Below are positions 1 to 61,766 of a DNA stretch of 61,766 nucleotides, piece by piece. Position 1 is the first letter of the stretch. Each line of letters opens with the position of its first letter. Source of the stretch: a virus. Position numbers and translations under genes: made by a program. The DNA lies in the IMG/VR virus record IMGVR_UViG_3300029787_000034, positions 1 through 61,766 of that record; one strand, 5' to 3'. A model generated the notes under the pieces. It was not told the DNA's origin and did not search any database. It saw nothing but the letters and a program-made list of their open reading frames with translations.

Positions 1-601
1 GAAAGCAGTCTTTGAGATCTTTCCAGACTTAAAATTTGAGAAGCAGCATACCAATTGGACTAATGACAAAGGTATTAATTTAACTGCAGACCTATACTCT
101 GGTCAGTATCTTATCAAGTCTAGACACGTAGACATTTGGAATGATAAATTAAACATCCACAACAATGTAATCTATCCTAAGACAGGACATAACCTTCCTT
201 GTTTTGGTATGGATCTTATGGGATTCTTTGAGAAGAAAGTTATAATAGTATTTGACTTCCAACATCCTGTAGAAAATTTCCTGTTTTCACATCCTGAGTT
301 ACCCAAAGCAGATGGTACATACAGGTTCTTCGAACCAGGTAATCACTTCTCCGAAAACATATACGTTAGATACTGTACTATGTCAGAGGTAAATGATCAT
401 CTACCGATGTTTATCAAATACCTTACCCTCTATAGAGATATGATAGAGGAAGCAAAACCTACTGGTGAAGATACAGATTTATATAAAGATTTTGATTCAT
501 ACATGATACGACTAGATCCTATATCTGGATACCTAGGTGGATCATTTGGTAAGGAAAGATCTGAAAAGTTAATCAAAGAATTCTTTTTTAGTTATGCATG
601 A
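1..601 (+). CDS. pebS: Phycoerythrobilin synthase PebS (5'-truncated by window edge)
   Basis: Ferredoxin-dependent bilin reductase that converts biliverdin IXa to phycoerythrobilin in two 2-electron steps. The frame is open from base 2 and gives 199 residues; about 28 N-terminal codons lie outside the window. The blocks YPKTG..LPCFGMDLM, KKVIIVFDFQHP and RFFE.GNHFS match cyanophage PebS as I remember it. Both catalytic Asp are present: the one in FGMDLM (Asp105 in the P-SSM2 enzyme) and the one in LDPISGY (Asp206). The stop overlaps the pcyA start by 8 nt, so the two reductases are probably co-translated. PebA is the alternative, but the similarity is closer to phage PebS. Confidence 0.9.
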   Translation, partial: KAVFEIFPDLKFEKQHTNWTNDKGINLTADLYSGQYLIKSRHVDIWNDKLNIHNNVIYPKTGHNLPCFGMDLMGFFEKKVIIVFDFQHPVENFLFSHPELPKADGTYRFFEPGNHFSENIYVRYCTMSEVNDHLPMFIKYLTLYRDMIEEAKPTGEDTDLYKDFDSYMIRLDPISGYLGGSFGKERSEKLIKEFFFSYA

Positions 602-1259
602 ACTTGTACAAGTCATACGTGATTCATGGGAGGGTCTAGACTTACAACCCTATGATACCCAGATGGATGAAATTAAAAAGGATGATCTGAGTATCAAGAA
701 TGAGATGTTTAAGTGTGATGGTCTACGTAGGGTACATCTAGAAACTGCAAAGGCAGGACCTCTAGAGATAGTTCACTCAGTATATTGGCCAGATCCACAC
801 TATAATATTCCGATCTTCGGGTGTGATATAGTCTCTGTGAACAATATAATTACTGCAGCAATAGTAGATGTGTCACCTATTAAGGGTGTAACAGCATTAA
901 ACAAAGACTTATCTAGGATATCTAACTCATATTCTTTTAAACAAAGGAGAGCAATACCTTCATGGGGTGACGATGTGTTCTCACCATTTGTTCAGTTTGT
1001 AAGACTGCAAGACGATTCGGAGAAAGAACAGTTCATTAGAATAGTCAAAGAATATCTAGAGGTATACTGTGCTCTAGTAAATAAGTCTCGTAAAGGAAGG
1101 AACTGGATAAAGACAATGATTAGATATAATGATCAGATATGGTACGCTAAATGTCAGAGAAAAAATAAGAAAACTATGCAGGTATTAACAAAATGGTTTG
1201 ACAAAGAGTGGGCAGAAGTGTATATTAATGATGTGCTGTTTGATATTCCTAAATATTAA
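594..1259 (+). CDS. pcyA: Phycocyanobilin:ferredoxin oxidoreductase PcyA
   Basis: Reduces biliverdin IXa to phycocyanobilin with four electrons from ferredoxin. The 221 residues are about 25 shorter at the N terminus than host PcyA (around 245). The catalytic set is visible: Glu50 in HLET, His61 in IVHS and Asp78 in FGCDIV correspond to Glu76, His88 and Asp105 of the Synechocystis enzyme. The C terminus (CQRKNKKT then EWAEVYINDVLFDIP) is typical of PcyA. The ATG overlaps the end of pebS. It uses the same substrate as PebS, so the phage encodes two competing exits from biliverdin. Confidence 0.9.
   Translation: MHELVQVIRDSWEGLDLQPYDTQMDEIKKDDLSIKNEMFKCDGLRRVHLETAKAGPLEIVHSVYWPDPHYNIPIFGCDIVSVNNIITAAIVDVSPIKGVTALNKDLSRISNSYSFKQRRAIPSWGDDVFSPFVQFVRLQDDSEKEQFIRIVKEYLEVYCALVNKSRKGRNWIKTMIRYNDQIWYAKCQRKNKKTMQVLTKWFDKEWAEVYINDVLFDIPKY
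1249..1255 (+). promoter_or_regulatory. Possible late promoter CTAAATA at the end of pcyA
   Basis: CTAAATA lies within the last codons of pcyA. T4 late geometry would put +1 at 1261, exactly the A of the next ATG. It may be a chance match because the bases are coding. Confidence 0.35.
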
Positions 1260-1260
1260 C

Positions 1261-1536
1261 ATGATTTTATTCTCATTCATCATATCATTATTTGCTAATC
1301 ATCTACCTGTGATGTACGTACAAGTACCACAGTGGGCAGATGATTGGGCAGTTTGTGCTGTAGACATACCTGATGCTAAGTGTCATTGGTATGTCATGTC
1401 ACCTGACAATACCTTCGGTGAAGGATTTGATTGGGAAGATGCACCATGGTTTGATGCAAGAGGACTCAATGATGTAGCACCTATGCAGAAAGAAACTGTA
1501 GTACAAAAATTACAACATCAGAATGACAAAAATTGA
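1261..1536 (+). CDS. Small protein with hydrophobic N terminus
   Basis: Hypothetical 91-residue protein. I chose the ATG directly after the pcyA stop (TAACATG) rather than the longer TTG form, which would overlap pcyA. Residues 1-20 (MILFSFIISLFANHLP) look like an uncleaved signal anchor. The rest is acidic and rich in Trp and Asp (WADDW, DWEDAPWFDA), suggesting an extracytoplasmic or membrane-tethered domain. No family recognised. The end overlaps the next gene by 14 nt. Confidence 0.6.
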   Translation: MILFSFIISLFANHLPVMYVQVPQWADDWAVCAVDIPDAKCHWYVMSPDNTFGEGFDWEDAPWFDARGLNDVAPMQKETVVQKLQHQNDKN

Positions 1537-1747
1537 TTGGGATCACAACAATGGTATTGTTACCATGGTTCCTTTAACTAGAGAAGAATTAGAATGTGTA
1601 AGAGTATGTGTAGCAAATGCACCTATACCTTATGACATTAGTCAGAAGAAGATACCTGGTGATATATTGCAAAAAATAGGACGACCTGCTAAAGTAGAGC
1701 ATGTAGGAGAAATCCTAGTTGATTGTGATCTAACCAAGTATGAGTAG
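1523..1747 (+). CDS. Hypothetical protein, 74 aa
   Basis: Small soluble protein beginning MTKIDWDHNNG, with no motif I recognise. It overlaps the genes on both sides (14 and 8 nt), as expected for a translationally coupled phage operon, and that is the main support for it being real. Confidence 0.6.
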   Translation: MTKIDWDHNNGIVTMVPLTREELECVRVCVANAPIPYDISQKKIPGDILQKIGRPAKVEHVGEILVDCDLTKYE

Positions 1748-2213
1748 TATAGTTTTTAGAAAGCATCGTGTGTTTAAAGAAACAGATGATGTTACCTTCT
1801 ATGATATATCTGTAGAAGAATGTAATGCAACAGACCTTGTAGTACATAAAGGTGCTGCCACATCACCCCCAGATGATTTTGTGGGTGCTAAACAATTTTA
1901 TATACATCGATATCAAGATGATTACAACAGAGTCATTGATGGTGAGAGAACTTTTGAGATAGTAAACTCTAACTTTAAATGTCCCTATCATATAATACAT
2001 CTGAGAAGACAAAGTGGTGCGTTATATCTACCAAGAGGTACATACCACAGGTCTACATCAGGAGAGAATGGTTCTATTGTAATCAATCAGGCACATAGAT
2101 ACGAAGATTTTAATGCTGAGACGGAGTTCATTCCTATATCAGCAGCAGAAGATAAAGAATTATATGATATACTAAAGAATGAAAACCCTGTTATCCACAC
2201 TATAGGCGAATGA
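1740..2213 (+). CDS. Hypothetical protein, possible cupin fold
   Basis: 157 residues. The pattern FYIHRYQDDYNRVIDG followed by YHIIHLR and a GALYLPRGTYHRSTS segment resembles a cupin or RmlC-type double-stranded beta-helix: a His-containing strand, a glycine turn, then PRGxxH. The metal-ligand set is not fully convincing, so the fold is an inference. It starts inside the preceding gene and shares ATGA with the next. Confidence 0.5.
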   Translation: MSSIVFRKHRVFKETDDVTFYDISVEECNATDLVVHKGAATSPPDDFVGAKQFYIHRYQDDYNRVIDGERTFEIVNSNFKCPYHIIHLRRQSGALYLPRGTYHRSTSGENGSIVINQAHRYEDFNAETEFIPISAAEDKELYDILKNENPVIHTIGE

Positions 2214-2413
2214 CTGATCCAAGTTTGCTTCATGTAGCATGTATAGACTCACACAACACCAGTTATTTTTATAAGAGAGAAGATGGTACATACTATTGGT
2301 TACATGCTCGTAAGAATAAGGATGATGCAATAGTAGATGCAGATGAATTGCAATTAAATATGCTAGGTGACGTAGAATTAACTAACGATCAAATATTAGA
2401 AGCATGCAAGTAG
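2210..2413 (+). CDS. Hypothetical protein, 67 aa
   Basis: Small acidic protein starting at an ATGA overlap with the upstream stop. It contains an aromatic patch (SYFYKREDGTYYWLHARK) but no recognisable domain. It overlaps the next membrane peptide by 10 nt. Confidence 0.55.
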   Translation: MTDPSLLHVACIDSHNTSYFYKREDGTYYWLHARKNKDDAIVDADELQLNMLGDVELTNDQILEACK

Positions 2414-2532
2414 TCTGGGGAGTTAATATTATGGTTGGGATACTTCTCATAATAGTTACTTGGTATATCGTCTATATACTAAAGATGAGCTTTGCGGAGA
2501 TGAATGATGGGAGCGATGATTCCACCAAGTAG
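2404..2532 (+). CDS. Single-pass membrane microprotein, 42 aa
   Basis: ATG at 2404 opens a 42-residue frame whose core (VGILLIIVTWYIVYIL) is one transmembrane helix, with an acidic Ser-rich tail. It overlaps both neighbouring genes in the pattern of the surrounding operon. Function unknown. Confidence 0.5.
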   Translation: MQVVWGVNIMVGILLIIVTWYIVYILKMSFAEMNDGSDDSTK

Positions 2533-2971
2533 GAAGTCCTGCTATAACTTTAGAGTAACGGAGATTAATCGTGTTGTTGACGGGGATACTATTGATGTCA
2601 CCATTGATTTGGGGTTTGATTTATACAAGAAAGAAAGAGTTAGAATTGCAGGAATTGATACGCCAGAGAAAAGAACAAGAGACTTGGAAGAGAAGGCATT
2701 GGGAATAGATGCAACTAACTGGATGAAAGCAACGTTGGAGGATACTTTGAGTGGAGAGCACGAACTTACTATCAGAACCGAACTTAAAGGTGGCATGGGT
2801 AAGTATGGTAGGCTTCTTGGTTGGTTATACATTGGCGATGATACTGTATCACTCAATGAACAGATGATTAAAGAAGGTTATGCGTGGGAGTATGACGGAG
2901 GTACAAAGAAAAAGAACTTCGAGGAACTACGTGAGATACGTAGGAGTCAAGGTACTCTACCAAATGGATAG
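2504..2971 (+). CDS. Thermonuclease-like (SNase) nuclease
   Basis: 155-residue Staphylococcal-nuclease-fold protein expected to hydrolyse DNA or RNA in a Ca2+-dependent manner. Visible family signatures are VVDGDTIDVTIDL near the N terminus, RVRIAGIDTPE (OB-fold strand with the active-site Arg and Asp), GKYGRLLGWLY (second active-site Arg) and NEQMIKEGYAW. No signal peptide, so it probably acts in the cytoplasm. Starts at 2504, 2507 or 2516 are possible; GGAG just upstream favours the first. SNase-like genes are common accessory genes of cyanophages. Confidence 0.85.
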   Translation: MMGAMIPPSRKSCYNFRVTEINRVVDGDTIDVTIDLGFDLYKKERVRIAGIDTPEKRTRDLEEKALGIDATNWMKATLEDTLSGEHELTIRTELKGGMGKYGRLLGWLYIGDDTVSLNEQMIKEGYAWEYDGGTKKKNFEELREIRRSQGTLPNG

Positions 2972-3125
2972 TACTAGGTGGTCTGCCCAAGTAAAATATG
3001 CGTCTAACCGACTGGTAAAGGTTGAGTTTCTCTGTGAATCTAACCTACGTCAGGATGCTGAACAGAAATGTAGAGCACTATTCGGCACCGATGACATCAG
3101 ACAATTAAAGAGGGAATGGTCTTAA
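2964..3125 (+). CDS. Small protein upstream of terminase, 53 aa
   Basis: ATG 2964 (MDSTRWSAQVKYA) overlaps the nuclease stop by 8 nt. A longer GTG form would run deep into the nuclease gene and is rejected. Basic, compact, no known domain. It abuts the terminase start (stop 3123-3125, ATG 3126). T4 gp16, the small terminase, is much longer, so I do not call it that. Confidence 0.6.
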   Translation: MDSTRWSAQVKYASNRLVKVEFLCESNLRQDAEQKCRALFGTDDIRQLKREWS

Positions 3126-4799
3126 ATGGCTAACGAAAATGTATATCTAGGTAACCCCAACCTTAAAAAGGCGAACGTTGCAACTAACTTTACACCCGAA
3201 CAGGTGCAAGAGTTTATTAAGTGCAGCCAAGATCCTGTACATTTTATTAGAACACACATTAGAATTGTGTCACTGGATAAAGGTTTGATACCTTTTGACC
3301 TGTATGATTTCCAAGAGGGCATGGTACAGAAGTTTCATGATGACAGATTTAACATAGCAAAGTTACCACGACAGTCTGGTAAATCTACAGTCGTTACATC
3401 ATACTTGCTATGGTATGTACTGTTTAATGATAATGTGAACGTAGCAATACTTGCTAACAAAGCAGCAACTGCTAGGGAGATGCTTGGAAGGTTACAACTT
3501 TCCTATGAAAACTTACCTAAGTGGATGCAACAAGGTATTGTGGGGTGGAACAAAGGAAGTTTGGAGTTGGAAAATGGATCTAAAATCCTTGCTGCAAGTA
3601 CTAGTGCAAGTGCTGTTAGGGGTATGTCGTTTAATGTTATATTTCTGGATGAATTCGCTTTCATTCCGAATCATATCGCTGATCAGTTCTTTAGTTCTGT
3701 ATATCCTACTATCTCATCTGGTAAATCTACCAAGGTTATCATCATTAGTACACCTCACGGGATGAACATGTTCTACAAACTCTGGCATGATGCCGAGAGA
3801 GGTAAGAACGAGTACACGACAACGGAGGTTCACTGGTCACAAGTACCAGGTAGAGATGCCGACTGGAAAGAACAAACGATAGCCAACACATCGGAAGAAC
3901 AATTCCGAGTTGAGTTTGAGTGTGAGTTCCTAGGATCTGTTGATACATTGATATCAGCATCTAAATTAAGGACTATGACCTATGAAGATCCTATTACAAG
4001 CAATAAAGGTTTAGATGTATACATCAAACCAGAGAAAGAACATCAATATACCATCACTGTAGACGTTGCTAGGGGTGTAACTAAGGATTATAGTGCCTTT
4101 TGCGTGATAGATACGACAACAATACCGTATCAACTAGTAGCCAAGTACCGAAACAACACAATAAAACCATTATTATTCCCAAATATCATACATGAAGTGG
4201 CATGTGCGTACAATCATGCGTATATTCTTGTAGAAATTAATGATATTGGTGCACAGATAGGAGATATTTTACAATTTGATCTAGAATATGACAATCTATT
4301 GATGTCTGCTATGCGTGGACGTGCAGGACAGGTCATCGGACAAGGATTTAGTGGTACAAAAGTACAACTAGGTGTTAAAATGTCCACTACAGTTAAGAAA
4401 ACTGGGTGTTCTAACCTAAAACAATTACTAGAGGACGACAAACTACTATTAAATGACTATCAAATTATCTCAGAACTCACAACCTTCATCCAAAAAGGAC
4501 AAGCATGGGAAGCCGAAGAGGGTTGTAATGATGATCTTGCTATGTGCTTGGTTATCTTTAGTTGGTTGGCAACTTCCGACTATTTTAAAGAACTTCACGA
4601 CAACGATGTAAGAGCAAGGATGTATAAAGAGCAAAGGGAAGGTATCGAACAGGATATGGCACCCTTTGGATTCGTTGATGATGGTCTAGGTGAAGAAACA
4701 TTCGTAGATAAAGAAGGAGATGTGTGGCAAACTAATAATAGACCTGATGTTATGGATGAGTATGGTAATAAATCCTATATGTGGGAGTATCTATCATGA
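3126..4799 (+). CDS. 17: Terminase large subunit (gp17)
   Basis: 557-residue ATPase-nuclease that pumps DNA into proheads and cuts concatemers. The ATPase domain has Walker A LPRQSGKST (residues 80-88), Walker B VIFLDEFAF (Asp175, Glu176) and the coupling motif IISTPHG. The C-terminal RNase H-like nuclease begins at ITVDVARG with its catalytic Asp, and further acidic residues occur in LVEINDIGAQ and GCNDDLAM. Length is a little under T4 gp17 (610). The stop overlaps the next ATG (ATGA). Confidence 0.97.
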   Translation: MANENVYLGNPNLKKANVATNFTPEQVQEFIKCSQDPVHFIRTHIRIVSLDKGLIPFDLYDFQEGMVQKFHDDRFNIAKLPRQSGKSTVVTSYLLWYVLFNDNVNVAILANKAATAREMLGRLQLSYENLPKWMQQGIVGWNKGSLELENGSKILAASTSASAVRGMSFNVIFLDEFAFIPNHIADQFFSSVYPTISSGKSTKVIIISTPHGMNMFYKLWHDAERGKNEYTTTEVHWSQVPGRDADWKEQTIANTSEEQFRVEFECEFLGSVDTLISASKLRTMTYEDPITSNKGLDVYIKPEKEHQYTITVDVARGVTKDYSAFCVIDTTTIPYQLVAKYRNNTIKPLLFPNIIHEVACAYNHAYILVEINDIGAQIGDILQFDLEYDNLLMSAMRGRAGQVIGQGFSGTKVQLGVKMSTTVKKTGCSNLKQLLEDDKLLLNDYQIISELTTFIQKGQAWEAEEGCNDDLAMCLVIFSWLATSDYFKELHDNDVRARMYKEQREGIEQDMAPFGFVDDGLGEETFVDKEGDVWQTNNRPDVMDEYGNKSYMWEYLS

Positions 4800-5035
4800 A
4801 TGAAGCATACACAGAAGTTCAGAAACTAGTAGAGTTCGAACATCTGATGTTTAAAGAAAGAGTTTGTCGTGTATGTGGTAAAGAGAAGTCTTTATTGGAT
4901 GATTTCTACATGACACACAGAGATAGAGGTAGTAGTTTGACTGCCTTCTCATATGAATGTAAAGTATGTACAATAAAGAGAACAGCAAGGAGAGGAAAGG
5001 TAAAAGAAGAAGTAGATTTATATCCAGACTGGTAG
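4796..5035 (+). CDS. Zinc-ribbon-like small protein
   Basis: 79 residues from the ATG at the ATGA overlap with gp17. Two Cys pairs, CRVCGKEK and ECKVC, about 37 residues apart, could bind one zinc ion, as in HNH-like or zinc-ribbon proteins. No HNH catalytic residues are evident. The basic stretch KRTARRGK after the second pair suggests nucleic-acid contact. Confidence 0.6.
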   Translation: MNEAYTEVQKLVEFEHLMFKERVCRVCGKEKSLLDDFYMTHRDRGSSLTAFSYECKVCTIKRTARRGKVKEEVDLYPDW

Positions 5036-5071
5036 CTTCCCCAAAATTTCCCCGTGTAAAGTAACTATTTT

Positions 5072-5078
5072 CTAAATA
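5072..5078 (+). promoter_or_regulatory. Late promoter CTAAATA for tail sheath
   Basis: Motif in the 85-nt gap before gene 18. Predicted +1 is 5084, giving a 37-nt leader. It lies just downstream of the terminase block, where a late unit would start. Confidence 0.7.
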
Positions 5079-5120
5079 TTAGTAGCATTCCAGTCACTGA
5101 CTAATAACGGAGTATAACAG

Positions 5121-7919
5121 ATGGCAAGCACACAAGCATCACCAGGTGTTGTCGTACTAGAAAGAGATCTGACCCATACCACCAACGCAACGGTTGATAA
5201 CGTTGCTGCGATATGTGGGGCATTTGAGAAAGGACCTGTAGAAGAAGTCCAAACTATTTCTAGCGAAAGAGAATTAATTGACACTTTTGGTAAACCGAAC
5301 GATTACAACTATGAGTATTGGTTCTCAGCAGCACAGTTTCTACTATATGGTGGATCTGTTAAGATTGTTAGATCAGATAACTCATCACTAAAGAACGCAA
5401 TCGATGCAACTACTATAATATCAACTTCTTTTAGTGCAACTGATACAACCCTTACAGTTATATCTGCAACAGGATTTGACATCAATGACTACATCAAGAT
5501 TGATGCTGAGATATTAAAAGTTACTGCAATATCAGGTAATGATGTTACCGTAACTCGTGGAGCATGGAGCACATCTGCTGTATCTCACGCTTCAGCATCA
5601 CAGATCACACTTATAGAACCAGCTGGAACTGCTTCTACTGTAAATGAAGGTGGTACTTACACTGATTCAGATACAACTCTTACAGTTACTTCTGCATCTA
5701 CATTGGGTGTACAGAATAACAGTTACATCTTAATCGATACTGAGATTTTACAGGTAACAAACATTTCTACTAATGATCTTACAGTTACACGTGGTGCTCT
5801 AGGTACAACTGCAGCAGCACACACTGACGGATCTGCGGTATCTTTACAGACAGTTACTACAAACAAGACCACAATAAACGAAGAAACTTCTTCAGGTGTT
5901 ACGCCACCTATCATTAAGAACATCCAGACTTACGAAAGTACTACGGAAGATGCTTCTAATGACTTTAAGTGGGCAGCAAGAACACCAGGTATCTACGGAA
6001 ACTCAGTAAGAGTTATCGCTACAGACGCTGGTCCTGACCAAGTTCTTTGGTTAACTGCTCCTTCATCAGGTAATGAGTGGAAGTTTACATCAGGAAAAGG
6101 TGTTAACGTAAGTGCTTCTAACGTAACATCTAAAGTTTATAGTTACTCTTTAATAGTTACATTCGAAGCAGGATCTAACTTAGTTGGATCATTCGAAGCA
6201 GATAACTTCTACACTGCTGTTGCAGGAAACGTAACAGGTAGAGTAGTTGCTTATGATGCATCCTCTAGAAGGATCGAACTATCAGTTGATGACACTGGTT
6301 CTGACTACCTAGAAGTTGGAGACACAGTTACTGAACTAGCAAACAGTGGTGGATCAGCAGGATCTGCAACTGGAGACAGTGCAGTCGTTTCTAAGATTCA
6401 GAGAAGACTAACAGTTGCAAACAACGAAGGATCAGAAAAGTTTGCTGCTAACATGGTGATTAAGGATTCTTCCACACTATCATCTGACATCAACGCAGGT
6501 GACAACGTAACTATCTCTGCTATAGAAGATGAGTACGATTCACGTTACTATGGTCCTAACCAGAAATGGTCAGCAATCGCACCTAGACCTGGTACTTCAC
6601 AGTACGCAGCAGATCGTGGTGGTTTCAGAGACCTAATGCACATCTTAGTTATTGATGGAGACGGTGGTATCACTGGTGTACCTGGATCTGTTCTAGAAAA
6701 ATTCCTAGACGTATCTAAAGCATCTGATGCTAAGTCACCTCAAGGACAGAACTTATACTACAAGGATGTAATCAAACTCAACTCCACATACACATGGTGG
6801 GGTTCACATGAAGCAATCTTGATCTTCGATGTTGACAGCAATGCAACAGGAGATATTGGTAGTTCATCAACAAACAGAAAGTTTGACCTATTAAAGAACA
6901 ACTCTGCAATCTTAAGTGCAGATGATCCAACAGGTGCTAACCCTTCTGCTATCCCTTTACTATACACTAAGAATTCTTCTACTGTTAAGTACAGTCTTCG
7001 TGGTGGAGTTGACGGATACACACTAGACAAAGATAAGTTATTTGATTCATATGACTTATTCTCTGATCAGGAAACAATCGAGATCGATTACGTTCTCATG
7101 GGTCCTGCGATGAGCAACCTTACAGACAGTACAGCAAAAGCACAAAAGATGCTTGACATCGCTGCAGTACGTAAGGATTGCATGGCATTCATATCACCTC
7201 CAAGAGATAGAGTGATAGGAGTACCAAGCACAAACACTATCGTGGATCGTGTTATTGAGTTCTTTGATTCATTATCTTCTACATCTTACGGTGTGTTCGA
7301 TAATAACTACAAGTACATATATGACAAGTACACTGATAAATATAGATACTTACCATGTAATGCTGACATTGCAGGACTAACATTAAGTACAGCACTTAAT
7401 CAAGAACCATGGTTCTCACCTGCAGGATTCTCTAGAGGACAATTACGTAACGCTATTAAACTAGCATACTCACCTCTAAAAGAACAGAGAGACAGATTAT
7501 ACTCTGCAAGAGTTAACCCAATCTGCTCCTTCCCAGGACAAGGCATCGTACTTTACGGTGACAAAACTGCTCAAGGCATTGCGAGTGCATTCGATAGAAT
7601 TAACGTTCGTCGTTTATTCCTTGTAATTGAGAGAGCAATCTCAGTTGCTGCTAAGTCACAACTCTTCGAAATGAATGATGAGTTCACCAGACAAGGATTT
7701 AAGAACATAGTTGTTCCTTATCTTAGAGGTGTTCAGGCAAGACGTGGTGTTGTAGACTTCTTGGTTGTGTGTGATGAGACAAACAACCCTGCAGATGCAG
7801 TTGACAGAGGAGAGTTCTTCGCTGAGATCTTCGTAAAACCTACAAGATCAATCAACTTCATTACACTACAATTCACAGCTACGAGGACAGGTGCTTCGTT
7901 CGCTGAAATCGTATCTTAA
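5121..7919 (+). CDS. 18: Tail sheath protein (gp18)
   Basis: 932-residue contractile sheath protomer. The N terminus SPGVVVLERDLT and the C-terminal region (RRLFLVIERAI, FARQ-like EFTRQGFKNIVVPYLRGVQARRG) are typical of T4-type sheaths, with NNPAD and FVKPTRSINFI near the end. It is well over the 659 residues of T4 gp18. Part of the extra length is an insertion (about residues 100-245) holding two copies of a Thr/Ser-rich repeat offset by 76 codons, probably a surface domain. It is followed by the tube gene. Confidence 0.95.
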   Translation: MASTQASPGVVVLERDLTHTTNATVDNVAAICGAFEKGPVEEVQTISSERELIDTFGKPNDYNYEYWFSAAQFLLYGGSVKIVRSDNSSLKNAIDATTIISTSFSATDTTLTVISATGFDINDYIKIDAEILKVTAISGNDVTVTRGAWSTSAVSHASASQITLIEPAGTASTVNEGGTYTDSDTTLTVTSASTLGVQNNSYILIDTEILQVTNISTNDLTVTRGALGTTAAAHTDGSAVSLQTVTTNKTTINEETSSGVTPPIIKNIQTYESTTEDASNDFKWAARTPGIYGNSVRVIATDAGPDQVLWLTAPSSGNEWKFTSGKGVNVSASNVTSKVYSYSLIVTFEAGSNLVGSFEADNFYTAVAGNVTGRVVAYDASSRRIELSVDDTGSDYLEVGDTVTELANSGGSAGSATGDSAVVSKIQRRLTVANNEGSEKFAANMVIKDSSTLSSDINAGDNVTISAIEDEYDSRYYGPNQKWSAIAPRPGTSQYAADRGGFRDLMHILVIDGDGGITGVPGSVLEKFLDVSKASDAKSPQGQNLYYKDVIKLNSTYTWWGSHEAILIFDVDSNATGDIGSSSTNRKFDLLKNNSAILSADDPTGANPSAIPLLYTKNSSTVKYSLRGGVDGYTLDKDKLFDSYDLFSDQETIEIDYVLMGPAMSNLTDSTAKAQKMLDIAAVRKDCMAFISPPRDRVIGVPSTNTIVDRVIEFFDSLSSTSYGVFDNNYKYIYDKYTDKYRYLPCNADIAGLTLSTALNQEPWFSPAGFSRGQLRNAIKLAYSPLKEQRDRLYSARVNPICSFPGQGIVLYGDKTAQGIASAFDRINVRRLFLVIERAISVAAKSQLFEMNDEFTRQGFKNIVVPYLRGVQARRGVVDFLVVCDETNNPADAVDRGEFFAEIFVKPTRSINFITLQFTATRTGASFAEIVS
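5420..5850 (+). repeat. Tandem repeat encoded in the tail sheath insertion
   Basis: Two copies encode SATDTTLTV..I.AEILKVT....VTVTRGAW and SDTTLTV...I.TEILQVT....LTVTRGAL. Copy 2 follows copy 1 by 228 nt (GATACAACCCTTACAGTT at 5442, GATACAACTCTTACAGTT at 5670). Confidence 0.8.
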
Positions 7920-7938
7920 TTCCCGTTAGGTAAAAACA

Positions 7939-8559
7939 ATGCCAGACCAACTTAAAAAAAGTATATTAGACTTTAGAACCCAGATCGGTGAGCTAGCACG
8001 CCCCAATCTGTTCCAAGTCCAACTATCATTTCCTACTATAGGAACTGATGGTTCACTTGCAGGTGGAAACACACAAGACGATGCTGATAAAGAACCGTCT
8101 TTCGTATCCACAGATGGTACACAACTAAGTACCTTTATGATCAAAGCAGCACAGTTACCTGCATCTACAATAGGTGTAGTCAACGTTCCTTTCAGAGGAA
8201 GACAGCTTAAGATTGCAGGAGACAGAACATTCGAACCATGGACTATCACAGTTCTAAACGACGAAGAGTTCAGACTCCGTAGACAGTTCGAAGCATGGGC
8301 AGCAGCAATCCAAGACTATAGACTTAACATCTCAGGTAGTACTAACATTGGTAGTTACCAGACAGATGCTAGAGTTCAGCAGTTTAACAGAAAGGGTGTT
8401 AAATCAAAAGAATACCATTTCGAATCAATCTGGCCATCAAACATTTCCGCAATCGATCTAGATTGGGAAAGTAATGATACTCCAGAAGAGTATACTGTAG
8501 AGTTCCAAGTACAATACTGGACACCAGTGAACATGAGCAACACTGCTAACACAGACTAG
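7939..8559 (+). CDS. 19: Tail tube protein (gp19)
   Basis: 206-residue monomer of the inner tail tube, placed directly after the sheath gene as in T4. Recognisable features are ELARPNLFQVQLSFP near the start, IKAAQLPASTIGVVNVPFRGRQLKIAGDRTF in the middle, and a C terminus ending in a beta segment (EYTVEFQVQYW). AGGT precedes the ATG at good spacing. No promoter motif separates it from gene 18, so the two are probably co-transcribed. Confidence 0.93.
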   Translation: MPDQLKKSILDFRTQIGELARPNLFQVQLSFPTIGTDGSLAGGNTQDDADKEPSFVSTDGTQLSTFMIKAAQLPASTIGVVNVPFRGRQLKIAGDRTFEPWTITVLNDEEFRLRRQFEAWAAAIQDYRLNISGSTNIGSYQTDARVQQFNRKGVKSKEYHFESIWPSNISAIDLDWESNDTPEEYTVEFQVQYWTPVNMSNTANTD

Positions 8560-8573
8560 CATTGTTAAAACTT

Positions 8574-8581
8574 GATAAATA
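8574..8581 (+). promoter_or_regulatory. Late promoter GATAAATA for portal gene
   Basis: Motif between the tube and portal genes. Predicted +1 is 8587, giving a 26-nt leader to the ATG at 8613. Confidence 0.65.
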
Positions 8582-8612
8582 TGTTATGATACAGTAAACA
8601 CGGGAATATTTG

Positions 8613-10232
8613 ATGTCTCAATTATTTGGTTATTCGTTAGATAGAAAGAAGGCTAAGGGTACGAAAAGTACCGAGCCTTCTTTTGTGCGTAAGGAATCAG
8701 AAGATGCTGCGAGTCCAATAGTTGCAGGTGGTTATTTTGGTCAGTATGTAGAGATGGGTGACGCTGCTAATAAAGCAAGCGAAGCTGATCTTATTGGTCG
8801 TTATAGAGAAATGTCTCTTCATCCAGAAGCAGACTCTGCAATCAACGACGTAGTAAACGAAGCAATAGCAGGAGATCTTAACGATCACCCTGTAGATATA
8901 GATCTACAAAACCTAAAAGTTTCTCAGAATCTAAGGAATGTTATACGACAGGAGTTCGAAAACGTTTTAGTTCTATTAGATTTTGATAGGAAAGCGTATG
9001 ATATATTCAGAAGATGGTACATAGATGGTAGATTATTCTATCATAAGATGATTAATGTAGATGATCCTGCACAAGGAATCACAGAATTAAGATACATTGA
9101 CCCTCGTAAAATTAAAAAAGTTATAGAGTTTGATAAACCTAAGGATAGACAAGCAGTCATAGATCCAGAAGTATCAACTTTAGTACCTAAGTCAATTGAG
9201 TATTACATCTACTCACCCAAAGGACTTAAGGGATATGAGAATAACGGAGTAAGAATTGCACCTGACGCAATCACATATGTTCACTCAGGACAAATGGATA
9301 TGCAGAGGAACTATGTTCTTTCTCATCTACATAAAGCAATCAAAGCACTTAATCAACTTAGAATGATTGAGGACAGTTTGGTTATATATAGATTGTCTCG
9401 TGCACCAGAAAGGAGAATATTCTACATCGATGTAGGTAATCTTCCTAAGCAAAAAGCAGAACAATACCTCCGTGAGGTTATGTCCCGCTATAGAAACAAG
9501 TTAGTATATAATGCTGACACTGGTGAGATAAGAGACGACAAGAAATTCATGTCTATGCTAGAAGACTTCTGGTTACCTAGACGTGAAGGTGGTAGAGGAA
9601 CTGAAATAACAACTCTACCTGGCGGACAGAATCTAGGTGAACTAGAGGACGTAAAGTATTTCCAAAAGAAATTATACCGTTCACTCAATGTACCTGAGTC
9701 CAGATTAGAATCTGAATCCTCATTTAACATTGGACGTAGTGCAGAGATAACAAGGGATGAAGTTAAGTTCCAGAAGTTTATTGTTAGACTGCGTAAGAAG
9801 TTTACTGATCTCTTTAACGATCTACTCAAGACACAGTTAATACTGAAGGGTGTTATAAGTATCGATGAGTGGGATGAGTTTAAAGAGCACATCCAATATA
9901 GTTTCATTGCTGACAACTATTTCTCTGAAATGAAAGAGAAGGAAGTAATGAATGAGAGGATGGGTCTCATGCAACAGATGGATCCTTTTGTCGGTAAGTA
10001 CTTCAGTTTAGAGTATATGCGTCGCTATATACTTAAGCAAACTGATGCTGAGTTCGGTGAAATAGACGAACAAATGGCGAATGAGATCAAGGCTGGACTA
10101 GTTGTACCTCCTGCGGAGCTTGCTCAGTTAGAGAAACAACAGATGGAAATGGCAGCGATGCCTCCCGAACCAGAACCAGTAGAAGAGGAGCCAACTATGG
10201 ATCCTAAGGATTATAAAAAGGGAGATATCTAA
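8613..10232 (+). CDS. 20: Portal protein (gp20)
   Basis: 539-residue portal protomer that forms the 12-mer at the capsid vertex. T4-type signatures include RYREMSLHPEADSAINDVVNEAI, WYIDGRLFYHKMI, LRYIDPRKI, LSRAPERRIFYIDVGNLPK and LNVPESRLE. The C terminus is acidic and Pro-rich (PPEPEPVEEEP). ATG 8613 is used in preference to the TTG one codon earlier. The first 24 codons contain a long hairpin followed by four Ts (separate entry). Confidence 0.96.
   Translation: MSQLFGYSLDRKKAKGTKSTEPSFVRKESEDAASPIVAGGYFGQYVEMGDAANKASEADLIGRYREMSLHPEADSAINDVVNEAIAGDLNDHPVDIDLQNLKVSQNLRNVIRQEFENVLVLLDFDRKAYDIFRRWYIDGRLFYHKMINVDDPAQGITELRYIDPRKIKKVIEFDKPKDRQAVIDPEVSTLVPKSIEYYIYSPKGLKGYENNGVRIAPDAITYVHSGQMDMQRNYVLSHLHKAIKALNQLRMIEDSLVIYRLSRAPERRIFYIDVGNLPKQKAEQYLREVMSRYRNKLVYNADTGEIRDDKKFMSMLEDFWLPRREGGRGTEITTLPGGQNLGELEDVKYFQKKLYRSLNVPESRLESESSFNIGRSAEITRDEVKFQKFIVRLRKKFTDLFNDLLKTQLILKGVISIDEWDEFKEHIQYSFIADNYFSEMKEKEVMNERMGLMQQMDPFVGKYFSLEYMRRYILKQTDAEFGEIDEQMANEIKAGLVVPPAELAQLEKQQMEMAAMPPEPEPVEEEPTMDPKDYKKGDI
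8645..8684 (+). promoter_or_regulatory. Hairpin plus U-tract inside the 5' end of gene 20
   Basis: Outer stem 8645-8654 pairs with 8674-8683 (10 bp). Inner stem GGTAC/GTACC (8658-8662 with 8668-8672) closes a GAAAA loop. TTTT follows at 8681-8684. The whole element is coding. Confidence 0.6.
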
Positions 10233-10235
10233 ATA
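10229..10235 (+). promoter_or_regulatory. Late promoter CTAAATA for prohead core/protease
   Basis: The motif overlaps the end of gene 20 (stop TAA). Predicted +1 is 10241, 16 nt before the ATG at 10257. Confidence 0.7.
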
Positions 10236-10256
10236 ATAAGTATAGAGAACTAAATT

Positions 10257-10508
10257 ATGCCTTCACAACACTCACTTGATATTGTCAATTCCGTATTCGC
10301 AGGTCAGAAAGACCTGAGCGATTACGTTGATTCTCGCATGAAAGAACTTGCTGTAGACAGTATAGATGCACTGAAACAAGACGTTGGATCTAAAATGTTT
10401 ACACCACCTACTCCTGCTGAGACTGAAGTTGAGCCTGAAGATAGTGCGGAAACAACAACTGCTGAAACTGAGGTAACACCTGATGCTACTGATAACGGAA
10501 CAAATTGA
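10257..10508 (+). CDS. Prohead core protein, gp67-like by position
   Basis: 83 residues between portal and prohead protease, where T4 has genes 67 and 68. The N-terminal half is helical (IVNSVFAGQKDLSDYVDSRMKEL). The C-terminal half is almost entirely Glu, Thr and Pro, the composition expected of a prohead core peptide that is proteolysed. Assignment rests on position and composition. Its last 26 nt overlap gene 21. Confidence 0.7.
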   Translation: MPSQHSLDIVNSVFAGQKDLSDYVDSRMKELAVDSIDALKQDVGSKMFTPPTPAETEVEPEDSAETTTAETEVTPDATDNGTN

Positions 10509-11127
10509 TGATACTAAGGTAATCACCGAGGGTAAAGGTTCTAAGAAAAGAACTTATATCGAAGGTGTATTCCTACAAGGTGCGATCAAAAATCGTAATG
10601 GACGTATGTATCCACTGGAAACTCTAGGTAGAGAAGTACAGAAGTACAACGAAAATTACATACAAAAAGGTCGTGCAATGGGTGAGTTAGGTCATCCAGA
10701 AGGTCCAACAATTAACTTGGACAGGGTATCACACCTTATCACATCCCTTAAAGAAAGTGGAAATAATTTCGTGGGTAAAGCACGGATTCTTGACACTCCT
10801 ATGGGTCGTGTTACGAGAGAACTACTTGATGAAGGCATCAAACTAGGAGTCTCATCACGTGGCCTAGGTTCTATCAAAGAACAAAACGGTTGTAAAGTTG
10901 TTTGTGATGACTTTATACTAGCAACTGCAGCAGATATCGTTGCAGATCCATCAGCACCTGATGCTTTCGTAAATGGAATCATGGAAGGGAAAGAATGGAT
11001 TTGGGGTGGTAGCGGTGTTTCTGAGCAAAGATTGGAGACAATCAAAGACAGAATTAACTCTGCATCACGTACTCAACTTGCTGAAAGGAACGTTTCCGCA
11101 TTTGATGCGTTCTTAAAAAGTCTATAA
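10483..11127 (+). CDS. 21: Prohead core protease (gp21)
   Basis: 214-residue serine protease that trims core and capsid proteins during maturation. N terminus GVFLQGAIKNRNGRMYP is typical. The catalytic His lies in GELGHPEG (His71), the Ser in GVSSRGLGS (Ser124 or Ser125), and a conserved acidic segment ADIVADPSAPDAFVNG follows. The ATG is inside the preceding gene, implying coupled translation of core and protease. Confidence 0.95.
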   Translation: MLLITEQIDDTKVITEGKGSKKRTYIEGVFLQGAIKNRNGRMYPLETLGREVQKYNENYIQKGRAMGELGHPEGPTINLDRVSHLITSLKESGNNFVGKARILDTPMGRVTRELLDEGIKLGVSSRGLGSIKEQNGCKVVCDDFILATAADIVADPSAPDAFVNGIMEGKEWIWGGSGVSEQRLETIKDRINSASRTQLAERNVSAFDAFLKSL

Positions 11128-11130
11128 TGT

Positions 11131-11137
11131 CTAAATA
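11131..11137 (+). promoter_or_regulatory. Late promoter CTAAATA for scaffold and capsid
   Basis: Located 4 nt after the gene 21 stop. Predicted +1 is 11143, giving a 35-nt leader to gene 22. No motif occurs between genes 22 and 23, so this is the likely promoter for both. Confidence 0.75.
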
Positions 11138-11177
11138 ACTATAGCAATAACCTTATTTGTATATTCGAGGAGACAAC

Positions 11178-12215
11178 ATGTCTAAGGAAAAAGACAATCT
11201 TGATGAAAACGCAGTCACTAAGAATGCGAAACCTGGCGATGCAATGCCAAAATCTGAAACTGGAACTCCTGGTCAAGGTGTACAGGATTTAGGTGGACCT
11301 ACTCCATTTAATTCTAAACCAGACGACGAATCCAATAAGTACAAGACTGGTGGCGGACCAACAGCAACACCTCCACAAACAAAACCATCTGATGCATCAG
11401 CACAGAAGGCAGAGTTTAGCACTGCAGGTGATGTAAAGGCAGGTCACGAACCTGAAGGTGAAGTTATTGCCGAAGATGATACAACAGAAACAATCGAAAT
11501 CGATTTATCATCTGATGTTGCTGCTCTTACTGAAGGAGAAGATCTTTCTGAAGAGTTTAAGGAGAAAGCGAAAACAATTTTCGAAGCAGCAGTTATCTCC
11601 AAAATAAACGAAGAACTAGAACGTATGCATACTGATTATGCAAAAGTCCTAGACGAAGAAGTCGAGACTATTAAGACCGAGCTTGCAGAAAAGGTTGACG
11701 AGACTCTTAAGTACCACGTAGAGCAGTGGGTTAAGAATAACGAACTCGCAATCGAGCACGGAATTAAGACTGAGATGGCAGAATCTGTCATGTCTGGACT
11801 CAAACAGGTTTTTGTCGAGAATTTCATTGATCTTCCCGACGAAAAAGTTGACTTAGTTGACGAAATGACTAAGCAACTCGATACTATGGAAACTAAACTC
11901 AACGAACAAATCGAAGAGAATGTCGGACTATCTAACGAGGTCGGCAATTATATCAAGAATGGGATCGTGAACGAGCTAAGCGGAGGACTTTCCCTCGCAC
12001 AGAAGGAAAAGTTACAATCTCTTGCAGAAGCTGTTGAGTTCGAGAATGAAGATGCTTATCGTGAGAAAATAAACACTCTTAAAGAGTCTTATTTCTCTAC
12101 CAAACCTGCGGCTGCTGAGGAGAAATCCGATGAAGTCACAATTGAGGGAGATAATGGTGCTACTGGTGACGCAATGTCTCACTACGTAAATGCATTATCA
12201 CGTTGGGGCAACTAA
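11178..12215 (+). CDS. 22: Prohead scaffold protein (gp22)
   Basis: 345-residue scaffold. The first ~110 residues are low-complexity and Pro/Gly-rich. The rest is highly charged and predicted alpha-helical or coiled-coil (EELERMHTDYAKVLDEEVETI onwards), as in T4 gp22. I chose the ATG preceded by GAGGAGAC over the upstream TTG. Several (L/I)xE sites for the gp21 protease occur. Position between protease and capsid genes is diagnostic. Confidence 0.93.
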   Translation: MSKEKDNLDENAVTKNAKPGDAMPKSETGTPGQGVQDLGGPTPFNSKPDDESNKYKTGGGPTATPPQTKPSDASAQKAEFSTAGDVKAGHEPEGEVIAEDDTTETIEIDLSSDVAALTEGEDLSEEFKEKAKTIFEAAVISKINEELERMHTDYAKVLDEEVETIKTELAEKVDETLKYHVEQWVKNNELAIEHGIKTEMAESVMSGLKQVFVENFIDLPDEKVDLVDEMTKQLDTMETKLNEQIEENVGLSNEVGNYIKNGIVNELSGGLSLAQKEKLQSLAEAVEFENEDAYREKINTLKESYFSTKPAAAEEKSDEVTIEGDNGATGDAMSHYVNALSRWGN

Positions 12216-12258
12216 TACGTGAGAATTTGTAATCAATTAACTTTTTTTAAAACAAGCA

Positions 12259-13605
12259 ATGTTTAATTCAGAATCATTGCAGGAAAAGTGGAAACCCATT
12301 TTAGATCACTCTGAGATAGATGATATCAAAGACGGATATAGAAAGGCAGTTACCTCTGTCCTGTTAGAAAACCAAGAAAGATTTTTAAGGGAAGAAGCAG
12401 GTGTGCTTAATGAAGCATCACCAACAATGTCTGCAGGTACAGCAGGTTTCAGTGGTTCATCTACTGCAACTGGTCCTGTAGCAGGTTTTGACCCAGTTTT
12501 AATCTCATTAATCAGAAGATCAATGCCTAAGCTTATTGCTTATGACATTGCAGGTGTACAACCAATGACAGGTCCTACTGGACTTATCTTCGCAATGAGA
12601 TCACGTTACGGTACTAACCGTACAGCTGGAACTGAAGCGTTCTTTAACGAAGCAGATTCCGAGTTCTCAGCAGAGAACGCAGCTAGCGACCTAGGAAGAA
12701 CAGCACAGTCTGGATCTAACCCAGGACTTCTAAACGCATCTGGTACATACAATACATCAGACGGAATGCCTACAGCAGAAGCTGAAGCATTAGGTGATGC
12801 ATCTGGTAACCAGTTCGCTGAAATGAACTTCAGTATTGAGAAAGTTACTGTGACTGCTAAGTCCAGAGCACTCAAGGCTGAGTACAGTTTAGAACTAGCA
12901 CAAGACCTTAAGGCAGTTCACGGTTTAGACGCTGAGTCTGAACTAGCAAATATCCTCTCAACAGAAGTACTTGCTGAAATCAACCGTGAAGTTGTAAGAT
13001 CTGTATACAAAGTCGCAAGACCTGGTGCACAGAACAACACAGCAACTGCAGGTGTCTTTGACCTAGACGTTGACTCCAACGGTAGATGGTCAGTTGAGAA
13101 GTTTAAAGGTCTTCTATTCCAGATAGAAAGAGACATGAACGCTATCGGGCACGAGACAAGACGTGGAAAGGGCAACATCTTAATTTGCTCTGCTGACGTT
13201 GCATCTGCTCTATCAATGGCTGGTGTACTTGACTACACTCCTGCTCTAGCTGGTAACTCAAACTTACTTCCTGATGATAATAGCAGCACACTAGCTGGTA
13301 CATTAAACGGAAGAATCAAGGTATACGTTGATCCTTATTCAGCAAACGTAAGTGACAGACACTTCTACGTTGCAGGATACAAAGGTTCATCTGCATACGA
13401 CGCAGGACTGTTCTACTGTCCTTACGTTCCACTCCAAATGGTCAGAGCCGTTGGTCAGGATACATTCCAACCAAAAATTGGCTTTAAGACTCGTTACGGT
13501 ATGGTTGCTAACCCATTTGCGGAAGGCACTGACCAAGGCGGTGGAGATCTTGATCCTAACAAGAACAGATACTACAGAAGAGTTCTTGTTGACAACCTAA
13601 TGTAA
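12259..13605 (+). CDS. 23: Major capsid protein (gp23)
   Basis: 448-residue HK97-fold capsid protein. Signatures include LIRRSMPKLIAYDIAGVQPMTGPTGLIFAMRSRY, EMNFSIEKVTVTAKSRALKAEYS and GFKTRYGMVANPFAEG. The N-terminal delta region ends near GVLNE, followed by a Gly/Ser-rich arm (PTMSAGTAGFSGSS) that is probably exposed after gp21 cleavage. A near copy of that arm occurs in the protein at 54598. A strong terminator follows at 13631. Confidence 0.97.
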   Translation: MFNSESLQEKWKPILDHSEIDDIKDGYRKAVTSVLLENQERFLREEAGVLNEASPTMSAGTAGFSGSSTATGPVAGFDPVLISLIRRSMPKLIAYDIAGVQPMTGPTGLIFAMRSRYGTNRTAGTEAFFNEADSEFSAENAASDLGRTAQSGSNPGLLNASGTYNTSDGMPTAEAEALGDASGNQFAEMNFSIEKVTVTAKSRALKAEYSLELAQDLKAVHGLDAESELANILSTEVLAEINREVVRSVYKVARPGAQNNTATAGVFDLDVDSNGRWSVEKFKGLLFQIERDMNAIGHETRRGKGNILICSADVASALSMAGVLDYTPALAGNSNLLPDDNSSTLAGTLNGRIKVYVDPYSANVSDRHFYVAGYKGSSAYDAGLFYCPYVPLQMVRAVGQDTFQPKIGFKTRYGMVANPFAEGTDQGGGDLDPNKNRYYRRVLVDNLM

Positions 13606-13630
13606 ATCGTTCATCACGATACACACACGA

Positions 13631-13656
13631 AGACCCCTTTACAGGGGTCTTTTTTT
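13631..13656 (+). terminator. Intrinsic terminator after gp23
   Basis: Perfect 7-bp stem AGACCCC/GGGGTCT with a 6-nt loop, then seven consecutive Ts counting the last stem base. It ends the head-gene transcript. Confidence 0.9.
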
Positions 13657-13666
13657 ATGCTATGCT

Positions 13667-13673
13667 CTAAATA
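13667..13673 (+). promoter_or_regulatory. Late promoter CTAAATA, +1 on the next ATG
   Basis: Directly downstream of the gp23 terminator. T4 geometry puts +1 at 13679, the A of the next start codon, predicting a leaderless mRNA. Confidence 0.7.
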
Positions 13674-13678
13674 AGATT

Positions 13679-14026
13679 ATGGACAGACACGATTTCCCTG
13701 TGATTGGTACGTTCTACACCAAGAAGGAAGTAGATGAACTAATTGCAAAAGCAGTAGAGAAAGCAGTTGCTGAAGCACGACTAATTGACGAAGAGTCAAT
13801 GCGTAAGCATAACAGAGACGCTACTGTCATCTCTATGATACTAGGATTTACTACACTCGCACTGTTTGTAGATGGATTGCTACGTATACTTGGTATTATA
13901 CCACCATTCATGCATATAGATGTAAATATAATTGATAAAGTTACAGAACAGGTCAAAGATGAAGTTCTTCCATATATAAAAGAAGGACTAACAAAAATTC
14001 CTAAGGTTGGGAGCAGATTGTATTGA
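13679..14026 (+). CDS. Membrane protein with coiled coil, 115 aa
   Basis: The N-terminal ~45 residues are Ala/Glu/Lys-rich and helical (KEVDELIAKAVEKAVAEA). One hydrophobic segment follows (ISMILGFTTLALFVDGLLRILGIIP), then an amphipathic C terminus. First gene after the gp23 terminator, with a late promoter but no room for a ribosome binding site. Resembles coiled-coil plus transmembrane proteins of phage lysis modules, but the function is unproven. Confidence 0.65.
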   Translation: MDRHDFPVIGTFYTKKEVDELIAKAVEKAVAEARLIDEESMRKHNRDATVISMILGFTTLALFVDGLLRILGIIPPFMHIDVNIIDKVTEQVKDEVLPYIKEGLTKIPKVGSRLY

Positions 14027-14331
14027 GTTATCTATTTGGTATTGCGTTTTTATTCCTACTGTATAACGCATTTAGGTTAATGTGGCAGGGATGGAAAGCA
14101 TTTGATCAGAGTTATGGTAAGGTTATGGAGACCTACAAACCTAAAAAGGTGCACCCTGAGATGACAGATGTACAGAATGGTGATGAGTTGATGGTAGCAA
14201 GTTTCTCACAGATCCCACCAGTAAAAGATCCATTACATGAATCCTTACAGTCACGTATAGAAGAACTGATCGAAGAAGAAGACGATGAGGATGATGATGA
14301 AGGAGACGGTGACATTATTGTAAGAGTATGA
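14023..14331 (+). CDS. Membrane-anchored acidic protein, 102 aa
   Basis: TTG start at a TTGA overlap with the upstream stop. The hydrophobic N-terminal anchor (YLFGIAFLFLLYNAF) would be lost with the next ATG, which supports TTG. The C terminus is a run of Glu and Asp (EELIEEEDDEDDDEGDGD). Likely inner-membrane, N-terminus anchored. No family known. Confidence 0.6.
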   Translation: MSYLFGIAFLFLLYNAFRLMWQGWKAFDQSYGKVMETYKPKKVHPEMTDVQNGDELMVASFSQIPPVKDPLHESLQSRIEELIEEEDDEDDDEGDGDIIVRV

Positions 14332-14474
14332 ACAAGATATTAGAACCTATAGTTTTAGCAGGAGTAGTAATATTCTTAGGATTTGTGTTCCTCATTGAGG
14401 TGCTAGATCTGTTTTTGATTAGACCTATCTTTCAGTTGTTTACAAAGAAGAAGAGGAGGAGGAGAAGAAGATGA
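14328..14474 (+). CDS. Membrane microprotein with polybasic tail, 48 aa
   Basis: ATGA overlaps on both sides. One long hydrophobic stretch (VLAGVVIFLGFVFLIEVL) is followed by a tail ending KKKRRRRRR. The strong positive charge fixes the tail in the cytoplasm. It could interact with the acidic tail of the preceding protein; that is inference. Confidence 0.6.
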   Translation: MNKILEPIVLAGVVIFLGFVFLIEVLDLFLIRPIFQLFTKKKRRRRRR

Positions 14475-14833
14475 TAGAATTCGAAAAACAATTTGGCAAA
14501 GGAACTGATCCTTGGTATGCTAAAGCAGAGAGATGGGCGAAAAAACAACGTTTTCCTATCTCTTTTTTGGTGCTAGGATTGATATCTGCACTCAAAGAAC
14601 GGTGGATAGAGACTAAAATCCACAATGAAATGAGAACTGTAGACGCTGATGTTCAGAAAATACATGAGATATGGGATAAAGAAGAGAAACCAACAACAAC
14701 TTTTGTCTCCAAACCCTCTGTAGTAAAGGGATTAGATGACATGGAACTCTTCTATGATGCATACAAGAGAGCAGCACAAGACCATGACGATGTGATGAAG
14801 GAACTAAATAGTACGGATGATACTGTAGAGTAA
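14471..14833 (+). CDS. Hypothetical protein, 120 aa
   Basis: Soluble or peripheral protein with an amphipathic N-terminal half (KAERWAKKQRFPISFLVLGLISALKERW) and a charged C terminus. The short hydrophobic run FLVLGLISAL may touch the membrane. It lies between ATGA and TAATG junctions in the same operon. No recognised domain. Confidence 0.6.
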   Translation: MIEFEKQFGKGTDPWYAKAERWAKKQRFPISFLVLGLISALKERWIETKIHNEMRTVDADVQKIHEIWDKEEKPTTTFVSKPSVVKGLDDMELFYDAYKRAAQDHDDVMKELNSTDDTVE

Positions 14834-15408
14834 TGGCAGACGTACAAACATGGCAGGGACAGATAGAGAATAGAAACTTCCTATCACCCATAGGATTTAA
14901 GTTTATCTTAGCGGATTTCCCTAAGGTGACTTACTTTTCGCAGACATGTAATATTCCTGGCATCACAGTTGGTGAGGTAAATCAACCCACTATCATGGGT
15001 AGACCTATACCATTCGACTCTCATGGTTTGACATACGAACCACTCAATATGAACTTCTTAATCGATGAGAATCTAGAAAATTATTTAATTATTCACAACT
15101 GGATGAGAGGTTTAAGTATTGGTGAGAAATTTGCAGAGAGAGAAAAACTAATAGAGGTATCAAATGAGAAGATTGGTATAGGAAATGATGGTAGTGTACG
15201 TTCAGATGGATCTCTAGCAGTACTGAACAGTAATTTTCAGACCAATTTCTTCGTAACTTTTAAAGATATGTACCCAGTGTCCTTGTCAGCACTAGAATTT
15301 AATGCTACAATAGATGGTAGTGAGTATGCTGTAGCACAAGCAAGTTTTAGATATGCGGTGTATGATATACAGGATACTTATGGAGTACGTAAGACACAAC
15401 TTAAATGA
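14833..15408 (+). CDS. Tail-tube-like virion protein
   Basis: 191 residues with the opening FLSPIGFKFILADFPKV...CNIPGI typical of tube or initiator proteins of the gp19/gp54 superfamily, followed by a beta-rich C terminus (SALEFNATIDGSEYAVAQASFRYAVYDI). It is likely a second tube-fold protein of the baseplate-tube junction. Shorter than T4 gp54 (320). Sits just before uvsY. Confidence 0.6.
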   Translation: MADVQTWQGQIENRNFLSPIGFKFILADFPKVTYFSQTCNIPGITVGEVNQPTIMGRPIPFDSHGLTYEPLNMNFLIDENLENYLIIHNWMRGLSIGEKFAEREKLIEVSNEKIGIGNDGSVRSDGSLAVLNSNFQTNFFVTFKDMYPVSLSALEFNATIDGSEYAVAQASFRYAVYDIQDTYGVRKTQLK

Positions 15409-15827
15409 ATCTTGATGATATTCGCACATCATGGTTAGAAGACTGTAAAATTGACACAAATGACCTAGACACAGAGAACTTTAAGGTCACAGTTATCCAT
15501 GAAAAATATTTAAACATCTGGTCACAGTTCAGATTATTATTATCAGACGCTGAAGCTAAGAATAAAAGGATGTACAAGGAGAAGTTCGAGTACTATTCTG
15601 GTAAAGCACCTGCAAAGGTATACGCTGAGAGACCTTTTAACTATAAGGTACTTAAAGGTGACCTTAACACATACATCTGGGCAGATGATGAGTACATCAG
15701 AACCAAGCAGAAATGTGACTACCTCGAAACTTGTATAAATTATTTAGAGAACGTTCTTAGGCAGTGCTCTAATCGAGGATTCCAAATTAAAAACGTTATC
15801 GAGCTCCGAAAGTATGAAAACTATTGA
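15405..15827 (+). CDS. uvsY: Recombination mediator UvsY
   Basis: 140 residues, the size of T4 UvsY (137). UvsY loads UvsX recombinase onto gp32-covered single-stranded DNA. The C terminus (SNRGFQIKNVIELRKYE) matches the T4 pattern SRGFAIKHIQDMRAFE, and the centre has the YYSGKAPAKVY segment corresponding to T4 YYSGRG. ATGA overlap upstream; its stop overlaps the uvsW start by one base. Confidence 0.88.
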   Translation: MNLDDIRTSWLEDCKIDTNDLDTENFKVTVIHEKYLNIWSQFRLLLSDAEAKNKRMYKEKFEYYSGKAPAKVYAERPFNYKVLKGDLNTYIWADDEYIRTKQKCDYLETCINYLENVLRQCSNRGFQIKNVIELRKYENY

Positions 15828-17290
15828 TGACTGTCATAAAAAAGAAGAACGAGGTTTACCTTAAGGTAACTGCAGAACCGCATGTCCATAAGGAACTAAG
15901 TGAATACTTCCAGTTCGAAGTTCCTGGTGCTAAGTACATGCCACAGTACCAAAAATGGAAGTGGGATGGCAAGATCCGTTTATATTCACCTGCTACTGGT
16001 GAGATATATGCGGGTCTTTTTGATTATGTCACTGATTTTTTGGAGACAAGAGGGTACGAATTTGACATAGAGGAGAATGACAACTATGGACGACCAGATG
16101 AGACTGAACCTATCGTATCACCTGAGGCTATTGCGGGGTACGTTAGATCTCTCAACATTCCTTTTAAAGCAAGAGACTATCAACTACGAGCAATTTATCA
16201 GGCACTTAGACATAATCGCAAGTTACTACTCTCACCCACAGGATCGGGAAAATCCCTAATCATCTATGCAATAGTGCGTTGGCACCTAGATGGTTGGAAT
16301 AGAAACACACTAATCATTGTACCTACTGTCAGTTTGGTAGAACAAATGGCGAAAGACTTTAAGGATTATGGTTGGGGAGGTAAGCAAGTATATAAAATTA
16401 AGGCAGGAGTAGAAAAATATACAGATCATCCTATAGTAATCAGTACATGGCAGAGCATTTATAAGGAACCTCGAAAGTTTTTTAAGAGATTTGATGTCAT
16501 CATAGGTGATGAAGCACATTTATATAAGGCGAAAAGTCTGACAGGTATTCTCACTAAGTGTCATGATGCCAAGTACCGAGTCGGACTGACAGGTACCCTA
16601 GATGGTTTGGAGACTCATCAATTAGTGTTAGAAGGACTGTTTGGTAAGGTAGATCAGGTAACTAAGACTATAGATCTCATGAAAAAAGGACACTTAACAC
16701 CATTAAAGGTGTGTGTCCTACTGTTAAAACATGGGTATGTACCCTTTGATGACTATTTCCAAGAGATAGATTACTTGATTAGTCATCCTAAGAGAAATAA
16801 TTTGATATGTAATCTAGCGTGTGACCTCACAGGTAACACTTTGATCCTTTTTAACTACGTGGAGAAGCATGGGGATCCTTTATGGGAGCTCCTAAATAGT
16901 AAGGTAAGAGAGGGTCGCAAGATCTTTTTCATACACGGTGGTATTGATGCTGTAGCACGTGAAGAAGCACGTACTATATGTGAGACAGAAAAGGATGCAA
17001 TCATATTAGCATCTTATGGAACGTTCTCTACTGGTATCAATATAAGAAATTTGCATAATGTTATCTTTGCAAGTCCATCCAAGTCGAGGGTCAGAAATCT
17101 TCAGTCAATTGGTAGGGTCTTGAGAAAGGGAGACAACAAAGCACAGGCAGTATTATTTGATATTGCTGATAACTGCTCTAGAGGATCCCGACATAATTAT
17201 ACTCTTCGTCACCTCACTGAACGCATAAAAATATACGAAGAAGAAAGTTTTGATTATGAAATCAAGGAAGTCAAACTCAAGAATGATTAA
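15827..17290 (+). CDS. uvsW: RNA-DNA/DNA helicase UvsW
   Basis: 487-residue SF2 helicase that unwinds R-loops and branched recombination intermediates. N-terminal substrate-binding domain, then Walker A SPTGSGKSLII (near residue 145), DEAH-type box VIIGDEAHLYKAKS, GLTGTLDG (motif III) and C-terminal SIGRVLRKG (motif VI). Length is close to T4 UvsW (503). ATG at the TGATG junction is preferred to the TTG one codon earlier. Confidence 0.95.
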   Translation: MTVIKKKNEVYLKVTAEPHVHKELSEYFQFEVPGAKYMPQYQKWKWDGKIRLYSPATGEIYAGLFDYVTDFLETRGYEFDIEENDNYGRPDETEPIVSPEAIAGYVRSLNIPFKARDYQLRAIYQALRHNRKLLLSPTGSGKSLIIYAIVRWHLDGWNRNTLIIVPTVSLVEQMAKDFKDYGWGGKQVYKIKAGVEKYTDHPIVISTWQSIYKEPRKFFKRFDVIIGDEAHLYKAKSLTGILTKCHDAKYRVGLTGTLDGLETHQLVLEGLFGKVDQVTKTIDLMKKGHLTPLKVCVLLLKHGYVPFDDYFQEIDYLISHPKRNNLICNLACDLTGNTLILFNYVEKHGDPLWELLNSKVREGRKIFFIHGGIDAVAREEARTICETEKDAIILASYGTFSTGINIRNLHNVIFASPSKSRVRNLQSIGRVLRKGDNKAQAVLFDIADNCSRGSRHNYTLRHLTERIKIYEEESFDYEIKEVKLKND

Positions 17291-17747
17291 TTACATCCGA
17301 CACGACGAACAATTTTATGGCACTGTAAAACTAATTACAGGTGAGGAAATCCTTGGTGAAGTGTTATTGAGTATAGATCCAGAATCAAAAGAGGATCTAT
17401 TGTTCATACAACACCCTGCTAAGACTAAAGTTATAGAACTAGACCCCAACCGTAGTGAGGATGGGGAACAGAAAGTGGCGGTCGGATTTATCAAATGGAT
17501 GAACTTCAGTGAAGAGGAGTTCTATGTACTAGAAGAAAAATCTGTGATCAGCATCGCTCCAATGTCTAAGGATGCTATCAGGATGTATAAACGATGGGTA
17601 AAGAAAGAAATATTACATGAAGAAGAACCCGATAAAGGACAGATCCCTATGAATAGTAATATGGGTCTTATCGCAAAGGTGTCATCGGCACGAGAGATTC
17701 TAGAAAAGATCTGGAATAATAAGCCTGGTGACCCTTCCAACCCTTAA
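17283..17747 (+). CDS. Hypothetical protein with possible Sm-like barrel
   Basis: 154 residues from the ATG overlapping the uvsW stop by 8 nt. The opening YGTVKLITGEEILGEVL...LLFIQHPAKTKVI resembles the two-strand Sm signature of Lsm/Hfq proteins (GE.I.G.V, then a hydrophobic strand). The protein at 41249 has a similar start. The C-terminal half is charged. The fold is a guess from pattern only. Confidence 0.6.
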   Translation: MINYIRHDEQFYGTVKLITGEEILGEVLLSIDPESKEDLLFIQHPAKTKVIELDPNRSEDGEQKVAVGFIKWMNFSEEEFYVLEEKSVISIAPMSKDAIRMYKRWVKKEILHEEEPDKGQIPMNSNMGLIAKVSSAREILEKIWNNKPGDPSNP

Positions 17748-17801
17748 CAGTGTTGAGTCTACCCAAAATCTAACTGGTTGTCAACCCCTCATGTATCAGA
17801 C

Positions 17802-17830
17802 GTGACATTTGGTTGCATTTATGCTATTAT
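17802..17830 (+). promoter_or_regulatory. Sigma70-type promoter for gp55
   Basis: -35 GTGACA (17802-17807), 17-nt spacer, extended -10 TGC-TATTAT (17825-17830). Predicted +1 near 17837, so the first in-frame ATG (17832) would be untranscribed. This favours a gp55 start at 17853 or 17865. Confidence 0.65.
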
Positions 17831-17864
17831 TATGGCAACAGCAATTACAAACATGGCTGGTACA

Positions 17865-18344
17865 ATGGCAAGAAAGTCAACCAAGAAAAAAGAGCACTAT
17901 GTAGATAACAAGAAGTTTCTCGCAGAACTGGTTATCTATCGTAATCGAGTAGCGAGAGCGAAAGAGAAGGGCGAAGATAAACCAAGAGTTACAAATTACA
18001 TAGGTGAGTGTTTCCTCAAAATTGCAACACACTTATCATATAGACCTAACTTTATCAACTACATGTATAGAGAAGACATGATAGGTGATGGTATAGAAAA
18101 CTGTATACAATACATACACAACTTCGATCCAGACAAATCCTCAAATCCTTTTGCATATTTCACACAGATAGTTTACTATGCATACCTAAGACGTATAGCA
18201 AAAGAAAAAAGGCAGCAGTCTATTAGAGAAAAGATCTTAGAACGTAAAGGTTATGAGGAAGTCTTCCACTCTGATGGTACAGATGACCAAGCAAGTCTAG
18301 AAGCAATCAAAGCAAATGTGGAGACTAGACAGAGATATGGATAG
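17865..18344 (+). CDS. 55: Late-promoter sigma factor gp55
   Basis: About 159 residues. gp55 replaces sigma70 on RNA polymerase and reads the TATAAATA-type late promoters. The region FDPDKSSNPFAYFTQIVYYAYLRRIAKEKRQQ is the conserved sigma-2-like segment. The start is uncertain: in-frame ATGs at 17832, 17853 and 17865. The last fits the promoter position and leaves MARKSTKKKEHYVDNKKF. Shorter than T4 gp55 (185). Confidence 0.92.
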   Translation: MARKSTKKKEHYVDNKKFLAELVIYRNRVARAKEKGEDKPRVTNYIGECFLKIATHLSYRPNFINYMYREDMIGDGIENCIQYIHNFDPDKSSNPFAYFTQIVYYAYLRRIAKEKRQQSIREKILERKGYEEVFHSDGTDDQASLEAIKANVETRQRYG

Positions 18345-18492
18345 AAACTCTAAAAGAATAGAGGAACTAGTCAATGAACTCCACATCATGACTGGTGGTA
18401 ATGTAGAGAGATTGACAGTCTCCGATTCCTCTGGTAGAATGGCAAAGAAGATATCTATCGAGTATGACATCCAAGATCCTGTTAATAACTGA
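18337..18492 (+). CDS. Hypothetical protein, 51 aa
   Basis: ATG 18337 overlaps the gp55 stop; the frame runs MDRNSKRIEELVNELHIM and ends inside gene 47. Charged and helical at the N terminus. Supported by tight overlaps and by filling the 120-nt gap between gp55 and gp47. No domain known. Confidence 0.55.
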   Translation: MDRNSKRIEELVNELHIMTGGNVERLTVSDSSGRMAKKISIEYDIQDPVNN

Positions 18493-19498
18493 TCAACACT
18501 TCGGAGTAAGGAACGACAACCAATACTATATCGATAGATACAGAGAATTCTATAGTGAAACTGTCCTTCCTTACATCGATAAACATAAAATAGATACTAT
18601 CATATGTCTAGGTGATACATTTGATAGAAGAAAGTATGTAAATTTCCATTCTCTAGATGCAGCAAAGGAGATGTGGTTTACTCCTCTACAAGAGAGGAAC
18701 GTACATATGCATATGCTTATAGGTAATCATGATATTTACTATAAGAATACACTCAGAATTAATTCACCACAATTATTACTGCAAGACTATAATAATATAA
18801 CAATCTACGACTACGCACAGGATAAAAATATTGGTGGACTAGATTTTTTCATGTTACCATGGATATGTGATGAGAATAGGAAAGAAACTGCTGATGCTAT
18901 CAGGGCAAGTAAGTCATCTATATGTCTTGGACACCTAGAACTCAATGGATTCGAAGCAGTTCCTGGTCATACTATGGAGCATGGAGATAATCCAGAAGAT
19001 TATGATAAGTTTGACTTAGTATGTACTGGTCACTTCCATATGAGAAGTAGAAAAGGTAACATCCAATACCTCGGTAATCCGTACCAACTATATTGGAACG
19101 ATTACGGTCAGGAGAGAGGTTTCCATGTCATAAATACTAAGACGAAACGTTTAACTTTTGTTAAAAATCCAGTTAAGATGTTCCACAAGATCATCTATAA
19201 AGACTCTGAAACTTCTCCTATAGATTATAAGATGTTGAGAGGTAGTTACGTTAAACTTATTGTAGAAAAGAAAGAAGACCAAATACTATTCGACCAAATA
19301 CTTAAAAAAATAAATGATTCCAACGTTGCTGATCTAAAAATTATTGAGGATCAGTTCGTATACTTGGAGGACATAGATGAGTCTATAGAATCTGAAGACA
19401 CACTAACTATCTTACAGAAGTGTGTTGCTGAAGTTGATAATAAAGATGAAATATTTTCTATATTAAAGTCATTGTATGTGGAGGCACAGAGAATCTAA
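18464..19498 (+). CDS. 47: Recombination endonuclease subunit gp47 (Mre11-like)
   Basis: 344-residue phosphoesterase, the T4 counterpart of SbcD/Mre11, working with gp46 to resect DNA ends for recombination-dependent replication. Metal-binding motifs in order: ITDQHFG, CLGDTFDRR, IGNHDIYYK, LGHLEL and CTGHFHMRS, all intact. The start overlaps the preceding small gene by 29 nt. The stop overlaps the next ATG by one base. Confidence 0.95.
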   Translation: MTSKILLITDQHFGVRNDNQYYIDRYREFYSETVLPYIDKHKIDTIICLGDTFDRRKYVNFHSLDAAKEMWFTPLQERNVHMHMLIGNHDIYYKNTLRINSPQLLLQDYNNITIYDYAQDKNIGGLDFFMLPWICDENRKETADAIRASKSSICLGHLELNGFEAVPGHTMEHGDNPEDYDKFDLVCTGHFHMRSRKGNIQYLGNPYQLYWNDYGQERGFHVINTKTKRLTFVKNPVKMFHKIIYKDSETSPIDYKMLRGSYVKLIVEKKEDQILFDQILKKINDSNVADLKIIEDQFVYLEDIDESIESEDTLTILQKCVAEVDNKDEIFSILKSLYVEAQRI

Positions 19499-19776
19499 TG
19501 TACGTACTAGTTGACAAAAGAAGCGGAGGGGTGTATGCTGTTAATGATGACACTATTAAAGAGAGGGTAGTGCAAATATTTGATGTCCATGATGATGCTG
19601 ATAGATACCATCAACATCTGATTGCAGATAATTACAGCAGAGAGTTGATGGTTAAGGAGATCCACGAAGAGGATGTCAAAAGAAACTGTGGACAATTTGG
19701 ATATCATTACACTATCATCCAACCAGATGACATCGTGTTTCCTCCTACAAAAGAAGTACTGAATGATCAAGTTTGA
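19498..19776 (+). CDS. Hypothetical protein between gp47 and gp46, 92 aa
   Basis: Small acidic protein in the place of the T4 46.1/46.2 genes. It carries AVNDDTIKERVVQIFDVHDDADRY and ends PPTKEVLNDQV. TAATG junction upstream and 14-nt overlap with gene 46 suggest stoichiometric expression with the nuclease. No domain recognised. Confidence 0.65.
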   Translation: MYVLVDKRSGGVYAVNDDTIKERVVQIFDVHDDADRYHQHLIADNYSRELMVKEIHEEDVKRNCGQFGYHYTIIQPDDIVFPPTKEVLNDQV

Positions 19777-21481
19777 GAAAATTCGTTGGAAGAACTTCCT
19801 GTCTACAGGACAACAGTTCACTGAAGTTCCTCTAAGCGAAACACCAAGCACCCTTATTATAGGATTAAACGGTGCAGGGAAGTCTACTATGTTAGATGCC
19901 CTGTGCTTTTCTTTGTTTAACAAACCTTTTAGGAAGATTAGTAGAAGTCAGTTGGTAAATAGTATCAACGAAAAGGAAACTCTAGTCGAAGTAGAGTTCC
20001 AAGTAGGAACTATTGACTACAAAGTTAGAAGAGGTATTAAACCAAATGTCTTTGAGATCTATAGAAATAATGTACTGGTGGATCAGGACGCTGCCCAGAA
20101 GGATACGCAGAAATTCTTGGAGCAGAGTGTTCTCAAACTCAACTACAAATCATTTACTCAAGTCGTCATCCTTGGTTCATCCACATTTGTCCCCTTCATG
20201 CAACTTGGAGCAAGTCACAGGAGAGAAGTTATTGAGGATATACTTGATATCCAAATCTTCTCGTACATGAATGGACTCCTTAAGGAGAGAATAAAGGATA
20301 TAAAAGAAGAGCAACGTCAGTGTGAGTATGAATTGGAACTGGCAATGCAGAAAGTTGCTATGCAAGAGAAGAACATAGAGAACCTAGAGAAGGTTGATCA
20401 AAGATCTATGGTGGCAGTGCAAGCAAAGTTTGATGAGAATGAAGATAGGGTCATGGAGATCAAGGAACTGATCAAAACTAAAGAGAAATCTATAGATACT
20501 ATCACTCCTAAACTATTAGAACTAGATAGAACCATTGATAAGCATGAACAGTACAAGACCATGCGTACTAAGATGAAGACTAGACAGGGTTCACACACTA
20601 GTACGATGGATTTCTTTAAGAAGAATAATGAATGTCCTACATGTACTCAAGCAATCTCTGATGAACTCAAGGTAGAGAAGATAACATTCTATGAGACTAA
20701 GATATCAGGTCTAAAGACTGCACATGCACAGATAACTGACAATATTAAGGTACTTGATCTAAAAGTTAATGATCTAAGAGAGAAAGCAAAGGCAGTTAAT
20801 GGTTTTAGATATGAAATACAGGCACTAACTAAGGAGGAGATGAAACTTCTCAAGGAAAATACTAAACTATTGTCCGAAGCAGGTAGTGGTAACACCAATT
20901 TGCAAGAAGAAAAGCAGTTCTTAATCAAATTTAATAAGAAATTAGAGAAGAAACAAGAGTTCTGTGCAGGTGTTAACACACAGTATGACAATCTAAAGGT
21001 AGTCTCTACTTTATTAAAGGATGATGGTATAAAGTCAAAGATTGTATCAAAATTCATACCTATTATCAATAATAAAATTAATAAATATCTGCAGAGTATG
21101 GACTTCTACGTCAATTTTACTCTGGATGAGAACTTTTGTGAAGAAATACTGTCTAGACACAGGGATTCCTTTACATATGCATCATTTTCAGAGGGCGAGA
21201 AGCAGAAGATAGACTTAGCACTCCTCTTTACATGGAGAGAGATCGCTAGAATGAAGAACAGTGTCAGCACTAACCTATTAATATTGGATGAAGTATTTGA
21301 TTCTTCTCTTGATCAGGGTAGTACTGATGAACTAATGAAAATATTGAGAGGGTTGGGTGATGATGTCAACCTATTTGTAATTTCACATAAAGGTGATATA
21401 CTATTAGATAAATTCGAGAGATTAATTACTTTCGACAAGCAGTCCGACTTCTCTACCATGCAGTTAAACGATAACACATGA
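19763..21481 (+). CDS. 46: Recombination endonuclease subunit gp46 (Rad50-like)
   Basis: 572-residue SMC-like ATPase. Walker A IIGLNGAGKST (residues 32-42), long central coiled coil, zinc hook NECPTCTQ near residue 290, ABC signature FSEGEKQKIDLALL, Walker B LLILDEVFDSSLDQ and the H-loop ISHKGD. All elements of a functional Rad50/SbcC are present; length equals T4 gp46 (560). Partner of gp47 encoded just upstream. Confidence 0.95.
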   Translation: MIKFEKIRWKNFLSTGQQFTEVPLSETPSTLIIGLNGAGKSTMLDALCFSLFNKPFRKISRSQLVNSINEKETLVEVEFQVGTIDYKVRRGIKPNVFEIYRNNVLVDQDAAQKDTQKFLEQSVLKLNYKSFTQVVILGSSTFVPFMQLGASHRREVIEDILDIQIFSYMNGLLKERIKDIKEEQRQCEYELELAMQKVAMQEKNIENLEKVDQRSMVAVQAKFDENEDRVMEIKELIKTKEKSIDTITPKLLELDRTIDKHEQYKTMRTKMKTRQGSHTSTMDFFKKNNECPTCTQAISDELKVEKITFYETKISGLKTAHAQITDNIKVLDLKVNDLREKAKAVNGFRYEIQALTKEEMKLLKENTKLLSEAGSGNTNLQEEKQFLIKFNKKLEKKQEFCAGVNTQYDNLKVVSTLLKDDGIKSKIVSKFIPIINNKINKYLQSMDFYVNFTLDENFCEEILSRHRDSFTYASFSEGEKQKIDLALLFTWREIARMKNSVSTNLLILDEVFDSSLDQGSTDELMKILRGLGDDVNLFVISHKGDILLDKFERLITFDKQSDFSTMQLNDNT

Positions 21482-21639
21482 GCACTTATCACATCTACTA
21501 CGGAGATAAACCTATCTTCCGAGACCTAGCAGAGGATGACTTCCATTTCATATGGGAAAAACTAATGTGGGTCTATAATGACGAACTAACGTACGTTGAG
21601 TTAACAACTTACCCAGAACTACTAGAAGCATCATTCTAA
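21478..21639 (+). CDS. Hypothetical protein, 53 aa
   Basis: ATGA overlap with the gp46 stop. Sequence begins MSTYHIYYGDKPIFRD and is acidic and aromatic. It ends at a TAATG junction. Supported by its tight fit in the operon; no family recognised. Confidence 0.55.
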   Translation: MSTYHIYYGDKPIFRDLAEDDFHFIWEKLMWVYNDELTYVELTTYPELLEASF

Positions 21640-21899
21640 TGTACAAACCTAACTGGCAACACAATTCTGGGAAGCCACCCAAGCGAAAATTAAAACCACA
21701 GGCACTGCGTCAAGCTAAAAAAAGACGCAACCAGTTGATAAAGTGTCTACTCAACCGTCCCAAGGGGCGGTTTCTCTGTCATAATAGGTATATACACGAG
21801 GAAAGCAATGCAAACAGAGATCAGAGGAACACTAGCAAAGCTACTAGCAGCAGAGAACTTACTAGTAGAGCACAAGAATGTGCCAACAGCGTCCTTTGA
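21639..21899 (+). CDS. Possible small basic protein (weak)
   Basis: ATG at a TAATG junction opens an 86-codon frame. The first ~45 residues are strongly basic (KPPKRKLKPQALRQAKKRRNQ). The remainder runs through a hairpin and 92 nt into the next gene in another frame, which argues against the full-length product. Confidence 0.3.
   Translation: MYKPNWQHNSGKPPKRKLKPQALRQAKKRRNQLIKCLLNRPKGRFLCHNRYIHEESNANRDQRNTSKATSSRELTSRAQECANSVL
21753..21772 (+). terminator. Hairpin before the HExxH-VWA gene, weak terminator
   Basis: AACCGTCC/GGGCGGTT type stem of about 8 bp with a tight loop, followed by TCTCTGT rather than a clean T run. May attenuate read-through from the gp46 operon. Confidence 0.4.
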
Positions 21900-23958
21900 T
21901 GTCGCTAACAGAGTATTGACCCTTCCTATCTGGGACGTAAGCAATGACGTATATAATATGCTCGTAGGTCACGAGGTAGGACATGCACTATACACACCTA
22001 ACGAAGACATCCCTGCAGGAATACCTCAGTCATTCGTAAACGTGACCGAAGATGCACGTATCGAGAAGTTAATCAAGCGTAAGTTTGCAGGTATTGTAAA
22101 AGACTTCCATAAAGGATACGAGCAACTAAATGACAGAGACTTTTTTGAGATCAATAACATAGAAATGGACGAGTTAAAACTCGTTGATAGAATCAATCTA
22201 CACTACAAGATCGGTTCATATCATATGATTCCATTTAGTGACGCTGAGATACCCCTCAGAGACGCTGTAGGCACCCTTGAGACATTCCAAGATGCCATTG
22301 ATGCTGCTAAGAGTATATTTGACTTTATGAAGGCAGAATATGAAGCAGAGCAAGAAGAAGATCTAGAGACAGAGATGGATGCATTCTCTATACCAATGGG
22401 TCAAGGTGGTGAAGGTGAAGGAGAGCAGAGAGAAGTACCTACAAAGCAAGAAGAACTCAGAGAAGAAGGTGATGATAATGATCTAGAGGATCTATCAGAA
22501 GGTAAGACTCCTACAGGTGAGTTTGGTGAAGGTGACGATGCAGAGGATGGTAATTCCAGACCTGACGTACCAATGCCAACTGAAGTAACAACTCAGAAAT
22601 CATTTGACCAGTCACTTACAGATACAACTAGTGCAGCAGATGATTACAGAGCACCAACATATGCAAATATGCCTAAGACTTTCATCGATAAGATTCTTGT
22701 TGATAACAAACTCATCTGGGACAGATGTGAAGAGTACTGGCAGCAACGTGCTAAGGATGGACAGATTGCAAACACAGAGAAAGTCTTTAATCAGTTCTGT
22801 AAGGACTCAGTAAAGGATGTTAACTACCTTGTTAAAGAATTCGAAATGAAGAAGGCAGCATCTTCATACTCTAGAGCAAAAGAATCTAAGACTGGTACAC
22901 TAGACACTACTAAACTACACCAGTACAAGTTCAGTGAGGACATCTTTAAGAAGATCACTATGATTCCTGACGGTAAGAACCATGGTCTTGTATTTTTACT
23001 AGACTGGTCTGGTTCTATGAGTAGAGAGATCTTTGATACTGTAAAGCAGTTAATCAATCTATGTCAGTTCTGTAGAAAAGTTTCTATACCTTTCGATGTA
23101 TACTCATTCGTAAACGGTGACCCATATGGTTCATCTAATGATGAGATCTATGCATCTAAGAGAGTTATGGAGCATAGAGAGAATGATATATTCATCGATG
23201 AGAACTTCAGACTTATGAATCTTCTTACTAGTGGTGGTAATATCAAAGATTTCCACAGACAATGCAGGAATCTCTGGTCAGTTGCACGTTACTTCGAATG
23301 TCACTACAACTACTGGGAAACAGCAGCACAAGAACCACTTCCTGTTCCTGCATTCCTAGGTCTAGGTGGTACTCCACTCAACGAAGGTCTAGTTGTAATG
23401 GCAGATTTCCTTCCAAGATGGAAGAGAGAGAACGGTACAGAGAAGACACACCTAGTTGTTCTTACTGATGGTGAAGCACAGTCAACTGGTGTATGTAAAG
23501 CACCAAGTGACTATGTTGATAGATGGTATTCATATCACTTAGGATACAATACAATCCTACGTGACAGACAGACTGGTAAAACATACTCAACTGCTAAGAA
23601 CAGTGGTTATGGCATCACTAGTGAACTCATCAGAGTAATTCGTGACAGATATGAGTGGTGTAACGTTCTTGGATTCCGTCTATGTCAGTCAAGAGAACTA
23701 GGTCACTTCCTATCACGTATGGATATCTGGGATACAGAACCATACAAGAAACAAATGAGACAAGAAAAGGTTGCAGTTGTTAAGACAAGTGCTTACAACG
23801 AACTATACGTTATCGCTCTCAACGTTGATGACGCTACAGAAATGCAAGTCTCTGCTGAACCATCTAAGAGAGAACTAAGGTCTGCATTTAAGAAATCACT
23901 TAAGGGTAAAGCAGCAAACAGAAGACTTCTATCCTCATTCGCAGGACAGATTGCGTGA
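21808..23958 (+). CDS. HExxH metallopeptidase-like / VWA-domain protein
   Basis: 716 residues. The N-terminal region contains GHEVGHALYTP, an HExxH zinc-protease motif (His55, Glu56, His59). An acidic low-complexity linker follows (about residues 190-260). The C-terminal half is a von Willebrand A domain with MIDAS motif DWSGSMS at Asp399, and TDGEAQ later. It precedes a MoxR/CobS-type AAA ATPase, matching the general MoxR-VWA pairing (for example CobS-CobT). GAGGAAAG precedes the ATG. Whether the peptidase motif is active cannot be told from sequence. Confidence 0.75.
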   Translation: MQTEIRGTLAKLLAAENLLVEHKNVPTASFDVANRVLTLPIWDVSNDVYNMLVGHEVGHALYTPNEDIPAGIPQSFVNVTEDARIEKLIKRKFAGIVKDFHKGYEQLNDRDFFEINNIEMDELKLVDRINLHYKIGSYHMIPFSDAEIPLRDAVGTLETFQDAIDAAKSIFDFMKAEYEAEQEEDLETEMDAFSIPMGQGGEGEGEQREVPTKQEELREEGDDNDLEDLSEGKTPTGEFGEGDDAEDGNSRPDVPMPTEVTTQKSFDQSLTDTTSAADDYRAPTYANMPKTFIDKILVDNKLIWDRCEEYWQQRAKDGQIANTEKVFNQFCKDSVKDVNYLVKEFEMKKAASSYSRAKESKTGTLDTTKLHQYKFSEDIFKKITMIPDGKNHGLVFLLDWSGSMSREIFDTVKQLINLCQFCRKVSIPFDVYSFVNGDPYGSSNDEIYASKRVMEHRENDIFIDENFRLMNLLTSGGNIKDFHRQCRNLWSVARYFECHYNYWETAAQEPLPVPAFLGLGGTPLNEGLVVMADFLPRWKRENGTEKTHLVVLTDGEAQSTGVCKAPSDYVDRWYSYHLGYNTILRDRQTGKTYSTAKNSGYGITSELIRVIRDRYEWCNVLGFRLCQSRELGHFLSRMDIWDTEPYKKQMRQEKVAVVKTSAYNELYVIALNVDDATEMQVSAEPSKRELRSAFKKSLKGKAANRRLLSSFAGQIA

Positions 23959-23983
23959 CACTCGACAAAGTGTCCACTAAACC

Positions 23984-24013
23984 CTGACAACATTAGCCTT
24001 TATGGCTTATTAT
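23984..24013 (+). promoter_or_regulatory. Possible sigma70-type promoter for the AAA ATPase gene
   Basis: CTGACA (23984-23989), 18-nt spacer, TATTAT (24008-24013) in the 80-nt gap. A GACACT/AGTGTC hairpin lies just upstream at 23957-23974. Confidence 0.4.
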
Positions 24014-24038
24014 ATTCATATAGACAACAAAACACGAC

Positions 24039-25148
24039 ATGACATTCGCTTCTAAATTCTCAAACGATGAACTCCTAAACTTCTTATCACCAAATAAGAA
24101 TGACTTTGGTACAGATAGAGTAAAGGAAGCATCAGCACACTTCGGAGTAAAGACTCCAAGCATCTACAGAAGACTAGAGAACAAATTCTTCCAAGATGCT
24201 ATCACTAAAACCAGTAAAGGTAACTGGACATTCACAGTACGTGAAGTACTAGAAAAGACTTACGATTCAGCACCTGCTGTACAAAGCAAGGTTGCACAGA
24301 AATTAGTTCCTGATAAGGATGGTAACTTTGTTCCCTTCGGTAACTTTAATGATGTCAAGAAGGTCATCAAGTCAAACATCTTCTACCCACTATTCATTAC
24401 AGGTCTATCTGGTAACGGTAAAACCTTAGGTATAGAGCAAGCATGTGCTCAACTCAACAGAGAACTCATCAGAGTCAACATCACAGTCGAGACTGACGAA
24501 GATGATTTGATCGGTGGATTCAGACTTGTCGATGGTAACACAGTATGGCATAATGGTCCTGTAATAGAAGCACTACAACGTGGTGCAGTTCTATTACTTG
24601 ATGAACTAGACCTAGCATCTAACAAGATTCTATGTTTACAGTCCATCTTAGAAGGTAAAGGTGTATTCCTTAAGAAGATAGGTCTCAAAGTAGAACCTGC
24701 TGCAGGATTCACCGTTGTTGCTACTGCTAACACAAAGGGTAAAGGTTCTGACGATGGTAGATTCGTAGGTACTAACGTACTTAATGAAGCATTCCTAGAA
24801 AGATTCCCACTCACATTCGAGCAAGAGTATCCTTCTCCTAACTATGAGAAGAAGATGCTTAACAACTACTGCTCAGAACTTAACTGCTGTGACGCAGAGT
24901 ACATAGACAACCTTACTATGTGGGCAGAGATCATTCGTAAGACATTCGCTGAAGGTGGTGTTGATGAAGTTATCTCTACACGTAGACTAGTGCACATTAT
25001 TCGTGCATTCTCAATCTTTGGCAACAGACTAAAGGCAATCCAAGTATGTCTCAATCGTTTCGATACTGAAACAAAAGAGTCCTTCCTTGAGTTGTATAGT
25101 AAAATTGATGCTAAAGTAGATTTATCAGAGGAGAATCCATTAACATGA
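24039..25148 (+). CDS. cobS: MoxR/CobS-type AAA+ ATPase
   Basis: 369 residues. After a ~110-residue N-terminal region that looks like a winged-helix-type segment, an AAA+ core has Walker A TGLSGNGKTLG (near residue 125), Walker B AVLLLDELDLA, sensor I VVATANTKGKG, an arginine-finger region LERFPLTF and sensor II TRRLVHIIRA. Cyanophage homologues are usually named cobS after the cobaltochelatase subunit. No CobN or other cobalamin gene is in the window, so a chaperone role with the upstream VWA protein is equally possible. Confidence 0.85.
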   Translation: MTFASKFSNDELLNFLSPNKNDFGTDRVKEASAHFGVKTPSIYRRLENKFFQDAITKTSKGNWTFTVREVLEKTYDSAPAVQSKVAQKLVPDKDGNFVPFGNFNDVKKVIKSNIFYPLFITGLSGNGKTLGIEQACAQLNRELIRVNITVETDEDDLIGGFRLVDGNTVWHNGPVIEALQRGAVLLLDELDLASNKILCLQSILEGKGVFLKKIGLKVEPAAGFTVVATANTKGKGSDDGRFVGTNVLNEAFLERFPLTFEQEYPSPNYEKKMLNNYCSELNCCDAEYIDNLTMWAEIIRKTFAEGGVDEVISTRRLVHIIRAFSIFGNRLKAIQVCLNRFDTETKESFLELYSKIDAKVDLSEENPLT

Positions 25149-25456
25149 GATCCAAGTACAGAGAGGACGAAACCATTAAGATAGTGCAGGACTACATTGC
25201 CCGAACCTATCAAGCACACTACTCCTCTCAGGAAAAGGGTATACAAACCCTTGATTTGCTAGAAGGAATTGACATAGCAGAACAATTCTGTCAGGCAAAC
25301 ATCATAAAGTATGCATCACGTTACGCTAAAAAAGGTCAGCATAAAAAAGACGTGCTAAAAATCATACATTATGCTATACTATTATATTACTTCTCAGGAA
25401 CTTCATTTCCTGATGATGAAGTAGAAAATTTACCCTCGCAGGAATTAAACTATTGA
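25145..25456 (+). CDS. DUF3310 protein (T7 gp1.7-like)
   Basis: 103 residues. The pattern SSQEKGIQTLDLLEG..IAEQFCQANIIKYASRYAKKGQHKKDVLKIIHY is that of DUF3310, the family containing the T7 nucleotide kinase gp1.7. A role in nucleotide metabolism fits the position next to the sliding clamp. ATGA overlap with the ATPase gene; it overlaps the TTG-containing leader of gene 45. Confidence 0.65.
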   Translation: MRSKYREDETIKIVQDYIARTYQAHYSSQEKGIQTLDLLEGIDIAEQFCQANIIKYASRYAKKGQHKKDVLKIIHYAILLYYFSGTSFPDDEVENLPSQELNY

Positions 25457-25458
25457 TT

Positions 25459-26181
25459 ATGAAATTTACTGAGTACGAGATGGAAGTATTACAATCCTTT
25501 AGGGAGATTAACCCATCGATTGTATTCCATCCTGGCAACAAAATTGCCACTATATCTAACAACAAGAACATACTTGCTGTAGCAGACTTTCCTGCGTTTA
25601 GTTTCCCTAAGAAAGCACCTATCTATGACCTAGGTAACTTGATTAATAGTATTAAGACTCTAAGTTATCAGACTACTGCAGACGTAGAGTTCCAAGAACA
25701 GAAAGTAGACATCGTTAACAGTGGTAGTAGAATCAAATACTACTATGCTGAAGAGCGTATGGTTACTCAACCACCAAATGCTATCCAAGATCTAGGTGAA
25801 CCAGTTGTATCAACTAAACTTGATATCACACACCTAATACAGATACAAAAGATAGCATCTACCTATCAGTTACCAGATATATGTTTCACTGGTTTCGAAG
25901 GTAAGTTGACTGCAGTTGTAACTGACAAACGTAACAAGACATCTAACTCATTAGAGATTGGTCTTGGGTCAGTTGATAAAGATTTCTGTTTCTGTCTTAA
26001 GATAGAGAACTTATCTGTCATCAGACCTAGTAGTGCAACATACAACCCATGCACAGGTTACAAACTAGACATCTTTGGATGTAAGGTCGCTAAGTTTACT
26101 GGTTTGATTAGTAAGAATGCAGAGAATAGTGTTGGATCATTAGAATATCTCATCGCATTGGAACCTGACAGTGAGTATTGA
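25459..26181 (+). CDS. 45: Sliding clamp (gp45)
   Basis: 240-residue processivity clamp of the phage polymerase and, in T4, the activator of gp55-dependent late transcription. Sequence begins MKFTEYEMEVLQSF and includes AVADFPAFSF, PIYDLGNLINSIKTL and IKYYYAEERM. The end has EYLIALEPDSEY. T4 gp45 is 228 residues. I prefer ATG 25459 to the TTG two codons earlier. The next gene begins inside its last codons. Confidence 0.92.
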   Translation: MKFTEYEMEVLQSFREINPSIVFHPGNKIATISNNKNILAVADFPAFSFPKKAPIYDLGNLINSIKTLSYQTTADVEFQEQKVDIVNSGSRIKYYYAEERMVTQPPNAIQDLGEPVVSTKLDITHLIQIQKIASTYQLPDICFTGFEGKLTAVVTDKRNKTSNSLEIGLGSVDKDFCFCLKIENLSVIRPSSATYNPCTGYKLDIFGCKVAKFTGLISKNAENSVGSLEYLIALEPDSEY

Positions 26182-27058
26182 TACAGTACTAATTGGTGAT
26201 TGTCGTGAGACTCTCAAAACCATAGATGAAAAGGTAAGGATGGTAGTTACATCTCCACCTTACTATGGGTTAAGAAACTATGGTGATGAAGATAATCAGA
26301 TAGGTCAAGAAGAATCACCCGAAGCATATATCAAACAGTTAGTCGAAGTCTTTGCTGCATGTCGTGATGTAATGCATGATGACGGTACACTGTGGGTTAA
26401 TATGGGTGATAGTTATTACAACTATAGACCAGGAAAGGGTCAAGCATTAGCAAAACAAACTCTTGCTACATCAGATCAAGATCATCCAACCAAGTGTCCA
26501 CGTAGAGGTAACAAATTAGATGGTCTCAAGGAGAAAGATCTGATAGGTATACCATGGATGTTAGCATTTGCACTACGTGCAGACGGATGGTATCTACGTC
26601 AAGATATTATCTGGCATAAACCTAATCCTATGCCTGAGTCAGTCAGAGATAGGTGTACTAAATCACATGAATACATCTTCTTATTAAGTAAGAACAAGAA
26701 GTATTTTTATGATAACGAAGCGATCAAAGAACCTGCGAAAGACTGGGGTACAAGAGACCGTAGTAAGGGTAAGTATCATAATCCTGGTTCTGGTCTTTCC
26801 CCTCACACTGGGTTAAACAAGAGTTATGCTAAAAAGAATAAGAGATCTGTTTGGTCTGTAACTAACAAACCAAGTAAGATGAAGAAACACTTTGCGGTAT
26901 ACCCACCTGACCTTATAGAACCATGTATCAAAGCAGGTAGTAAGGAAGGTGACATCATATTGGATCCATTCTTAGGATCTGGTACAACTGCAAGGGTTGC
27001 ACAATCACTCAATAGGCACTATATTGGGTGCGAATTACATAAGGAGTACGTACAATGA
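26171..27058 (+). CDS. Site-specific DNA methyltransferase (SPPY, N4-cytosine or N6-adenine type)
   Basis: 295 residues from a GTG start that overlaps gene 45 by 11 nt. Catalytic motif VTSPPYYGLR comes first and the SAM-binding motif DPFLGSGTT near the C terminus: the beta-class order. SPPY is more often N4-cytosine than N6-adenine. No restriction endonuclease is adjacent, so it is a solitary methylase, likely for protection or regulation. It is inserted between clamp and clamp-loader genes that are adjacent in T4. Confidence 0.88.
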   Translation: MSIDTVLIGDCRETLKTIDEKVRMVVTSPPYYGLRNYGDEDNQIGQEESPEAYIKQLVEVFAACRDVMHDDGTLWVNMGDSYYNYRPGKGQALAKQTLATSDQDHPTKCPRRGNKLDGLKEKDLIGIPWMLAFALRADGWYLRQDIIWHKPNPMPESVRDRCTKSHEYIFLLSKNKKYFYDNEAIKEPAKDWGTRDRSKGKYHNPGSGLSPHTGLNKSYAKKNKRSVWSVTNKPSKMKKHFAVYPPDLIEPCIKAGSKEGDIILDPFLGSGTTARVAQSLNRHYIGCELHKEYVQ

Positions 27059-27210
27059 ACATTGTTGAGGCATGGAACAGTATATCATGGGAAGAATCAA
27101 TACCATTTTTGATCGTTCTCTTTGCTTTATATTGGAGCAAGAAGTGGATTGATCTTAAGTTTGCAAAGAAGCAATCCCAGATCGTATACAAAGTTAAGAT
27201 AGTAGAATGA
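27055..27210 (+). CDS. Membrane microprotein, 51 aa
   Basis: ATGA overlaps at both ends. A hydrophobic segment IPFLIVLFALYW is followed by a basic region (SKKWIDLKFAKKQ). Probably a single-pass protein with a cytoplasmic C terminus. Confidence 0.55.
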   Translation: MNIVEAWNSISWEESIPFLIVLFALYWSKKWIDLKFAKKQSQIVYKVKIVE

Positions 27211-28148
27211 ATGAATTCTTATGGGTAGAGAAGTATCGTCCTAAATCTATTGATGAATGCATACTTCCAGATGAAACAAAGCAAATGTTTAGAGGATTCC
27301 TTGTGCAGGGTGAGATACCAAATCTCCTCCTCTCTGGGTCAGCAGGTGTTGGTAAAACAACTGTTGCTAAAGCATTGTGTAAACAGTTAGGAGCAGATTA
27401 CTATGTTATTAATGGGTCTGATGAGGGTAGATTCTTGGACACTGTACGCAATCAGGCAAAGACCTTTGCTTCTACTGTTTCTCTTGCATCTTCATCAGTT
27501 CATAAGGTTATCATTGTGGATGAAGCGGATAATACGACACCAGATGTACAGTTATTATTACGTGCATCGATCGAAGAATTCCAAAAGAACTGTAGGTTCA
27601 TCTTCACGTGTAATTATAAAAATAAAATCATAGAACCTCTACATTCTAGGTGTTCTGTAGTTGATTTTAACATCAAAGGTAAAGAGAAAGCACAGTTAGC
27701 AACAACTTTCCTTAAGAGAATCAATACTATACTTGAGACTGAAGGAGTTGAGTTCGAACTTAAGGTAGTGTCGGAAGTAATAACTAAACATTTTCCAGAC
27801 TTTAGACGCACTCTAAATGAATTGCAGAAGTATTCTTCTCGTGGTAAAATAGATGTAGGTATACTTGCACAAGTTGCTGATGTAAAGATCAATGATCTAA
27901 TCAGTTACCTTAAGACACGTGAGTTTACAAAGATGAAGAGGTGGGTCAAATCTAACATAGATAATGAACCACATGTGATCATGCGAAAGATCTATGATAA
28001 TCTCTATACCTATCTGACTCCTAAGAGTATACCCGAAGCGGTACTAGTGATAGGTGAGTATCAATACAAAGCATCATTCGTAATGGATCAAGAGATAAAC
28101 TTAGTAGCATTCCTTACTGAACTAATGATGAGGTGTGAGTTTAAATGA
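27207..28148 (+). CDS. 44: Clamp loader large subunit (gp44)
   Basis: 313-residue AAA+ ATPase that opens and loads the gp45 clamp with gp62. Begins FLWVEKYRPKSIDECILP, with Walker A LLSGSAGVGKTT (residues 41-52), Walker B VIIVDEADN, the SRC motif LHSRCSVVDF (arginine finger) and FRRTLNELQKYS (sensor II). Length equals T4 gp44 (319). Starts at an ATGA overlap. Confidence 0.95.
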   Translation: MNEFLWVEKYRPKSIDECILPDETKQMFRGFLVQGEIPNLLLSGSAGVGKTTVAKALCKQLGADYYVINGSDEGRFLDTVRNQAKTFASTVSLASSSVHKVIIVDEADNTTPDVQLLLRASIEEFQKNCRFIFTCNYKNKIIEPLHSRCSVVDFNIKGKEKAQLATTFLKRINTILETEGVEFELKVVSEVITKHFPDFRRTLNELQKYSSRGKIDVGILAQVADVKINDLISYLKTREFTKMKRWVKSNIDNEPHVIMRKIYDNLYTYLTPKSIPEAVLVIGEYQYKASFVMDQEINLVAFLTELMMRCEFK

Positions 28149-28768
28149 AAACATTCCATGACATTTTTCCAACTAGAGTGTATGAATACCAGTTAGATGA
28201 TGATGACATGGGGATGGTAGATGAAGCTATGGAGTTTGTTAAAACTCTTAACTTCCAAATGTATAATTACCCTGCAGGTGTTAGAACTAGTAGAGGTGAC
28301 ATACACAAAGAAGAACAGATGTTACCCTTAATGGGATTTTTTGAGGATGTATTAGATGAAATTAGATGCGAACTTGCACTCCAGTGTCACGAACTTAAAA
28401 TTAGTCTCGCTTGGGCTAATTTTGCTCCTGCCAGATCGGGTGTTGGTCACCCTCTTCACCGTCACCCTTATTCTTATCTCTCTGGGGTCTTCTATTTCAC
28501 AGAAGGTTCGAACACAGTCTTCCAAGACCCAGTAGATATTCGTAATCTCGACACATTAGAGATTACAAGAGATTACTTTGATGGTCCTTTTGAGCATTTT
28601 GAGGCAAAACGTGGTAAACTATTAGTATTCCCAGGTTGGTTAAGACATTGGTCTGAACCACATGCCTCGGACTTTGACAGGTACACCATGTCCTTTAATG
28701 CATTACCTAACGGTCATGTAAATGCAGGTCCTCAAGGTGTACCTATGGCAAACATTACTGTCAACTAA
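28145..28768 (+). CDS. Putative 2-oxoglutarate/Fe(II) oxygenase (TIGR02466-type)
   Basis: 207 residues. The pattern HPLHRHPYSYLSGVFYF, then GKLLVFPGWLRHWSEPH and DRYTMSFNALPNG, matches the TIGR02466-like branch of 2OG-Fe(II) oxygenases, with likely iron ligands in HRHP and RHWSEP and 2OG-binding Arg in DRYTMSFN. Substrate unknown. It occupies the spot between genes 44 and 62 that is empty in T4. ATGA overlap with gene 44. Confidence 0.65.
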   Translation: MKTFHDIFPTRVYEYQLDDDDMGMVDEAMEFVKTLNFQMYNYPAGVRTSRGDIHKEEQMLPLMGFFEDVLDEIRCELALQCHELKISLAWANFAPARSGVGHPLHRHPYSYLSGVFYFTEGSNTVFQDPVDIRNLDTLEITRDYFDGPFEHFEAKRGKLLVFPGWLRHWSEPHASDFDRYTMSFNALPNGHVNAGPQGVPMANITVN

Positions 28769-28771
28769 ATT

Positions 28772-29272
28772 ATGAACATTTTCGTGACTGATCCAGACCC
28801 TGTTGCATCTGCACAGGTTCTACCCGACAAACATGTTGTCAAAATGCCCCTAGAAACTTGTCAAATGCTATCTATTGTAGCATCAGAGAAGTGGGGGCAT
28901 GGTTTCGGTGTTCTACCTAAGGTAGATGGCGAACCATATAAAACAGAGAAGGGTGCGTTTCGCAATCATCCTTGTACTATCTGGGCACAGACTAACTTTC
29001 GTTGGTTGATTGACCATGGTCTAGCATTATGTGCAGAGTATACACACAGATACAACAAGGTACATAGTTGTCAATACACTATTGAGTGTGCTGATATTCT
29101 ATTTCCAGACTGCCCACCACCTACTAACTTCACAAGGGCAATGCCTGATGAGTATAAACATGACACAAGCATTGACACTTTTACTGCTTACAAAAATTAC
29201 ATTGGCAGCAAACCTTGGGTTGCATCTAATTATCTACGTGACCCATCCAGAAAACCAAATTGGATATCCTAA
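28772..29272 (+). CDS. Phage-conserved protein of unknown function
   Basis: 166 residues beginning MNIFVTDPDPVASAQVLPDKHVVKMPLETCQML, an N terminus I associate with a family seen in several T4-like phages and large viruses; no reaction is known to me. His, Cys and Trp are frequent (HPCTIWAQTNFRWL), which would suit a metal- or nucleic-acid-binding protein. Begins 3 nt after the oxygenase gene. Confidence 0.65.
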   Translation: MNIFVTDPDPVASAQVLPDKHVVKMPLETCQMLSIVASEKWGHGFGVLPKVDGEPYKTEKGAFRNHPCTIWAQTNFRWLIDHGLALCAEYTHRYNKVHSCQYTIECADILFPDCPPPTNFTRAMPDEYKHDTSIDTFTAYKNYIGSKPWVASNYLRDPSRKPNWIS

Positions 29273-29275
29273 ATT

Positions 29276-29521
29276 ATGACTTCAGTTTTCGAACTACAAC
29301 TAGCAAAGAGTTTCCTATTCGGTTCATGTCCACCAGTATATACTTTACCTGGTACATGGACTAAGTGTAACGCACTAATACCTCATGCAAACTACAATCC
29401 AAACTTTACATTTGGAATTTCTATAGCAGTATTTGTTATACTATTAGCAGGGTTTGGAGTATACAAAGCATTCTTTAATAATGCAGACCTAGCAGATCCT
29501 TGGGATGATCATGACGACTAA
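29276..29521 (+). CDS. Small membrane protein, 81 aa
   Basis: One clear transmembrane helix (GISIAVFVILLAGFGVYKAFF, residues ~47-67) flanked by a short N-terminal domain with two Cys and an acidic tail ending DPWDDHDD. Follows the preceding stop by 3 nt. Function unknown. Confidence 0.6.
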   Translation: MTSVFELQLAKSFLFGSCPPVYTLPGTWTKCNALIPHANYNPNFTFGISIAVFVILLAGFGVYKAFFNNADLADPWDDHDD

Positions 29522-29597
29522 TTACGGACTAGAAATTGTATTCTGGGTTGTGATAGTATTATTTCTTATGTACTCAGTAGAAGAAAGTAAGAAATGA
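29511..29597 (+). CDS. Membrane microprotein, 28 aa
   Basis: ATG 29511 overlaps the end of the preceding gene and its TGA overlaps the dam start (ATGA). Sequence is one hydrophobic helix (IVFWVVIVLFLMY) with a charged tail EESKK. The double overlap supports it; too short to be sure. Confidence 0.45.
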   Translation: MTTNYGLEIVFWVVIVLFLMYSVEESKK

Positions 29598-30475
29598 AAC
29601 TACTTAAGACACCTCTACGCTATCCTGGTGGCAAATCTCGTGCTGCTGCAATGCTATACAAGTGGTTTCCTTCTGGGATCACAGAGTATCGTGAACCATT
29701 TTTAGGTGGTGCTTCTATGGCATTGTATTTCAGTCAGTTGCACCCTGATGTACCAATTTTTGTGAATGATTTGTATGATCATTTGTATAATTTCTGGTAT
29801 CATCTACAGCGTATGGGTGATGAGTTATCTGAAGAGTGTTATAAGGTTAAGTTTGACAATCCAGAACCTGCATCAGCAAAAGCATTGTTTAAGCAAGCGA
29901 AGGATGAGATAAAGAACGTATGTGGTCTGCGTCAGGCAACCTTATTCTGGGTACTGAACAAGTGTAGTTACTCTGGACTAACAGAGAACTCATCATTTTC
30001 TGAAGCAGCATCCATACAGAACTTTTCTCTACGTGGTGCAGAGAAACTTAAGAAATATCCACCCATTATTAAGAACTGGACTATAACAAACAACGACTAT
30101 GCTACAATGATGAGTGAAGCATGGACAGCAGGTAGTCACCCAGAACTTAGCATCAATAAAGGTAAGGCATTTGTGTTCTTAGACCCACCATACAAGATAA
30201 AATCATACTTATATGGTTCTAATGCAGAGTTGCATAAGGGATTTGATCACACTAGGTTCAGAGATGTATGTCAAGGTTGCACTCAACCATGGATGGTGAC
30301 ATATAATGTAGACAAAGGCATAGAAGAAGCGTTTGCTAACTACCGTCAAAGATATTTTGACATCACATATGGTATGCAGCATCGTGCTAACAACAAGAAG
30401 CAAGAGTTATTAATATCCAACTACGATGTAGCACCAGTAAACCCACTTGAGGCAGTTCTTTATGGCAGAGTATGA
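29594..30475 (+). CDS. dam: DNA adenine methyltransferase (Dam, D12 class)
   Basis: 293 residues. The alpha-class order is clear: SAM motif PLRYPGGKSRAA and FLGGASMALYF at the N terminus, catalytic DPPY in VFLDPPYKIKSY near residue 200, and target recognition between. T4 Dam methylates GATC, but the target here cannot be read from sequence. Second methylase of this region and of a different class from the one at 26171. Overlaps gp62 by 14 nt. Confidence 0.92.
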   Translation: MKLLKTPLRYPGGKSRAAAMLYKWFPSGITEYREPFLGGASMALYFSQLHPDVPIFVNDLYDHLYNFWYHLQRMGDELSEECYKVKFDNPEPASAKALFKQAKDEIKNVCGLRQATLFWVLNKCSYSGLTENSSFSEAASIQNFSLRGAEKLKKYPPIIKNWTITNNDYATMMSEAWTAGSHPELSINKGKAFVFLDPPYKIKSYLYGSNAELHKGFDHTRFRDVCQGCTQPWMVTYNVDKGIEEAFANYRQRYFDITYGMQHRANNKKQELLISNYDVAPVNPLEAVLYGRV

Positions 30476-30854
30476 GTTTCCTTTAAAAGATTATCTAAAC
30501 GGTATCAACCTTAAGATGGGTCACCTTGAGGACAATGAACGTGCTATGAAAAAGTATCCAAAGTTCGTTGTAAATCAGTTATTAAGTGAGCATGTTGACT
30601 GTGTGTTACACGTCAATGAAATGAACAAATATTACAGTCTAGACAACGCATTACAATATCAATATTTTCTATATAGTATTAGGAAATCGAAGAGATTTTC
30701 TCCTTGGACTAAAAAATCGACTGATAGTGACATAGAAATCGTAAAGGAGTTTTATGGTTACAGTAACGAGAAGGCAAGAACTGCTCTAGCCATCTTAACT
30801 CCTGATCAACTAGCGGTCATCAAAGCGAAACTTGATACTGGAGGAACAAAATGA
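30462..30854 (+). CDS. 62: Clamp loader small subunit (gp62)
   Basis: 130 residues from ATG 30462 (MAEYEFPLKDYLNGIN). The pattern YPKFVVNQLLSEHVDCVLHVNEMNKYY and IRKSKRFSPWTKK, then YYGYS-like FYGYSNEKARTAL, fits the gp62 family of T4-like phages. T4 gp62 is longer (187). It is followed directly by regA, as in T4, which supports the call. Confidence 0.87.
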   Translation: MAEYEFPLKDYLNGINLKMGHLEDNERAMKKYPKFVVNQLLSEHVDCVLHVNEMNKYYSLDNALQYQYFLYSIRKSKRFSPWTKKSTDSDIEIVKEFYGYSNEKARTALAILTPDQLAVIKAKLDTGGTK

Positions 30855-31267
30855 GTGATGAGATCAGTTGGTCTCAAGATATGATGCTTGAGGTTTCATT
30901 AAAAGAACCAGACGACTTCTTAAAAATTAGGGAGACACTTACCAGAATAGGTGTAGCGTCTAGAAAGGAGAAAAAGTTATATCAATCTTGCCATATACTA
31001 CACAAGAAGGGCAAGTATTATATTGTTCACTTTAAAGAACTGTTTGCACTTGACGGTAAGCAAGCAAACATCACAAAGAATGATATAGAACGTAGGAATA
31101 GAATTACAAAACTACTATTTGATTGGGGGTTGATCAATCTCGGTGTGGAAATCACTGACATTGCACCTCTTAATCAGATAAAGGTGCTTAGTTACAAGGA
31201 TAAAGGTGACTGGACACTAGAATCGAAGTACAATATAGGGAAGAAGAAGGTCACTACTGAAGCATGA
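30851..31267 (+). CDS. regA: Translational repressor RegA
   Basis: 138 residues. RegA binds the ribosome-binding regions of early phage mRNAs. The segments EPDDFLKIRETLTRIGVA, LYQSCHILHKKGKYYIVHFKE and the ending KYNIGKKK align closely with T4 RegA (122 residues). ATGA overlap with gp62. The gene order 44, 62, regA is preserved apart from insertions. Confidence 0.95.
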   Translation: MSDEISWSQDMMLEVSLKEPDDFLKIRETLTRIGVASRKEKKLYQSCHILHKKGKYYIVHFKELFALDGKQANITKNDIERRNRITKLLFDWGLINLGVEITDIAPLNQIKVLSYKDKGDWTLESKYNIGKKKVTTEA

Positions 31268-32706
31268 AACTACTTGGATTGAGGATCGATGACCACGACT
31301 CCAATATCACTTATACTAATGGTACTAAGGTACGATATTTGGCAACCGAAAGGTTATTTGGTATTAAACATCATGGATATGATAATGTATGGCAATGGGA
31401 AGATGTCCTAGACAGATGGGATATCAAGGTAGAAGAACTAGATGCCATTTGTATTATTACAGACGATATTGAGTTCGATACTGGTGAATTGTATCGGGAA
31501 CTTGATATGGGATTCCCCTGTAGAACATTTGCTTTAGACCATCACTATGCACATCACCTTAGTCTCTGGCCACTAGGTGACATACCTGAGATAGGGTATG
31601 TTTATGATGGTTTTGGTAACAATGACAAGTCATATTCTAAATTTGTAAACAATAAACTAGTAGACTCTGGTGATGTTAATGACATCAGTTCTATTGGTGT
31701 AAAAATGGCAGAAGTAGGACGTGTTTTAGGTCTTTCTTCCGACCCACATGGACTAGATTTAGCAGGAAAAGTCATGGGTCTTGCTGCCTATGGTCTTATA
31801 GATAAAGAGTATTACAAAAACCTATCTAACTTCTCACTTAATGAGATGAGGGGTATATGGAACTACAAATCATGGCATAGGAAGTGGGATAATGATTTTG
31901 ATATTAATTGGTTGAGGACAGTACATGAATATACTGGAGACAAGCTTGCTGAACATGTTAGCAGTACCGATGTCATTGGTTTTAGTGGTGGTGTTGCACA
32001 GAATTGCTGTTTTAATGGTAAGATCAAACGAACAGGTACAAAGGTAGTCATACCACCCCATGCAAATGACTGTGGTTTATCACTAGGTGCTGTGGAATTC
32101 CTCAGACAGAGGTTCCATGAGGTACCATTTAGTAATGAAGGGTTCCCATTCTGGCAAGATGACGAAGCACCAGAACAAGAAGCAGATGAAAAGACTATAG
32201 AGAAAGGAGCTAAGTCATTACGTGATGGTAGAATACTAGCTTGGTATCAAGGACATGGTGAGATAGGACCAAGAGCACTAGGTAACAGATCTATACTCAT
32301 GCAACCACAGAATAGAAGAGCGAAGCAATATCTAAATGAAAAAGTAAAGCATAGAGAAGCATTCAGACCATTTGGTGCTGCTGTATTGAGAGAAGATGTA
32401 TCAAAATATTTTGATTGTGATTATGATGTACCTTATATGAATACGTCAGTGCAAGTTAAGGATACAAGACTCACATCTATCACACATATAGACAATACAT
32501 GTAGGATTCAGACGGTTGATGGTGATGGTCATTTTGCTAGACTCTTAAGAAGATATAAAGAGATGACAGGTGAGTCTGTTATACTAAATACGTCACTCAA
32601 TATCGGGGGATCGCCCATAGCGTCTAGGATCTGGGAGGCAAAGGAATTATTTTCCAAGAAGGGTATACAGGACATGGCGATCGGTAATAATTTTTATGAT
32701 AAATAG
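31264..32706 (+). CDS. Carbamoyltransferase (NodU/CmcH/TobZ family)
   Basis: 480 residues. These enzymes use carbamoyl phosphate and ATP to carbamoylate a hydroxyl group through a carbamoyl-adenylate. The N-terminal Kae1-like domain shows the metal-binding DHHYAHHLS and GFSGGVAQNCCFNGKI. The C-terminal domain has GHGEIGPRALGNRSILMQP and ILNTSLNIGG. Acceptor unknown. It starts inside regA (ATGA), so it belongs to the replication operon transcript. The length is under most bacterial members (about 550-600) but both domains appear present. Confidence 0.88.
   Translation: MKLLGLRIDDHDSNITYTNGTKVRYLATERLFGIKHHGYDNVWQWEDVLDRWDIKVEELDAICIITDDIEFDTGELYRELDMGFPCRTFALDHHYAHHLSLWPLGDIPEIGYVYDGFGNNDKSYSKFVNNKLVDSGDVNDISSIGVKMAEVGRVLGLSSDPHGLDLAGKVMGLAAYGLIDKEYYKNLSNFSLNEMRGIWNYKSWHRKWDNDFDINWLRTVHEYTGDKLAEHVSSTDVIGFSGGVAQNCCFNGKIKRTGTKVVIPPHANDCGLSLGAVEFLRQRFHEVPFSNEGFPFWQDDEAPEQEADEKTIEKGAKSLRDGRILAWYQGHGEIGPRALGNRSILMQPQNRRAKQYLNEKVKHREAFRPFGAAVLREDVSKYFDCDYDVPYMNTSVQVKDTRLTSITHIDNTCRIQTVDGDGHFARLLRRYKEMTGESVILNTSLNIGGSPIASRIWEAKELFSKKGIQDMAIGNNFYDK
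32698..32705 (+). promoter_or_regulatory. Late promoter GATAAATA for holin-like gene
   Basis: Motif spans the stop codon of the carbamoyltransferase gene. Predicted +1 is 32711, 19 nt before the next ATG. Marks the change from the early operon to late genes. Confidence 0.55.
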
Positions 32707-32729
32707 GCTTAGTGACCTAGTACATAACA

Positions 32730-33125
32730 ATGGCAGAAGTAAAAGAAAAACCTAAAGGTCCTCTTGGTAAACTTAAAGAAGCAGTTGATGATAAAGAGGA
32801 GCAACTAGCCTACCTAGCAACACTAATAAGAGTGGTAGTTCTTGTGTGGTCCGCAGGAATCTTGACGTTAAATTACGTTAAAATACCAGGTTATGAACAA
32901 GGAGATAAGATTGATCCAACTTTCATAGCTTCGGTCTTCACAGGAACTTTAGCTACCTTCGGGGTCGCTGCGGGTGGTAAGAAAAAGAGTGCTGCTGATG
33001 GTGGTAGTGCAAACATATCTAAAAAAGATATGGAGTTCTTGATTGCTAAAGCATCAGAGACTGCTCCTGCTCAGACCATAAGGATTGAGTCAGGTCCTGT
33101 GAAAATTGTTCCTGATACAAAGTAA
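32730..33125 (+). CDS. Two-helix membrane protein, holin candidate
   Basis: 131 residues. Charged N terminus, then two hydrophobic segments (LATLIRVVVLVWSAGILTLNYV and TFIASVFTGTLATFGVAAG) and a charged C-terminal tail. The topology is that of class II or III holins and a late promoter precedes it. No endolysin is adjacent, so the assignment is tentative; a structural or superinfection role is possible. Confidence 0.6.
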   Translation: MAEVKEKPKGPLGKLKEAVDDKEEQLAYLATLIRVVVLVWSAGILTLNYVKIPGYEQGDKIDPTFIASVFTGTLATFGVAAGGKKKSAADGGSANISKKDMEFLIAKASETAPAQTIRIESGPVKIVPDTK

Positions 33126-33129
33126 GACA

Positions 33130-33714
33130 ATGAATAAATGGATCGGAATTAGTCTAGGAACTATCTTCGGTATATCACACATCGGAATGATAGGTTTACT
33201 AGCAACAAGAAAAGGATCAGAGATACCAGTAATGACTCCACCAGTGGGTGACTATACATCTTATGTTATCTCTGCAAATAAGGAAGGATATAAGATCAGT
33301 TACACTGCTAACGATCCTAAGACTGCATACATCACTAAGGACATCAAGAAGAAGGGTGGTTTCTTAGGACTTGCAAACAACACAACTAAGGTTGCTGAAG
33401 AATACTTCATGGATGGTAAGACCAATCAAGGCGGACCTGTATCCAACAAGAGATCATGGCAAGATCCATCTACAATAGTAAAAGGTGGTGGCGGTGAAGT
33501 ATCTGATAAGACTGTTGCCTGTATCGAAGCAGTTGGTGCTGCAAAAGGAACAGGTAGACTTGTAGGAACTAGTGTAGGTGCTGCTGCTGCACCTGCTGTG
33601 AGTAATATTCCATTCATAGGTTGGGTTGCTGCAGGTTGGGTAGCGATGTTTGGTGGCAATCAAGGTGCTGACATCGGTCAAAATATGGCAGAGGAACTTA
33701 ACGAGAACTGTTAA
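33130..33714 (+). CDS. Membrane-anchored protein with glycine-zipper C terminus
   Basis: 194 residues from ATG 33130 (4 nt after the upstream stop); the TTG inside the preceding gene is rejected. N-terminal anchor (WIGISLGTIFGISHIGMIGLL), soluble middle, and a C-terminal Gly/Ala-rich hydrophobic region (GTSVGAAAAPAVSNIPFIGWVAAGWVAMFGG) resembling glycine zippers of pore or channel proteins. Conceivably a membrane-penetrating or lysis protein. Confidence 0.6.
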   Translation: MNKWIGISLGTIFGISHIGMIGLLATRKGSEIPVMTPPVGDYTSYVISANKEGYKISYTANDPKTAYITKDIKKKGGFLGLANNTTKVAEEYFMDGKTNQGGPVSNKRSWQDPSTIVKGGGGEVSDKTVACIEAVGAAKGTGRLVGTSVGAAAAPAVSNIPFIGWVAAGWVAMFGGNQGADIGQNMAEELNENC

Positions 33715-33719
33715 CTTGC

Positions 33720-33727
33720 CATAAATA
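33720..33727 (+). promoter_or_regulatory. Late promoter CATAAATA
   Basis: Located 6 nt after the upstream stop. Predicted +1 is 33733, two bases before the first in-frame ATG of the next gene. Confidence 0.6.
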
Positions 33728-33734
33728 GTAGTTC

Positions 33735-33935
33735 ATGTTACTATTGTACATGGATTATGATTTTAAACCCTATCATCAACTCATAGAGGAAAACGAAAAA
33801 CTAGAAAGTATGATTCACATCTACGAAAAGGAAATCGATGACCAACAAGACGAGATTACTCGGTTAAAAAAGGAAGTAGACTTCCTTATACAACAACTAG
33901 AGTACAAAACACTGGGTAAACCAACCGAGGATTAA
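33735..33935 (+). CDS. Coiled-coil small protein, 66 aa
   Basis: A heptad-like helix (EENEKLESMIHIYEKEIDDQQDEITRLKKEVDFLIQQLE) makes most of the protein. ATG 33735 is almost at the predicted +1; ATG 33750 (MDYDFKPYHQ) would leave a 17-nt leader and may be the real start. Ends one base before the next ATG. Confidence 0.65.
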   Translation: MLLLYMDYDFKPYHQLIEENEKLESMIHIYEKEIDDQQDEITRLKKEVDFLIQQLEYKTLGKPTED

Positions 33936-34229
33936 ATGCAGAGCATTATTATATACGTTGCAGCGTTCTGTAACTTCTGGTTCTACCCTCTACTCATAGC
34001 ACTGGTAATATCCATTGTTATAGAGCAGATATATAATAGGATAAGTAACCGTGAATGGGAAGAGGAGAGGAAACTTGGTAACAAGCAACTGTCCCAAGCA
34101 ACACGCATTCGTAAGTTCTTATGGAGACAAAACATAACACTAAATATGCTATGGTTTGTTTGTTATTTTATAGCAGGATTCGTTCTTAGGACACCTGCAA
34201 TGCCCGATATGGTTTGGAGTGGAACATGA
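33936..34229 (+). CDS. Two-helix membrane protein, 97 aa
   Basis: Hydrophobic segments at residues ~4-28 (AAFCNFWFYPLLIALVISIV) and ~70-87 (LWFVCYFIAGFVLR), with a charged cytoplasmic-type loop between (REWEEERKLGNKQLSQATRIRK). Possibly lysis- or envelope-related given the late context. No family recognised. Confidence 0.6.
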   Translation: MQSIIIYVAAFCNFWFYPLLIALVISIVIEQIYNRISNREWEEERKLGNKQLSQATRIRKFLWRQNITLNMLWFVCYFIAGFVLRTPAMPDMVWSGT

Positions 34230-34450
34230 AAAAAGTATTAGAAATTATGACAATAGTATCCTTCGCAGTCAGCGTTGGTGTTGTTGGAACTGCAGGATAT
34301 GTAGTTATTAGAAAGGATGCCATCATAGATGACATCAAAGAGAAAGTAATGGGTAGTGTAACAGACTTACTACCTGGTGCTATTGGTGATCAAGTACCTT
34401 CTATACCAGAGGTACCATCAATGACAGGACCAGCACTCTTCGGTAAGTAA
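34226..34450 (+). CDS. Small exported or anchored protein, 74 aa
   Basis: ATG 34226 at an ATGA overlap (TTG 34214 rejected). Signal-anchor MKKVLEIMTIVSFAVSVGVVGTAGYV, then an amphipathic region and a Pro-rich end (PSIPEVPSMTGPALFGK). Late operon; function unknown. Confidence 0.6.
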   Translation: MKKVLEIMTIVSFAVSVGVVGTAGYVVIRKDAIIDDIKEKVMGSVTDLLPGAIGDQVPSIPEVPSMTGPALFGK

Positions 34451-34452
34451 AT

Positions 34453-35232
34453 GTGGACAACATCCGTGATATTATAATTCATGGCAACGAGGTTCCCTCT
34501 GTACCACTTGTAAATGTCACGCTGCCTAAAATTAATACTGTCAGTGTGCAGTTGCAGGGAAATAACTTTAAGATATACGAGATTATACCACCAGTAACCA
34601 GAGACTATACTGTCCCTGTAGTACTACAGGTAGGTAAACCTATCATCGACATGCCTGGTTGTGTACAATCATATGGTGATGAGAGTAAATCAAAAACTAT
34701 TCTGGATGATGATCCTGATGGGGTAAAAGTCTATTGTGATGCAGACACACCATCGTTTTCACCCATGGATTTTGTTGCAGATGATCTTGAGATGGAGCAA
34801 GAGGAATATAAACCAGACTTTAAGATAGAACCACCACCTACACCTCAACCACCTACACCAGAAACAGAGACACCTTGTATACCACCTAAGGAAAGAGATC
34901 CATTTACACTACAGTGTATAGATCCAGTGGAACCTGTGGTGGGTGAAGTGGTAGTGGAAGAACCTCTTGTAATTGCTGAATATTTACCAGAGGTTACAGC
35001 AGTAACTACTACAGCAACTATAGCTGTGGTAGCCACAGCATCAGCGTTGCTTGCTAAACCACTAGCTGATATTCTACTAAGGTTATTAAAGCCTGCTATC
35101 AAGCAAGTAGTTAACAAGGCTAAAGGAATTGTTGGAAATGGGCAGGGTCAAATCTCTGTCAGAGAAAGGATGATAGCACAAAGAGATAGGAACAAAGCGA
35201 TCAAAGATATAAAGAAATACCTTAAGAAGTAG
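34453..35232 (+). CDS. Proline-rich virion-type protein, 259 aa
   Basis: GTG start two bases after the preceding stop; the next in-frame ATG would drop about 66 residues. Beta-type N-terminal half, a Pro/Glu/Thr linker (PPPTPQPPTPETETP), a hydrophobic Ala/Val/Thr segment (VTTTATIAVVATASALLAKPLADILL) that may cross a membrane, and a basic C terminus ending KKYLKK. Its composition suggests a structural or fibre-associated protein. Confidence 0.6.
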   Translation: MDNIRDIIIHGNEVPSVPLVNVTLPKINTVSVQLQGNNFKIYEIIPPVTRDYTVPVVLQVGKPIIDMPGCVQSYGDESKSKTILDDDPDGVKVYCDADTPSFSPMDFVADDLEMEQEEYKPDFKIEPPPTPQPPTPETETPCIPPKERDPFTLQCIDPVEPVVGEVVVEEPLVIAEYLPEVTAVTTTATIAVVATASALLAKPLADILLRLLKPAIKQVVNKAKGIVGNGQGQISVRERMIAQRDRNKAIKDIKKYLKK

Positions 35233-35267
35233 GCATAAATTTTTATGACAAAATGAGGGTTTCCTGA

Positions 35268-35274
35268 CTAAATA
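35268..35274 (+). promoter_or_regulatory. Late promoter CTAAATA
   Basis: In the 120-nt gap after 35232. Predicted +1 is 35280. Together with the terminator at 35522 it delimits a ~260-nt single-gene transcript. Confidence 0.65.
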
Positions 35275-35352
35275 ATGGTAGAATTATTCGAGGAGGCTAA
35301 GATGCATCCTAACCTACTATAGTATGGTATCAACTTAACGTGGAGGTAAAAA

Positions 35353-35517
35353 ATGCACAACAGAATATCACATAACGAATTAGCACAATGGAATCACAGA
35401 GAAAAATCCCCGAACAAAACGGACGACCTAATAGATGATTACTTCGACTGTCTAATAGAATGTGATGATTCACAAAACACATGTAGAAGAGTCTGTGGAG
35501 ACCTTCTTAGAGTTTAA
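35353..35517 (+). CDS. Cys-pair microprotein, 54 aa
   Basis: ATG preceded by TGGAGGTAAAA. The C-terminal half carries two CxxxC pairs, CLIEC and CRRVC (Cys33, 37, 44, 48), in an acidic helix-like context (DDLIDDYFD). Such twin CxxxC microproteins occur in cyanobacteria as I recall, so a host origin is possible. Flanked by its own late promoter and terminator, so probably made in quantity late in infection. Confidence 0.65.
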   Translation: MHNRISHNELAQWNHREKSPNKTDDLIDDYFDCLIECDDSQNTCRRVCGDLLRV

Positions 35518-35521
35518 AAAG

Positions 35522-35544
35522 AAAGACCCCTAAGGGTCTTTTTT
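35522..35544 (+). terminator. Intrinsic terminator
   Basis: 8-bp stem AAAGACCC/GGGTCTTT with a CTAA loop and a run of six Ts. Confidence 0.9.
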
Positions 35545-35563
35545 ATTTGTCAATGTTTCCTAA

Positions 35564-35571
35564 CATAAATA
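35564..35571 (+). promoter_or_regulatory. Late promoter CATAAATA
   Basis: Predicted +1 is 35577, at the start of the Shine-Dalgarno AGGAGG that serves the ATG at 35592. This decides the start of the next gene. Confidence 0.65.
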
Positions 35572-35591
35572 TGTTACAGGAGGCTAAGACA

Positions 35592-35768
35592 ATGATTAAG
35601 TTTACATGGGAACGACCAGAGGTTCCAGAATACGATCCAGACATACATTCACCAGAGAGGGTGTTCGCTTTCCTGTGTTACCGTGGTGTCCATTACGCTA
35701 AGTGGGTCTATCTAGAGGTCAACTTTAACGGTACAACTCTATGGCAGTTCGGTGATCCTAAGGATTAG
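35592..35768 (+). CDS. Hypothetical protein, 58 aa
   Basis: The ATG with AGGAGG at 8-nt spacing is chosen over in-frame ATGs at 35553 and 35571, which lie at or before the predicted transcription start. Trp- and Tyr-rich compact protein (FLCYRGVHYAKWVYLEVNF). It converges with the minus-strand gene, overlapping it by 11 nt. Confidence 0.6.
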   Translation: MIKFTWERPEVPEYDPDIHSPERVFAFLCYRGVHYAKWVYLEVNFNGTTLWQFGDPKD

Positions 35769-36579
35769 TGTTGCCAATAGATATAGGTTCGAAGATGAAA
35801 TTCTCATTCTCACCTGTAGTTTCACGTTTAATTAATTTACTATTACCATTTTCATCATACTCAAACGTTGATACTTCTCGTGCGTTTGTCTTGATGGAGA
35901 TGGTTTTTGATTTGACTGTCTTATTACCATTAGCATCTACCTCATAGGTAGTTGTCTCTTCTGGATCTAAGTTAATAAAACTATTGTTGTTGATACTATG
36001 TGTGTGTTGTGAGTTGGAAGTTACGTTAGCAACCTCTACATCAGCACATACAGATGCATATTGAGTACCTTCCTTAAATGATATCCCAGCTTTAAATAAT
36101 TCACCACAATTTTTGAGACGAGCGATCTCGAAGTCTAATCTTTTGTTAGCTAGTATCTGTTGTTGCAGTGCTATCTGTGTATTAAATGCATTCTTACATC
36201 CTTTCTGTAGTTGTCTGTCTAGTGGTACTGATATGGTTGCACTTAACCCAAGGGAAACGTTGGTGTTATTCTTCTGACCAGTACGAGTAGGGATGTAGTA
36301 TAGAACTTCACCTGGATTGTCAGGTATACCATCATCATTATTGTCAGCGTTGTTGTAGACAGGATCATTATACATCAACTCAAACGGGTGCTGCTCGCTG
36401 AGACTTCCTGTAAGGAACGGAGTGATATTGAGGGTAGGTCCTTGACATGATATACCACCACCATACTGGTTGTTTATATAAGGACCTTGTAAAACCTGTA
36501 TAGCTTGATTGGTCACTGAGCCAGAAGAATTGGCGATGGGATTAGCAGTCGCAGAGACACCACCTACGTCCGTAGCCAT
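35758..36579 (-). CDS. Exported protein with Ca-binding-like repeat, start uncertain
   Basis: Minus strand. From ATG 36579 the product is 273 residues (MATDVGGVSATANPI). The frame is open to 36897 and the codons just upstream encode a good signal peptide (KYLLPVVAILTCSPAMA), but no ATG, GTG or TTG occurs there in frame until 36897, inside the next gene's region. NNADNNDDGIPDN resembles a thrombospondin-type calcium loop. Conserved blocks (IQVLQGPYINNQYGGGISCQGPTLNITPFLTG) suggest a secreted or surface structural protein; the C terminus is beta-rich. Confidence 0.65.
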   Translation of the reverse strand: MATDVGGVSATANPIANSSGSVTNQAIQVLQGPYINNQYGGGISCQGPTLNITPFLTGSLSEQHPFELMYNDPVYNNADNNDDGIPDNPGEVLYYIPTRTGQKNNTNVSLGLSATISVPLDRQLQKGCKNAFNTQIALQQQILANKRLDFEIARLKNCGELFKAGISFKEGTQYASVCADVEVANVTSNSQHTHSINNNSFINLDPEETTTYEVDANGNKTVKSKTISIKTNAREVSTFEYDENGNSKLIKRETTGENENFIFEPISIGNTNP

Positions 36580-36605
36580 AGCTGGTGAACATGTTAATAT
36601 CGCTA

Positions 36606-37052
36606 CTACTGGGAGAAGATACTTGTGGTATCTGTTACGCTTGTTATATTTGTTGTTCTCTGAATTATTGTTTGGTTGCTGATTCCAGGTCCTTGGTATG
36701 AGGAAGTCATTTGGAACGCTGCTCCTGGCGTGGTTAGAGTGTAGTTTCCTGTGTTGGAAAGGTCTAAACCACTTGTAACCTGACCTGTGGTTCCTGTCGA
36801 TCCCAGTAGGTCTATGTTTGTGTTGCTTGTCACTGCATCGGGTAGTATGCTTGATCCATCGTGCTGAATCCCTGTGCCCGTCACCGAAAATTGCCATCCT
36901 GTGTTATAATCAATCGAATTTATGGTCTCCGTCACCGTGGAAGTCGTTTCCGTGTGAGATGTCATCGAGCCCTGAGTAAAATTCGGGACCACGGGTACCG
37001 CCATTGCTGACGGGACACCACACATAGCTAAGAGTACGAGTAATTTTTTCAT
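36606..37052 (-). CDS. Secreted Thr/Ser-rich protein, 148 aa
   Basis: Minus strand. ATG 37052 (ATAGGTG just before) rather than the GTG one codon earlier. Clear signal peptide MKKLLVLLAMCGVPSAMA with cleavage after AMA. The mature part is low-complexity and beta-prone (TSHTETTSTVTETINSIDY). Similar in style to the neighbouring gene at 37075, possibly a paralogue. Its end overlaps the signal-peptide-like frame of the next gene. Confidence 0.7.
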   Translation of the reverse strand: MKKLLVLLAMCGVPSAMAVPVVPNFTQGSMTSHTETTSTVTETINSIDYNTGWQFSVTGTGIQHDGSSILPDAVTSNTNIDLLGSTGTTGQVTSGLDLSNTGNYTLTTPGAAFQMTSSYQGPGISNQTIIQRTTNITSVTDTTSIFSQ

Positions 37053-37074
37053 CACCTATAATTATATAGTAGGT

Positions 37075-37590
37075 TTAGTGAGCCACGACCTCAGACACAA
37101 ATTGTCCAGTCGCTGAAGTACCAGCTCCACCAGCTGTTATTGTGGAAACTCCTCCTGAGGTTATAGTTCCTGCAAGGGTTCCTGCGACTCCACCAGATTG
37201 GACAGTTGTTATTCCATAAGCGGGCATGTCAGCTACGACACCTGCTGTTACGTCAACACCAGTACCGATAGGATTTACTACGTCACCTTGAGTCCAAGTT
37301 TCACTAAAACTGAATGCTGAGCCTGCAGTATTAATATCATATGAACCAACGTCTAGTGTTGCTGCAGCAGTTGCTGTACCTGCAGTCAACGTACCTAAGT
37401 GTCCATCAGTAGCTAACTTGATGTTGCTACCAGACACACTATATGTTGATCCGATTCTTGTTCCTACAGTTGCTGCACCGTCCACACTAAGTTGTGTTGA
37501 TGTGGATAATCTATGGGTCAGATCTGCTTTTGCACTATTGGCTCCAGTTAATAGGAACCCCATGGCGATAAGGAAGAGATACCTTTTCAT
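37075..37590 (-). CDS. Secreted Gly/Thr-rich protein, 171 aa
   Basis: Minus strand, ATG 37590 (TTG 37602 rejected). Signal peptide MKRYLFLIAMGFLLTGANSAKA. The mature protein is Gly/Ala/Thr-rich with repetitive beta-like segments (GTLTAGTATAAATLDVGSYDI), as in fibres or surface layers. First gene of the minus-strand block, with its own late promoter 28 nt upstream. Confidence 0.7.
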   Translation of the reverse strand: MKRYLFLIAMGFLLTGANSAKADLTHRLSTSTQLSVDGAATVGTRIGSTYSVSGSNIKLATDGHLGTLTAGTATAAATLDVGSYDINTAGSAFSFSETWTQGDVVNPIGTGVDVTAGVVADMPAYGITTVQSGGVAGTLAGTITSGGVSTITAGGAGTSATGQFVSEVVAH

Positions 37591-37617
37591 TGTTTCTACC
37601 AAAAGTTTTACTAGCTC

Positions 37618-37624
37618 TATTTAG
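37618..37624 (-). promoter_or_regulatory. Minus-strand late promoter CTAAATA
   Basis: Reads TATTTAG on the + strand. Predicted +1 is 37612, giving a 22-nt leader to ATG 37590. Shows that the minus-strand block is late-transcribed on its own. Confidence 0.65.
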
Positions 37625-37689
37625 TAATAATATTACTGTTCACCAGGTACATATACGGATAGCACTACCCATGGTGGTTGACACATGTG

Positions 37690-37697
37690 GTTAAATA
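37690..37697 (+). promoter_or_regulatory. Possible late promoter GTTAAATA for hsp20
   Basis: Poorer match. A TTGACA hexamer at 37678-37683 is nearby but has no -10 at the right spacing. Confidence 0.35.
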
Positions 37698-37700
37698 GTA

Positions 37701-37719
37701 GTGTTGCCTTCGGGGACAC
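37701..37719 (+). promoter_or_regulatory. cUUCGg tetraloop hairpin upstream of hsp20
   Basis: GTGTT(G)CC pairs with GGGACAC around a TTCG loop closed by C-G, with one bulge and one wobble. No T run, so it is not a terminator. It could stabilise the hsp20 leader. Confidence 0.45.
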
Positions 37720-37749
37720 CAAATTACACTCGCTTATTTAAGGAGAACT

Positions 37750-38199
37750 ATGACTAACATACAGAGGTATCGTGCGTCTGACCTACCAGAACTGTTTGAG
37801 AAGATCAGTCAGAACGCAATAGGTATGGACAATTACTTTGATCGTTTCTTTGATCTTAGTGCAGGAAAACCAACCTACCCACCTTATAACCTAGTAAATG
37901 TTTCGAATCATGAATCAAGATTGGAAATTGCATTAGCAGGTTTTAAGAAAAATGAAATAAAAGTTTACACAGAGTACGGTAAACTATATGTAGAAGGTAA
38001 TGTTGTTAAGAATAATGACAAAACACCTGAAGAAAACTTCGAGTTCCTACACAGAGGTCTCGCTAAGAGAAGTTTTACAAGAACATGGAGTCTAGCAGAT
38101 GATGTAGAGATACAACATGTAGACTATGACAATGGTCTTTTGACAGTGTTACTAGGAAAAATTATTCCAGAACACCACGCTCGAAAGGATTATTTGTAA
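37750..38199 (+). CDS. hsp20: Small heat shock protein (Hsp20)
   Basis: 149 residues. Alpha-crystallin domain spans roughly residues 47-135: PPYNLVNVSNHESRLEIALAGFKKNEIKVYTEYGKLYVEG is the beta-sandwich start and GLAKRSFTRTWSLADDVEI...DNGLLTVLLGKIIPE the core ending in the I-P-E type motif. ATP-independent holdase; common in cyanomyoviruses. AAGGAGA precedes the ATG and a strong terminator follows. Confidence 0.93.
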   Translation: MTNIQRYRASDLPELFEKISQNAIGMDNYFDRFFDLSAGKPTYPPYNLVNVSNHESRLEIALAGFKKNEIKVYTEYGKLYVEGNVVKNNDKTPEENFEFLHRGLAKRSFTRTWSLADDVEIQHVDYDNGLLTVLLGKIIPEHHARKDYL

Positions 38200-38205
38200 A
38201 TCAAC

Positions 38206-38230
38206 AAGACCCCCCATGGGGTCTTTTTTA
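38206..38230 (+). terminator. Intrinsic terminator after hsp20
   Basis: 8-bp stem AAGACCCC/GGGGTCTT with a CCAT loop and six Ts. Confidence 0.9.
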
Positions 38231-38248
38231 TGCTAATATATAAGGTAT

Positions 38249-40957
38249 ATGACAGACTTTATTAGCAGACATATCGGTCCATCTGAGGATCAGCAGACTC
38301 AAATGTTAAATGACTTGGGTCTTTCTAGTCTTGATGAACTAGTACGAAAGGTTGTACCAGACTCTATACTCCTAAGGGGTAAGAGTAACCTACCAGAACC
38401 ATGCACTGAGCATGAAGCACTGGAAGAACTGAAACGAATAGCGAAATGTAATATCAATAGAAGAACACTTATAGGTCAAGGATACTATGGAACCATCTGT
38501 CCTCCAGTTATACAGAGAAATGTTCTTGAGAATCCAGCTTGGTACACATCTTATACTCCATATCAGGCAGAGATATCTCAAGGAAGACTAGAAGCATTAT
38601 TTAATTATCAGACTCTAATCACAGAGTTGACTGGATTACCTGTTGCTAATGCATCATTGTTAGATGAAGGAACTGCAGCAGCAGAAGCAATGATAATGGC
38701 ACATGGTACTGGTGAAAAGAAAGGATTTCTAGTAGATAGTAATATATTTCCACAGACATTAGAGGTACTAAAGACTAGAGCAACACCATTAGGTATCAAT
38801 ATAATCAAACTAGATTTAGAAGACACCATACCACTCTGTGACTTCGAAGATTCCTTTGGTGTACTGGTACAGATGCCTAACAATCTAGGTAACATCAGAC
38901 CTTGTAATGGTTTGTTGAGATGTGCTGAGGTTTACAAGTGTATGAAGATTGCTATTGTAGATCCTCTAGCACAGGTGTTGATGCAACCTGTAGGAGAGAT
39001 GGGATTTGATATTGCTGTAGGTAGTATGCAGAGGTTTGGTATACCTATGGGTTTTGGAGGACCTCATGCAGCATTCTTTGCAACCACTGAGAAATATAAA
39101 CGAAAGATTCCTGGCAGAATTGTAGGACAGTCTCTAGACTCCCAAGGTAATAAAGCACTACGACTAGCATTACAGACAAGGGAACAACACATAAGACGAG
39201 ACAAAGCAACGTCCAATATATGCACTGCTCAAGCACTCCTCGCAAATATGGCAGGTTTTTACGCTGCTTATCACGGTTCGGAAGGTCTGACAAAAATATC
39301 AAATAGAATATTGGGATATAGACAAACGTTAATACAAGCATTAAAGTGGTGTGGTTTCGAGGTTGATGATAGTGAGGGGTTTGATACGGTTAGGTGGAAG
39401 ACCTCACGTATAGTTGATGATATTAATATAAGGTATATTGATGGGTATGCATTAGTATCGTTAGATGAACTAACAACTTACGATGAACTCAATAAAATTA
39501 TTGCTTCGCAAACAGATTTCTCTGCAGATAAAAACACTATAGAGCATGTAGCGAAGGGAGTCAAGGACTACTTCTGGTTGGGTACACCTAGAAGAACTAA
39601 ACCATGGTTACAACAAGAAGTATTTAACAAGTATCATAGTGAAACTGATATGATGAGGTACATGTATGAGTTAGTCTCTAAAGATTTCTCATTAGTAAAT
39701 GGAATGATGCCACTTGGTAGTTGTACTATGAAACTAAACTCAGCATCAGAACTAATGCCATTGAGTTGGGACAAGATGAATATACATCCCTTCGTTCCTA
39801 CAGGACAGGTGTATGGTTACACTAAGATTATGAATGATCTAGAGAAATGGTTATGTGATATCACAGGATTTCATTCGGTAACGTTACAACCTAACGCAGG
39901 TTCACAGGGTGAGTATGCAGGACTCTTAGCGATCAGAGAGTATCACATGAGTAGAAATGAAAAACGTTATGTGGTTCTGGTACCAGAGAGTGCACATGGA
40001 ACTAACCCTGCTAGTGTCGTCATGGCAGGTATGAAAGTTGTAACTGTCAAGTGTGATGAGAATGGTAACATAGACATGGCAGACCTAGAGAAGAAAGCAA
40101 TCATGAATACCTTTGAGTTGGCAGCGATCATGATTACATACCCTTCCACTCATGGTGTATTTGAGTCAACCATACGTCAGATATGTAAGATAGTCCATGA
40201 CAATGGTGGTCAAGTATATCTTGATGGTGCGAATCTAAATGCACAAGTTTGTCTAGCAAAACCAGGTGAGTATGGTGCTGATGTAATGCATATGAATCTA
40301 CATAAAACTTTCTGCATCCCTCATGGTGGTGGAGGACCAGGTGTAGGACCTGTTGGTGTTGCAGAACACCTAGCACCATTTGTAGATCAAAGAGTATCAG
40401 CAGCAGAACAAGGTAGTGCATCTATACTTGTCATTAGTTGGATGTACATACGTATGATGGGTGAACAAGGATTACGTAAAGCATCTGAGGTTGCATTGCT
40501 CAATGCTAATTGGTTAGCGAAGAAGATAGAACCATTTTTTAACGTATTATATAAAGGAGAGAATGATCTAGTAGCACATGAATGTATCTTTGACTGTCGT
40601 GGGTTGCCAGTAACAGCAGAAGACATAGCGAAGAGACTGATGGACTATGGGTTCCATGCTCCCACACTATCATGGCCAGTGTTAGGAACTATGATGGTAG
40701 AACCTACAGAGTCAGAGTCACTAGATGAGTTGCAAAGATTTGTAGATGCTATGGAGAGTATCCGACATGAGATATTCACGAAGAAAGAACTGCTAAAGAA
40801 TGCTCCACACACTGCAGAGATGTTATGTGGTAAGTGGGACTATCCTTACAGTCGTGAGGCAGCATGCTACCCTGCAAAGGGTAGGAAGTTCTGGCCAGCA
40901 GTCAGTAGAATAGATAACGTAACTGGTGATCGTAACTTGATTTGTGCATGTAGTTGA
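38249..40957 (+). CDS. gcvP: Glycine dehydrogenase (decarboxylating), P protein
   Basis: 902-residue PLP enzyme of the glycine cleavage system: decarboxylates glycine and passes the aminomethyl group to the lipoyl H protein. Both halves are complete: FISRHIGPSEDQ at the start, then ANASLLDEGTAAAEAM, GFGGPHAAFFAT, and in the second half LGSCTMKLNSASEL, LQPNAGSQGEYAGLL, YPSTHGVF and HMNLHKTFCIPHGGGGPGVGPVGV with the PLP lysine at residue 686. Slightly short of cellular GcvP (about 950-980). No gcvT, gcvH or lpd in the window, so it must work with host partners. It stands alone between two terminators. Confidence 0.96.
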   Translation: MTDFISRHIGPSEDQQTQMLNDLGLSSLDELVRKVVPDSILLRGKSNLPEPCTEHEALEELKRIAKCNINRRTLIGQGYYGTICPPVIQRNVLENPAWYTSYTPYQAEISQGRLEALFNYQTLITELTGLPVANASLLDEGTAAAEAMIMAHGTGEKKGFLVDSNIFPQTLEVLKTRATPLGINIIKLDLEDTIPLCDFEDSFGVLVQMPNNLGNIRPCNGLLRCAEVYKCMKIAIVDPLAQVLMQPVGEMGFDIAVGSMQRFGIPMGFGGPHAAFFATTEKYKRKIPGRIVGQSLDSQGNKALRLALQTREQHIRRDKATSNICTAQALLANMAGFYAAYHGSEGLTKISNRILGYRQTLIQALKWCGFEVDDSEGFDTVRWKTSRIVDDINIRYIDGYALVSLDELTTYDELNKIIASQTDFSADKNTIEHVAKGVKDYFWLGTPRRTKPWLQQEVFNKYHSETDMMRYMYELVSKDFSLVNGMMPLGSCTMKLNSASELMPLSWDKMNIHPFVPTGQVYGYTKIMNDLEKWLCDITGFHSVTLQPNAGSQGEYAGLLAIREYHMSRNEKRYVVLVPESAHGTNPASVVMAGMKVVTVKCDENGNIDMADLEKKAIMNTFELAAIMITYPSTHGVFESTIRQICKIVHDNGGQVYLDGANLNAQVCLAKPGEYGADVMHMNLHKTFCIPHGGGGPGVGPVGVAEHLAPFVDQRVSAAEQGSASILVISWMYIRMMGEQGLRKASEVALLNANWLAKKIEPFFNVLYKGENDLVAHECIFDCRGLPVTAEDIAKRLMDYGFHAPTLSWPVLGTMMVEPTESESLDELQRFVDAMESIRHEIFTKKELLKNAPHTAEMLCGKWDYPYSREAACYPAKGRKFWPAVSRIDNVTGDRNLICACS

Positions 40958-40981
40958 CAGGTCGGAAAACCATGCTATAAT
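40954..40981 (+). promoter_or_regulatory. Strong sigma70-type early promoter
   Basis: TTGACA (40954-40959, overlapping the gcvP stop), 16-nt spacer, extended -10 TGC-TATAAT (40976-40981). Drives the operon leading to DNA polymerase. Predicted +1 is about 40988. Confidence 0.85.
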
Positions 40982-41016
40982 AATGGAGTGAATCACCCTA
41001 TATAATGTAACAACCG

Positions 41017-41042
41017 AAGAGTCTCCATGGGGGACTCTTTTT
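41017..41042 (+). terminator. Terminator/attenuator in the early leader
   Basis: 10-bp stem (AAGAGTCTCC with GGGGGACTCTT, one G-U) and five Ts, lying about 30 nt downstream of the early promoter's +1 and before its first gene. It either ends gcvP transcripts, attenuates the polymerase operon, or both. Confidence 0.8.
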
Positions 41043-41055
41043 GTTTGGAGAACAA

Positions 41056-41298
41056 ATGAACATGTATGTAAACTTGTGTCCTGCCCACTCTAAGAAGGCA
41101 GAGTCACTAACAGTGGATATTCCATCTGATCAGATGGAAACTTTTATGCAGATGGTTCACATTCTTTCAGAAGAAAAGAACATATCTGCTCGGAGATCAT
41201 TTACTGATCTCGTCAAGTACACCTTTAATGAACTAATGGAGACGGACTATGAGCGAAAGGGTCGTAAGAATGCAAAACGGAGAGGACGTTATAGCTGA
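41056..41298 (+). CDS. Hypothetical basic protein, 80 aa
   Basis: First gene after the early promoter and hairpin. TTGGAGAAC precedes ATG 41056 (an in-frame ATG at 41062 is also possible). Helical (QMETFMQMVHILSEEKN, ARRSFTDLVKYTFNEL), with a basic tail RKGRKNAKRRGR that suggests nucleic-acid binding. Overlaps the next gene by 50 nt. Confidence 0.6.
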   Translation: MNMYVNLCPAHSKKAESLTVDIPSDQMETFMQMVHILSEEKNISARRSFTDLVKYTFNELMETDYERKGRKNAKRRGRYS

Positions 41299-41587
41299 CG
41301 TTAAGGAGATGCGTAATCCTGAGGGACAACCAATAGCATATAAATTGGACTTTCCCTATGCGTTAACTATGAAACCTACCAAGGAGTTATTATTTGAGAA
41401 CACAGAACACATAGAAATGGATGAGATTGATATAGAATTTCAGACATATGTTCCTCTCTCAAAAAACTCATACATCTATCTACCGATACCATCAGTAGCA
41501 TTGATCTATGAACCACATGATAATCTCTTATCAAAATACAAAGAACTATTAGAAGACAATGCTAAAGATACTGATCCTCAAGACTGA
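41249..41587 (+). CDS. Hypothetical protein with possible Sm-like barrel
   Basis: 112 residues. VVRMQNGEDVIADVKEM...IAYKLDFPYALTM has the strand-GE-strand pattern also seen in the protein at 17283. The later part (YVPLSKNSYIYLPIPSVALIYEP) reads like additional barrel strands. Function unknown; conserved placement just upstream of gene 43. The fold is inferred. Confidence 0.6.
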   Translation: MSERVVRMQNGEDVIADVKEMRNPEGQPIAYKLDFPYALTMKPTKELLFENTEHIEMDEIDIEFQTYVPLSKNSYIYLPIPSVALIYEPHDNLLSKYKELLEDNAKDTDPQD

Positions 41588-41798
41588 TCCCAACATCTAC
41601 CTGATGGGTACGATGACTGAATTGGATGAAGAACCAAGCATTCTAATAGAAGAGTGTGTCCAGATAGTAGATGGAGAACTAATAAAGTATCCTTTATACA
41701 CTGATCAACGTGATCTATTCATGAACTATGAAAATGTATTCACGATACTTGATCCATCTGCTGACATGAAAACCAAATACGCAGCGATCAACGCATAA
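41559..41798 (+). CDS. Hypothetical protein upstream of gp43, 79 aa
   Basis: Starts within the preceding gene (29-nt overlap) and ends at a one-base overlap with the polymerase ATG. Contains PNIYLMGTMTELDEEPSILIEECVQI, possibly a third small barrel protein. Coupling to gene 43 suggests co-expression with polymerase. Confidence 0.6.
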   Translation: MLKILILKTDPNIYLMGTMTELDEEPSILIEECVQIVDGELIKYPLYTDQRDLFMNYENVFTILDPSADMKTKYAAINA

Positions 41799-44284
41799 TG
41801 AGTTTCTACACAGACGTTAGACTTCTCGGTGATGACATACTCTTCTGTGGGTATGAGCATGGAGAACGTGTAACATACAGGGAAAAGTGTAGACCGACTC
41901 TATACTTTGTGCCTTCGGATCAATCCAAAGTATCAAAGTTTAAAACTTTAGATGGTAGGTATGCACATCCTAAACAATTCGATGGTGCTAGATCAGCACG
42001 TTCTTTCATAGAAAAGTATGAGAACGTAGAAGGTCTAGAAGTCCATGGTTATGAGAGGTTTGTATATCAATTCATCTCCAATAGGTTCCCCGATGAAGTT
42101 GAGTTTGATATGGATCTCATGCAGATCTATACCATTGACATCGAGGTTGCATGTGACAACGGTTTCCCTTCCGTTGAGGAATCTCGTGAGGAGATTCTTT
42201 GTATTACTATGAAGAACCTTATCACTAAGAAGATAACCACATGGGGTACTCGTGAGTTTGATAATACACATGAGTATCGTCTGTTTGATTCAGAAGCATC
42301 GTTGTTAGAAGACTTCCACCACTGGTGGGTGACATCAACTCCCGATGTTATTACAGGATGGAACTGTAACCTATATGATATACCTTATATCTGTAGGAGA
42401 ATAGAGAGAGTGTTGGGTGAGAAGTGGAAGAGATCATTGTCACCTTGGAACCGAGTCATTGATAGAGAACTAGTTATCAAGGGTCGTAAACAACTTGCAT
42501 ATGATATTACAGGTGTCACTATTCTTGACTACCTTGATTTGTATCAGAAGTTTACCTATAGTGCTCAGTCATCTTATAGACTAGATCACATTGCTGACGT
42601 AGAACTTGGTCAAAAGAAATTAGATCACAGTGAGTTCGAGAACTTTAAAGCATTCTATACAGGAGACTGGCAGAAGTTTGTGGAGTACAACATCCATGAC
42701 GTTGAGTTGGTTGATCGTCTAGAAGATAAGATGAAGTTGATAGAGTTAGCATTGACTCTAAGTTATGACGCTAAGGTAAATCTAGGGGATGTGTTCTCGC
42801 AGGTTCGTATGTGGGATACCTTAATATACAATGACTTACAGGAGAGGAATGTTGTAGTTCCCCCTAAGGTTGGTACTAAAAAGAATGAACAGTATGCAGG
42901 TGCTTATGTTAAAGAACCTGTACCAGGAATGTATGATTGGGTTGTAAGTTTTGACCTCAACAGTCTATACCCACACCTTATAATGCAGTACAATATCTCC
43001 CCCGAAACTCTTGTTGAGAGGAGACACCCAACTGTATCTGTAGAAGGACTTCTTAATAGAGAAGTTAAGATTGATGGAGAGTATGCAGTATGTGCTAACG
43101 GTGCTCAGTATCGTAAGGATGTACATGGATTCCTACCTGAGATAATGCAAAGGATCTACGATGATCGTACGATCTATAAAAAGAAAATGTTAAAGGCAAA
43201 ACAAAAGTATGAAACTAATCCGACTCCAGACGTACAGAAAGAAATCTCTCGATACAACAACATTCAGATGGCTCGGAAGATTCAGCTTAATTCTGCTTAT
43301 GGTGCTATCGGGAATCAATACTTCCGTTATTATAACCTTGCTAACGCTGAAGCTATTACTTTATCTGGTCAAGTTTCTATCCGTTGGATAGAAAACAAGA
43401 TGAATTCCTATCTCAATAAACTATTAAAGACTGAAGATTATGATTACGTTATTGCTAGTGACACCGATAGCATTTACTTGCACCTTGCTCCTCTTGTGGA
43501 GAAGGTATTCTCGAACAGAGAGAAAAGCAGTGATAGCACACTTAGGTTCCTTGAGAAGGTGTGTGATGTGGAACTTGAGAAGTATATATCGAATTCTTAT
43601 CAGGAGTTGGCCACCTATGTAAGTGCCTATGATCAGAAGATGATCATGAAGCGAGAGAACATAGCGAACAAGGGTATCTGGACTGCCAAGAAAAGATATA
43701 TCCTCAATGTATGGAACAGTGAAGGTGTGCAGTATGCTGAACCTAAACTAAAGATGATGGGTATCGAAGCAGTCAAGTCTTCTACACCTATGCCATGCAG
43801 AACTGCTATTAAAGAAGCACTTGATCTCGTTATGAATAGTGATGAGGATGAGGTGCAGAAATATATCTCAGGATTTAGAAAGAAGTTTGAGCAGTTACCA
43901 CTAGAAGATATATCATTCCCTCGTAGTTGCAATAACATACAGAAGTTTACTTCCACTAAAGACATCTATGGTAAGGGATGTCCAATACACGTACGTGGTT
44001 CTTTACTATACAATCATTATATAAAGAAACATAAGATCGCTCACAAGTTTCCTCTCATACAGGAAGGTGAGAAGATCAAATATCTTTACCTAAGAAAACC
44101 TAATCGCATTGGAGAGAATGTCATTTCATTCTTCCAAACTCTTCCCACAGAATTCGAACTTGACGGATCAGTAGATTATGAGGTACAATTTGACAAGAGT
44201 TTCTTGTCTCCCATCAAGGGTATCCTTGATGCTATCGGGTGGACACCCGAAAAACAGATTACATTAGAGCATATTTTTGGATGA
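41798..44284 (+). CDS. 43: DNA polymerase (gp43), family B
   Basis: 828-residue replicative polymerase. The 3'-5' exonuclease domain starts at [12 protein letters not shown] (Exo I), with Exo III around [10 protein letters not shown]. Polymerase motif A is [22 protein letters not shown], motif [19 protein letters not shown], and motif [13 protein letters not shown] with both catalytic Asp. The C-terminal clamp-interacting region is present. Somewhat shorter than T4 gp43 (898). No intron or inserted homing endonuclease. Confidence 0.97.
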
Positions 44285-45300
44285 CTAATTCATTTTTTAC
44301 AGACATAGCAAAAGAGATCGGTAACGAGTACGCAGGTGTTGTGTCAGACGGTGTTGCAGCAGGTGACACTAGCGGTTTCATAGACACAGGATCATACCTT
44401 TTTAATGCTGTTGTGTCTGGTAGTATTTTTGGTGGAGTACCTAGTAATAAGATCACAGCATTAGCAGGTGAATCTAGTACAGGTAAAACATTTTTCTGTC
44501 TAGGTATTGTTCAGCACTTCCTAGAATCAAATCCTGATGCAGGTGTAATTTACTTTGAGTCTGAGTCTGCCATCTCTAAAGAGATGATAGAGAAACGTAA
44601 TATAGATTCTAATAGAATGTATCTTGTACCAGTTACTACAGTACAGGAGTTCAGACAACAAGCAATTAAGATTGTAGATAAGTATCTTGCACAGTCAGAA
44701 AAAGAACGCAAACCATTGATGTTTGTTCTTGATAGTCTTGGTATGTTATCCACCACTAAAGAGGTAGATGATACTGAGCAGGGTAAGGACACACGTGACA
44801 TGACTAGAGCACAAGTTGTTAAGTCTATCTTCAGAGTTCTAACACTGAAACTAGGTAAAGCAAATGTTCCTATGATAGTTACTAACCATACCTATGATGT
44901 TGTTGGTGCCTATGTACCTATGAAAGAAATGGGTGGTGGTTCTGGTCTTAAGTATGCTGCATCCTCTATCATATACTTGAGCAAATCTAAAGAGAAAGAT
45001 GGTAAGGATGTTGTAGGTAACCTAATCAAATGTGAGACTAAGAAGTCTAGGTTTACCAAAGAGAATAGTAGAATCGAAGCAAGACTATTCTATGATGAGA
45101 GAGGACTTGACAAGTACTATGGTCTCCTAGAGTTAGGAGAGAAACACGGAGTGTTTACAAGAATAGGAAACAGGTATAAGATGGGTGAGTCTAACTTGTA
45201 TCCTAAATCTATTCTTGCTGATCCAGAGAAGTATTTTACTCCCGAAATTATGCAAGCATTAGACGAGAGTGCACAGAAGGAGTTCTCTTATGGTTCTTAG
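44281..45300 (+). CDS. uvsX: Recombinase UvsX (RecA-like)
   Basis: 339-residue strand-exchange ATPase. Walker [14 protein letters not shown] (near residue 62), Walker [11 protein letters not shown], and the DNA-binding loop region around [20 protein letters not shown] at an ATGA overlap with gene 43; the upstream GTG is rejected. Works with UvsY encoded at 15405. T4 UvsX is 391 residues. Confidence 0.95.
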
Positions 45301-45862
45301 AAACGTTACCGACTACATCAAGACATACGACAGATGTTTACCACAAAATGTCTGTCGTAATTTAGTTGCGTTAGCAAAGAAAACTAAGTTAGAAAGATGG
45401 GAACAGAAGGGTCGTCCTCAATGTGGTATGTTTAACATCACACATGTTGCAGAGACAGAACAAGATCCAGACTGGATGAAGATGCAGAACCTACTCATCC
45501 CTGCGATCAAATCAGCATCCGAACTCTACATGACACAGGTGGGATGTAAAGATCACTGGCCAGTAGAGAATGGATTTGAGCAAATCAAACTCAAGCATTA
45601 CAATCACGAATCTAATGATAGGTTTGATGAGCATGTTGATGTTGGTGACCACAGTAGTGCAAGAAGATTTCTTGCTCTGTTCTTTTATCTAAATGATGTT
45701 GCAGAAGGTGGAGAAACACACTTCCCTAATGTAAACATCAGTATCAAAGCGAGCGAAGGGAAGGTGTTAGTATTCCCTCCTACTTGGATGTTTGCACACT
45801 CAGGTAAAGCACCACTATCAAACGACAAGTATGTTGTCGGAACTTACCTACACTACATTTAA
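45290..45862 (+). CDS. 2OG-Fe(II) oxygenase, prolyl-4-hydroxylase-like
   Basis: 190 residues from ATG 45290, overlapping uvsX by 11 nt. The HxD iron motif is in [31 protein letters not shown] is the P4H core, and the distal His and 2OG-binding basic residue are in [23 protein letters not shown]. Expected to hydroxylate a side chain or small molecule; target unknown. P4H-like genes between uvsX and gp41 are recurrent in cyanomyoviruses. A 9-bp hairpin occurs in codons 13-24. Confidence 0.87.
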
Positions 45863-47232
45863 TGCAAAAGATCGAAGAGATAGCACTTAGTAAACTCATC
45901 CTAGATGAGAACTATTGTAGACAGGTATTGCCCTTTGTTAAAGAGGAATATTTTGACACTATCAATCATAAGATATTGTTTGAGGTGGTTCATAAGTATG
46001 TGCAGGAGTTTGATGGTCTGCCAGAACCGATGGCACTTAAGATTGAGATAGAGAAGCGTAAAGATATAAGTGAAGAGATACTAAAAGAGATAGAAGGATT
46101 CATTGATACTGGTTTAGATAAAGATCAATACAATCACGACTGGTTGTTAAGTACTACAGAGAAATGGTGTAAGGAGAGAGCAATCTACCTTGCATTAATG
46201 GATAGTATTAAGATTGCTGACGGTCAAGATAAGACTCGTACTAAAGATGCTATACCACACATCATGTCTGAGGCATTGGGTACTGGTTTTGATGACACTG
46301 TTGGTCATGACTATCTAAATGATGCTGATGAGAGATATGATTTTTATCATAAGATAGAAGACAAGACACCATTTGATCTTGATTACTTTAATAAGATAAC
46401 CAAGGGTGGTTTACCAAACAAGACACTTAACATTGCACTAGCAGGTACAGGTGTTGGTAAGTCTTTATTCATGTGTCATATGGCAGCAGCAACATTACTA
46501 CAAAGTAAGAACGTTCTGTATATTACTCTTGAGATGGCAGAAGAAAAGATTGCAGAGAGAATTGATGCTAACCTTTTAGATGTACCTATCCAACAACTCA
46601 ACGACCCACTGTTTACAAAGCAACAGTTTCGTACTAAAATGGATAAGATAGATAAGAAGACTCAAGGTAGGTTGGTTATCAAAGAATACCCAACTGCGTC
46701 TGCACATGTAGGTCACTTTAAATCTCTTATCAATGAGTTAGCAATGAAGAAAGGGTTTAGTCCTGATATTATCTTCATTGACTATCTAAATATTTGTTCA
46801 TCATCACGTTACAAAAATTCCATTGTCAATTCTTACACGTTTGTTAAAGCGATTGCAGAAGAACTCCGTGGTCTTGCAGTTGAGGCTAATGTACCTATCG
46901 TCTCCGCTACTCAGACAACTCGTAGTGGCTATGGTAGTAGTGATGTTGATCTTACTGACACAAGTGAGTCGTTCGGTCTACCCGCCACTGCTGATCTTAT
47001 GTTTGCTCTTATTAGTACGGAGGATCTTGAGGGGATGAATCAGATAATGGTCAAGCAACTCAAGAATAGATACAATGATCCTACAGTACATAAACGATTT
47101 GTAATAGGTATTGACAGATCGAAGATGAGGCTCTATGATTGTGAACAGCAACAACTTACTGATTCTGGTACTGACGAAGAGATACTAGAAGTCGCTAAGA
47201 CTAAAACTAAATTTGATTCCTTTAAGATATGA
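45862..47232 (+). CDS. 41: Replicative DNA helicase (gp41, DnaB-like)
   Basis: 456-residue hexameric helicase of the primosome. N-terminal helical domain, then RecA-fold core with Walker A IALAGTGVGKSLFM (near residue 195), LYITLEMAEEKIAERIDANL, Walker B DIIFIDYLNICSS, the SATQTTRSG sensor and an arginine-finger region near the end. TAATG start. Length is close to T4 gp41 (475). Confidence 0.95.
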   Translation: MQKIEEIALSKLILDENYCRQVLPFVKEEYFDTINHKILFEVVHKYVQEFDGLPEPMALKIEIEKRKDISEEILKEIEGFIDTGLDKDQYNHDWLLSTTEKWCKERAIYLALMDSIKIADGQDKTRTKDAIPHIMSEALGTGFDDTVGHDYLNDADERYDFYHKIEDKTPFDLDYFNKITKGGLPNKTLNIALAGTGVGKSLFMCHMAAATLLQSKNVLYITLEMAEEKIAERIDANLLDVPIQQLNDPLFTKQQFRTKMDKIDKKTQGRLVIKEYPTASAHVGHFKSLINELAMKKGFSPDIIFIDYLNICSSSRYKNSIVNSYTFVKAIAEELRGLAVEANVPIVSATQTTRSGYGSSDVDLTDTSESFGLPATADLMFALISTEDLEGMNQIMVKQLKNRYNDPTVHKRFVIGIDRSKMRLYDCEQQQLTDSGTDEEILEVAKTKTKFDSFKI

Positions 47233-47870
47233 CAAAAGAAAACGTACCTTATGATCCTGCCTCGGCAGACAACGCTCAGAAAGTTGCAGAGAGTATGAAC
47301 AATTCTGCACAGGATGCTAAAGATGATATGGCAGATGGTGCTAAGAAGATTGCTGATGAAACTCCTAAGACACCAGAAGACTTTATTAAACAAAAAGGAT
47401 TCACTGCATGGCAAGCAGCAGAGAAGGTTAGAGCAAACGAAAAGAATAAAAAAGAAGAGACTAAGTTCCAGATTGATCTAGACAAGTACATGCATTTCCA
47501 AGACATGACTTGCTCTGCACCTAGTAAAGATAAGGTTCAGTACATAGATAGATTGAGACAACTCAGCGAACAAGGATGTGACATTGCTAGGTTGGACACA
47601 GCATCACAGGGTTTGACTGCAGAAGCAGGTGAGTTCTGTGAGATTGTTAAGAAACTGAAGTATCAAGGTAAACCATGGAATGATGCTAACAAAGAGCATC
47701 TAATTAAAGAACTCGGTGACGTTCTATGGTATGCAGCATGTGCAGCAAAAGCATTAGACATCAGACTTGATGAAGTATTCTATACCAACTCATTAAAACT
47801 AGCAGCAAGATATCCTGGTGGAGAGTTCTCCATTGAGGAGTCCGAAAACAGAAAACAAGGAGACATTTAA
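47229..47870 (+). CDS. mazG: MazG-type nucleotide pyrophosphohydrolase
   Basis: 213 residues. The C-terminal ~120 residues hold the MazG fold: LTAEAGEFCEIVKKLKYQGK (E..E.. metal site) and LIKELGDVLWYAACAAKALD (E..D). In cyanophages MazG is proposed to hydrolyse dGTP/dCTP or alarmones. The ~80-residue N-terminal extension is charged, Ala-rich and helical (DNAQKVAESMNNSAQDAKDDM); such an extension is unusual. ATGA overlap with gp41. Confidence 0.92.
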   Translation: MTKENVPYDPASADNAQKVAESMNNSAQDAKDDMADGAKKIADETPKTPEDFIKQKGFTAWQAAEKVRANEKNKKEETKFQIDLDKYMHFQDMTCSAPSKDKVQYIDRLRQLSEQGCDIARLDTASQGLTAEAGEFCEIVKKLKYQGKPWNDANKEHLIKELGDVLWYAACAAKALDIRLDEVFYTNSLKLAARYPGGEFSIEESENRKQGDI

Positions 47871-47956
47871 TGCCTTTAATCTTGACACCAATCATATGTG
47901 CTGCTATACTAACAGCATACTCAACTTATATTCTTAGAAAGTACAACCCTCATTAA
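47870..47956 (+). CDS. Membrane microprotein, 28 aa
   Basis: TAATG junction with mazG. One hydrophobic helix (LILTPIICAAILTAYSTYIL) and a short basic tail. Too short for certainty, but the position between tightly packed genes is supportive. Confidence 0.45.
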   Translation: MPLILTPIICAAILTAYSTYILRKYNPH

Positions 47957-47959
47957 CGC

Positions 47960-48157
47960 ATGGCACTATCAGGACAAGTAGAAGAATCATTACGAGAAGC
48001 ACAGGAGTGTCTACGTAATGCTTTATCTTTCTCTGCTCGTACAGAGAAGACATATATCAGTAAACACATTGCAGATATATTACATCAGATTGATAACCTA
48101 TGTGACGTAAGTGAGATGTTGGAACACATGGAGAACCTTCGCAATGAAATTGACTAA
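47960..48157 (+). CDS. Hypothetical helical protein, 65 aa
   Basis: ATG 4 nt after the microprotein stop. Entirely helical in appearance (EESLREAQECLRNALSFSAR, DVSEMLEHMENLRNEID). No domain. Overlaps the next gene by 14 nt. Confidence 0.6.
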   Translation: MALSGQVEESLREAQECLRNALSFSARTEKTYISKHIADILHQIDNLCDVSEMLEHMENLRNEID

Positions 48158-48404
48158 AATTATGGATCAAGGTCCTTATCGTTTTGTTCACACAGATAAG
48201 AGACTTGAGAACGGTAAACTAGATTACCGTATACAGAAGTACAACACATGGACGCAACGTTACAATGACATGTACTTACTAGACAGTTCACTACAGTTGG
48301 ACTGCTGTCTGGAGGACAAGGAATATACTAAGTGGTTAGACCCAGATCCTGAGGTCTCTGCATACAAAAAGAGAGGAGACGTTGTTAGGTCTCCCTATAA
48401 ATAA
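48144..48404 (+). CDS. Hypothetical protein, 86 aa
   Basis: ATG 48144 (MKLTKIMDQGPYRFVH); the longer alternative start is rejected as it overlaps the preceding gene more. Aromatic and basic (YRIQKYNTWTQRYNDMYLL). Its last codons contain the TATAAATA late promoter of the next unit, and the terminator begins at its stop. Confidence 0.6.
   Translation: MKLTKIMDQGPYRFVHTDKRLENGKLDYRIQKYNTWTQRYNDMYLLDSSLQLDCCLEDKEYTKWLDPDPEVSAYKKRGDVVRSPYK
48396..48403 (+). promoter_or_regulatory. Late promoter TATAAATA (perfect T4 consensus)
   Basis: Exact TATAAATA at the end of the preceding gene. Predicted +1 is 48409, inside the terminator stem, giving an 18-nt leader to the GTG at 48427. Confidence 0.65.
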
Positions 48405-48425
48405 GAGGGTAACACCCTCTTTTTT
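48404..48425 (+). terminator. Intrinsic terminator of the gp41-mazG operon
   Basis: 7-bp stem AGAGGGT/ACCCTCT with an AAC loop and six Ts. It begins one base after the late promoter motif. Confidence 0.85.
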
Positions 48426-48426
48426 C

Positions 48427-49260
48427 GTGGCAAATAAAGGATTGCAGTTTGAGTGGTCAGTATTACACCATGCACTATCACGTGTTGGTGATCCATCTGA
48501 ACTCTCATCGGAACAAAATGTAACTCGTCTTAAGGCAGCAGATGAAGTCAGTAAGATGGGGGAATCTTCTGCTGTGTCACAAGCAGGTCTGCAAGTCATT
48601 AATCAGATAAAACCTGGTGGGTTTGCTGCAGAACAATTATTCTATAAATCATTTATGAAGATGGGTGGTGGTGCTAATGAAGGGAAGACAGATATAATTT
48701 TCAGCAAAGGTGGTACGAAATATAAATGTAGTATGAAGTATGGTAATGATTATCAACTTACGTCAGCAGGTATAGATAAATCAATTAAGATTCTGACTGG
48801 TATATTAAAACTAGTAGCAAATAAGTATGGAACTAGAGACGATGCGATGTGTTTAGGATATCTTCAGTTAGTACTAGAAGAGATCTCTAATAAATTTGAG
48901 AACAACACAGGAACTATTACTGCTGCAGAGGCAGACAGACTTATGAGTAGCACAAGAGAGAACCTAGGACTAGAGTCTAGATTACAATCTATTCTAGGAA
49001 CTAGAAAGAACCCTACCACATCAGGAGTCTATTCTAAATTTAAGTATGAACTAACTAAAGAATGTTTAACTGGTGAGATGACATTTGGTGGTGGTGACAA
49101 AGTTGCTACTCATGTACTCACAGAGTCTGGTGTCAAACCTATAGATGGTAAATTAATTAATGAGGTTATGGCTAGAGCAGGTGTTCGTATCAGCAAAAAG
49201 GGACGCAAAGCTAAAGGTGGTGTTAAGATGAACGCCATTACCATTAGATATGAGGTATAA
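48427..49260 (+). CDS. Late protein with possible PD-(D/E)XK-like nuclease core
   Basis: 277 residues from GTG 48427 (M-ANKGLQFEWSVLHH); the TTG upstream would precede the late promoter's +1. The segment GGANEGKTDIIFSKGGTKYKCSMKYG followed by DYQLTSAG resembles the D...(E/S)xK core of restriction-like nucleases, with Ser in place of Glu. The rest is helical. First gene of a late cassette with two nucleotidyltransferase-like proteins. The fold is inferred from a short pattern only. Confidence 0.6.
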   Translation: MANKGLQFEWSVLHHALSRVGDPSELSSEQNVTRLKAADEVSKMGESSAVSQAGLQVINQIKPGGFAAEQLFYKSFMKMGGGANEGKTDIIFSKGGTKYKCSMKYGNDYQLTSAGIDKSIKILTGILKLVANKYGTRDDAMCLGYLQLVLEEISNKFENNTGTITAAEADRLMSSTRENLGLESRLQSILGTRKNPTTSGVYSKFKYELTKECLTGEMTFGGGDKVATHVLTESGVKPIDGKLINEVMARAGVRISKKGRKAKGGVKMNAITIRYEV

Positions 49261-49267
49261 TTAAGAC

Positions 49268-50452
49268 ATGGCAAAGAACACACACCTAGAACATTTAGAA
49301 GATGACCTGATCAACCAAGGGTATCAGGGTGGTTTAAATGCTATTAATTTTATTGAGTCTCTTTCTGATATGCTAGACAGTGGTGGAAAGGGTGCAAGGG
49401 TTACTGTCAAATGGGATGGTGCCCCTGCTATTGTATGTGGTAGGACTCCTCAAGGGCAGTTTTTTGTAGGAACTAAATCAGTATTTAATAAAGGACAACC
49501 AAAGATCGGATATGATCATGATCTTATAGACTACCATTACGAAGGTAGTGTTGTTGGGACTATCCTTCATGAAGTATATGATCAACTAAAGAAACTACCA
49601 TTTAAAGGTGTACTACAAGGTGATCTCTTATATACTAAGACACCTCCTATTACAAAGATGGGTGGCAATACAGTATATAAATTCAGACCAAACACTATCA
49701 CATATGCAGTTGATGCATACAGTGAACTGGGTCAGAAGATAGGTGCATCCAAGTTGGGTATAGTATTTCATACGAGTTACACAGGTGAAAGTGTAGAGAA
49801 TATGTCTGCAGCATTTGGTGTGGATGTATCGCATTTACAGGGAGTTAAGGATGTAGCAGTACTATCATCTAACTTTGAGAATGTAGGTGGAGTAGCAACA
49901 CTCAGTACCACTGAGAAAGTACAAGTAAAACAAAACATTCGTAATGCTAAGATTGGTATGACTAAGGGTAGATCTTTCCTCGATTTGCTAGGTGGCACAA
50001 GACCTTTCGAGTATACTGCACTGTTTAAAGTATACTTTAACCAAGTTATTAGAACAGGTAAGGTTCCAAAGACTGCTGCACTGTTACATAAAGGGTTCGA
50101 AGTCTTTGTATCACAGCGTTTTGACATGGAGATTGCTAAGAAAAAGACTGAAAAATCTAAGGAACAATGGAAGAAAAAGAAACAAGAGTCCCTCAAGTAT
50201 CTAAATAGTAACAAAACTGCCATACATAATGCTATGAGTGCCTTCCAGTCTCTAATAACTGCGAAGAAAATTATCATCCGACGCTTAGAGAAAGTGAAAG
50301 GTATTGGTACATTCATAGAAGACGAATCTGGTTACCGAGTTACAAGTCCTGAGGGATACGTAGCAATTAAAAATGGTACGGCTATCAAACTTGTTGATAG
50401 ATTAGAATTCTCTAAAGCAAACTTTACTGTGGCAAAGAACTGGTCAAAATGA
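49268..50452 (+). CDS. Ligase-like nucleotidyltransferase (KxDG motif)
   Basis: 394 residues. VTVKWDGAPAIVCGR matches motif I (KxDG) of the ATP-dependent ligase and capping-enzyme superfamily, with the Lys likely adenylated. FKGVLQGDLLY and VFHTSYTG look like motifs III and IIIa, and EGYVAIKNGTAIKLV is reminiscent of motifs IV and V. The C-terminal third is a Lys-rich helical domain (KKKTEKSKEQWKKKKQ). Similar proteins are usually unnamed in cyanophages (DUF6267-type). Target, DNA or RNA, unknown. Confidence 0.65.
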   Translation: MAKNTHLEHLEDDLINQGYQGGLNAINFIESLSDMLDSGGKGARVTVKWDGAPAIVCGRTPQGQFFVGTKSVFNKGQPKIGYDHDLIDYHYEGSVVGTILHEVYDQLKKLPFKGVLQGDLLYTKTPPITKMGGNTVYKFRPNTITYAVDAYSELGQKIGASKLGIVFHTSYTGESVENMSAAFGVDVSHLQGVKDVAVLSSNFENVGGVATLSTTEKVQVKQNIRNAKIGMTKGRSFLDLLGGTRPFEYTALFKVYFNQVIRTGKVPKTAALLHKGFEVFVSQRFDMEIAKKKTEKSKEQWKKKKQESLKYLNSNKTAIHNAMSAFQSLITAKKIIIRRLEKVKGIGTFIEDESGYRVTSPEGYVAIKNGTAIKLVDRLEFSKANFTVAKNWSK

Positions 50453-51666
50453 TTCACTTTAATCAATTCATAACTGAAACAACACCTGCACAGGGAACAG
50501 TATCACAACCTGCTAAGAAGAAACCTGTACCTAAGTCTCAGCAACCAGAGGACAAGCATGTTGCGATCACTTTTGGTAGGTTTAACCCACCTCATGCAGG
50601 TCATGGTAAACTTATGGATGCTGTTAAAGCACATGGTGGTGACTCAGGTAACTATAGAATCTATCCTAGTAGAACGCAAGATCATAAGAAGAATCCTTTG
50701 AGTGCTGATCAGAAGGTTGATCACATGCGTAAGATGTTTAAGAATCATAAGGATAAGATACAGAATTCAGAACAGCATAGAAATATATTTGACATACTAC
50801 GTGACCTCAATGATGAAGGACATGAACATGTAACAATGGTAGTCGGAGACGACAGAGTAAAAGAATTTCAGAAGTTAACGCAGAAATATAACGGTGTACA
50901 CTACGACTTTAAGTCTGTTAATATCAAGTCAGCAGGTGCTAGAGATCCAAATTCAGATGATCCAATAGAAAAACTATCAGCATCAGCACAGAGAAAGCAT
51001 GCACAGGGTGATGACCATGACTCCTATCATGCAGGAATGCCAAAAGGATTTAAGAAGTCAGACTCTATGAAGATGATGGCAGATGTAAAGACAGGTATGA
51101 CACCTCCTAAGAAACCATCACAGAAACTTAAGAAGAAAACTCCTGCTACTCCGAAGAGTGAAGCATGGGAATACTCACCTAAGTTACACATGTATGAGTT
51201 CAGAGAACACTACATGGAGCATGAAGTTTTTTCAGTTGGTACTCTAGTAGAGCATGATGACAGTGGTATACGTGGTGTTATAGTACACCGTGGTACTAAT
51301 CATGTTGTCTTTAAGGATGATGAAGGTGAAGAGTTTAAAGCATGGTTGCATCATGTAACTGAGGTTGTAGAGTTAGATGAGATAGCAATGGCAAGGAAAA
51401 AGGACAACCCATACTCTAAGCGTAAGATACTTAAGATGCTTATCAGGTCAGTTGCTGAGAAAGAAAGATCTAAAGCAGGTGTGACAAGAGAAGAGAAAGA
51501 AAAGGGAGATCAAAGTAACTATTCTGCTGATGATGGTAGTGGTAATACATGGAAGATCGGCACTGATGAGTACAGAAAAGCAGTGCAGGACATGACTCCA
51601 GGTCAGGGAACTACCAAGTTTGGGGTTAAGTTTAACGACTTTAGAAAGGCTGCACAGCCTAAATAA
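50449..51666 (+). CDS. HxGH nucleotidyltransferase-like late protein
   Basis: 405 residues. After a Pro/Lys linker, VAITFGRFNPPHAGHGKLMDAV is the HxGH signature of cytidylyl- and NMN-adenylyltransferases (Rossmann-like), and TMVVGDDRVKEF fits a following strand. The middle (residues ~190-240) is Lys/His-rich and disordered. A small beta domain follows (GTLVEHDDSGIRGVIVHRGTNHVVFKDDEG), then a basic tail. The ISTxR-type motif is not obvious, so activity is uncertain. ATGA overlap with the ligase-like gene. Confidence 0.7.
   Translation: MIHFNQFITETTPAQGTVSQPAKKKPVPKSQQPEDKHVAITFGRFNPPHAGHGKLMDAVKAHGGDSGNYRIYPSRTQDHKKNPLSADQKVDHMRKMFKNHKDKIQNSEQHRNIFDILRDLNDEGHEHVTMVVGDDRVKEFQKLTQKYNGVHYDFKSVNIKSAGARDPNSDDPIEKLSASAQRKHAQGDDHDSYHAGMPKGFKKSDSMKMMADVKTGMTPPKKPSQKLKKKTPATPKSEAWEYSPKLHMYEFREHYMEHEVFSVGTLVEHDDSGIRGVIVHRGTNHVVFKDDEGEEFKAWLHHVTEVVELDEIAMARKKDNPYSKRKILKMLIRSVAEKERSKAGVTREEKEKGDQSNYSADDGSGNTWKIGTDEYRKAVQDMTPGQGTTKFGVKFNDFRKAAQPK
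51659..51665 (+). promoter_or_regulatory. Late promoter CTAAATA
   Basis: Overlaps the stop of the HxGH gene. Predicted +1 is 51671, 20 nt before the next ATG. Confidence 0.65.
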
Positions 51667-51690
51667 TAATTACGGAATCAATTTTATCCG

Positions 51691-52374
51691 ATGATCACAA
51701 CAAATATTGCTGCTAAACTCATAGGTTATTCTATGGAAGAGCAGATTAAAATAACTAAATGTGTTGACCATAACACAGCTGCTCCTACAAAACGCATGCA
51801 GGAGACAGTTGATGCTATAATTAAGATCATCGATGAATCTCCAATACAACCCGCCTTTGAGGGATACGCAGGTTTCCCGATTGATAAGGAAGCAATTGAC
51901 AAGAACAAACGTAAGTCACCTGACGATCGTAATATTGGTAGAGTAGTATCACAAGGTGGTAACTCTATGGTTATTACAGGTCGTAAATCAGATGGACGTT
52001 ACGTAGTCGTTGGAAAGAAGGGTGAGAAAACTGCTAAACATCAAGAAGACATTGGTGTCCAAGGACCCAAAGAGTCTGTTGACTATAGTATAGATATAGA
52101 AGACTTACATAATCTTATGAAAGAAGCAATGACCGTCACTAATGCTGACAAGAAAGGTAACACACCCGCTTGGCAGAATTACAAGAAGGGTATGAAATCC
52201 AAGACATCTGGCAAACCTATGTACAAGGCTGCTGATCATGTCAAAGAGGAAGAGTTAAAAGAATACTCTGATACTGGTTGCTCAACACCAAGTAAGCCTA
52301 AGAAAAAGAAGAAGGCATACAAAGAAGAGAAATACGATTGGCGTGCAGCACTTGAGGAGGTCAGGAATGGCTAG
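51691..52374 (+). CDS. Basic late protein, 227 aa
   Basis: Begins MITTNIAAKLIGYSMEEQIK. A central beta segment (GRVVSQGGNSMVITGRKSDGRYVVVGKKGEK) is flanked by helices. The C terminus is strongly basic (KPKKKKKAYKEE). The style suggests a virion or core protein that contacts DNA. No enzymatic motif seen. Overlaps the next ATG by 8 nt. Confidence 0.6.
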   Translation: MITTNIAAKLIGYSMEEQIKITKCVDHNTAAPTKRMQETVDAIIKIIDESPIQPAFEGYAGFPIDKEAIDKNKRKSPDDRNIGRVVSQGGNSMVITGRKSDGRYVVVGKKGEKTAKHQEDIGVQGPKESVDYSIDIEDLHNLMKEAMTVTNADKKGNTPAWQNYKKGMKSKTSGKPMYKAADHVKEEELKEYSDTGCSTPSKPKKKKKAYKEEKYDWRAALEEVRNG

Positions 52375-52864
52375 TGCTACTAATACTAAAACCACACCAG
52401 TCAACAAGAATGACGAGGGTGATAAGAATACACAAAACCTAACCCAAGGTTCTACTAAAACTAAAAAGGGTATCACAATCAATCCTAAGAAGGAGGATCT
52501 CATGTCAGAATCAGAATTAAACGAAAAGAAAAAGTTAGATCCAGTCGGTAAAGAAGACTCAGATATCGATAACGATGGTGATGTCGATAAGAGTGACAAG
52601 TATCTAAACTTCAGACGTAAAGTACGTACCTCTATGATCAAGAGGAAGCAGAAGATGAAGGAAGAAATCGCTGCTGAACTAAGAAACAAACAGTTAGTAT
52701 CTGAAGAACCAATAGATGAGGTGGCTGTTACTGGTGCTGCTCTACCTGCATCTGTCGGATCAACATCTCACAGTAACACTAGCAAGTCTAAGTCTAACAT
52801 GAAGTCTAAGATGCTTGCTGCTACTGCAGAGTACGATAAGAAAAAGAAAGAAGCACGTGGCTAA
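52367..52864 (+). CDS. Basic late protein with EF-hand-like loop, 165 aa
   Basis: ATG 52367 with GAGGAGG upstream. A DSDIDNDGDVDKSD segment has the DxDxDGxxD spacing of a dockerin or EF-hand calcium loop, followed by KYLNFRRKVRTSM. The rest is low-complexity and Lys/Ser/Thr-rich (STSHSNTSKSKSNMKSK). Likely a virion or DNA-condensing protein. Confidence 0.6.
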   Translation: MASATNTKTTPVNKNDEGDKNTQNLTQGSTKTKKGITINPKKEDLMSESELNEKKKLDPVGKEDSDIDNDGDVDKSDKYLNFRRKVRTSMIKRKQKMKEEIAAELRNKQLVSEEPIDEVAVTGAALPASVGSTSHSNTSKSKSNMKSKMLAATAEYDKKKKEARG

Positions 52865-53102
52865 CCTATTAGAGTGGGACAACTCGGAGAAGGCAGCGAC
52901 CTTAAAGAGATACGCTCAGGAAAAGAAAGACAAGAAGGAGACTCTTTATAAGAGTAAGTACGGTAAGAAAAGGTACAAGGACTTCATGAAGAAAGATGCT
53001 GAAGGCAAAGCAAAGTCTGGTGTCAAGAATCCTAAAGGTGTAAGAGCATTACACAAGGGTAAGTGGGGTTACATGAAGAACCGCAAGTTCACTGCTGATT
53101 AG
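52857..53102 (+). CDS. Very basic small protein, 81 aa
   Basis: GTG start overlapping the preceding stop by 8 nt (earlier TTG rejected). Lys/Arg content is very high (KRYAQEKKDKKETLYKSKYGKKRYKDFMKKD), ending KGKWGYMKNRKFTAD. Histone-like in composition; probably packaged with or bound to DNA. Confidence 0.6.
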   Translation: MANLLEWDNSEKAATLKRYAQEKKDKKETLYKSKYGKKRYKDFMKKDAEGKAKSGVKNPKGVRALHKGKWGYMKNRKFTAD

Positions 53103-53139
53103 ACTGGCTATATAGTATATAATATATTGAGTTGAGACC

Positions 53140-53334
53140 ATGCTAGGATTTTTACTACCTTTCGCATCTAAGATTATTTCAGATGCTGTTGACAAGATTC
53201 CAGATGACGCAGAATTAGGAGAGAAACTAATCGATATCTGCCTTGTTATCATGACTAAAGCAGTCAAACTAACTAAGACTACTGCTGACGACAAGCTATT
53301 AGAAGCAGTCAAAACAGCAATAGAGACACGTTAG
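53140..53334 (+). CDS. Hypothetical protein, 64 aa
   Basis: Amphipathic N terminus MLGFLLPFASKIISDAVDKIP, then a helix (EKLIDICLVIMTKAVKLTKT). An AT-rich stretch with TATAATAT about 20 nt upstream may be a host-type -10. Possibly membrane-active; function unknown. Confidence 0.6.
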   Translation: MLGFLLPFASKIISDAVDKIPDDAELGEKLIDICLVIMTKAVKLTKTTADDKLLEAVKTAIETR

Positions 53335-53336
53335 AT

Positions 53337-53344
53337 TATAAATA
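53337..53344 (+). promoter_or_regulatory. Late promoter TATAAATA (perfect consensus)
   Basis: Located 2 nt after the preceding stop. Predicted +1 is 53350, giving a 30-nt leader to the virion protein gene. Confidence 0.75.
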
Positions 53345-53379
53345 AATAATAGAAATACCAAACTTTTAGAGGATTTACA

Positions 53380-54204
53380 ATGTCTGTCGTAGGAAAGATT
53401 GACGCTGCAGCATTTAGTAATACTATTTCCGTCACTAATGGTGACGCAACTGTTACTAAGAACGCTGCTGATAGTGTCGTTGTAGGAGATGTCTTGAGCA
53501 TATCAAGTGTTAACTATATTGTTAAGCAAGTTACAAGTACCACTGCTATCGAATTGCATAAAGTATATGCAGGATCAACAGCAACTGTAGCTGCTGCATC
53601 TGTTATTAAGAGAACTCCTCCTAAGGCAGTTGCTGAGTTTGTCATCCTTGGTGGCGACTCTAACTCCTACGAACTAATATTTGTAGACACGACTGAAGAT
53701 GGTATTGCATCCAACAAGACTCGTGGTATTTCGGGTCCAGGTTGGTGGCAGTACAGAACATACCAGACACACAATGGAGACACCAGACATAAAGCTGAGT
53801 GCCTCGTTCCTCTAAAAGTTGCTGCAGGTACTTCTGGTGACGACGCTGACGATACAGTCGCAGCAGATGTATTAGAAACAATTACAGTGGGTACACAACC
53901 TGCTAACTCTACTTCATCTAGTGGTGCAGGAACATTCGTTGCAGCATTCACTGTTGATCAGTCAGGTACTAAGTCCTTTAAGTGGCAGAGACAGACAGCA
54001 AGTGCTACTACTCGTTGGGTAGATATCGCTGCTAACACAGATACTGGTATCACATATGCAGACTTCACTACAGCAACACTTGCTTACAGTGGACTTGCAG
54101 GTACAACACTTAACGGTTACAAGTATCGTTGCGTACTAAACACAAGCAAAGGTGCTGAACAGAAGTACACTAACGGTGCTGCTACACTTACATTCGGTAG
54201 CTAA
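53380..54204 (+). CDS. Virion structural protein with Ig-like domain
   Basis: 274 residues, beta-rich, Thr/Ala/Ser-rich. The C-terminal ~90 residues read as an Ig-like domain (AAFTVDQSGTKSFKWQRQT...YSGLAGTTLNGYKYRCVLN, with the W...Y.C pattern of I-set folds). Such domains decorate phage capsids or tails and bind carbohydrates weakly. Late promoters on both sides. Confidence 0.75.
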   Translation: MSVVGKIDAAAFSNTISVTNGDATVTKNAADSVVVGDVLSISSVNYIVKQVTSTTAIELHKVYAGSTATVAAASVIKRTPPKAVAEFVILGGDSNSYELIFVDTTEDGIASNKTRGISGPGWWQYRTYQTHNGDTRHKAECLVPLKVAAGTSGDDADDTVAADVLETITVGTQPANSTSSSGAGTFVAAFTVDQSGTKSFKWQRQTASATTRWVDIAANTDTGITYADFTTATLAYSGLAGTTLNGYKYRCVLNTSKGAEQKYTNGAATLTFGS

Positions 54205-54207
54205 ATA
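54201..54207 (+). promoter_or_regulatory. Late promoter CTAAATA
   Basis: Starts on the preceding stop codon. Predicted +1 is 54213, 17 nt before the next ATG. Confidence 0.7.
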
Positions 54208-54229
54208 AAACTGAACCATCATTATGTAA

Positions 54230-54601
54230 ATGAGATTTGATCATCTAGATGAGAAGAATCATTTGATGTTCGCAATCAAGTACTATGAGAATCCACAGTC
54301 GGTGACTGTGGATGACTTCATGGAAGACATGAAGAAGTTTAAGTATCTGAAGAGACTACTTAAACGTTACCTCAAGACAGGTGTATTGCGTACTAATTTA
54401 ATTCTAAATCATTTAATCGTACTATACAACGTCTTTGGCGAGGGTACACTCCCTTTATTAATGTACAAACTTGAGCCTGAGTACTATCCTGCAGTGAAAA
54501 CCTTCTTGATATATTTGAGTAGGTATCCAGAGAACAACGGTGGTGTTCTAGAGGAAGTGGATCTTGATGAAGAAATTTACACACAGTTAAGAAAGTTGTG
54601 A
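54230..54601 (+). CDS. Conserved phage protein (DUF7207-like), 123 aa
   Basis: Helical protein with MFAIKYYENPQSVTVDDFMEDMKKFKYLKRLLKRY and NHLIVLYNVFGEGTLPLLMYKLE, which I associate with a family conserved across T4-like phages. Function unknown to me. Ends at a GTGA overlap. Confidence 0.7.
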   Translation: MRFDHLDEKNHLMFAIKYYENPQSVTVDDFMEDMKKFKYLKRLLKRYLKTGVLRTNLILNHLIVLYNVFGEGTLPLLMYKLEPEYYPAVKTFLIYLSRYPENNGGVLEEVDLDEEIYTQLRKL

Positions 54602-55005
54602 ACGAAGAAGGACCAACAATGAGTGCAGGTACAGGAGGTTTTAGCGGTAGTGCTAATGCTGCAGGTCCTGTTGCAGGGTTTGATTCTTTGTTAGGTTCTA
54701 ATAGTGAGAAGAAACCTCGTCTACGTAAGAGGAAATTTAAGAAGCAAGTGAAAGAGGCATTGGTGCTAGGTCACCTCAAGCCTGATGCAGAGAAAGCAGA
54801 TGGAAAATATCTCCCCTTTAAGATATGCTATGATTACGCACAAGAATATGTACTGTATGGTAAGTCAGAAGCCGATGTTAAAATACAGTTACGAAAGATT
54901 TACAGACCAGAGAACCACAAGAAGATACAAGTGAAACGTCTGTACCCAAATGAAGTGATCAAGTTTTACTATGATTTGAGAAGGAAGGCACTCCAAAATC
55001 AGTAA
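54598..55005 (+). CDS. Late protein carrying a gp23-like N-terminal arm, 135 aa
   Basis: GTG start at a GTGA overlap (ATG 54619 would cut into the conserved arm). Residues 2-31 match the exposed N-terminal arm of the major capsid protein at 22 of 30 positions (PTMSAGT.GFSGS..A.GPVAGFD). The rest is a basic helical domain (RLRKRKFKKQVKEAL, IQLRKIYRPENHKK). Likely a capsid-associated protein; the arm may be a gp21 processing or capsid-docking element. Confidence 0.65.
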   Translation: MNEEGPTMSAGTGGFSGSANAAGPVAGFDSLLGSNSEKKPRLRKRKFKKQVKEALVLGHLKPDAEKADGKYLPFKICYDYAQEYVLYGKSEADVKIQLRKIYRPENHKKIQVKRLYPNEVIKFYYDLRRKALQNQ

Positions 55006-55006
55006 G

Positions 55007-55014
55007 TATAAATA
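55007..55014 (+). promoter_or_regulatory. Late promoter TATAAATA, +1 on the next ATG
   Basis: Perfect consensus. T4 geometry puts +1 at 55020, exactly the A of the next start codon. Confidence 0.7.
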
Positions 55015-55019
55015 CTAGC

Positions 55020-55400
55020 ATGTCGGACATTAATACTGCCATCATCGAGAGGCTCGAACGAGTCGTAGAATCCCTACAGGAAAATTCTGTAAAGATGGGA
55101 CAACTTCTTGCTGTTCATAATGAGAAGTTGGATAAGCAAGACAAGATAGACGAAGTATTATTTGAGAAAATAGATAGGCTATCAGCAGATGTCAATAGAG
55201 AAACAGATGCAATCAAGAAAGGTTGCGAGCGTGACATACGTAAGGTTGACGATCGACTACGTACCATGGAGAAAAAGATGTGGAGTATTTTTGGTGCTCT
55301 GTCTATTATCTCTTTCATCGTTAGTCCTATCGGTCAGAGGATCATCGCACCAGCCTTGACAGGTGCCACAACTCCTGCTAGTATATCCTCAGAGTTCTAA
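55020..55400 (+). CDS. Coiled-coil plus membrane-anchor protein, XhlA-like
   Basis: 126 residues. N-terminal coiled coil (IIERLERVVESLQENSVKM to RDIRKVDDRLRTMEKKM) followed by one transmembrane segment (WSIFGALSIISFIVSPIG) and a short tail. This layout is like XhlA-type hemolysin or holin accessory proteins. Predicted leaderless late mRNA. Precedes the primase by 7 nt. Confidence 0.65.
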   Translation: MSDINTAIIERLERVVESLQENSVKMGQLLAVHNEKLDKQDKIDEVLFEKIDRLSADVNRETDAIKKGCERDIRKVDDRLRTMEKKMWSIFGALSIISFIVSPIGQRIIAPALTGATTPASISSEF

Positions 55401-55407
55401 GATCTAA

Positions 55408-56394
55408 ATGAGTACAGTCGATGACCTCTACATAAGTAGGTTGTCTATTAGGTTAGATAAGTTTAAGAAAGTAAAAAATCAACTATACAACTTCCGTTGC
55501 CCCTTCTGTGGAGACTCCCAGAAGAATAAGAACAAGGCACGGGGGTATTTTTTTCATGTCAAAGGACGTATGGTATATAAATGCCATAACTGTGGTGTGG
55601 GGAAGACTACTGGTAACTTTCTGAAGGAGTTTGCACCTGATCTGTACAGTGAATATCATCTAGAAAAGTATCGTCAGAACTCTACTGGTAAGGGTACAAC
55701 TGTAGAAAATTTTACAGTTCCAGATTCCAAACCAGTCTTTAAAAACATCATCGATCTGGAAAGTATCGCTGATCTAAATAATTCACACCCTGCTAAAAAA
55801 TATCTGTTAGATAGACTCATTCCTGAGACACAACTGTCTCGAATCTTCTATGCTGATAAGTTTAAAACATGGGTTAACACCAAGAAGAAAACGTTTGACT
55901 CGCTACAAAATGATCAACCTAGAATTATTATCCCACTCACTCGCACAGATGGTAGTTGGTATGGCATTCAGGGTAGATCTATGGCAAAGTATACAACGTT
56001 ACGATACATCACAGTGCTCTTCGATGAGCATGAGAAAGTCTTTGGACTCGACAAAGTAAACACTGATGAGACAGTTTATGTTACCGAAGGACCCTTGGAC
56101 TCCCTCTTCTTGGATAATGCTATCGCTATGTGCGGTGCCGATGTTGACCTTAGTTCTTATGACTATGACCTTGTGTACGTCTATGACAACGAACCAAGAA
56201 ACAAACAGATCGTCGCAAGGATGGAGAACTCTATCCAACAGGGAAACAAGATGGTGATATGGCCATCAGTTGTCAAATGTAAAGACATTAATGACATGGT
56301 ATTGGCAGGACTTGACCCATCTGCTATAATATCTGAACATGTATATCATGGGTTGGAAGCAAAATTAAAATTAACTAATTGGAAAAAGGTATGA
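55408..56394 (+). CDS. 61: DNA primase (gp61)
   Basis: 328 residues. N-terminal zinc-binding module CPFCGDS...CHNCGVG, then a Toprim domain with VYVTEGPLDSLFLDNAIAM and LVYVYDNEPRNK (acidic metal sites). Synthesises RNA primers with the gp41 helicase. Length is close to T4 gp61 (342). Ends in the leader of nrdA. Confidence 0.94.
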   Translation: MSTVDDLYISRLSIRLDKFKKVKNQLYNFRCPFCGDSQKNKNKARGYFFHVKGRMVYKCHNCGVGKTTGNFLKEFAPDLYSEYHLEKYRQNSTGKGTTVENFTVPDSKPVFKNIIDLESIADLNNSHPAKKYLLDRLIPETQLSRIFYADKFKTWVNTKKKTFDSLQNDQPRIIIPLTRTDGSWYGIQGRSMAKYTTLRYITVLFDEHEKVFGLDKVNTDETVYVTEGPLDSLFLDNAIAMCGADVDLSSYDYDLVYVYDNEPRNKQIVARMENSIQQGNKMVIWPSVVKCKDINDMVLAGLDPSAIISEHVYHGLEAKLKLTNWKKV

Positions 56395-58700
56395 ACATCA
56401 GCGTAGTAAAGCGTAATGGGGTGGTCGAGCCTCTAAATCTCGACAAGATTCATACTATGGTTGAGTATGCCTGTAATGATCTCGCAGGAGTATCAGAGTC
56501 ACAGGTAGAAATGAACTCAAACATCCAGTTCTATGATCAGATAGAAACATCTGACATCCAAGAGATTCTTATCAAGTCTGCTAATGACTTGATCTCTTTA
56601 GACACCCCTAACTATCAATACGTTGCAGCAAGACTATTATTGTTTGGACTGCGTAAGCAAGTCTACAAGGGGCACCCAGACAATCCTCCAGTACTAAAAG
56701 ACCATGTTGAGAACTGTATTACTCAGGGTGTATACGACCCTAGTCTCCTTAAAGTATATTCTGAAAGCGAATGGCAAGAACTTAATGGATATATTGATTA
56801 TGATAGAGATTATATGTTTACATATGCAGGTCTTAGGCAGGTCGCAGATAAATATCTAGTACAAGATCGCAGTACATCACAGGTCTATGAGACCCCGCAG
56901 CAGATGTACATCATGATTGCTGCCACACTCTTCCAAAAATATCCTATAGAAACGAGATTAGATTATGTCAGACGCTACTACGAAGCAATCAGTAGACACA
57001 GAATCAACATCCCAACGCCAGTCATGGCAGGGGTCAGAACCCCTATTCGTCAATTTGCATCTTGTGTTCTGGTTGATATTGATGACACCCTCGATAGTAT
57101 CTTTAGCAGTGATATGGCTATTGGCAAATATGTCGCACAGAGGGCTGGTATCGGTATTAACGCAGGTAGAATCAGGGGCATCAACAGTAAAATCAGAGGT
57201 GGGGAAGTACAACACACAGGTGTTGTCCCCTTCCTTAAAAAGTTCGAGTCAACTGTTAGATGCTGTACTCAAAACGGTATCAGAGGTGGGTCGGCCACTG
57301 TCCACTTCCCTATTTGGCACCAAGAAATCGAAGACATCATCGTCCTCAAAAACAACAAAGGGACGGAAGACAACAGGGTAAGAAAGTTAGACTACAGTAT
57401 TCAGTTCAGCAAACTATTCTATGAAAGATTTATCCAAAATAAAGAAATCACGTTATTTTCCCCTCATGATGTTCCTGCTCTTTATGAGAGTTTTGGGACC
57501 GATAAGTTTGATAGTTTATACTGCCAGTATGAATTGGATGAATCCATCCCCTCCACAAGAGTCAGTGCAAAAGAATTAATCCTTGCCATCCTTAAGGAGA
57601 GATCAGAGACAGGTCGTTTATACATCATGAACATAGACCACTGCAATGAGCATTCATCCTTTAAAGATATGGTAAGGATGAGTAACCTATGTCAGGAGAT
57701 CACTCTACCTACAGATCCTATCAATCATATTGATGATGCAGGTGGGGAGATAGCATTGTGTATTCTATCTGCTATCAATGTAGGTAAGATCAATAACCCA
57801 TCACAGATGGAAGAACTATGTGACCTAGCAGTCAGAGGACTAGAAGAACTAATTGACTATCAGAACTATCCAGTTCTTGCTGCTGAACGTAGCACACTAG
57901 CACGTAGATCATTAGGTGTAGGGTACATAGGTCTAGCACATTACCTTGCTAAGAACAACGTTAAGTATGATGACCCTGCTGCATGGCAGTTAGTTCATGA
58001 CCTTACTGAGTCCTTCCAGTTCTATCTCTTACAGGCATCTAACCAGATAGCAATAGAGAAAGGTGCATGTGATGGGTTCTCTGGAACTAAATACTCAGAT
58101 GGAATACTACCTATAGATACCTACAAGAAAACAGTAGACACTATAGTTCAGAATAATCTGAAGCATGATTGGGAATCTCTTAGAACATCTATCATGGAGA
58201 ACGGTCTCCGACACAGTACACTGTCCGCACAAATGCCATCGGAGAGCAGTTCCATTGTGTCTAATGCAACCAACGGAATCGAACCCCCAAGGGATTATCT
58301 GTCCATTAAAAAGTCTAAGAAAGGTCCACTCAAACAGATAGTTCCGTCCTATGGAACACTTAGGAATAATTACACGCTATTGTGGGATATGCCTAGCAAT
58401 ACTGGTTATATTAATATTGTTGCTGTTATGCAGAAGTTCTTTGATCAAGCGATTTCTGGAAACTGGTCGTACAACCCAGAGAATTATGAAAATTCTGAGG
58501 TTCCTGTTTCGGTAATGGCAAATGATCTTTTAACTACATATAAGTACGGTTGGAAAACTTCTTACTATCAGAACACATATGATAGCAAGAAAGATGTTGA
58601 TGAACCTGTACATATACAGGATCAGTCCGTTAGATTAAACAACTTAGTAGAAGATATACTGAGTGGAAGTGAAGAAGAATGCGAGGCATGTAATGTTTAG
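56391..58700 (+). CDS. nrdA: Ribonucleotide reductase class Ia, alpha subunit (NrdA)
   Basis: 769 residues. Reduces ribonucleoside diphosphates to deoxyribonucleotides. N-terminal ATP-cone (ISVVKRNGVVEPLNLDKI), then active-site Cys in QFASCVLVDIDD, MSNLCQEI (Asn, Cys, Glu of the thiyl site) and GGEIALCILSAINVG (partner Cys). The C terminus ends with the redox pair CEAC. ATG 56391 chosen over TTG 56379; it overlaps the gp61 stop by 4 nt. The stop overlaps the heme oxygenase ATG by 8 nt. Confidence 0.96.
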   Translation: MNISVVKRNGVVEPLNLDKIHTMVEYACNDLAGVSESQVEMNSNIQFYDQIETSDIQEILIKSANDLISLDTPNYQYVAARLLLFGLRKQVYKGHPDNPPVLKDHVENCITQGVYDPSLLKVYSESEWQELNGYIDYDRDYMFTYAGLRQVADKYLVQDRSTSQVYETPQQMYIMIAATLFQKYPIETRLDYVRRYYEAISRHRINIPTPVMAGVRTPIRQFASCVLVDIDDTLDSIFSSDMAIGKYVAQRAGIGINAGRIRGINSKIRGGEVQHTGVVPFLKKFESTVRCCTQNGIRGGSATVHFPIWHQEIEDIIVLKNNKGTEDNRVRKLDYSIQFSKLFYERFIQNKEITLFSPHDVPALYESFGTDKFDSLYCQYELDESIPSTRVSAKELILAILKERSETGRLYIMNIDHCNEHSSFKDMVRMSNLCQEITLPTDPINHIDDAGGEIALCILSAINVGKINNPSQMEELCDLAVRGLEELIDYQNYPVLAAERSTLARRSLGVGYIGLAHYLAKNNVKYDDPAAWQLVHDLTESFQFYLLQASNQIAIEKGACDGFSGTKYSDGILPIDTYKKTVDTIVQNNLKHDWESLRTSIMENGLRHSTLSAQMPSESSSIVSNATNGIEPPRDYLSIKKSKKGPLKQIVPSYGTLRNNYTLLWDMPSNTGYINIVAVMQKFFDQAISGNWSYNPENYENSEVPVSVMANDLLTTYKYGWKTSYYQNTYDSKKDVDEPVHIQDQSVRLNNLVEDILSGSEEECEACNV

Positions 58701-59367
58701 TAAAAAACTGAAGGAGGGGACATCCAAGTCCCATTCTGCAGCAGAGAATACCAAGTTTGTATCATCGTTTCTCCGAGGGGTCTTAGATCCTGAGGAGTAT
58801 CGTAAGTTATTAGCAAACTTCTATTTTGTCTATGACACTATGGAAAGAGAGGTCAAAAGTTCCAAGGATCCTATCGTTGGAGAACTAAAGCAATGGTCTA
58901 GAGAATTAAACCGTGTACCATTTCTAGAAAGAGATCTCTTATATTATTATGGTCCCAACTGGAAGGATGTGATAGAACCATCCTCTGCATGTGATACCTA
59001 CTGTTGGCGAATCAAACAAGTAGCACATGATGAACCCTATCTTTTAGTAGCACACCACTACACACGTTACATAGGTGACTTATCTGGTGGTCAGATACTA
59101 AGAAAGATAGCAGAGAAAGCATTAAAACCTCCTCTAGGTGAGGGGTTAATGTTCTACGAGTTCCCTTGTATTGATGATGCAAAGGAATGGAAGACAAATT
59201 ACAAATCTGTGTTAGACTCTATGGAGTTTAATACACAAGAAGAAAATGCTCTAATCACTGAAGCAAACTATGCGTTCAGACTTAACATGTATATGTTCGA
59301 TGAGGTACAGGGCAGTGCCACTAAATCATTATTAAAAGTATTATGGGGATTTTTAACAGGTAAGTAA
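58693..59367 (+). CDS. ho1: Heme oxygenase (HO1 type)
   Basis: 224 residues. Cleaves heme to biliverdin IXa, CO and Fe2+ with ferredoxin electrons. Proximal His14 lies in KEGTSKSHSAAENTKFVSSFL and the distal helix motif is YTRYIGDLSGGQILRKIA. Length fits cyanobacterial HO1 (about 240). It starts inside nrdA and its stop overlaps the nrdB ATG by one base, so it is translationally embedded between the two RNR subunits. Its product is the substrate of PebS and PcyA at the start of the window. Confidence 0.95.
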   Translation: MFSKKLKEGTSKSHSAAENTKFVSSFLRGVLDPEEYRKLLANFYFVYDTMEREVKSSKDPIVGELKQWSRELNRVPFLERDLLYYYGPNWKDVIEPSSACDTYCWRIKQVAHDEPYLLVAHHYTRYIGDLSGGQILRKIAEKALKPPLGEGLMFYEFPCIDDAKEWKTNYKSVLDSMEFNTQEENALITEANYAFRLNMYMFDEVQGSATKSLLKVLWGFLTGK

Positions 59368-60503
59368 TGGGGACAACAGTTTTTAACTCTACTAAAGTAG
59401 ACACCAAGAAGCAACCTATGTTCTTCGGGCAACCCTTAGGGATGCAACAGTATGTGGATTTTAAGTATCCAGATTTTGATAGACTAACTCAATCACAATT
59501 GGGATTCTTTTGGAGACCAGAGGAAGTATCCTTACAGAAGGATCGTTCTGACTACAAGACACTTAATGATCAGCAGAGACACATCTATACAAGTAATTTA
59601 AAATATCAGATCCTTCTTGACTCAGTGCAAGGTAGAGGACCAGGCATGGCATTTAAACCATACTGTAGTCTACCTGAGTTGGAAGGAGCAATGAGTGTAT
59701 GGGAATTCATGGAGGGTATTCACTCAAGATCCTACACTCACATCATCAAAAATGTTTATCCAGATCCAAGTGAAGTCCTAGACACTGTACTTGAGGACGA
59801 TAAAATTATCCAAAGAGCTCAATCAGTTACCAAAGCATACGATGACTTCATCGATTGTGCACAGGAATACGCAGTAGGTAACATGTGGAAACCTTCATGG
59901 AAGGATTCTCCCACATCAACTTGGACTCTTCGTGACATCAAAAGAAAACTTTACAAGGCAGTAGTTAATGTTAACATTCTTGAGGGCATCAGATTTTATG
60001 TCTCATTCGCTTGCTCATTTGCGTTTGGTGAACTCAAACTTATGGAAGGATCCGCTAAGATTATCGCTCTCATCGCACGAGACGAAAGTCAGCATCTTGC
60101 ACTTACTCAAAAGATAATTAAGAAGTGGCAGCAAGGTGATGATCCAGACATGATAGAGATTGCTAAGGAAGAGCAAGAGAATGTTAGAACTATGTTTAGA
60201 CAGACAGTTGCAGAAGAGAAGGACTGGGCTAAGTACCTGTTCGCTCAAGGCAGCATGATAGGTCTGAATGAAAGGCTACTGTGTCAATACGTTGAGTGGA
60301 TAGCTAACCGTAGAATGAAAGCGATTGGTTTAGACCCAGAGTATGAGATAGCAGCAAGAAACAACCCACTACCATGGACTAACCACTGGTTAAACAGTAA
60401 GGGTCAGCAGAATGCACCTCAGGAAACTGAGATTGAGTCCTACGTAGTTGGAGGAATCAAACAAGATGTCACCGAAGATACATTCACAGGATTCGAGCTC
60501 TAA
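59367..60503 (+). CDS. nrdB: Ribonucleotide reductase class Ia, beta subunit (NrdB)
   Basis: 378 residues, di-iron tyrosyl-radical subunit. Ligands are in order: Asp85 in LLDSVQGR, Glu116 and His119 with radical Tyr123 in EGIHSRSYTHI, Glu in ILEGIRFY, and Glu/His in ARDESQHLA. Ends with an acidic tail (DVTEDTFTGFEL) that docks on NrdA. TAATG start from ho1. Size matches T4 NrdB (388). Confidence 0.96.
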   Translation: MGTTVFNSTKVDTKKQPMFFGQPLGMQQYVDFKYPDFDRLTQSQLGFFWRPEEVSLQKDRSDYKTLNDQQRHIYTSNLKYQILLDSVQGRGPGMAFKPYCSLPELEGAMSVWEFMEGIHSRSYTHIIKNVYPDPSEVLDTVLEDDKIIQRAQSVTKAYDDFIDCAQEYAVGNMWKPSWKDSPTSTWTLRDIKRKLYKAVVNVNILEGIRFYVSFACSFAFGELKLMEGSAKIIALIARDESQHLALTQKIIKKWQQGDDPDMIEIAKEEQENVRTMFRQTVAEEKDWAKYLFAQGSMIGLNERLLCQYVEWIANRRMKAIGLDPEYEIAARNNPLPWTNHWLNSKGQQNAPQETEIESYVVGGIKQDVTEDTFTGFEL

Positions 60504-60524
60504 TTTTTTAGAGCATTTAATGAA

Positions 60525-60668
60525 ATGGCAAAAAGGAAGAGACCACAACGACAGAGTGATCCTCTCAATCAAAGACCAGAGAACTGGTATCAAGGACCAC
60601 TTGAGTTTTTTACGTTCCCTCAAGAGGGACTTACGGAAAACCAGACCTCTAAGACCTCGAAGAGGTAA
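60525..60668 (+). CDS. Small basic protein, 47 aa (frame uncertain)
   Basis: ATG 60525 reads MAKRKRPQRQSDPLNQRPENWYQGPLEFF, a natural-looking composition. An overlapping frame from ATG 60520 gives a 53-residue Arg/Lys-rich peptide and cannot be excluded. Follows nrdB by 21 nt. Confidence 0.5.
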   Translation: MAKRKRPQRQSDPLNQRPENWYQGPLEFFTFPQEGLTENQTSKTSKR

Positions 60669-60688
60669 CAAATGTAACTAGTTTGTTG

Positions 60689-60696
60689 CATAAATA
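60689..60696 (+). promoter_or_regulatory. Late promoter CATAAATA
   Basis: Predicted +1 is 60702, three bases before the next ATG, an almost leaderless arrangement. Confidence 0.65.
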
Positions 60697-60704
60697 GTAT
60701 TGAT

Positions 60705-60938
60705 ATGCTAACATATCCATACGTTCATCCAATGCAAGGACTTTACTTACTAGCGATGCTCCTCTCTGATCATCACCCTTCCCACTGGGAAATGTCATGT
60801 GATGAGTGGAACCGAAACAGGATTGAGATACTCAGCGATGGGAATCTTAACTCTGACTCTCATGAGTATCTCATAGATTACTTTAAGAGCAAGGTTTCGG
60901 ATAGTGAATGTAAAGCTTGGTCTATTGGACGCAAGTAA
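60705..60938 (+). CDS. Hypothetical protein, 77 aa
   Basis: Begins MLTYPYVHPMQGLYLLAMLLSDHHPSHW; His, Trp and Tyr are frequent. The short hydrophobic run is followed by a soluble acidic part (YLIDYFKSKVSDSE). ATG 60732 is an alternative start giving a normal leader. No domain known. Confidence 0.6.
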   Translation: MLTYPYVHPMQGLYLLAMLLSDHHPSHWEMSCDEWNRNRIEILSDGNLNSDSHEYLIDYFKSKVSDSECKAWSIGRK

Positions 60939-60966
60939 GCCGACTCGGAACGGATTCGTTCATCCT

Positions 60967-61146
60967 ATGTACAACATACTACTCAGTCTAATAGCAATAG
61001 GAGCACCACTTGATTGTGGTCATGCTGCTGAACTATTAGAAAGTGTCATCAACAACCCTAATAGATCTGAGAGATTAGAACTAACAAGAGTTATAGTTGC
61101 ACACACTGACCCCATATGTTTTCCATCGGACGCAAAAGACGACTGA
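60967..61146 (+). CDS. Hypothetical protein, 59 aa
   Basis: ATG 60967 (MYNILLSLIAIGAPLDCGHAAELL). Upstream TTG or GTG starts would overlap the preceding gene; they are less likely but possible. Helical, with one Cys-Gly-His stretch. Ends 42 nt before the DUF4278-like gene. Confidence 0.5.
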   Translation: MYNILLSLIAIGAPLDCGHAAELLESVINNPNRSERLELTRVIVAHTDPICFPSDAKDD

Positions 61147-61188
61147 AGGAACGGTCTAATCAACCTCATTCCAACAGGAGAAACCCAA

Positions 61189-61314
61189 ATGGCTAACGTC
61201 ACATACCGTGGAGTTCAGTACGATACAAAGAATCGTCCTAATCAGAACACACAACAGAAGAACGATACACCTCTAGTGTACCGTGGAATAAAAGTAGCAA
61301 AAGGAGACAAGTAA
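61189..61314 (+). CDS. DUF4278-like peptide, 41 aa
   Basis: AGGAG precedes the ATG at good spacing. Two YRG motifs, VTYRGVQYD and LVYRGIKVA, separated by a Gln/Asn/Lys linker match the layout of DUF4278, a domain largely confined to cyanobacteria and their phages. Function unknown. Confidence 0.65.
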   Translation: MANVTYRGVQYDTKNRPNQNTQQKNDTPLVYRGIKVAKGDK

Positions 61315-61315
61315 C

Positions 61316-61402
61316 ATGCTAGTAACTACAGAGATCATGCTTGCCAGTGTGCTATTTCTGGCAGTCATCTACGCAGAAGTACGCTTTCTCTATTCCCACT
61401 AA
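61316..61402 (+). CDS. Membrane microprotein, 28 aa
   Basis: ATG one base after the preceding stop. A single hydrophobic helix (IMLASVLFLAVIYAEV) and a short tail ending YSH. The stop overlaps a late promoter motif. Confidence 0.45.
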   Translation: MLVTTEIMLASVLFLAVIYAEVRFLYSH

Positions 61403-61405
61403 ATA
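61399..61405 (+). promoter_or_regulatory. Late promoter CTAAATA upstream of a candidate small RNA
   Basis: Predicted +1 is 61411, the first base of a hairpin. No gene of normal size follows before the terminator at 61447. Confidence 0.6.
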
Positions 61406-61410
61406 ATGAT

Positions 61411-61473
61411 GACATCTTTCGTGCGATGTCTTCATTCGGAACTTACAGACCCCTACTAGTAGGGGTCTTTTTT
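61411..61473 (+). ncRNA. Candidate late small RNA (~63 nt)
   Basis: Runs from predicted +1 61411 to the terminator's T run. The 5' hairpin is GACATC (61411-61416) pairing with GATGTC (61425-61430); the 3' hairpin is the terminator. The only frame inside (ATG 61407, 17 codons) starts before +1. Confidence 0.45.
61447..61473 (+). terminator. Intrinsic terminator
   Basis: 10-bp stem AGACCCCTAC/GTAGGGGTCT with a minimal loop and six Ts. The strongest terminator in the window. Confidence 0.92.
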
Positions 61474-61531
61474 ATGTCAGGAAATGCAAATTAAAAGAAG
61501 TTTAATAATGTATTAAGGATCACATAACTTG

Positions 61532-61537
61532 TATAAT
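61532..61537 (+). promoter_or_regulatory. Possible sigma70 -10 (TATAAT) for the last gene
   Basis: TATAAT 28 nt before ATG 61565, with no convincing -35. Bases 61474-61564 otherwise show nothing recognisable. Confidence 0.4.
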
Positions 61538-61564
61538 ATAGTGAGGTTTATTCTAGAAAAACTC

Positions 61565-61766
61565 ATGAAAGCATTAGCAGTTGGCCTGCTCGCTCTTGGT
61601 GTATCAGCACCAGTAGTCGCAGGACCTTACGTTTCCACCAAGGTAGCAGCCAAGGGTGAGAACTCAGACTTCGAGAAGACAGAAGTCGAAGCTCGTATCG
61701 GATACGAAACAAAAACAGGTAATTTAAAACCTTACATCGAAATCGGTCCTAACTGGGAGATGAAAG
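61565..61766 (+). CDS. Exported protein, beta-barrel-like (3' end outside window)
   Basis: 67 complete codons are visible. Signal peptide MKALAVGLLALGVSAPVVA with cleavage before GPYV. The mature start alternates charged and hydrophobic residues (EVEARIGYETKTGNLKPYIEIGP), as in outer-membrane beta-barrels or porin-like proteins. A phage-encoded exported barrel could alter the host envelope. Truncated by the window edge. Confidence 0.65.
   Translation, partial: MKALAVGLLALGVSAPVVAGPYVSTKVAAKGENSDFEKTEVEARIGYETKTGNLKPYIEIGPNWEMK

Follow-up and report, generated by a model that had tools for sequence, protein, structure and literature searches.

How three basic proteins encoded side by side in a marine phage might reach a host cell, and what they might do there, is the question raised by the locus at 48,396 to 51,666 of the DNA shown above. 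The 61,766-nt window, by which we mean the whole stretch of DNA analysed, is a fragment of a T4-like cyanophage whose nearest relative is P-RSM6. An earlier note had read from it three adjacent or overlapping genes for nuclease-like, ligase-like and HxGH nucleotidyltransferase-like proteins, and these genes are real and were placed correctly (Table 1); their products are all basic (pI 9.3-9.6). We report here that the third, ORF3, carries a predicted T4-type capsid-targeting peptide and gp21 site, a new observation, and we tentatively interpret the locus as a late cassette, found in T4-like marine phages, whose enzymes would be delivered in the head.

Table 1. Features of the cassette and of the head-assembly genes discussed in the text.
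Feature	Coordinates	Strand	Description
gp21-type prohead protease (Peptidase_S77)	10483..11127	+	E 2e-32; expected cutter of targeting peptide
gp22-type scaffold (T4_CASP)	11157..12215	+	E 2e-75; expected docking partner of targeting peptide
Late-promoter-like element TATAAATA	48396..48403	+	Conserved form [AC]TAAATA
Terminator hairpin AAGAGGGTAACACCCTCTT and T run	48403..48425	+	Immediately behind promoter element
ORF1	48427..49260	+	277 aa, GTG start; variable slot gene, family F1, phrog_22045; predicted restriction-enzyme-fold nuclease
ORF1 D89 to S102-x-K104	48691..48738	+	Candidate catalytic residues, invariant in 26 aligned homologues
ORF2	49268..50452	+	394 aa; DUF6267; predicted ligase/capping-enzyme nucleotidyltransferase fold
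ORF2 motif I, K48-W-D-G	49409..49420	+	Lysine predicted to be adenylated
ORF3	50449..51666	+	405 aa; HxGH cytidylyltransferase/NMNAT-superfamily protein
ORF3 residues 1-10, MIHFNQFITE	50449..50478	+	Predicted capsid-targeting sequence, prohead-protease site after E10
ORF3 motif GRFNPPHAGH	50575..50604	+	Nucleotidyltransferase motif
ORF4	51691..52374	+	227 aa; next gene after ORF3

The N terminus of ORF3 shares M1, F7, I8 and E10, and an aromatic residue at position 4, with the start of T4 IPIII (MKTYQEFIAE; NC_000866), a protein class in which targeting depends on positions 4 and 7 and processing on positions 8 and 10 (PMC9026906). An N-terminal peptide with an aromatic residue at 4 and 7, isoleucine or leucine at 8 and glutamate at 10 is present in ORF3 alone among the 63 ORFs of the window, and none of 1500 shuffles produced one. 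Cyanophage nucleotidyltransferases (NTases) of this family are tagged in 68 of 136 cases, compared with 1 of 321 other genes, the P-HM2-type NTases being untagged. Among relatives in phages of heterotrophs the tag can be on any of the three proteins (25 of 63 nucleases, 31 of 94 DUF6267 proteins and 21 of 124 NTases, versus 0 of 89 others).

Published proteomes of relatives point the same way for ORF3, whose homologues were found by mass spectrometry in purified virions of S-SZBM1, S-CREM2, S-SCSM1 and S-CBWM1. All four textbook-tagged proteins of S-CREM2 appear in its virion proteome, which holds 52 proteins detected by mass spectrometry of about 221 annotated features. The S-SZBM1 virion list includes the counterpart of ORF4 (same position, 457 aa), and the DUF6267 and nuclease homologues are missing from it. 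In the portions available, the cyanophage virion papers leave undecided whether the NTase is packaged or a contaminant and do not mention a targeting peptide. Tag and proteomes together support a link between ORF3 and the virion. A connection to the virion, as in the earlier note, finds backing for ORF3 and, given the S-SZBM1 list, none for ORF1 and ORF2 in this clade; and since the N-terminal tag would explain packaging, the basic tails that the note had invoked are unnecessary for it.

The earlier note had placed the genes behind a perfect sequence element and spoken of late expression. The octamer TATAAATA is present, and its short form [AC]TAAATA precedes the cassette start at 132 of 152 loci, compared with 58 of 1520 random positions, but the exact octamer occurs three times on the plus strand against 1.7 expected and is not conserved upstream of the cassette in relatives. 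The terminator hairpin at 48403-48425, overlooked in the earlier note, sits on the promoter, an arrangement that recurs in about a dozen relatives.

ORF1 matches the phrog_22045 profile (6e-80), and its predicted structure (pLDDT 89, pTM 0.86) has as its best four structural matches HinP1I (Z 9.9 over 190 residues, rmsd 4.8; two entries), MspI (Z 9.0, 189 residues, rmsd 5.1) and HhaI (Z 6.6), after which scores drop to Z 4.2 for the PD-(D/E)XK homing enzyme I-Ssp6803I. Foldseek by itself returned no significant match for the model, the PDB sequence search nothing credible, and PADLOC and NCBIfam no match; BFVD ties ORF1 to one S-RIM8 protein (E 2e-3). We dropped the bare D...SxK pattern as evidence of a nuclease, since shuffling yields it in 42-78% of proteins and it carries no weight by itself. 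The assignment rests instead on near-invariance in divergent homologues, where E9, D89, S102-x-K104 and Q110 do not vary, and on the modelled fold, which together support a type II restriction-enzyme fold of the PD-(D/E)XK type over the whole predicted chain and bear out the restriction-type reading made earlier.

The cassette does not look like a restriction-modification system: no methyltransferase was found among its genes, and there is no DNA word whose avoidance goes with the nuclease allele. GCGC, CCGG and CGCG are absent from the window and also from relatives with other nucleases or none, and S-SM1, which has an F1 nuclease, contains GCGC. Site avoidance follows clade, not nuclease; palindrome avoidance was consequently set aside as a clue to specificity, and restriction at a fixed site is unsupported.

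ORF2 belongs to DUF6267 (Pfam, 6e-124), a family in which K48, D50 and G51 are invariant across 64 sequences. RNA and DNA ligases make up most of the best 50 structural matches to its model (pLDDT 83), headed by the N. gruberi RNA ligase at Z 7.7 over 181 residues, with T4 Rnl2 at Z 6.3; a Z below 8 is, taken alone, middling. The protein also has residues resembling motifs III, IV and V and a basic helical insert at about residues 214-341, while the PDB sequence search gave nothing credible and PADLOC and NCBIfam no match. Model and invariant lysine support a covalent nucleotidyltransferase (ligase/capping) fold that appears closest to RNA ligases, consistent with the KxDG protein first described. 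We set aside 36 DUF6267 loci in cellular genome contigs; judged by their gene neighbours, these appear to be pieces of marine phages that ended up in bins or assemblies. An apparent natural DUF6267-NTase fusion (phrog_455) was likewise left unused: in S-PM2 record AJ630128 DUF6267 is broken in two and its latter half runs into the NTase, record LN828717 gives one single match across DUF6267, and with the two in disagreement a sequencing error may have produced the fusion.

The ligase fold, with its invariant lysine, its motif III/IV/V-like residues and RNA ligases as its closest structures, suggests an alternative in which the nuclease trims nucleic-acid ends, DUF6267 seals or adenylylates them through lysine-AMP, and ORF3, with its conserved NTase motifs, restores NAD+ or another adenylated cofactor, the system entering the cell together with the genome so that incoming DNA or host RNA is protected or repaired. 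Phage use of RNA ligases and of NAD-linked repair is known (PMC9503650), but a repair nuclease would not need to change family between near-identical phages, the cassette holds no kinase or phosphatase partner, and neither DUF6267 nor the nuclease was detected in the S-SZBM1 virion; we consider end repair unlikely.

For ORF3, a match to CTP_transf_like (PF01467, 8.8e-9) and the (H/T)xGH and SxSxxR motifs, whose G, H, S, S and R stand at 0.99-1.00 across 188 domains, support membership of the HxGH nucleotidyltransferase superfamily with conserved putative active-site motifs, as the earlier note had it. The PDB sequence search returned nothing credible. Virion homologues in S-SCSM1 and S-CREM2 have been read as NMNATs (PMC9602691, PMC10665884), and together with a weak match of ORF3 to NMN adenylyltransferase models this would suit an NMNAT that is injected and boosts NAD+ in the course of infection, the other two genes being separate. 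We regard this as distinctly unlikely: ORF3 falls far under the cut-offs of the NCBIfam NMNAT equivalog models TIGR00482 (25.8 bits against 112.45) and TIGR01526 (18.9 against 341), a glycerol-3-phosphate cytidylyltransferase has been proposed for the S-SZBM1 homologue, and the conserved gene order would be left unexplained.

The slot before DUF6267 is polymorphic, with about eight unrelated sequence groups, most having a conserved D...(S/E)xK; profile comparison clearly links only F7-F10 and F2-F6, and allele F5 matches a PADLOC type II REase model (3.8e-10), with nothing credible in the PDB sequence search. A gene occupies the slot at 235 of 248 loci, nearly always overlapping or adjoining DUF6267, and no nuclease is found there in P-RSM6 and four relatives or in S-CRM01. 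Between the window and its near-twin L010 the flanks are 98% identical and ORF3 about 99%, but DUF6267 is only 66% identical and the nuclease unrelated. Nuclease and DUF6267 often switch together, in this and other pairs, but in WH25-B the nuclease moved alone (96% S-IOM18-like, DUF6267 just 78%), so the two are separable; DUF6267 also lies apart from the NTase in P-SSM2, ACG-2014f and Bellamy. Independent occurrence of the genes, which the earlier note had named as evidence against its proposal along with folds lacking the expected cores, is therefore found in part, while the predicted folds hold. That selfish, free-standing endonucleases of the homing type have settled in the slot beside an unrelated core gene is very unlikely: the many unrelated alleles at one fixed site, whose upstream limit is sharp and falls on the start codon, the lone move in WH25-B and I-Ssp6803I's fifth place in the ORF1 fold list (Z 4.2) would fit, but occupancy is near-complete and tied to DUF6267, homologues in heterotroph phages bear capsid-targeting peptides, and the best fold matches of ORF1 are restriction enzymes.

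We favour, with somewhat less than even confidence, a head-delivered late cassette with an exchanged nuclease and a ligase-fold partner that together would act on host or rival DNA. The targeting peptide would bring ORF3 into the core of the prohead, gp21 would release it by cutting after FITE, and it would leave with the DNA, as the peptide and the proteomes of relatives suggest. ORF1 would be a DNA nuclease of restriction-enzyme fold, with frequent exchange of its allele, and ORF2, going by its modelled fold, may form lysine-AMP and work with the neighbouring nuclease allele; our best guess is that the two target DNA of the host or of rival phages, attacking or processing it, and that this conflict may have driven nuclease diversification. 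Against this head-delivered reading stand the S-SZBM1 list without DUF6267 and nuclease, word avoidance out of step with the allele, the pair split in WH25-B, the slots without a nuclease and the untagged P-HM2-type NTases. Quite improbable, in our estimation, is a conflict system delivered by the virion, with a polymorphic restriction-type nuclease, a cognate ligase-fold adenylyltransferase that serves it for immunity or modification, a constant HxGH enzyme that supplies the activated nucleotide, and a tag that moves among the three subunits and so gets the complex packaged.

Marine T4-like phages infect Prochlorococcus, Synechococcus and SAR11, and few of their unexplained genes are as common as DUF6267 (467 phage records) and the cytidylyltransferase (526). 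A head-loading tag would account for a puzzling observation made on cyanophage virions, and the targeting peptide turns the doubt between cargo and contaminant into a testable rule for injected proteins, one that also fits the SAM hydrolase and kinase of S-CREM2. The nuclease slot offers a ready collection of candidate restriction-fold proteins, as yet uncharacterised, and a possible marker of phage conflict.

Compared with known systems, ORF1 resembles HinP1I, MspI and HhaI in its predicted whole-chain fold and D...x-K catalytic layout, but has Ser before x-K, additional conserved E9 and Q110, and no detected sequence similarity, methyltransferase partner or matching site avoidance. The DUF6267 model shares its core, KxDG and an EGxV motif with ATP-dependent RNA ligases (Naegleria RNA ligase, RNA editing ligase, T4 Rnl2) and differs in its long basic helical insert, in Asp rather than Glu at the motif III-like position, and in lacking detectable sequence similarity to solved ligases. 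ORF3 differs from the T4 internal head proteins (IPI, IPII, IPIII and Alt) in its cargo, which here is an HxGH nucleotidyltransferase and in relatives can also be a nuclease or DUF6267, within a conserved operon, and for which cutting is predicted; it resembles them in its N-terminal targeting peptide, which has ten residues and keeps the same register, its basic character, and a genome with a gp21-type protease and gp22-type scaffold. The 'cytidylyltransferase / NMNAT-like' proteins in the virions of S-SZBM1, S-CREM2, S-SCSM1 and S-CBWM1 are its homologues.

The late cassette lies in a 61.8 kb virus record of a T4-like cyanophage, whose DUF6267 protein (ORF2) shares 67% identity with its counterpart in P-RSM6 (Kyanoviridae). 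It follows gp43, uvsX, gp41 and mazG and precedes ORF4 and a head protein, and this gp43-to-head-protein order is common to the window, P-RSM6, S-SZBM1, S-WAM1, S-SM1 and S-PM2. The earlier note was right to see three genes here, and its nuclease, ligase and HxGH nucleotidyltransferase classes are supported. The genome also encodes a 902-aa glycine dehydrogenase, gcvP (PF02347, 7e-169), and a heme oxygenase (PF01126, 2e-67).

Positions of the cassette and of other features
Feature	Coordinates	Remark
gp23	12259-13605	
gcvP	38249-40957	
Promoter-like octamer TATAAATA	48396-48403	
Hairpin and T run	48403-48425	directly after TATAAATA
ORF1	48427-49260	GTG start
ORF2 (DUF6267)	49268-50452	
ORF3	50449-51666	
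ORF3 residues 250-318	51196-51402	small C-terminal domain
135-aa ORF	54598-55005	
Heme oxygenase gene	58663-59367	
S-CRM01 kinase	L110:7667-10132	compared locus

The promoter-like octamer that the note placed before the cassette is present, but its exact form is insignificant (3 copies in the window versus 1.7 expected) and unconserved. A looser element, [AC]TAAATA, is present in the 90 nt that precede the cassette in 132 of 152 loci versus 58 of 1520 random positions, for which a p value is only a rough guide because related loci are not independent. In the window's clade this element directly precedes the terminator or overlaps its 5' arm. If it works as T4 late promoters do, the late transcript would begin a few bases past it and would lack part of the hairpin, so that read-through from upstream would stop whereas the late transcript would escape.

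The AlphaFold2 model of ORF1 is confident (pLDDT 89, pTM 0.86), and a Foldseek search of it against the PDB returned no significant match. Since VIA-align ranks HinP1I (Z 9.9), MspI (9.0) and HhaI (6.6) well above the next entry (4.2), ORF1 is most likely, on this model, a HinP1I/MspI-type PD-(D/E)XK enzyme, with Ser before x-K. Invariant in a 26-sequence alignment are E9, K87, T88, D89, S102, K104, Q110, L111, S113, G216 and K258.

ORF1 occupies a polymorphic slot. Enough upstream sequence was available at 248 DUF6267 loci; at 242 of them an ORF of at least 180 aa lies just upstream of DUF6267, and these ORFs fall into ten BLAST families (F1 to F10; ORF1 belongs to F1, with 44 unique members). 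Removing F9, which is gp41 helicase (7 loci), leaves nine families and 235 loci that have a slot gene, besides the 6 of 248 without one; profile comparison joins F7 with F10 and F2 with F6, giving seven groups, and S-RIM8 carries an additional allele that shows no similarity to F1. In these divergent families the near-invariant residues are few and include D and S-x-K (E-x-K in F3): D104/S117/K119 in F1 (slot-comparison numbering), D258/S306/K308 in F2, D212/S226/K228 in F4, D170/S185/K187 in F5 and D238/S252/K254 in F7. F5 matches a PADLOC type II REase model (3.8e-10). We predict that all slot families are nucleases of one broad superfamily, the structure model covering F1. P-SSM2, Bellamy and ACG-2014f have a short DUF6267 (~300 aa) without an adjoining nucleotidyltransferase or large slot gene (L276, L277, L278). 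Bacterial and archaeal assemblies contain T4-like phage contigs (L279-L314), and a 188 kb contig filed as Nonlabens xiamenensis has a slot nuclease identical to that of a viral contig (L026).

DUF6267, found in 467 phage records, is invariant across 64 sequences, down to 27% identity, at K48, D50, G51, Q117-G118-D119, E362-G363, V365 and K374, which we assign, in that order, to the covalent nucleotidyltransferase motifs I, III, IV and V. RNA and DNA ligases make up most of the 50 best structural matches to the ORF2 model (pLDDT 83; best Z 7.7); a Z below 8 is weak alone, and the ligase-type reading draws its strength from the invariant motifs together with the agreement among the hits. The core is interrupted by a helical insert (about 214-341), and residues 205-345 have a pI of 10.4. 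In S-PM2 (L101, NC_006820) DUF6267 is split, its second half fused to a cytidylyltransferase, with a single match in another S-PM2 record.

Nuclease and DUF6267 are frequently exchanged together. The window and its near-twin L010 are 98% identical over the 300 bp upstream of the start codon and 99-100% identical in the nucleotidyltransferase beyond the first comparison window; their nucleases are unrelated (F1 versus F5), and DUF6267 shows 58-74% DNA identity along its length (66% in protein). Across locus pairs with nucleotidyltransferase identity of at least 90%, mean DUF6267 identity is 95.9% with the same nuclease family (122 pairs) and 85.6% with different families (25 pairs), while gp41/MazG identity is 93% and 96%, respectively; linkage alone could give part of this pattern, and the pairs are not independent. 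In several pairs DUF6267 has diverged only in its first, catalytic half. The comparison suggests that the two proteins work together, although in WH25-B a nuclease was transferred without its DUF6267.

ORF3 is an HxGH nucleotidyltransferase with GRxNPP..GH and SAS..R conserved at 0.99-1.00 (188 domains). Its C-terminal domain matches phrog_4808, which several cyanophage records label 'ribonucleotide reductase alpha subunit', apparently wrongly. ORF3 starts MIHFNQFITE, which resembles the capsid-targeting peptide MKTYQEFIAE of T4 IPII and IPIII (NC_000866), and relatives start MLTFHVFITE/A, MRFIQFIRE/A, MKYSQFITE/A and similar (slash, predicted gp21 cut). The first ten residues of T4 IPIII suffice for packaging; of these, residues 4 and 7 are important for targeting and 8 and 10 for gp21 cleavage (PMC9026906). 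The pattern occurs in ORF3 only among the window's 63 ORFs; gp21 and gp22 (scaffold) homologues are encoded, and gp23 has a plausible LNE/A site. In cyanophage loci it marks 68 of 136 nucleotidyltransferases versus 1 of 321 other known genes, and in heterotroph-phage loci 25 of 63 nucleases, 31 of 94 DUF6267 proteins and 21 of 124 nucleotidyltransferases versus 0 of 89 other genes, counts from related sequences that are not independent and that the strict pattern lowers. Usually one protein is tagged; in one locus (L292) all three are. The 135-aa ORF starts MNEEGPTMSAGTGGFSGSANAAGPVAGFD, similar to gp23 in the region of its probable mature N-terminus, as if a capsid-protein leader had been copied onto another protein.

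Virion proteomes bear on this peptide. In S-CREM2 (OR473000), all four textbook-tagged ORFs (SAM hydrolase, kinase, 78-aa protein, cytidylyltransferase) are among 52 proteins detected by mass spectrometry, at ~0.003 by chance by our arithmetic (~221 annotated features), textbook status having been judged after viewing the list and the loose pattern yielding 19 ORFs, mostly short spurious frames. The SAM hydrolase, kinase and small protein are at L316 and L322; the S-CRM01 kinase has this targeting peptide too (MISFDQFLSE), and the S-CREM2 paper refers to a kinase from S-CRM01 virions. The tagged nucleotidyltransferase was detected in S-SZBM1 virions; DUF6267 and the nuclease are missing from that virion list, and two further tagged ORFs (165 and 109 aa) could not be recognised in it by length. 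The S-SCSM1 and S-CREM2 authors leave undecided whether these virion proteins are cargo or contaminants (PMC9602691, PMC10665884). A targeting peptide would be a simple answer, which our literature search found proposed in no paper on cyanophages.

A head-packaged nuclease would have to spare its own genome, and we looked for a missing site. GCGC, CCGG and CGCG each occur 0 times in the 61.8 kb window versus 21, 21 and 14 expected, and P-RSM6 and the L015 contig likewise lack all three; CCGG is missing from 13 of 13 cyanophage samples regardless of nuclease and present in S-CREM2, and S-SM1 has 0 GTAC versus 170 expected. Avoidance tracks phage clade, not nuclease allele, and we rejected it as a clue to specificity: either the specificity is not a short palindrome, or the nuclease is outside the head in these phages, or there is other protection. 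On these grounds we weight the possible functions as follows. Delivery in the capsid would favour targets met as infection begins, namely host components or resident or competing DNA, and such an attack, including packaging of ORF3, is the reading we tentatively prefer, at somewhat under even chances. A repair function of the cassette seems unlikely; NAD+ supply, with ORF3 below the cut-offs of NMNAT models, is less likely still; and homing we consider improbable. We found no close precedent for the combination; its parts are of known kinds. New points are the capsid tag, the polymorphism of the restriction-fold slot, and that nuclease and DUF6267 are often exchanged together.
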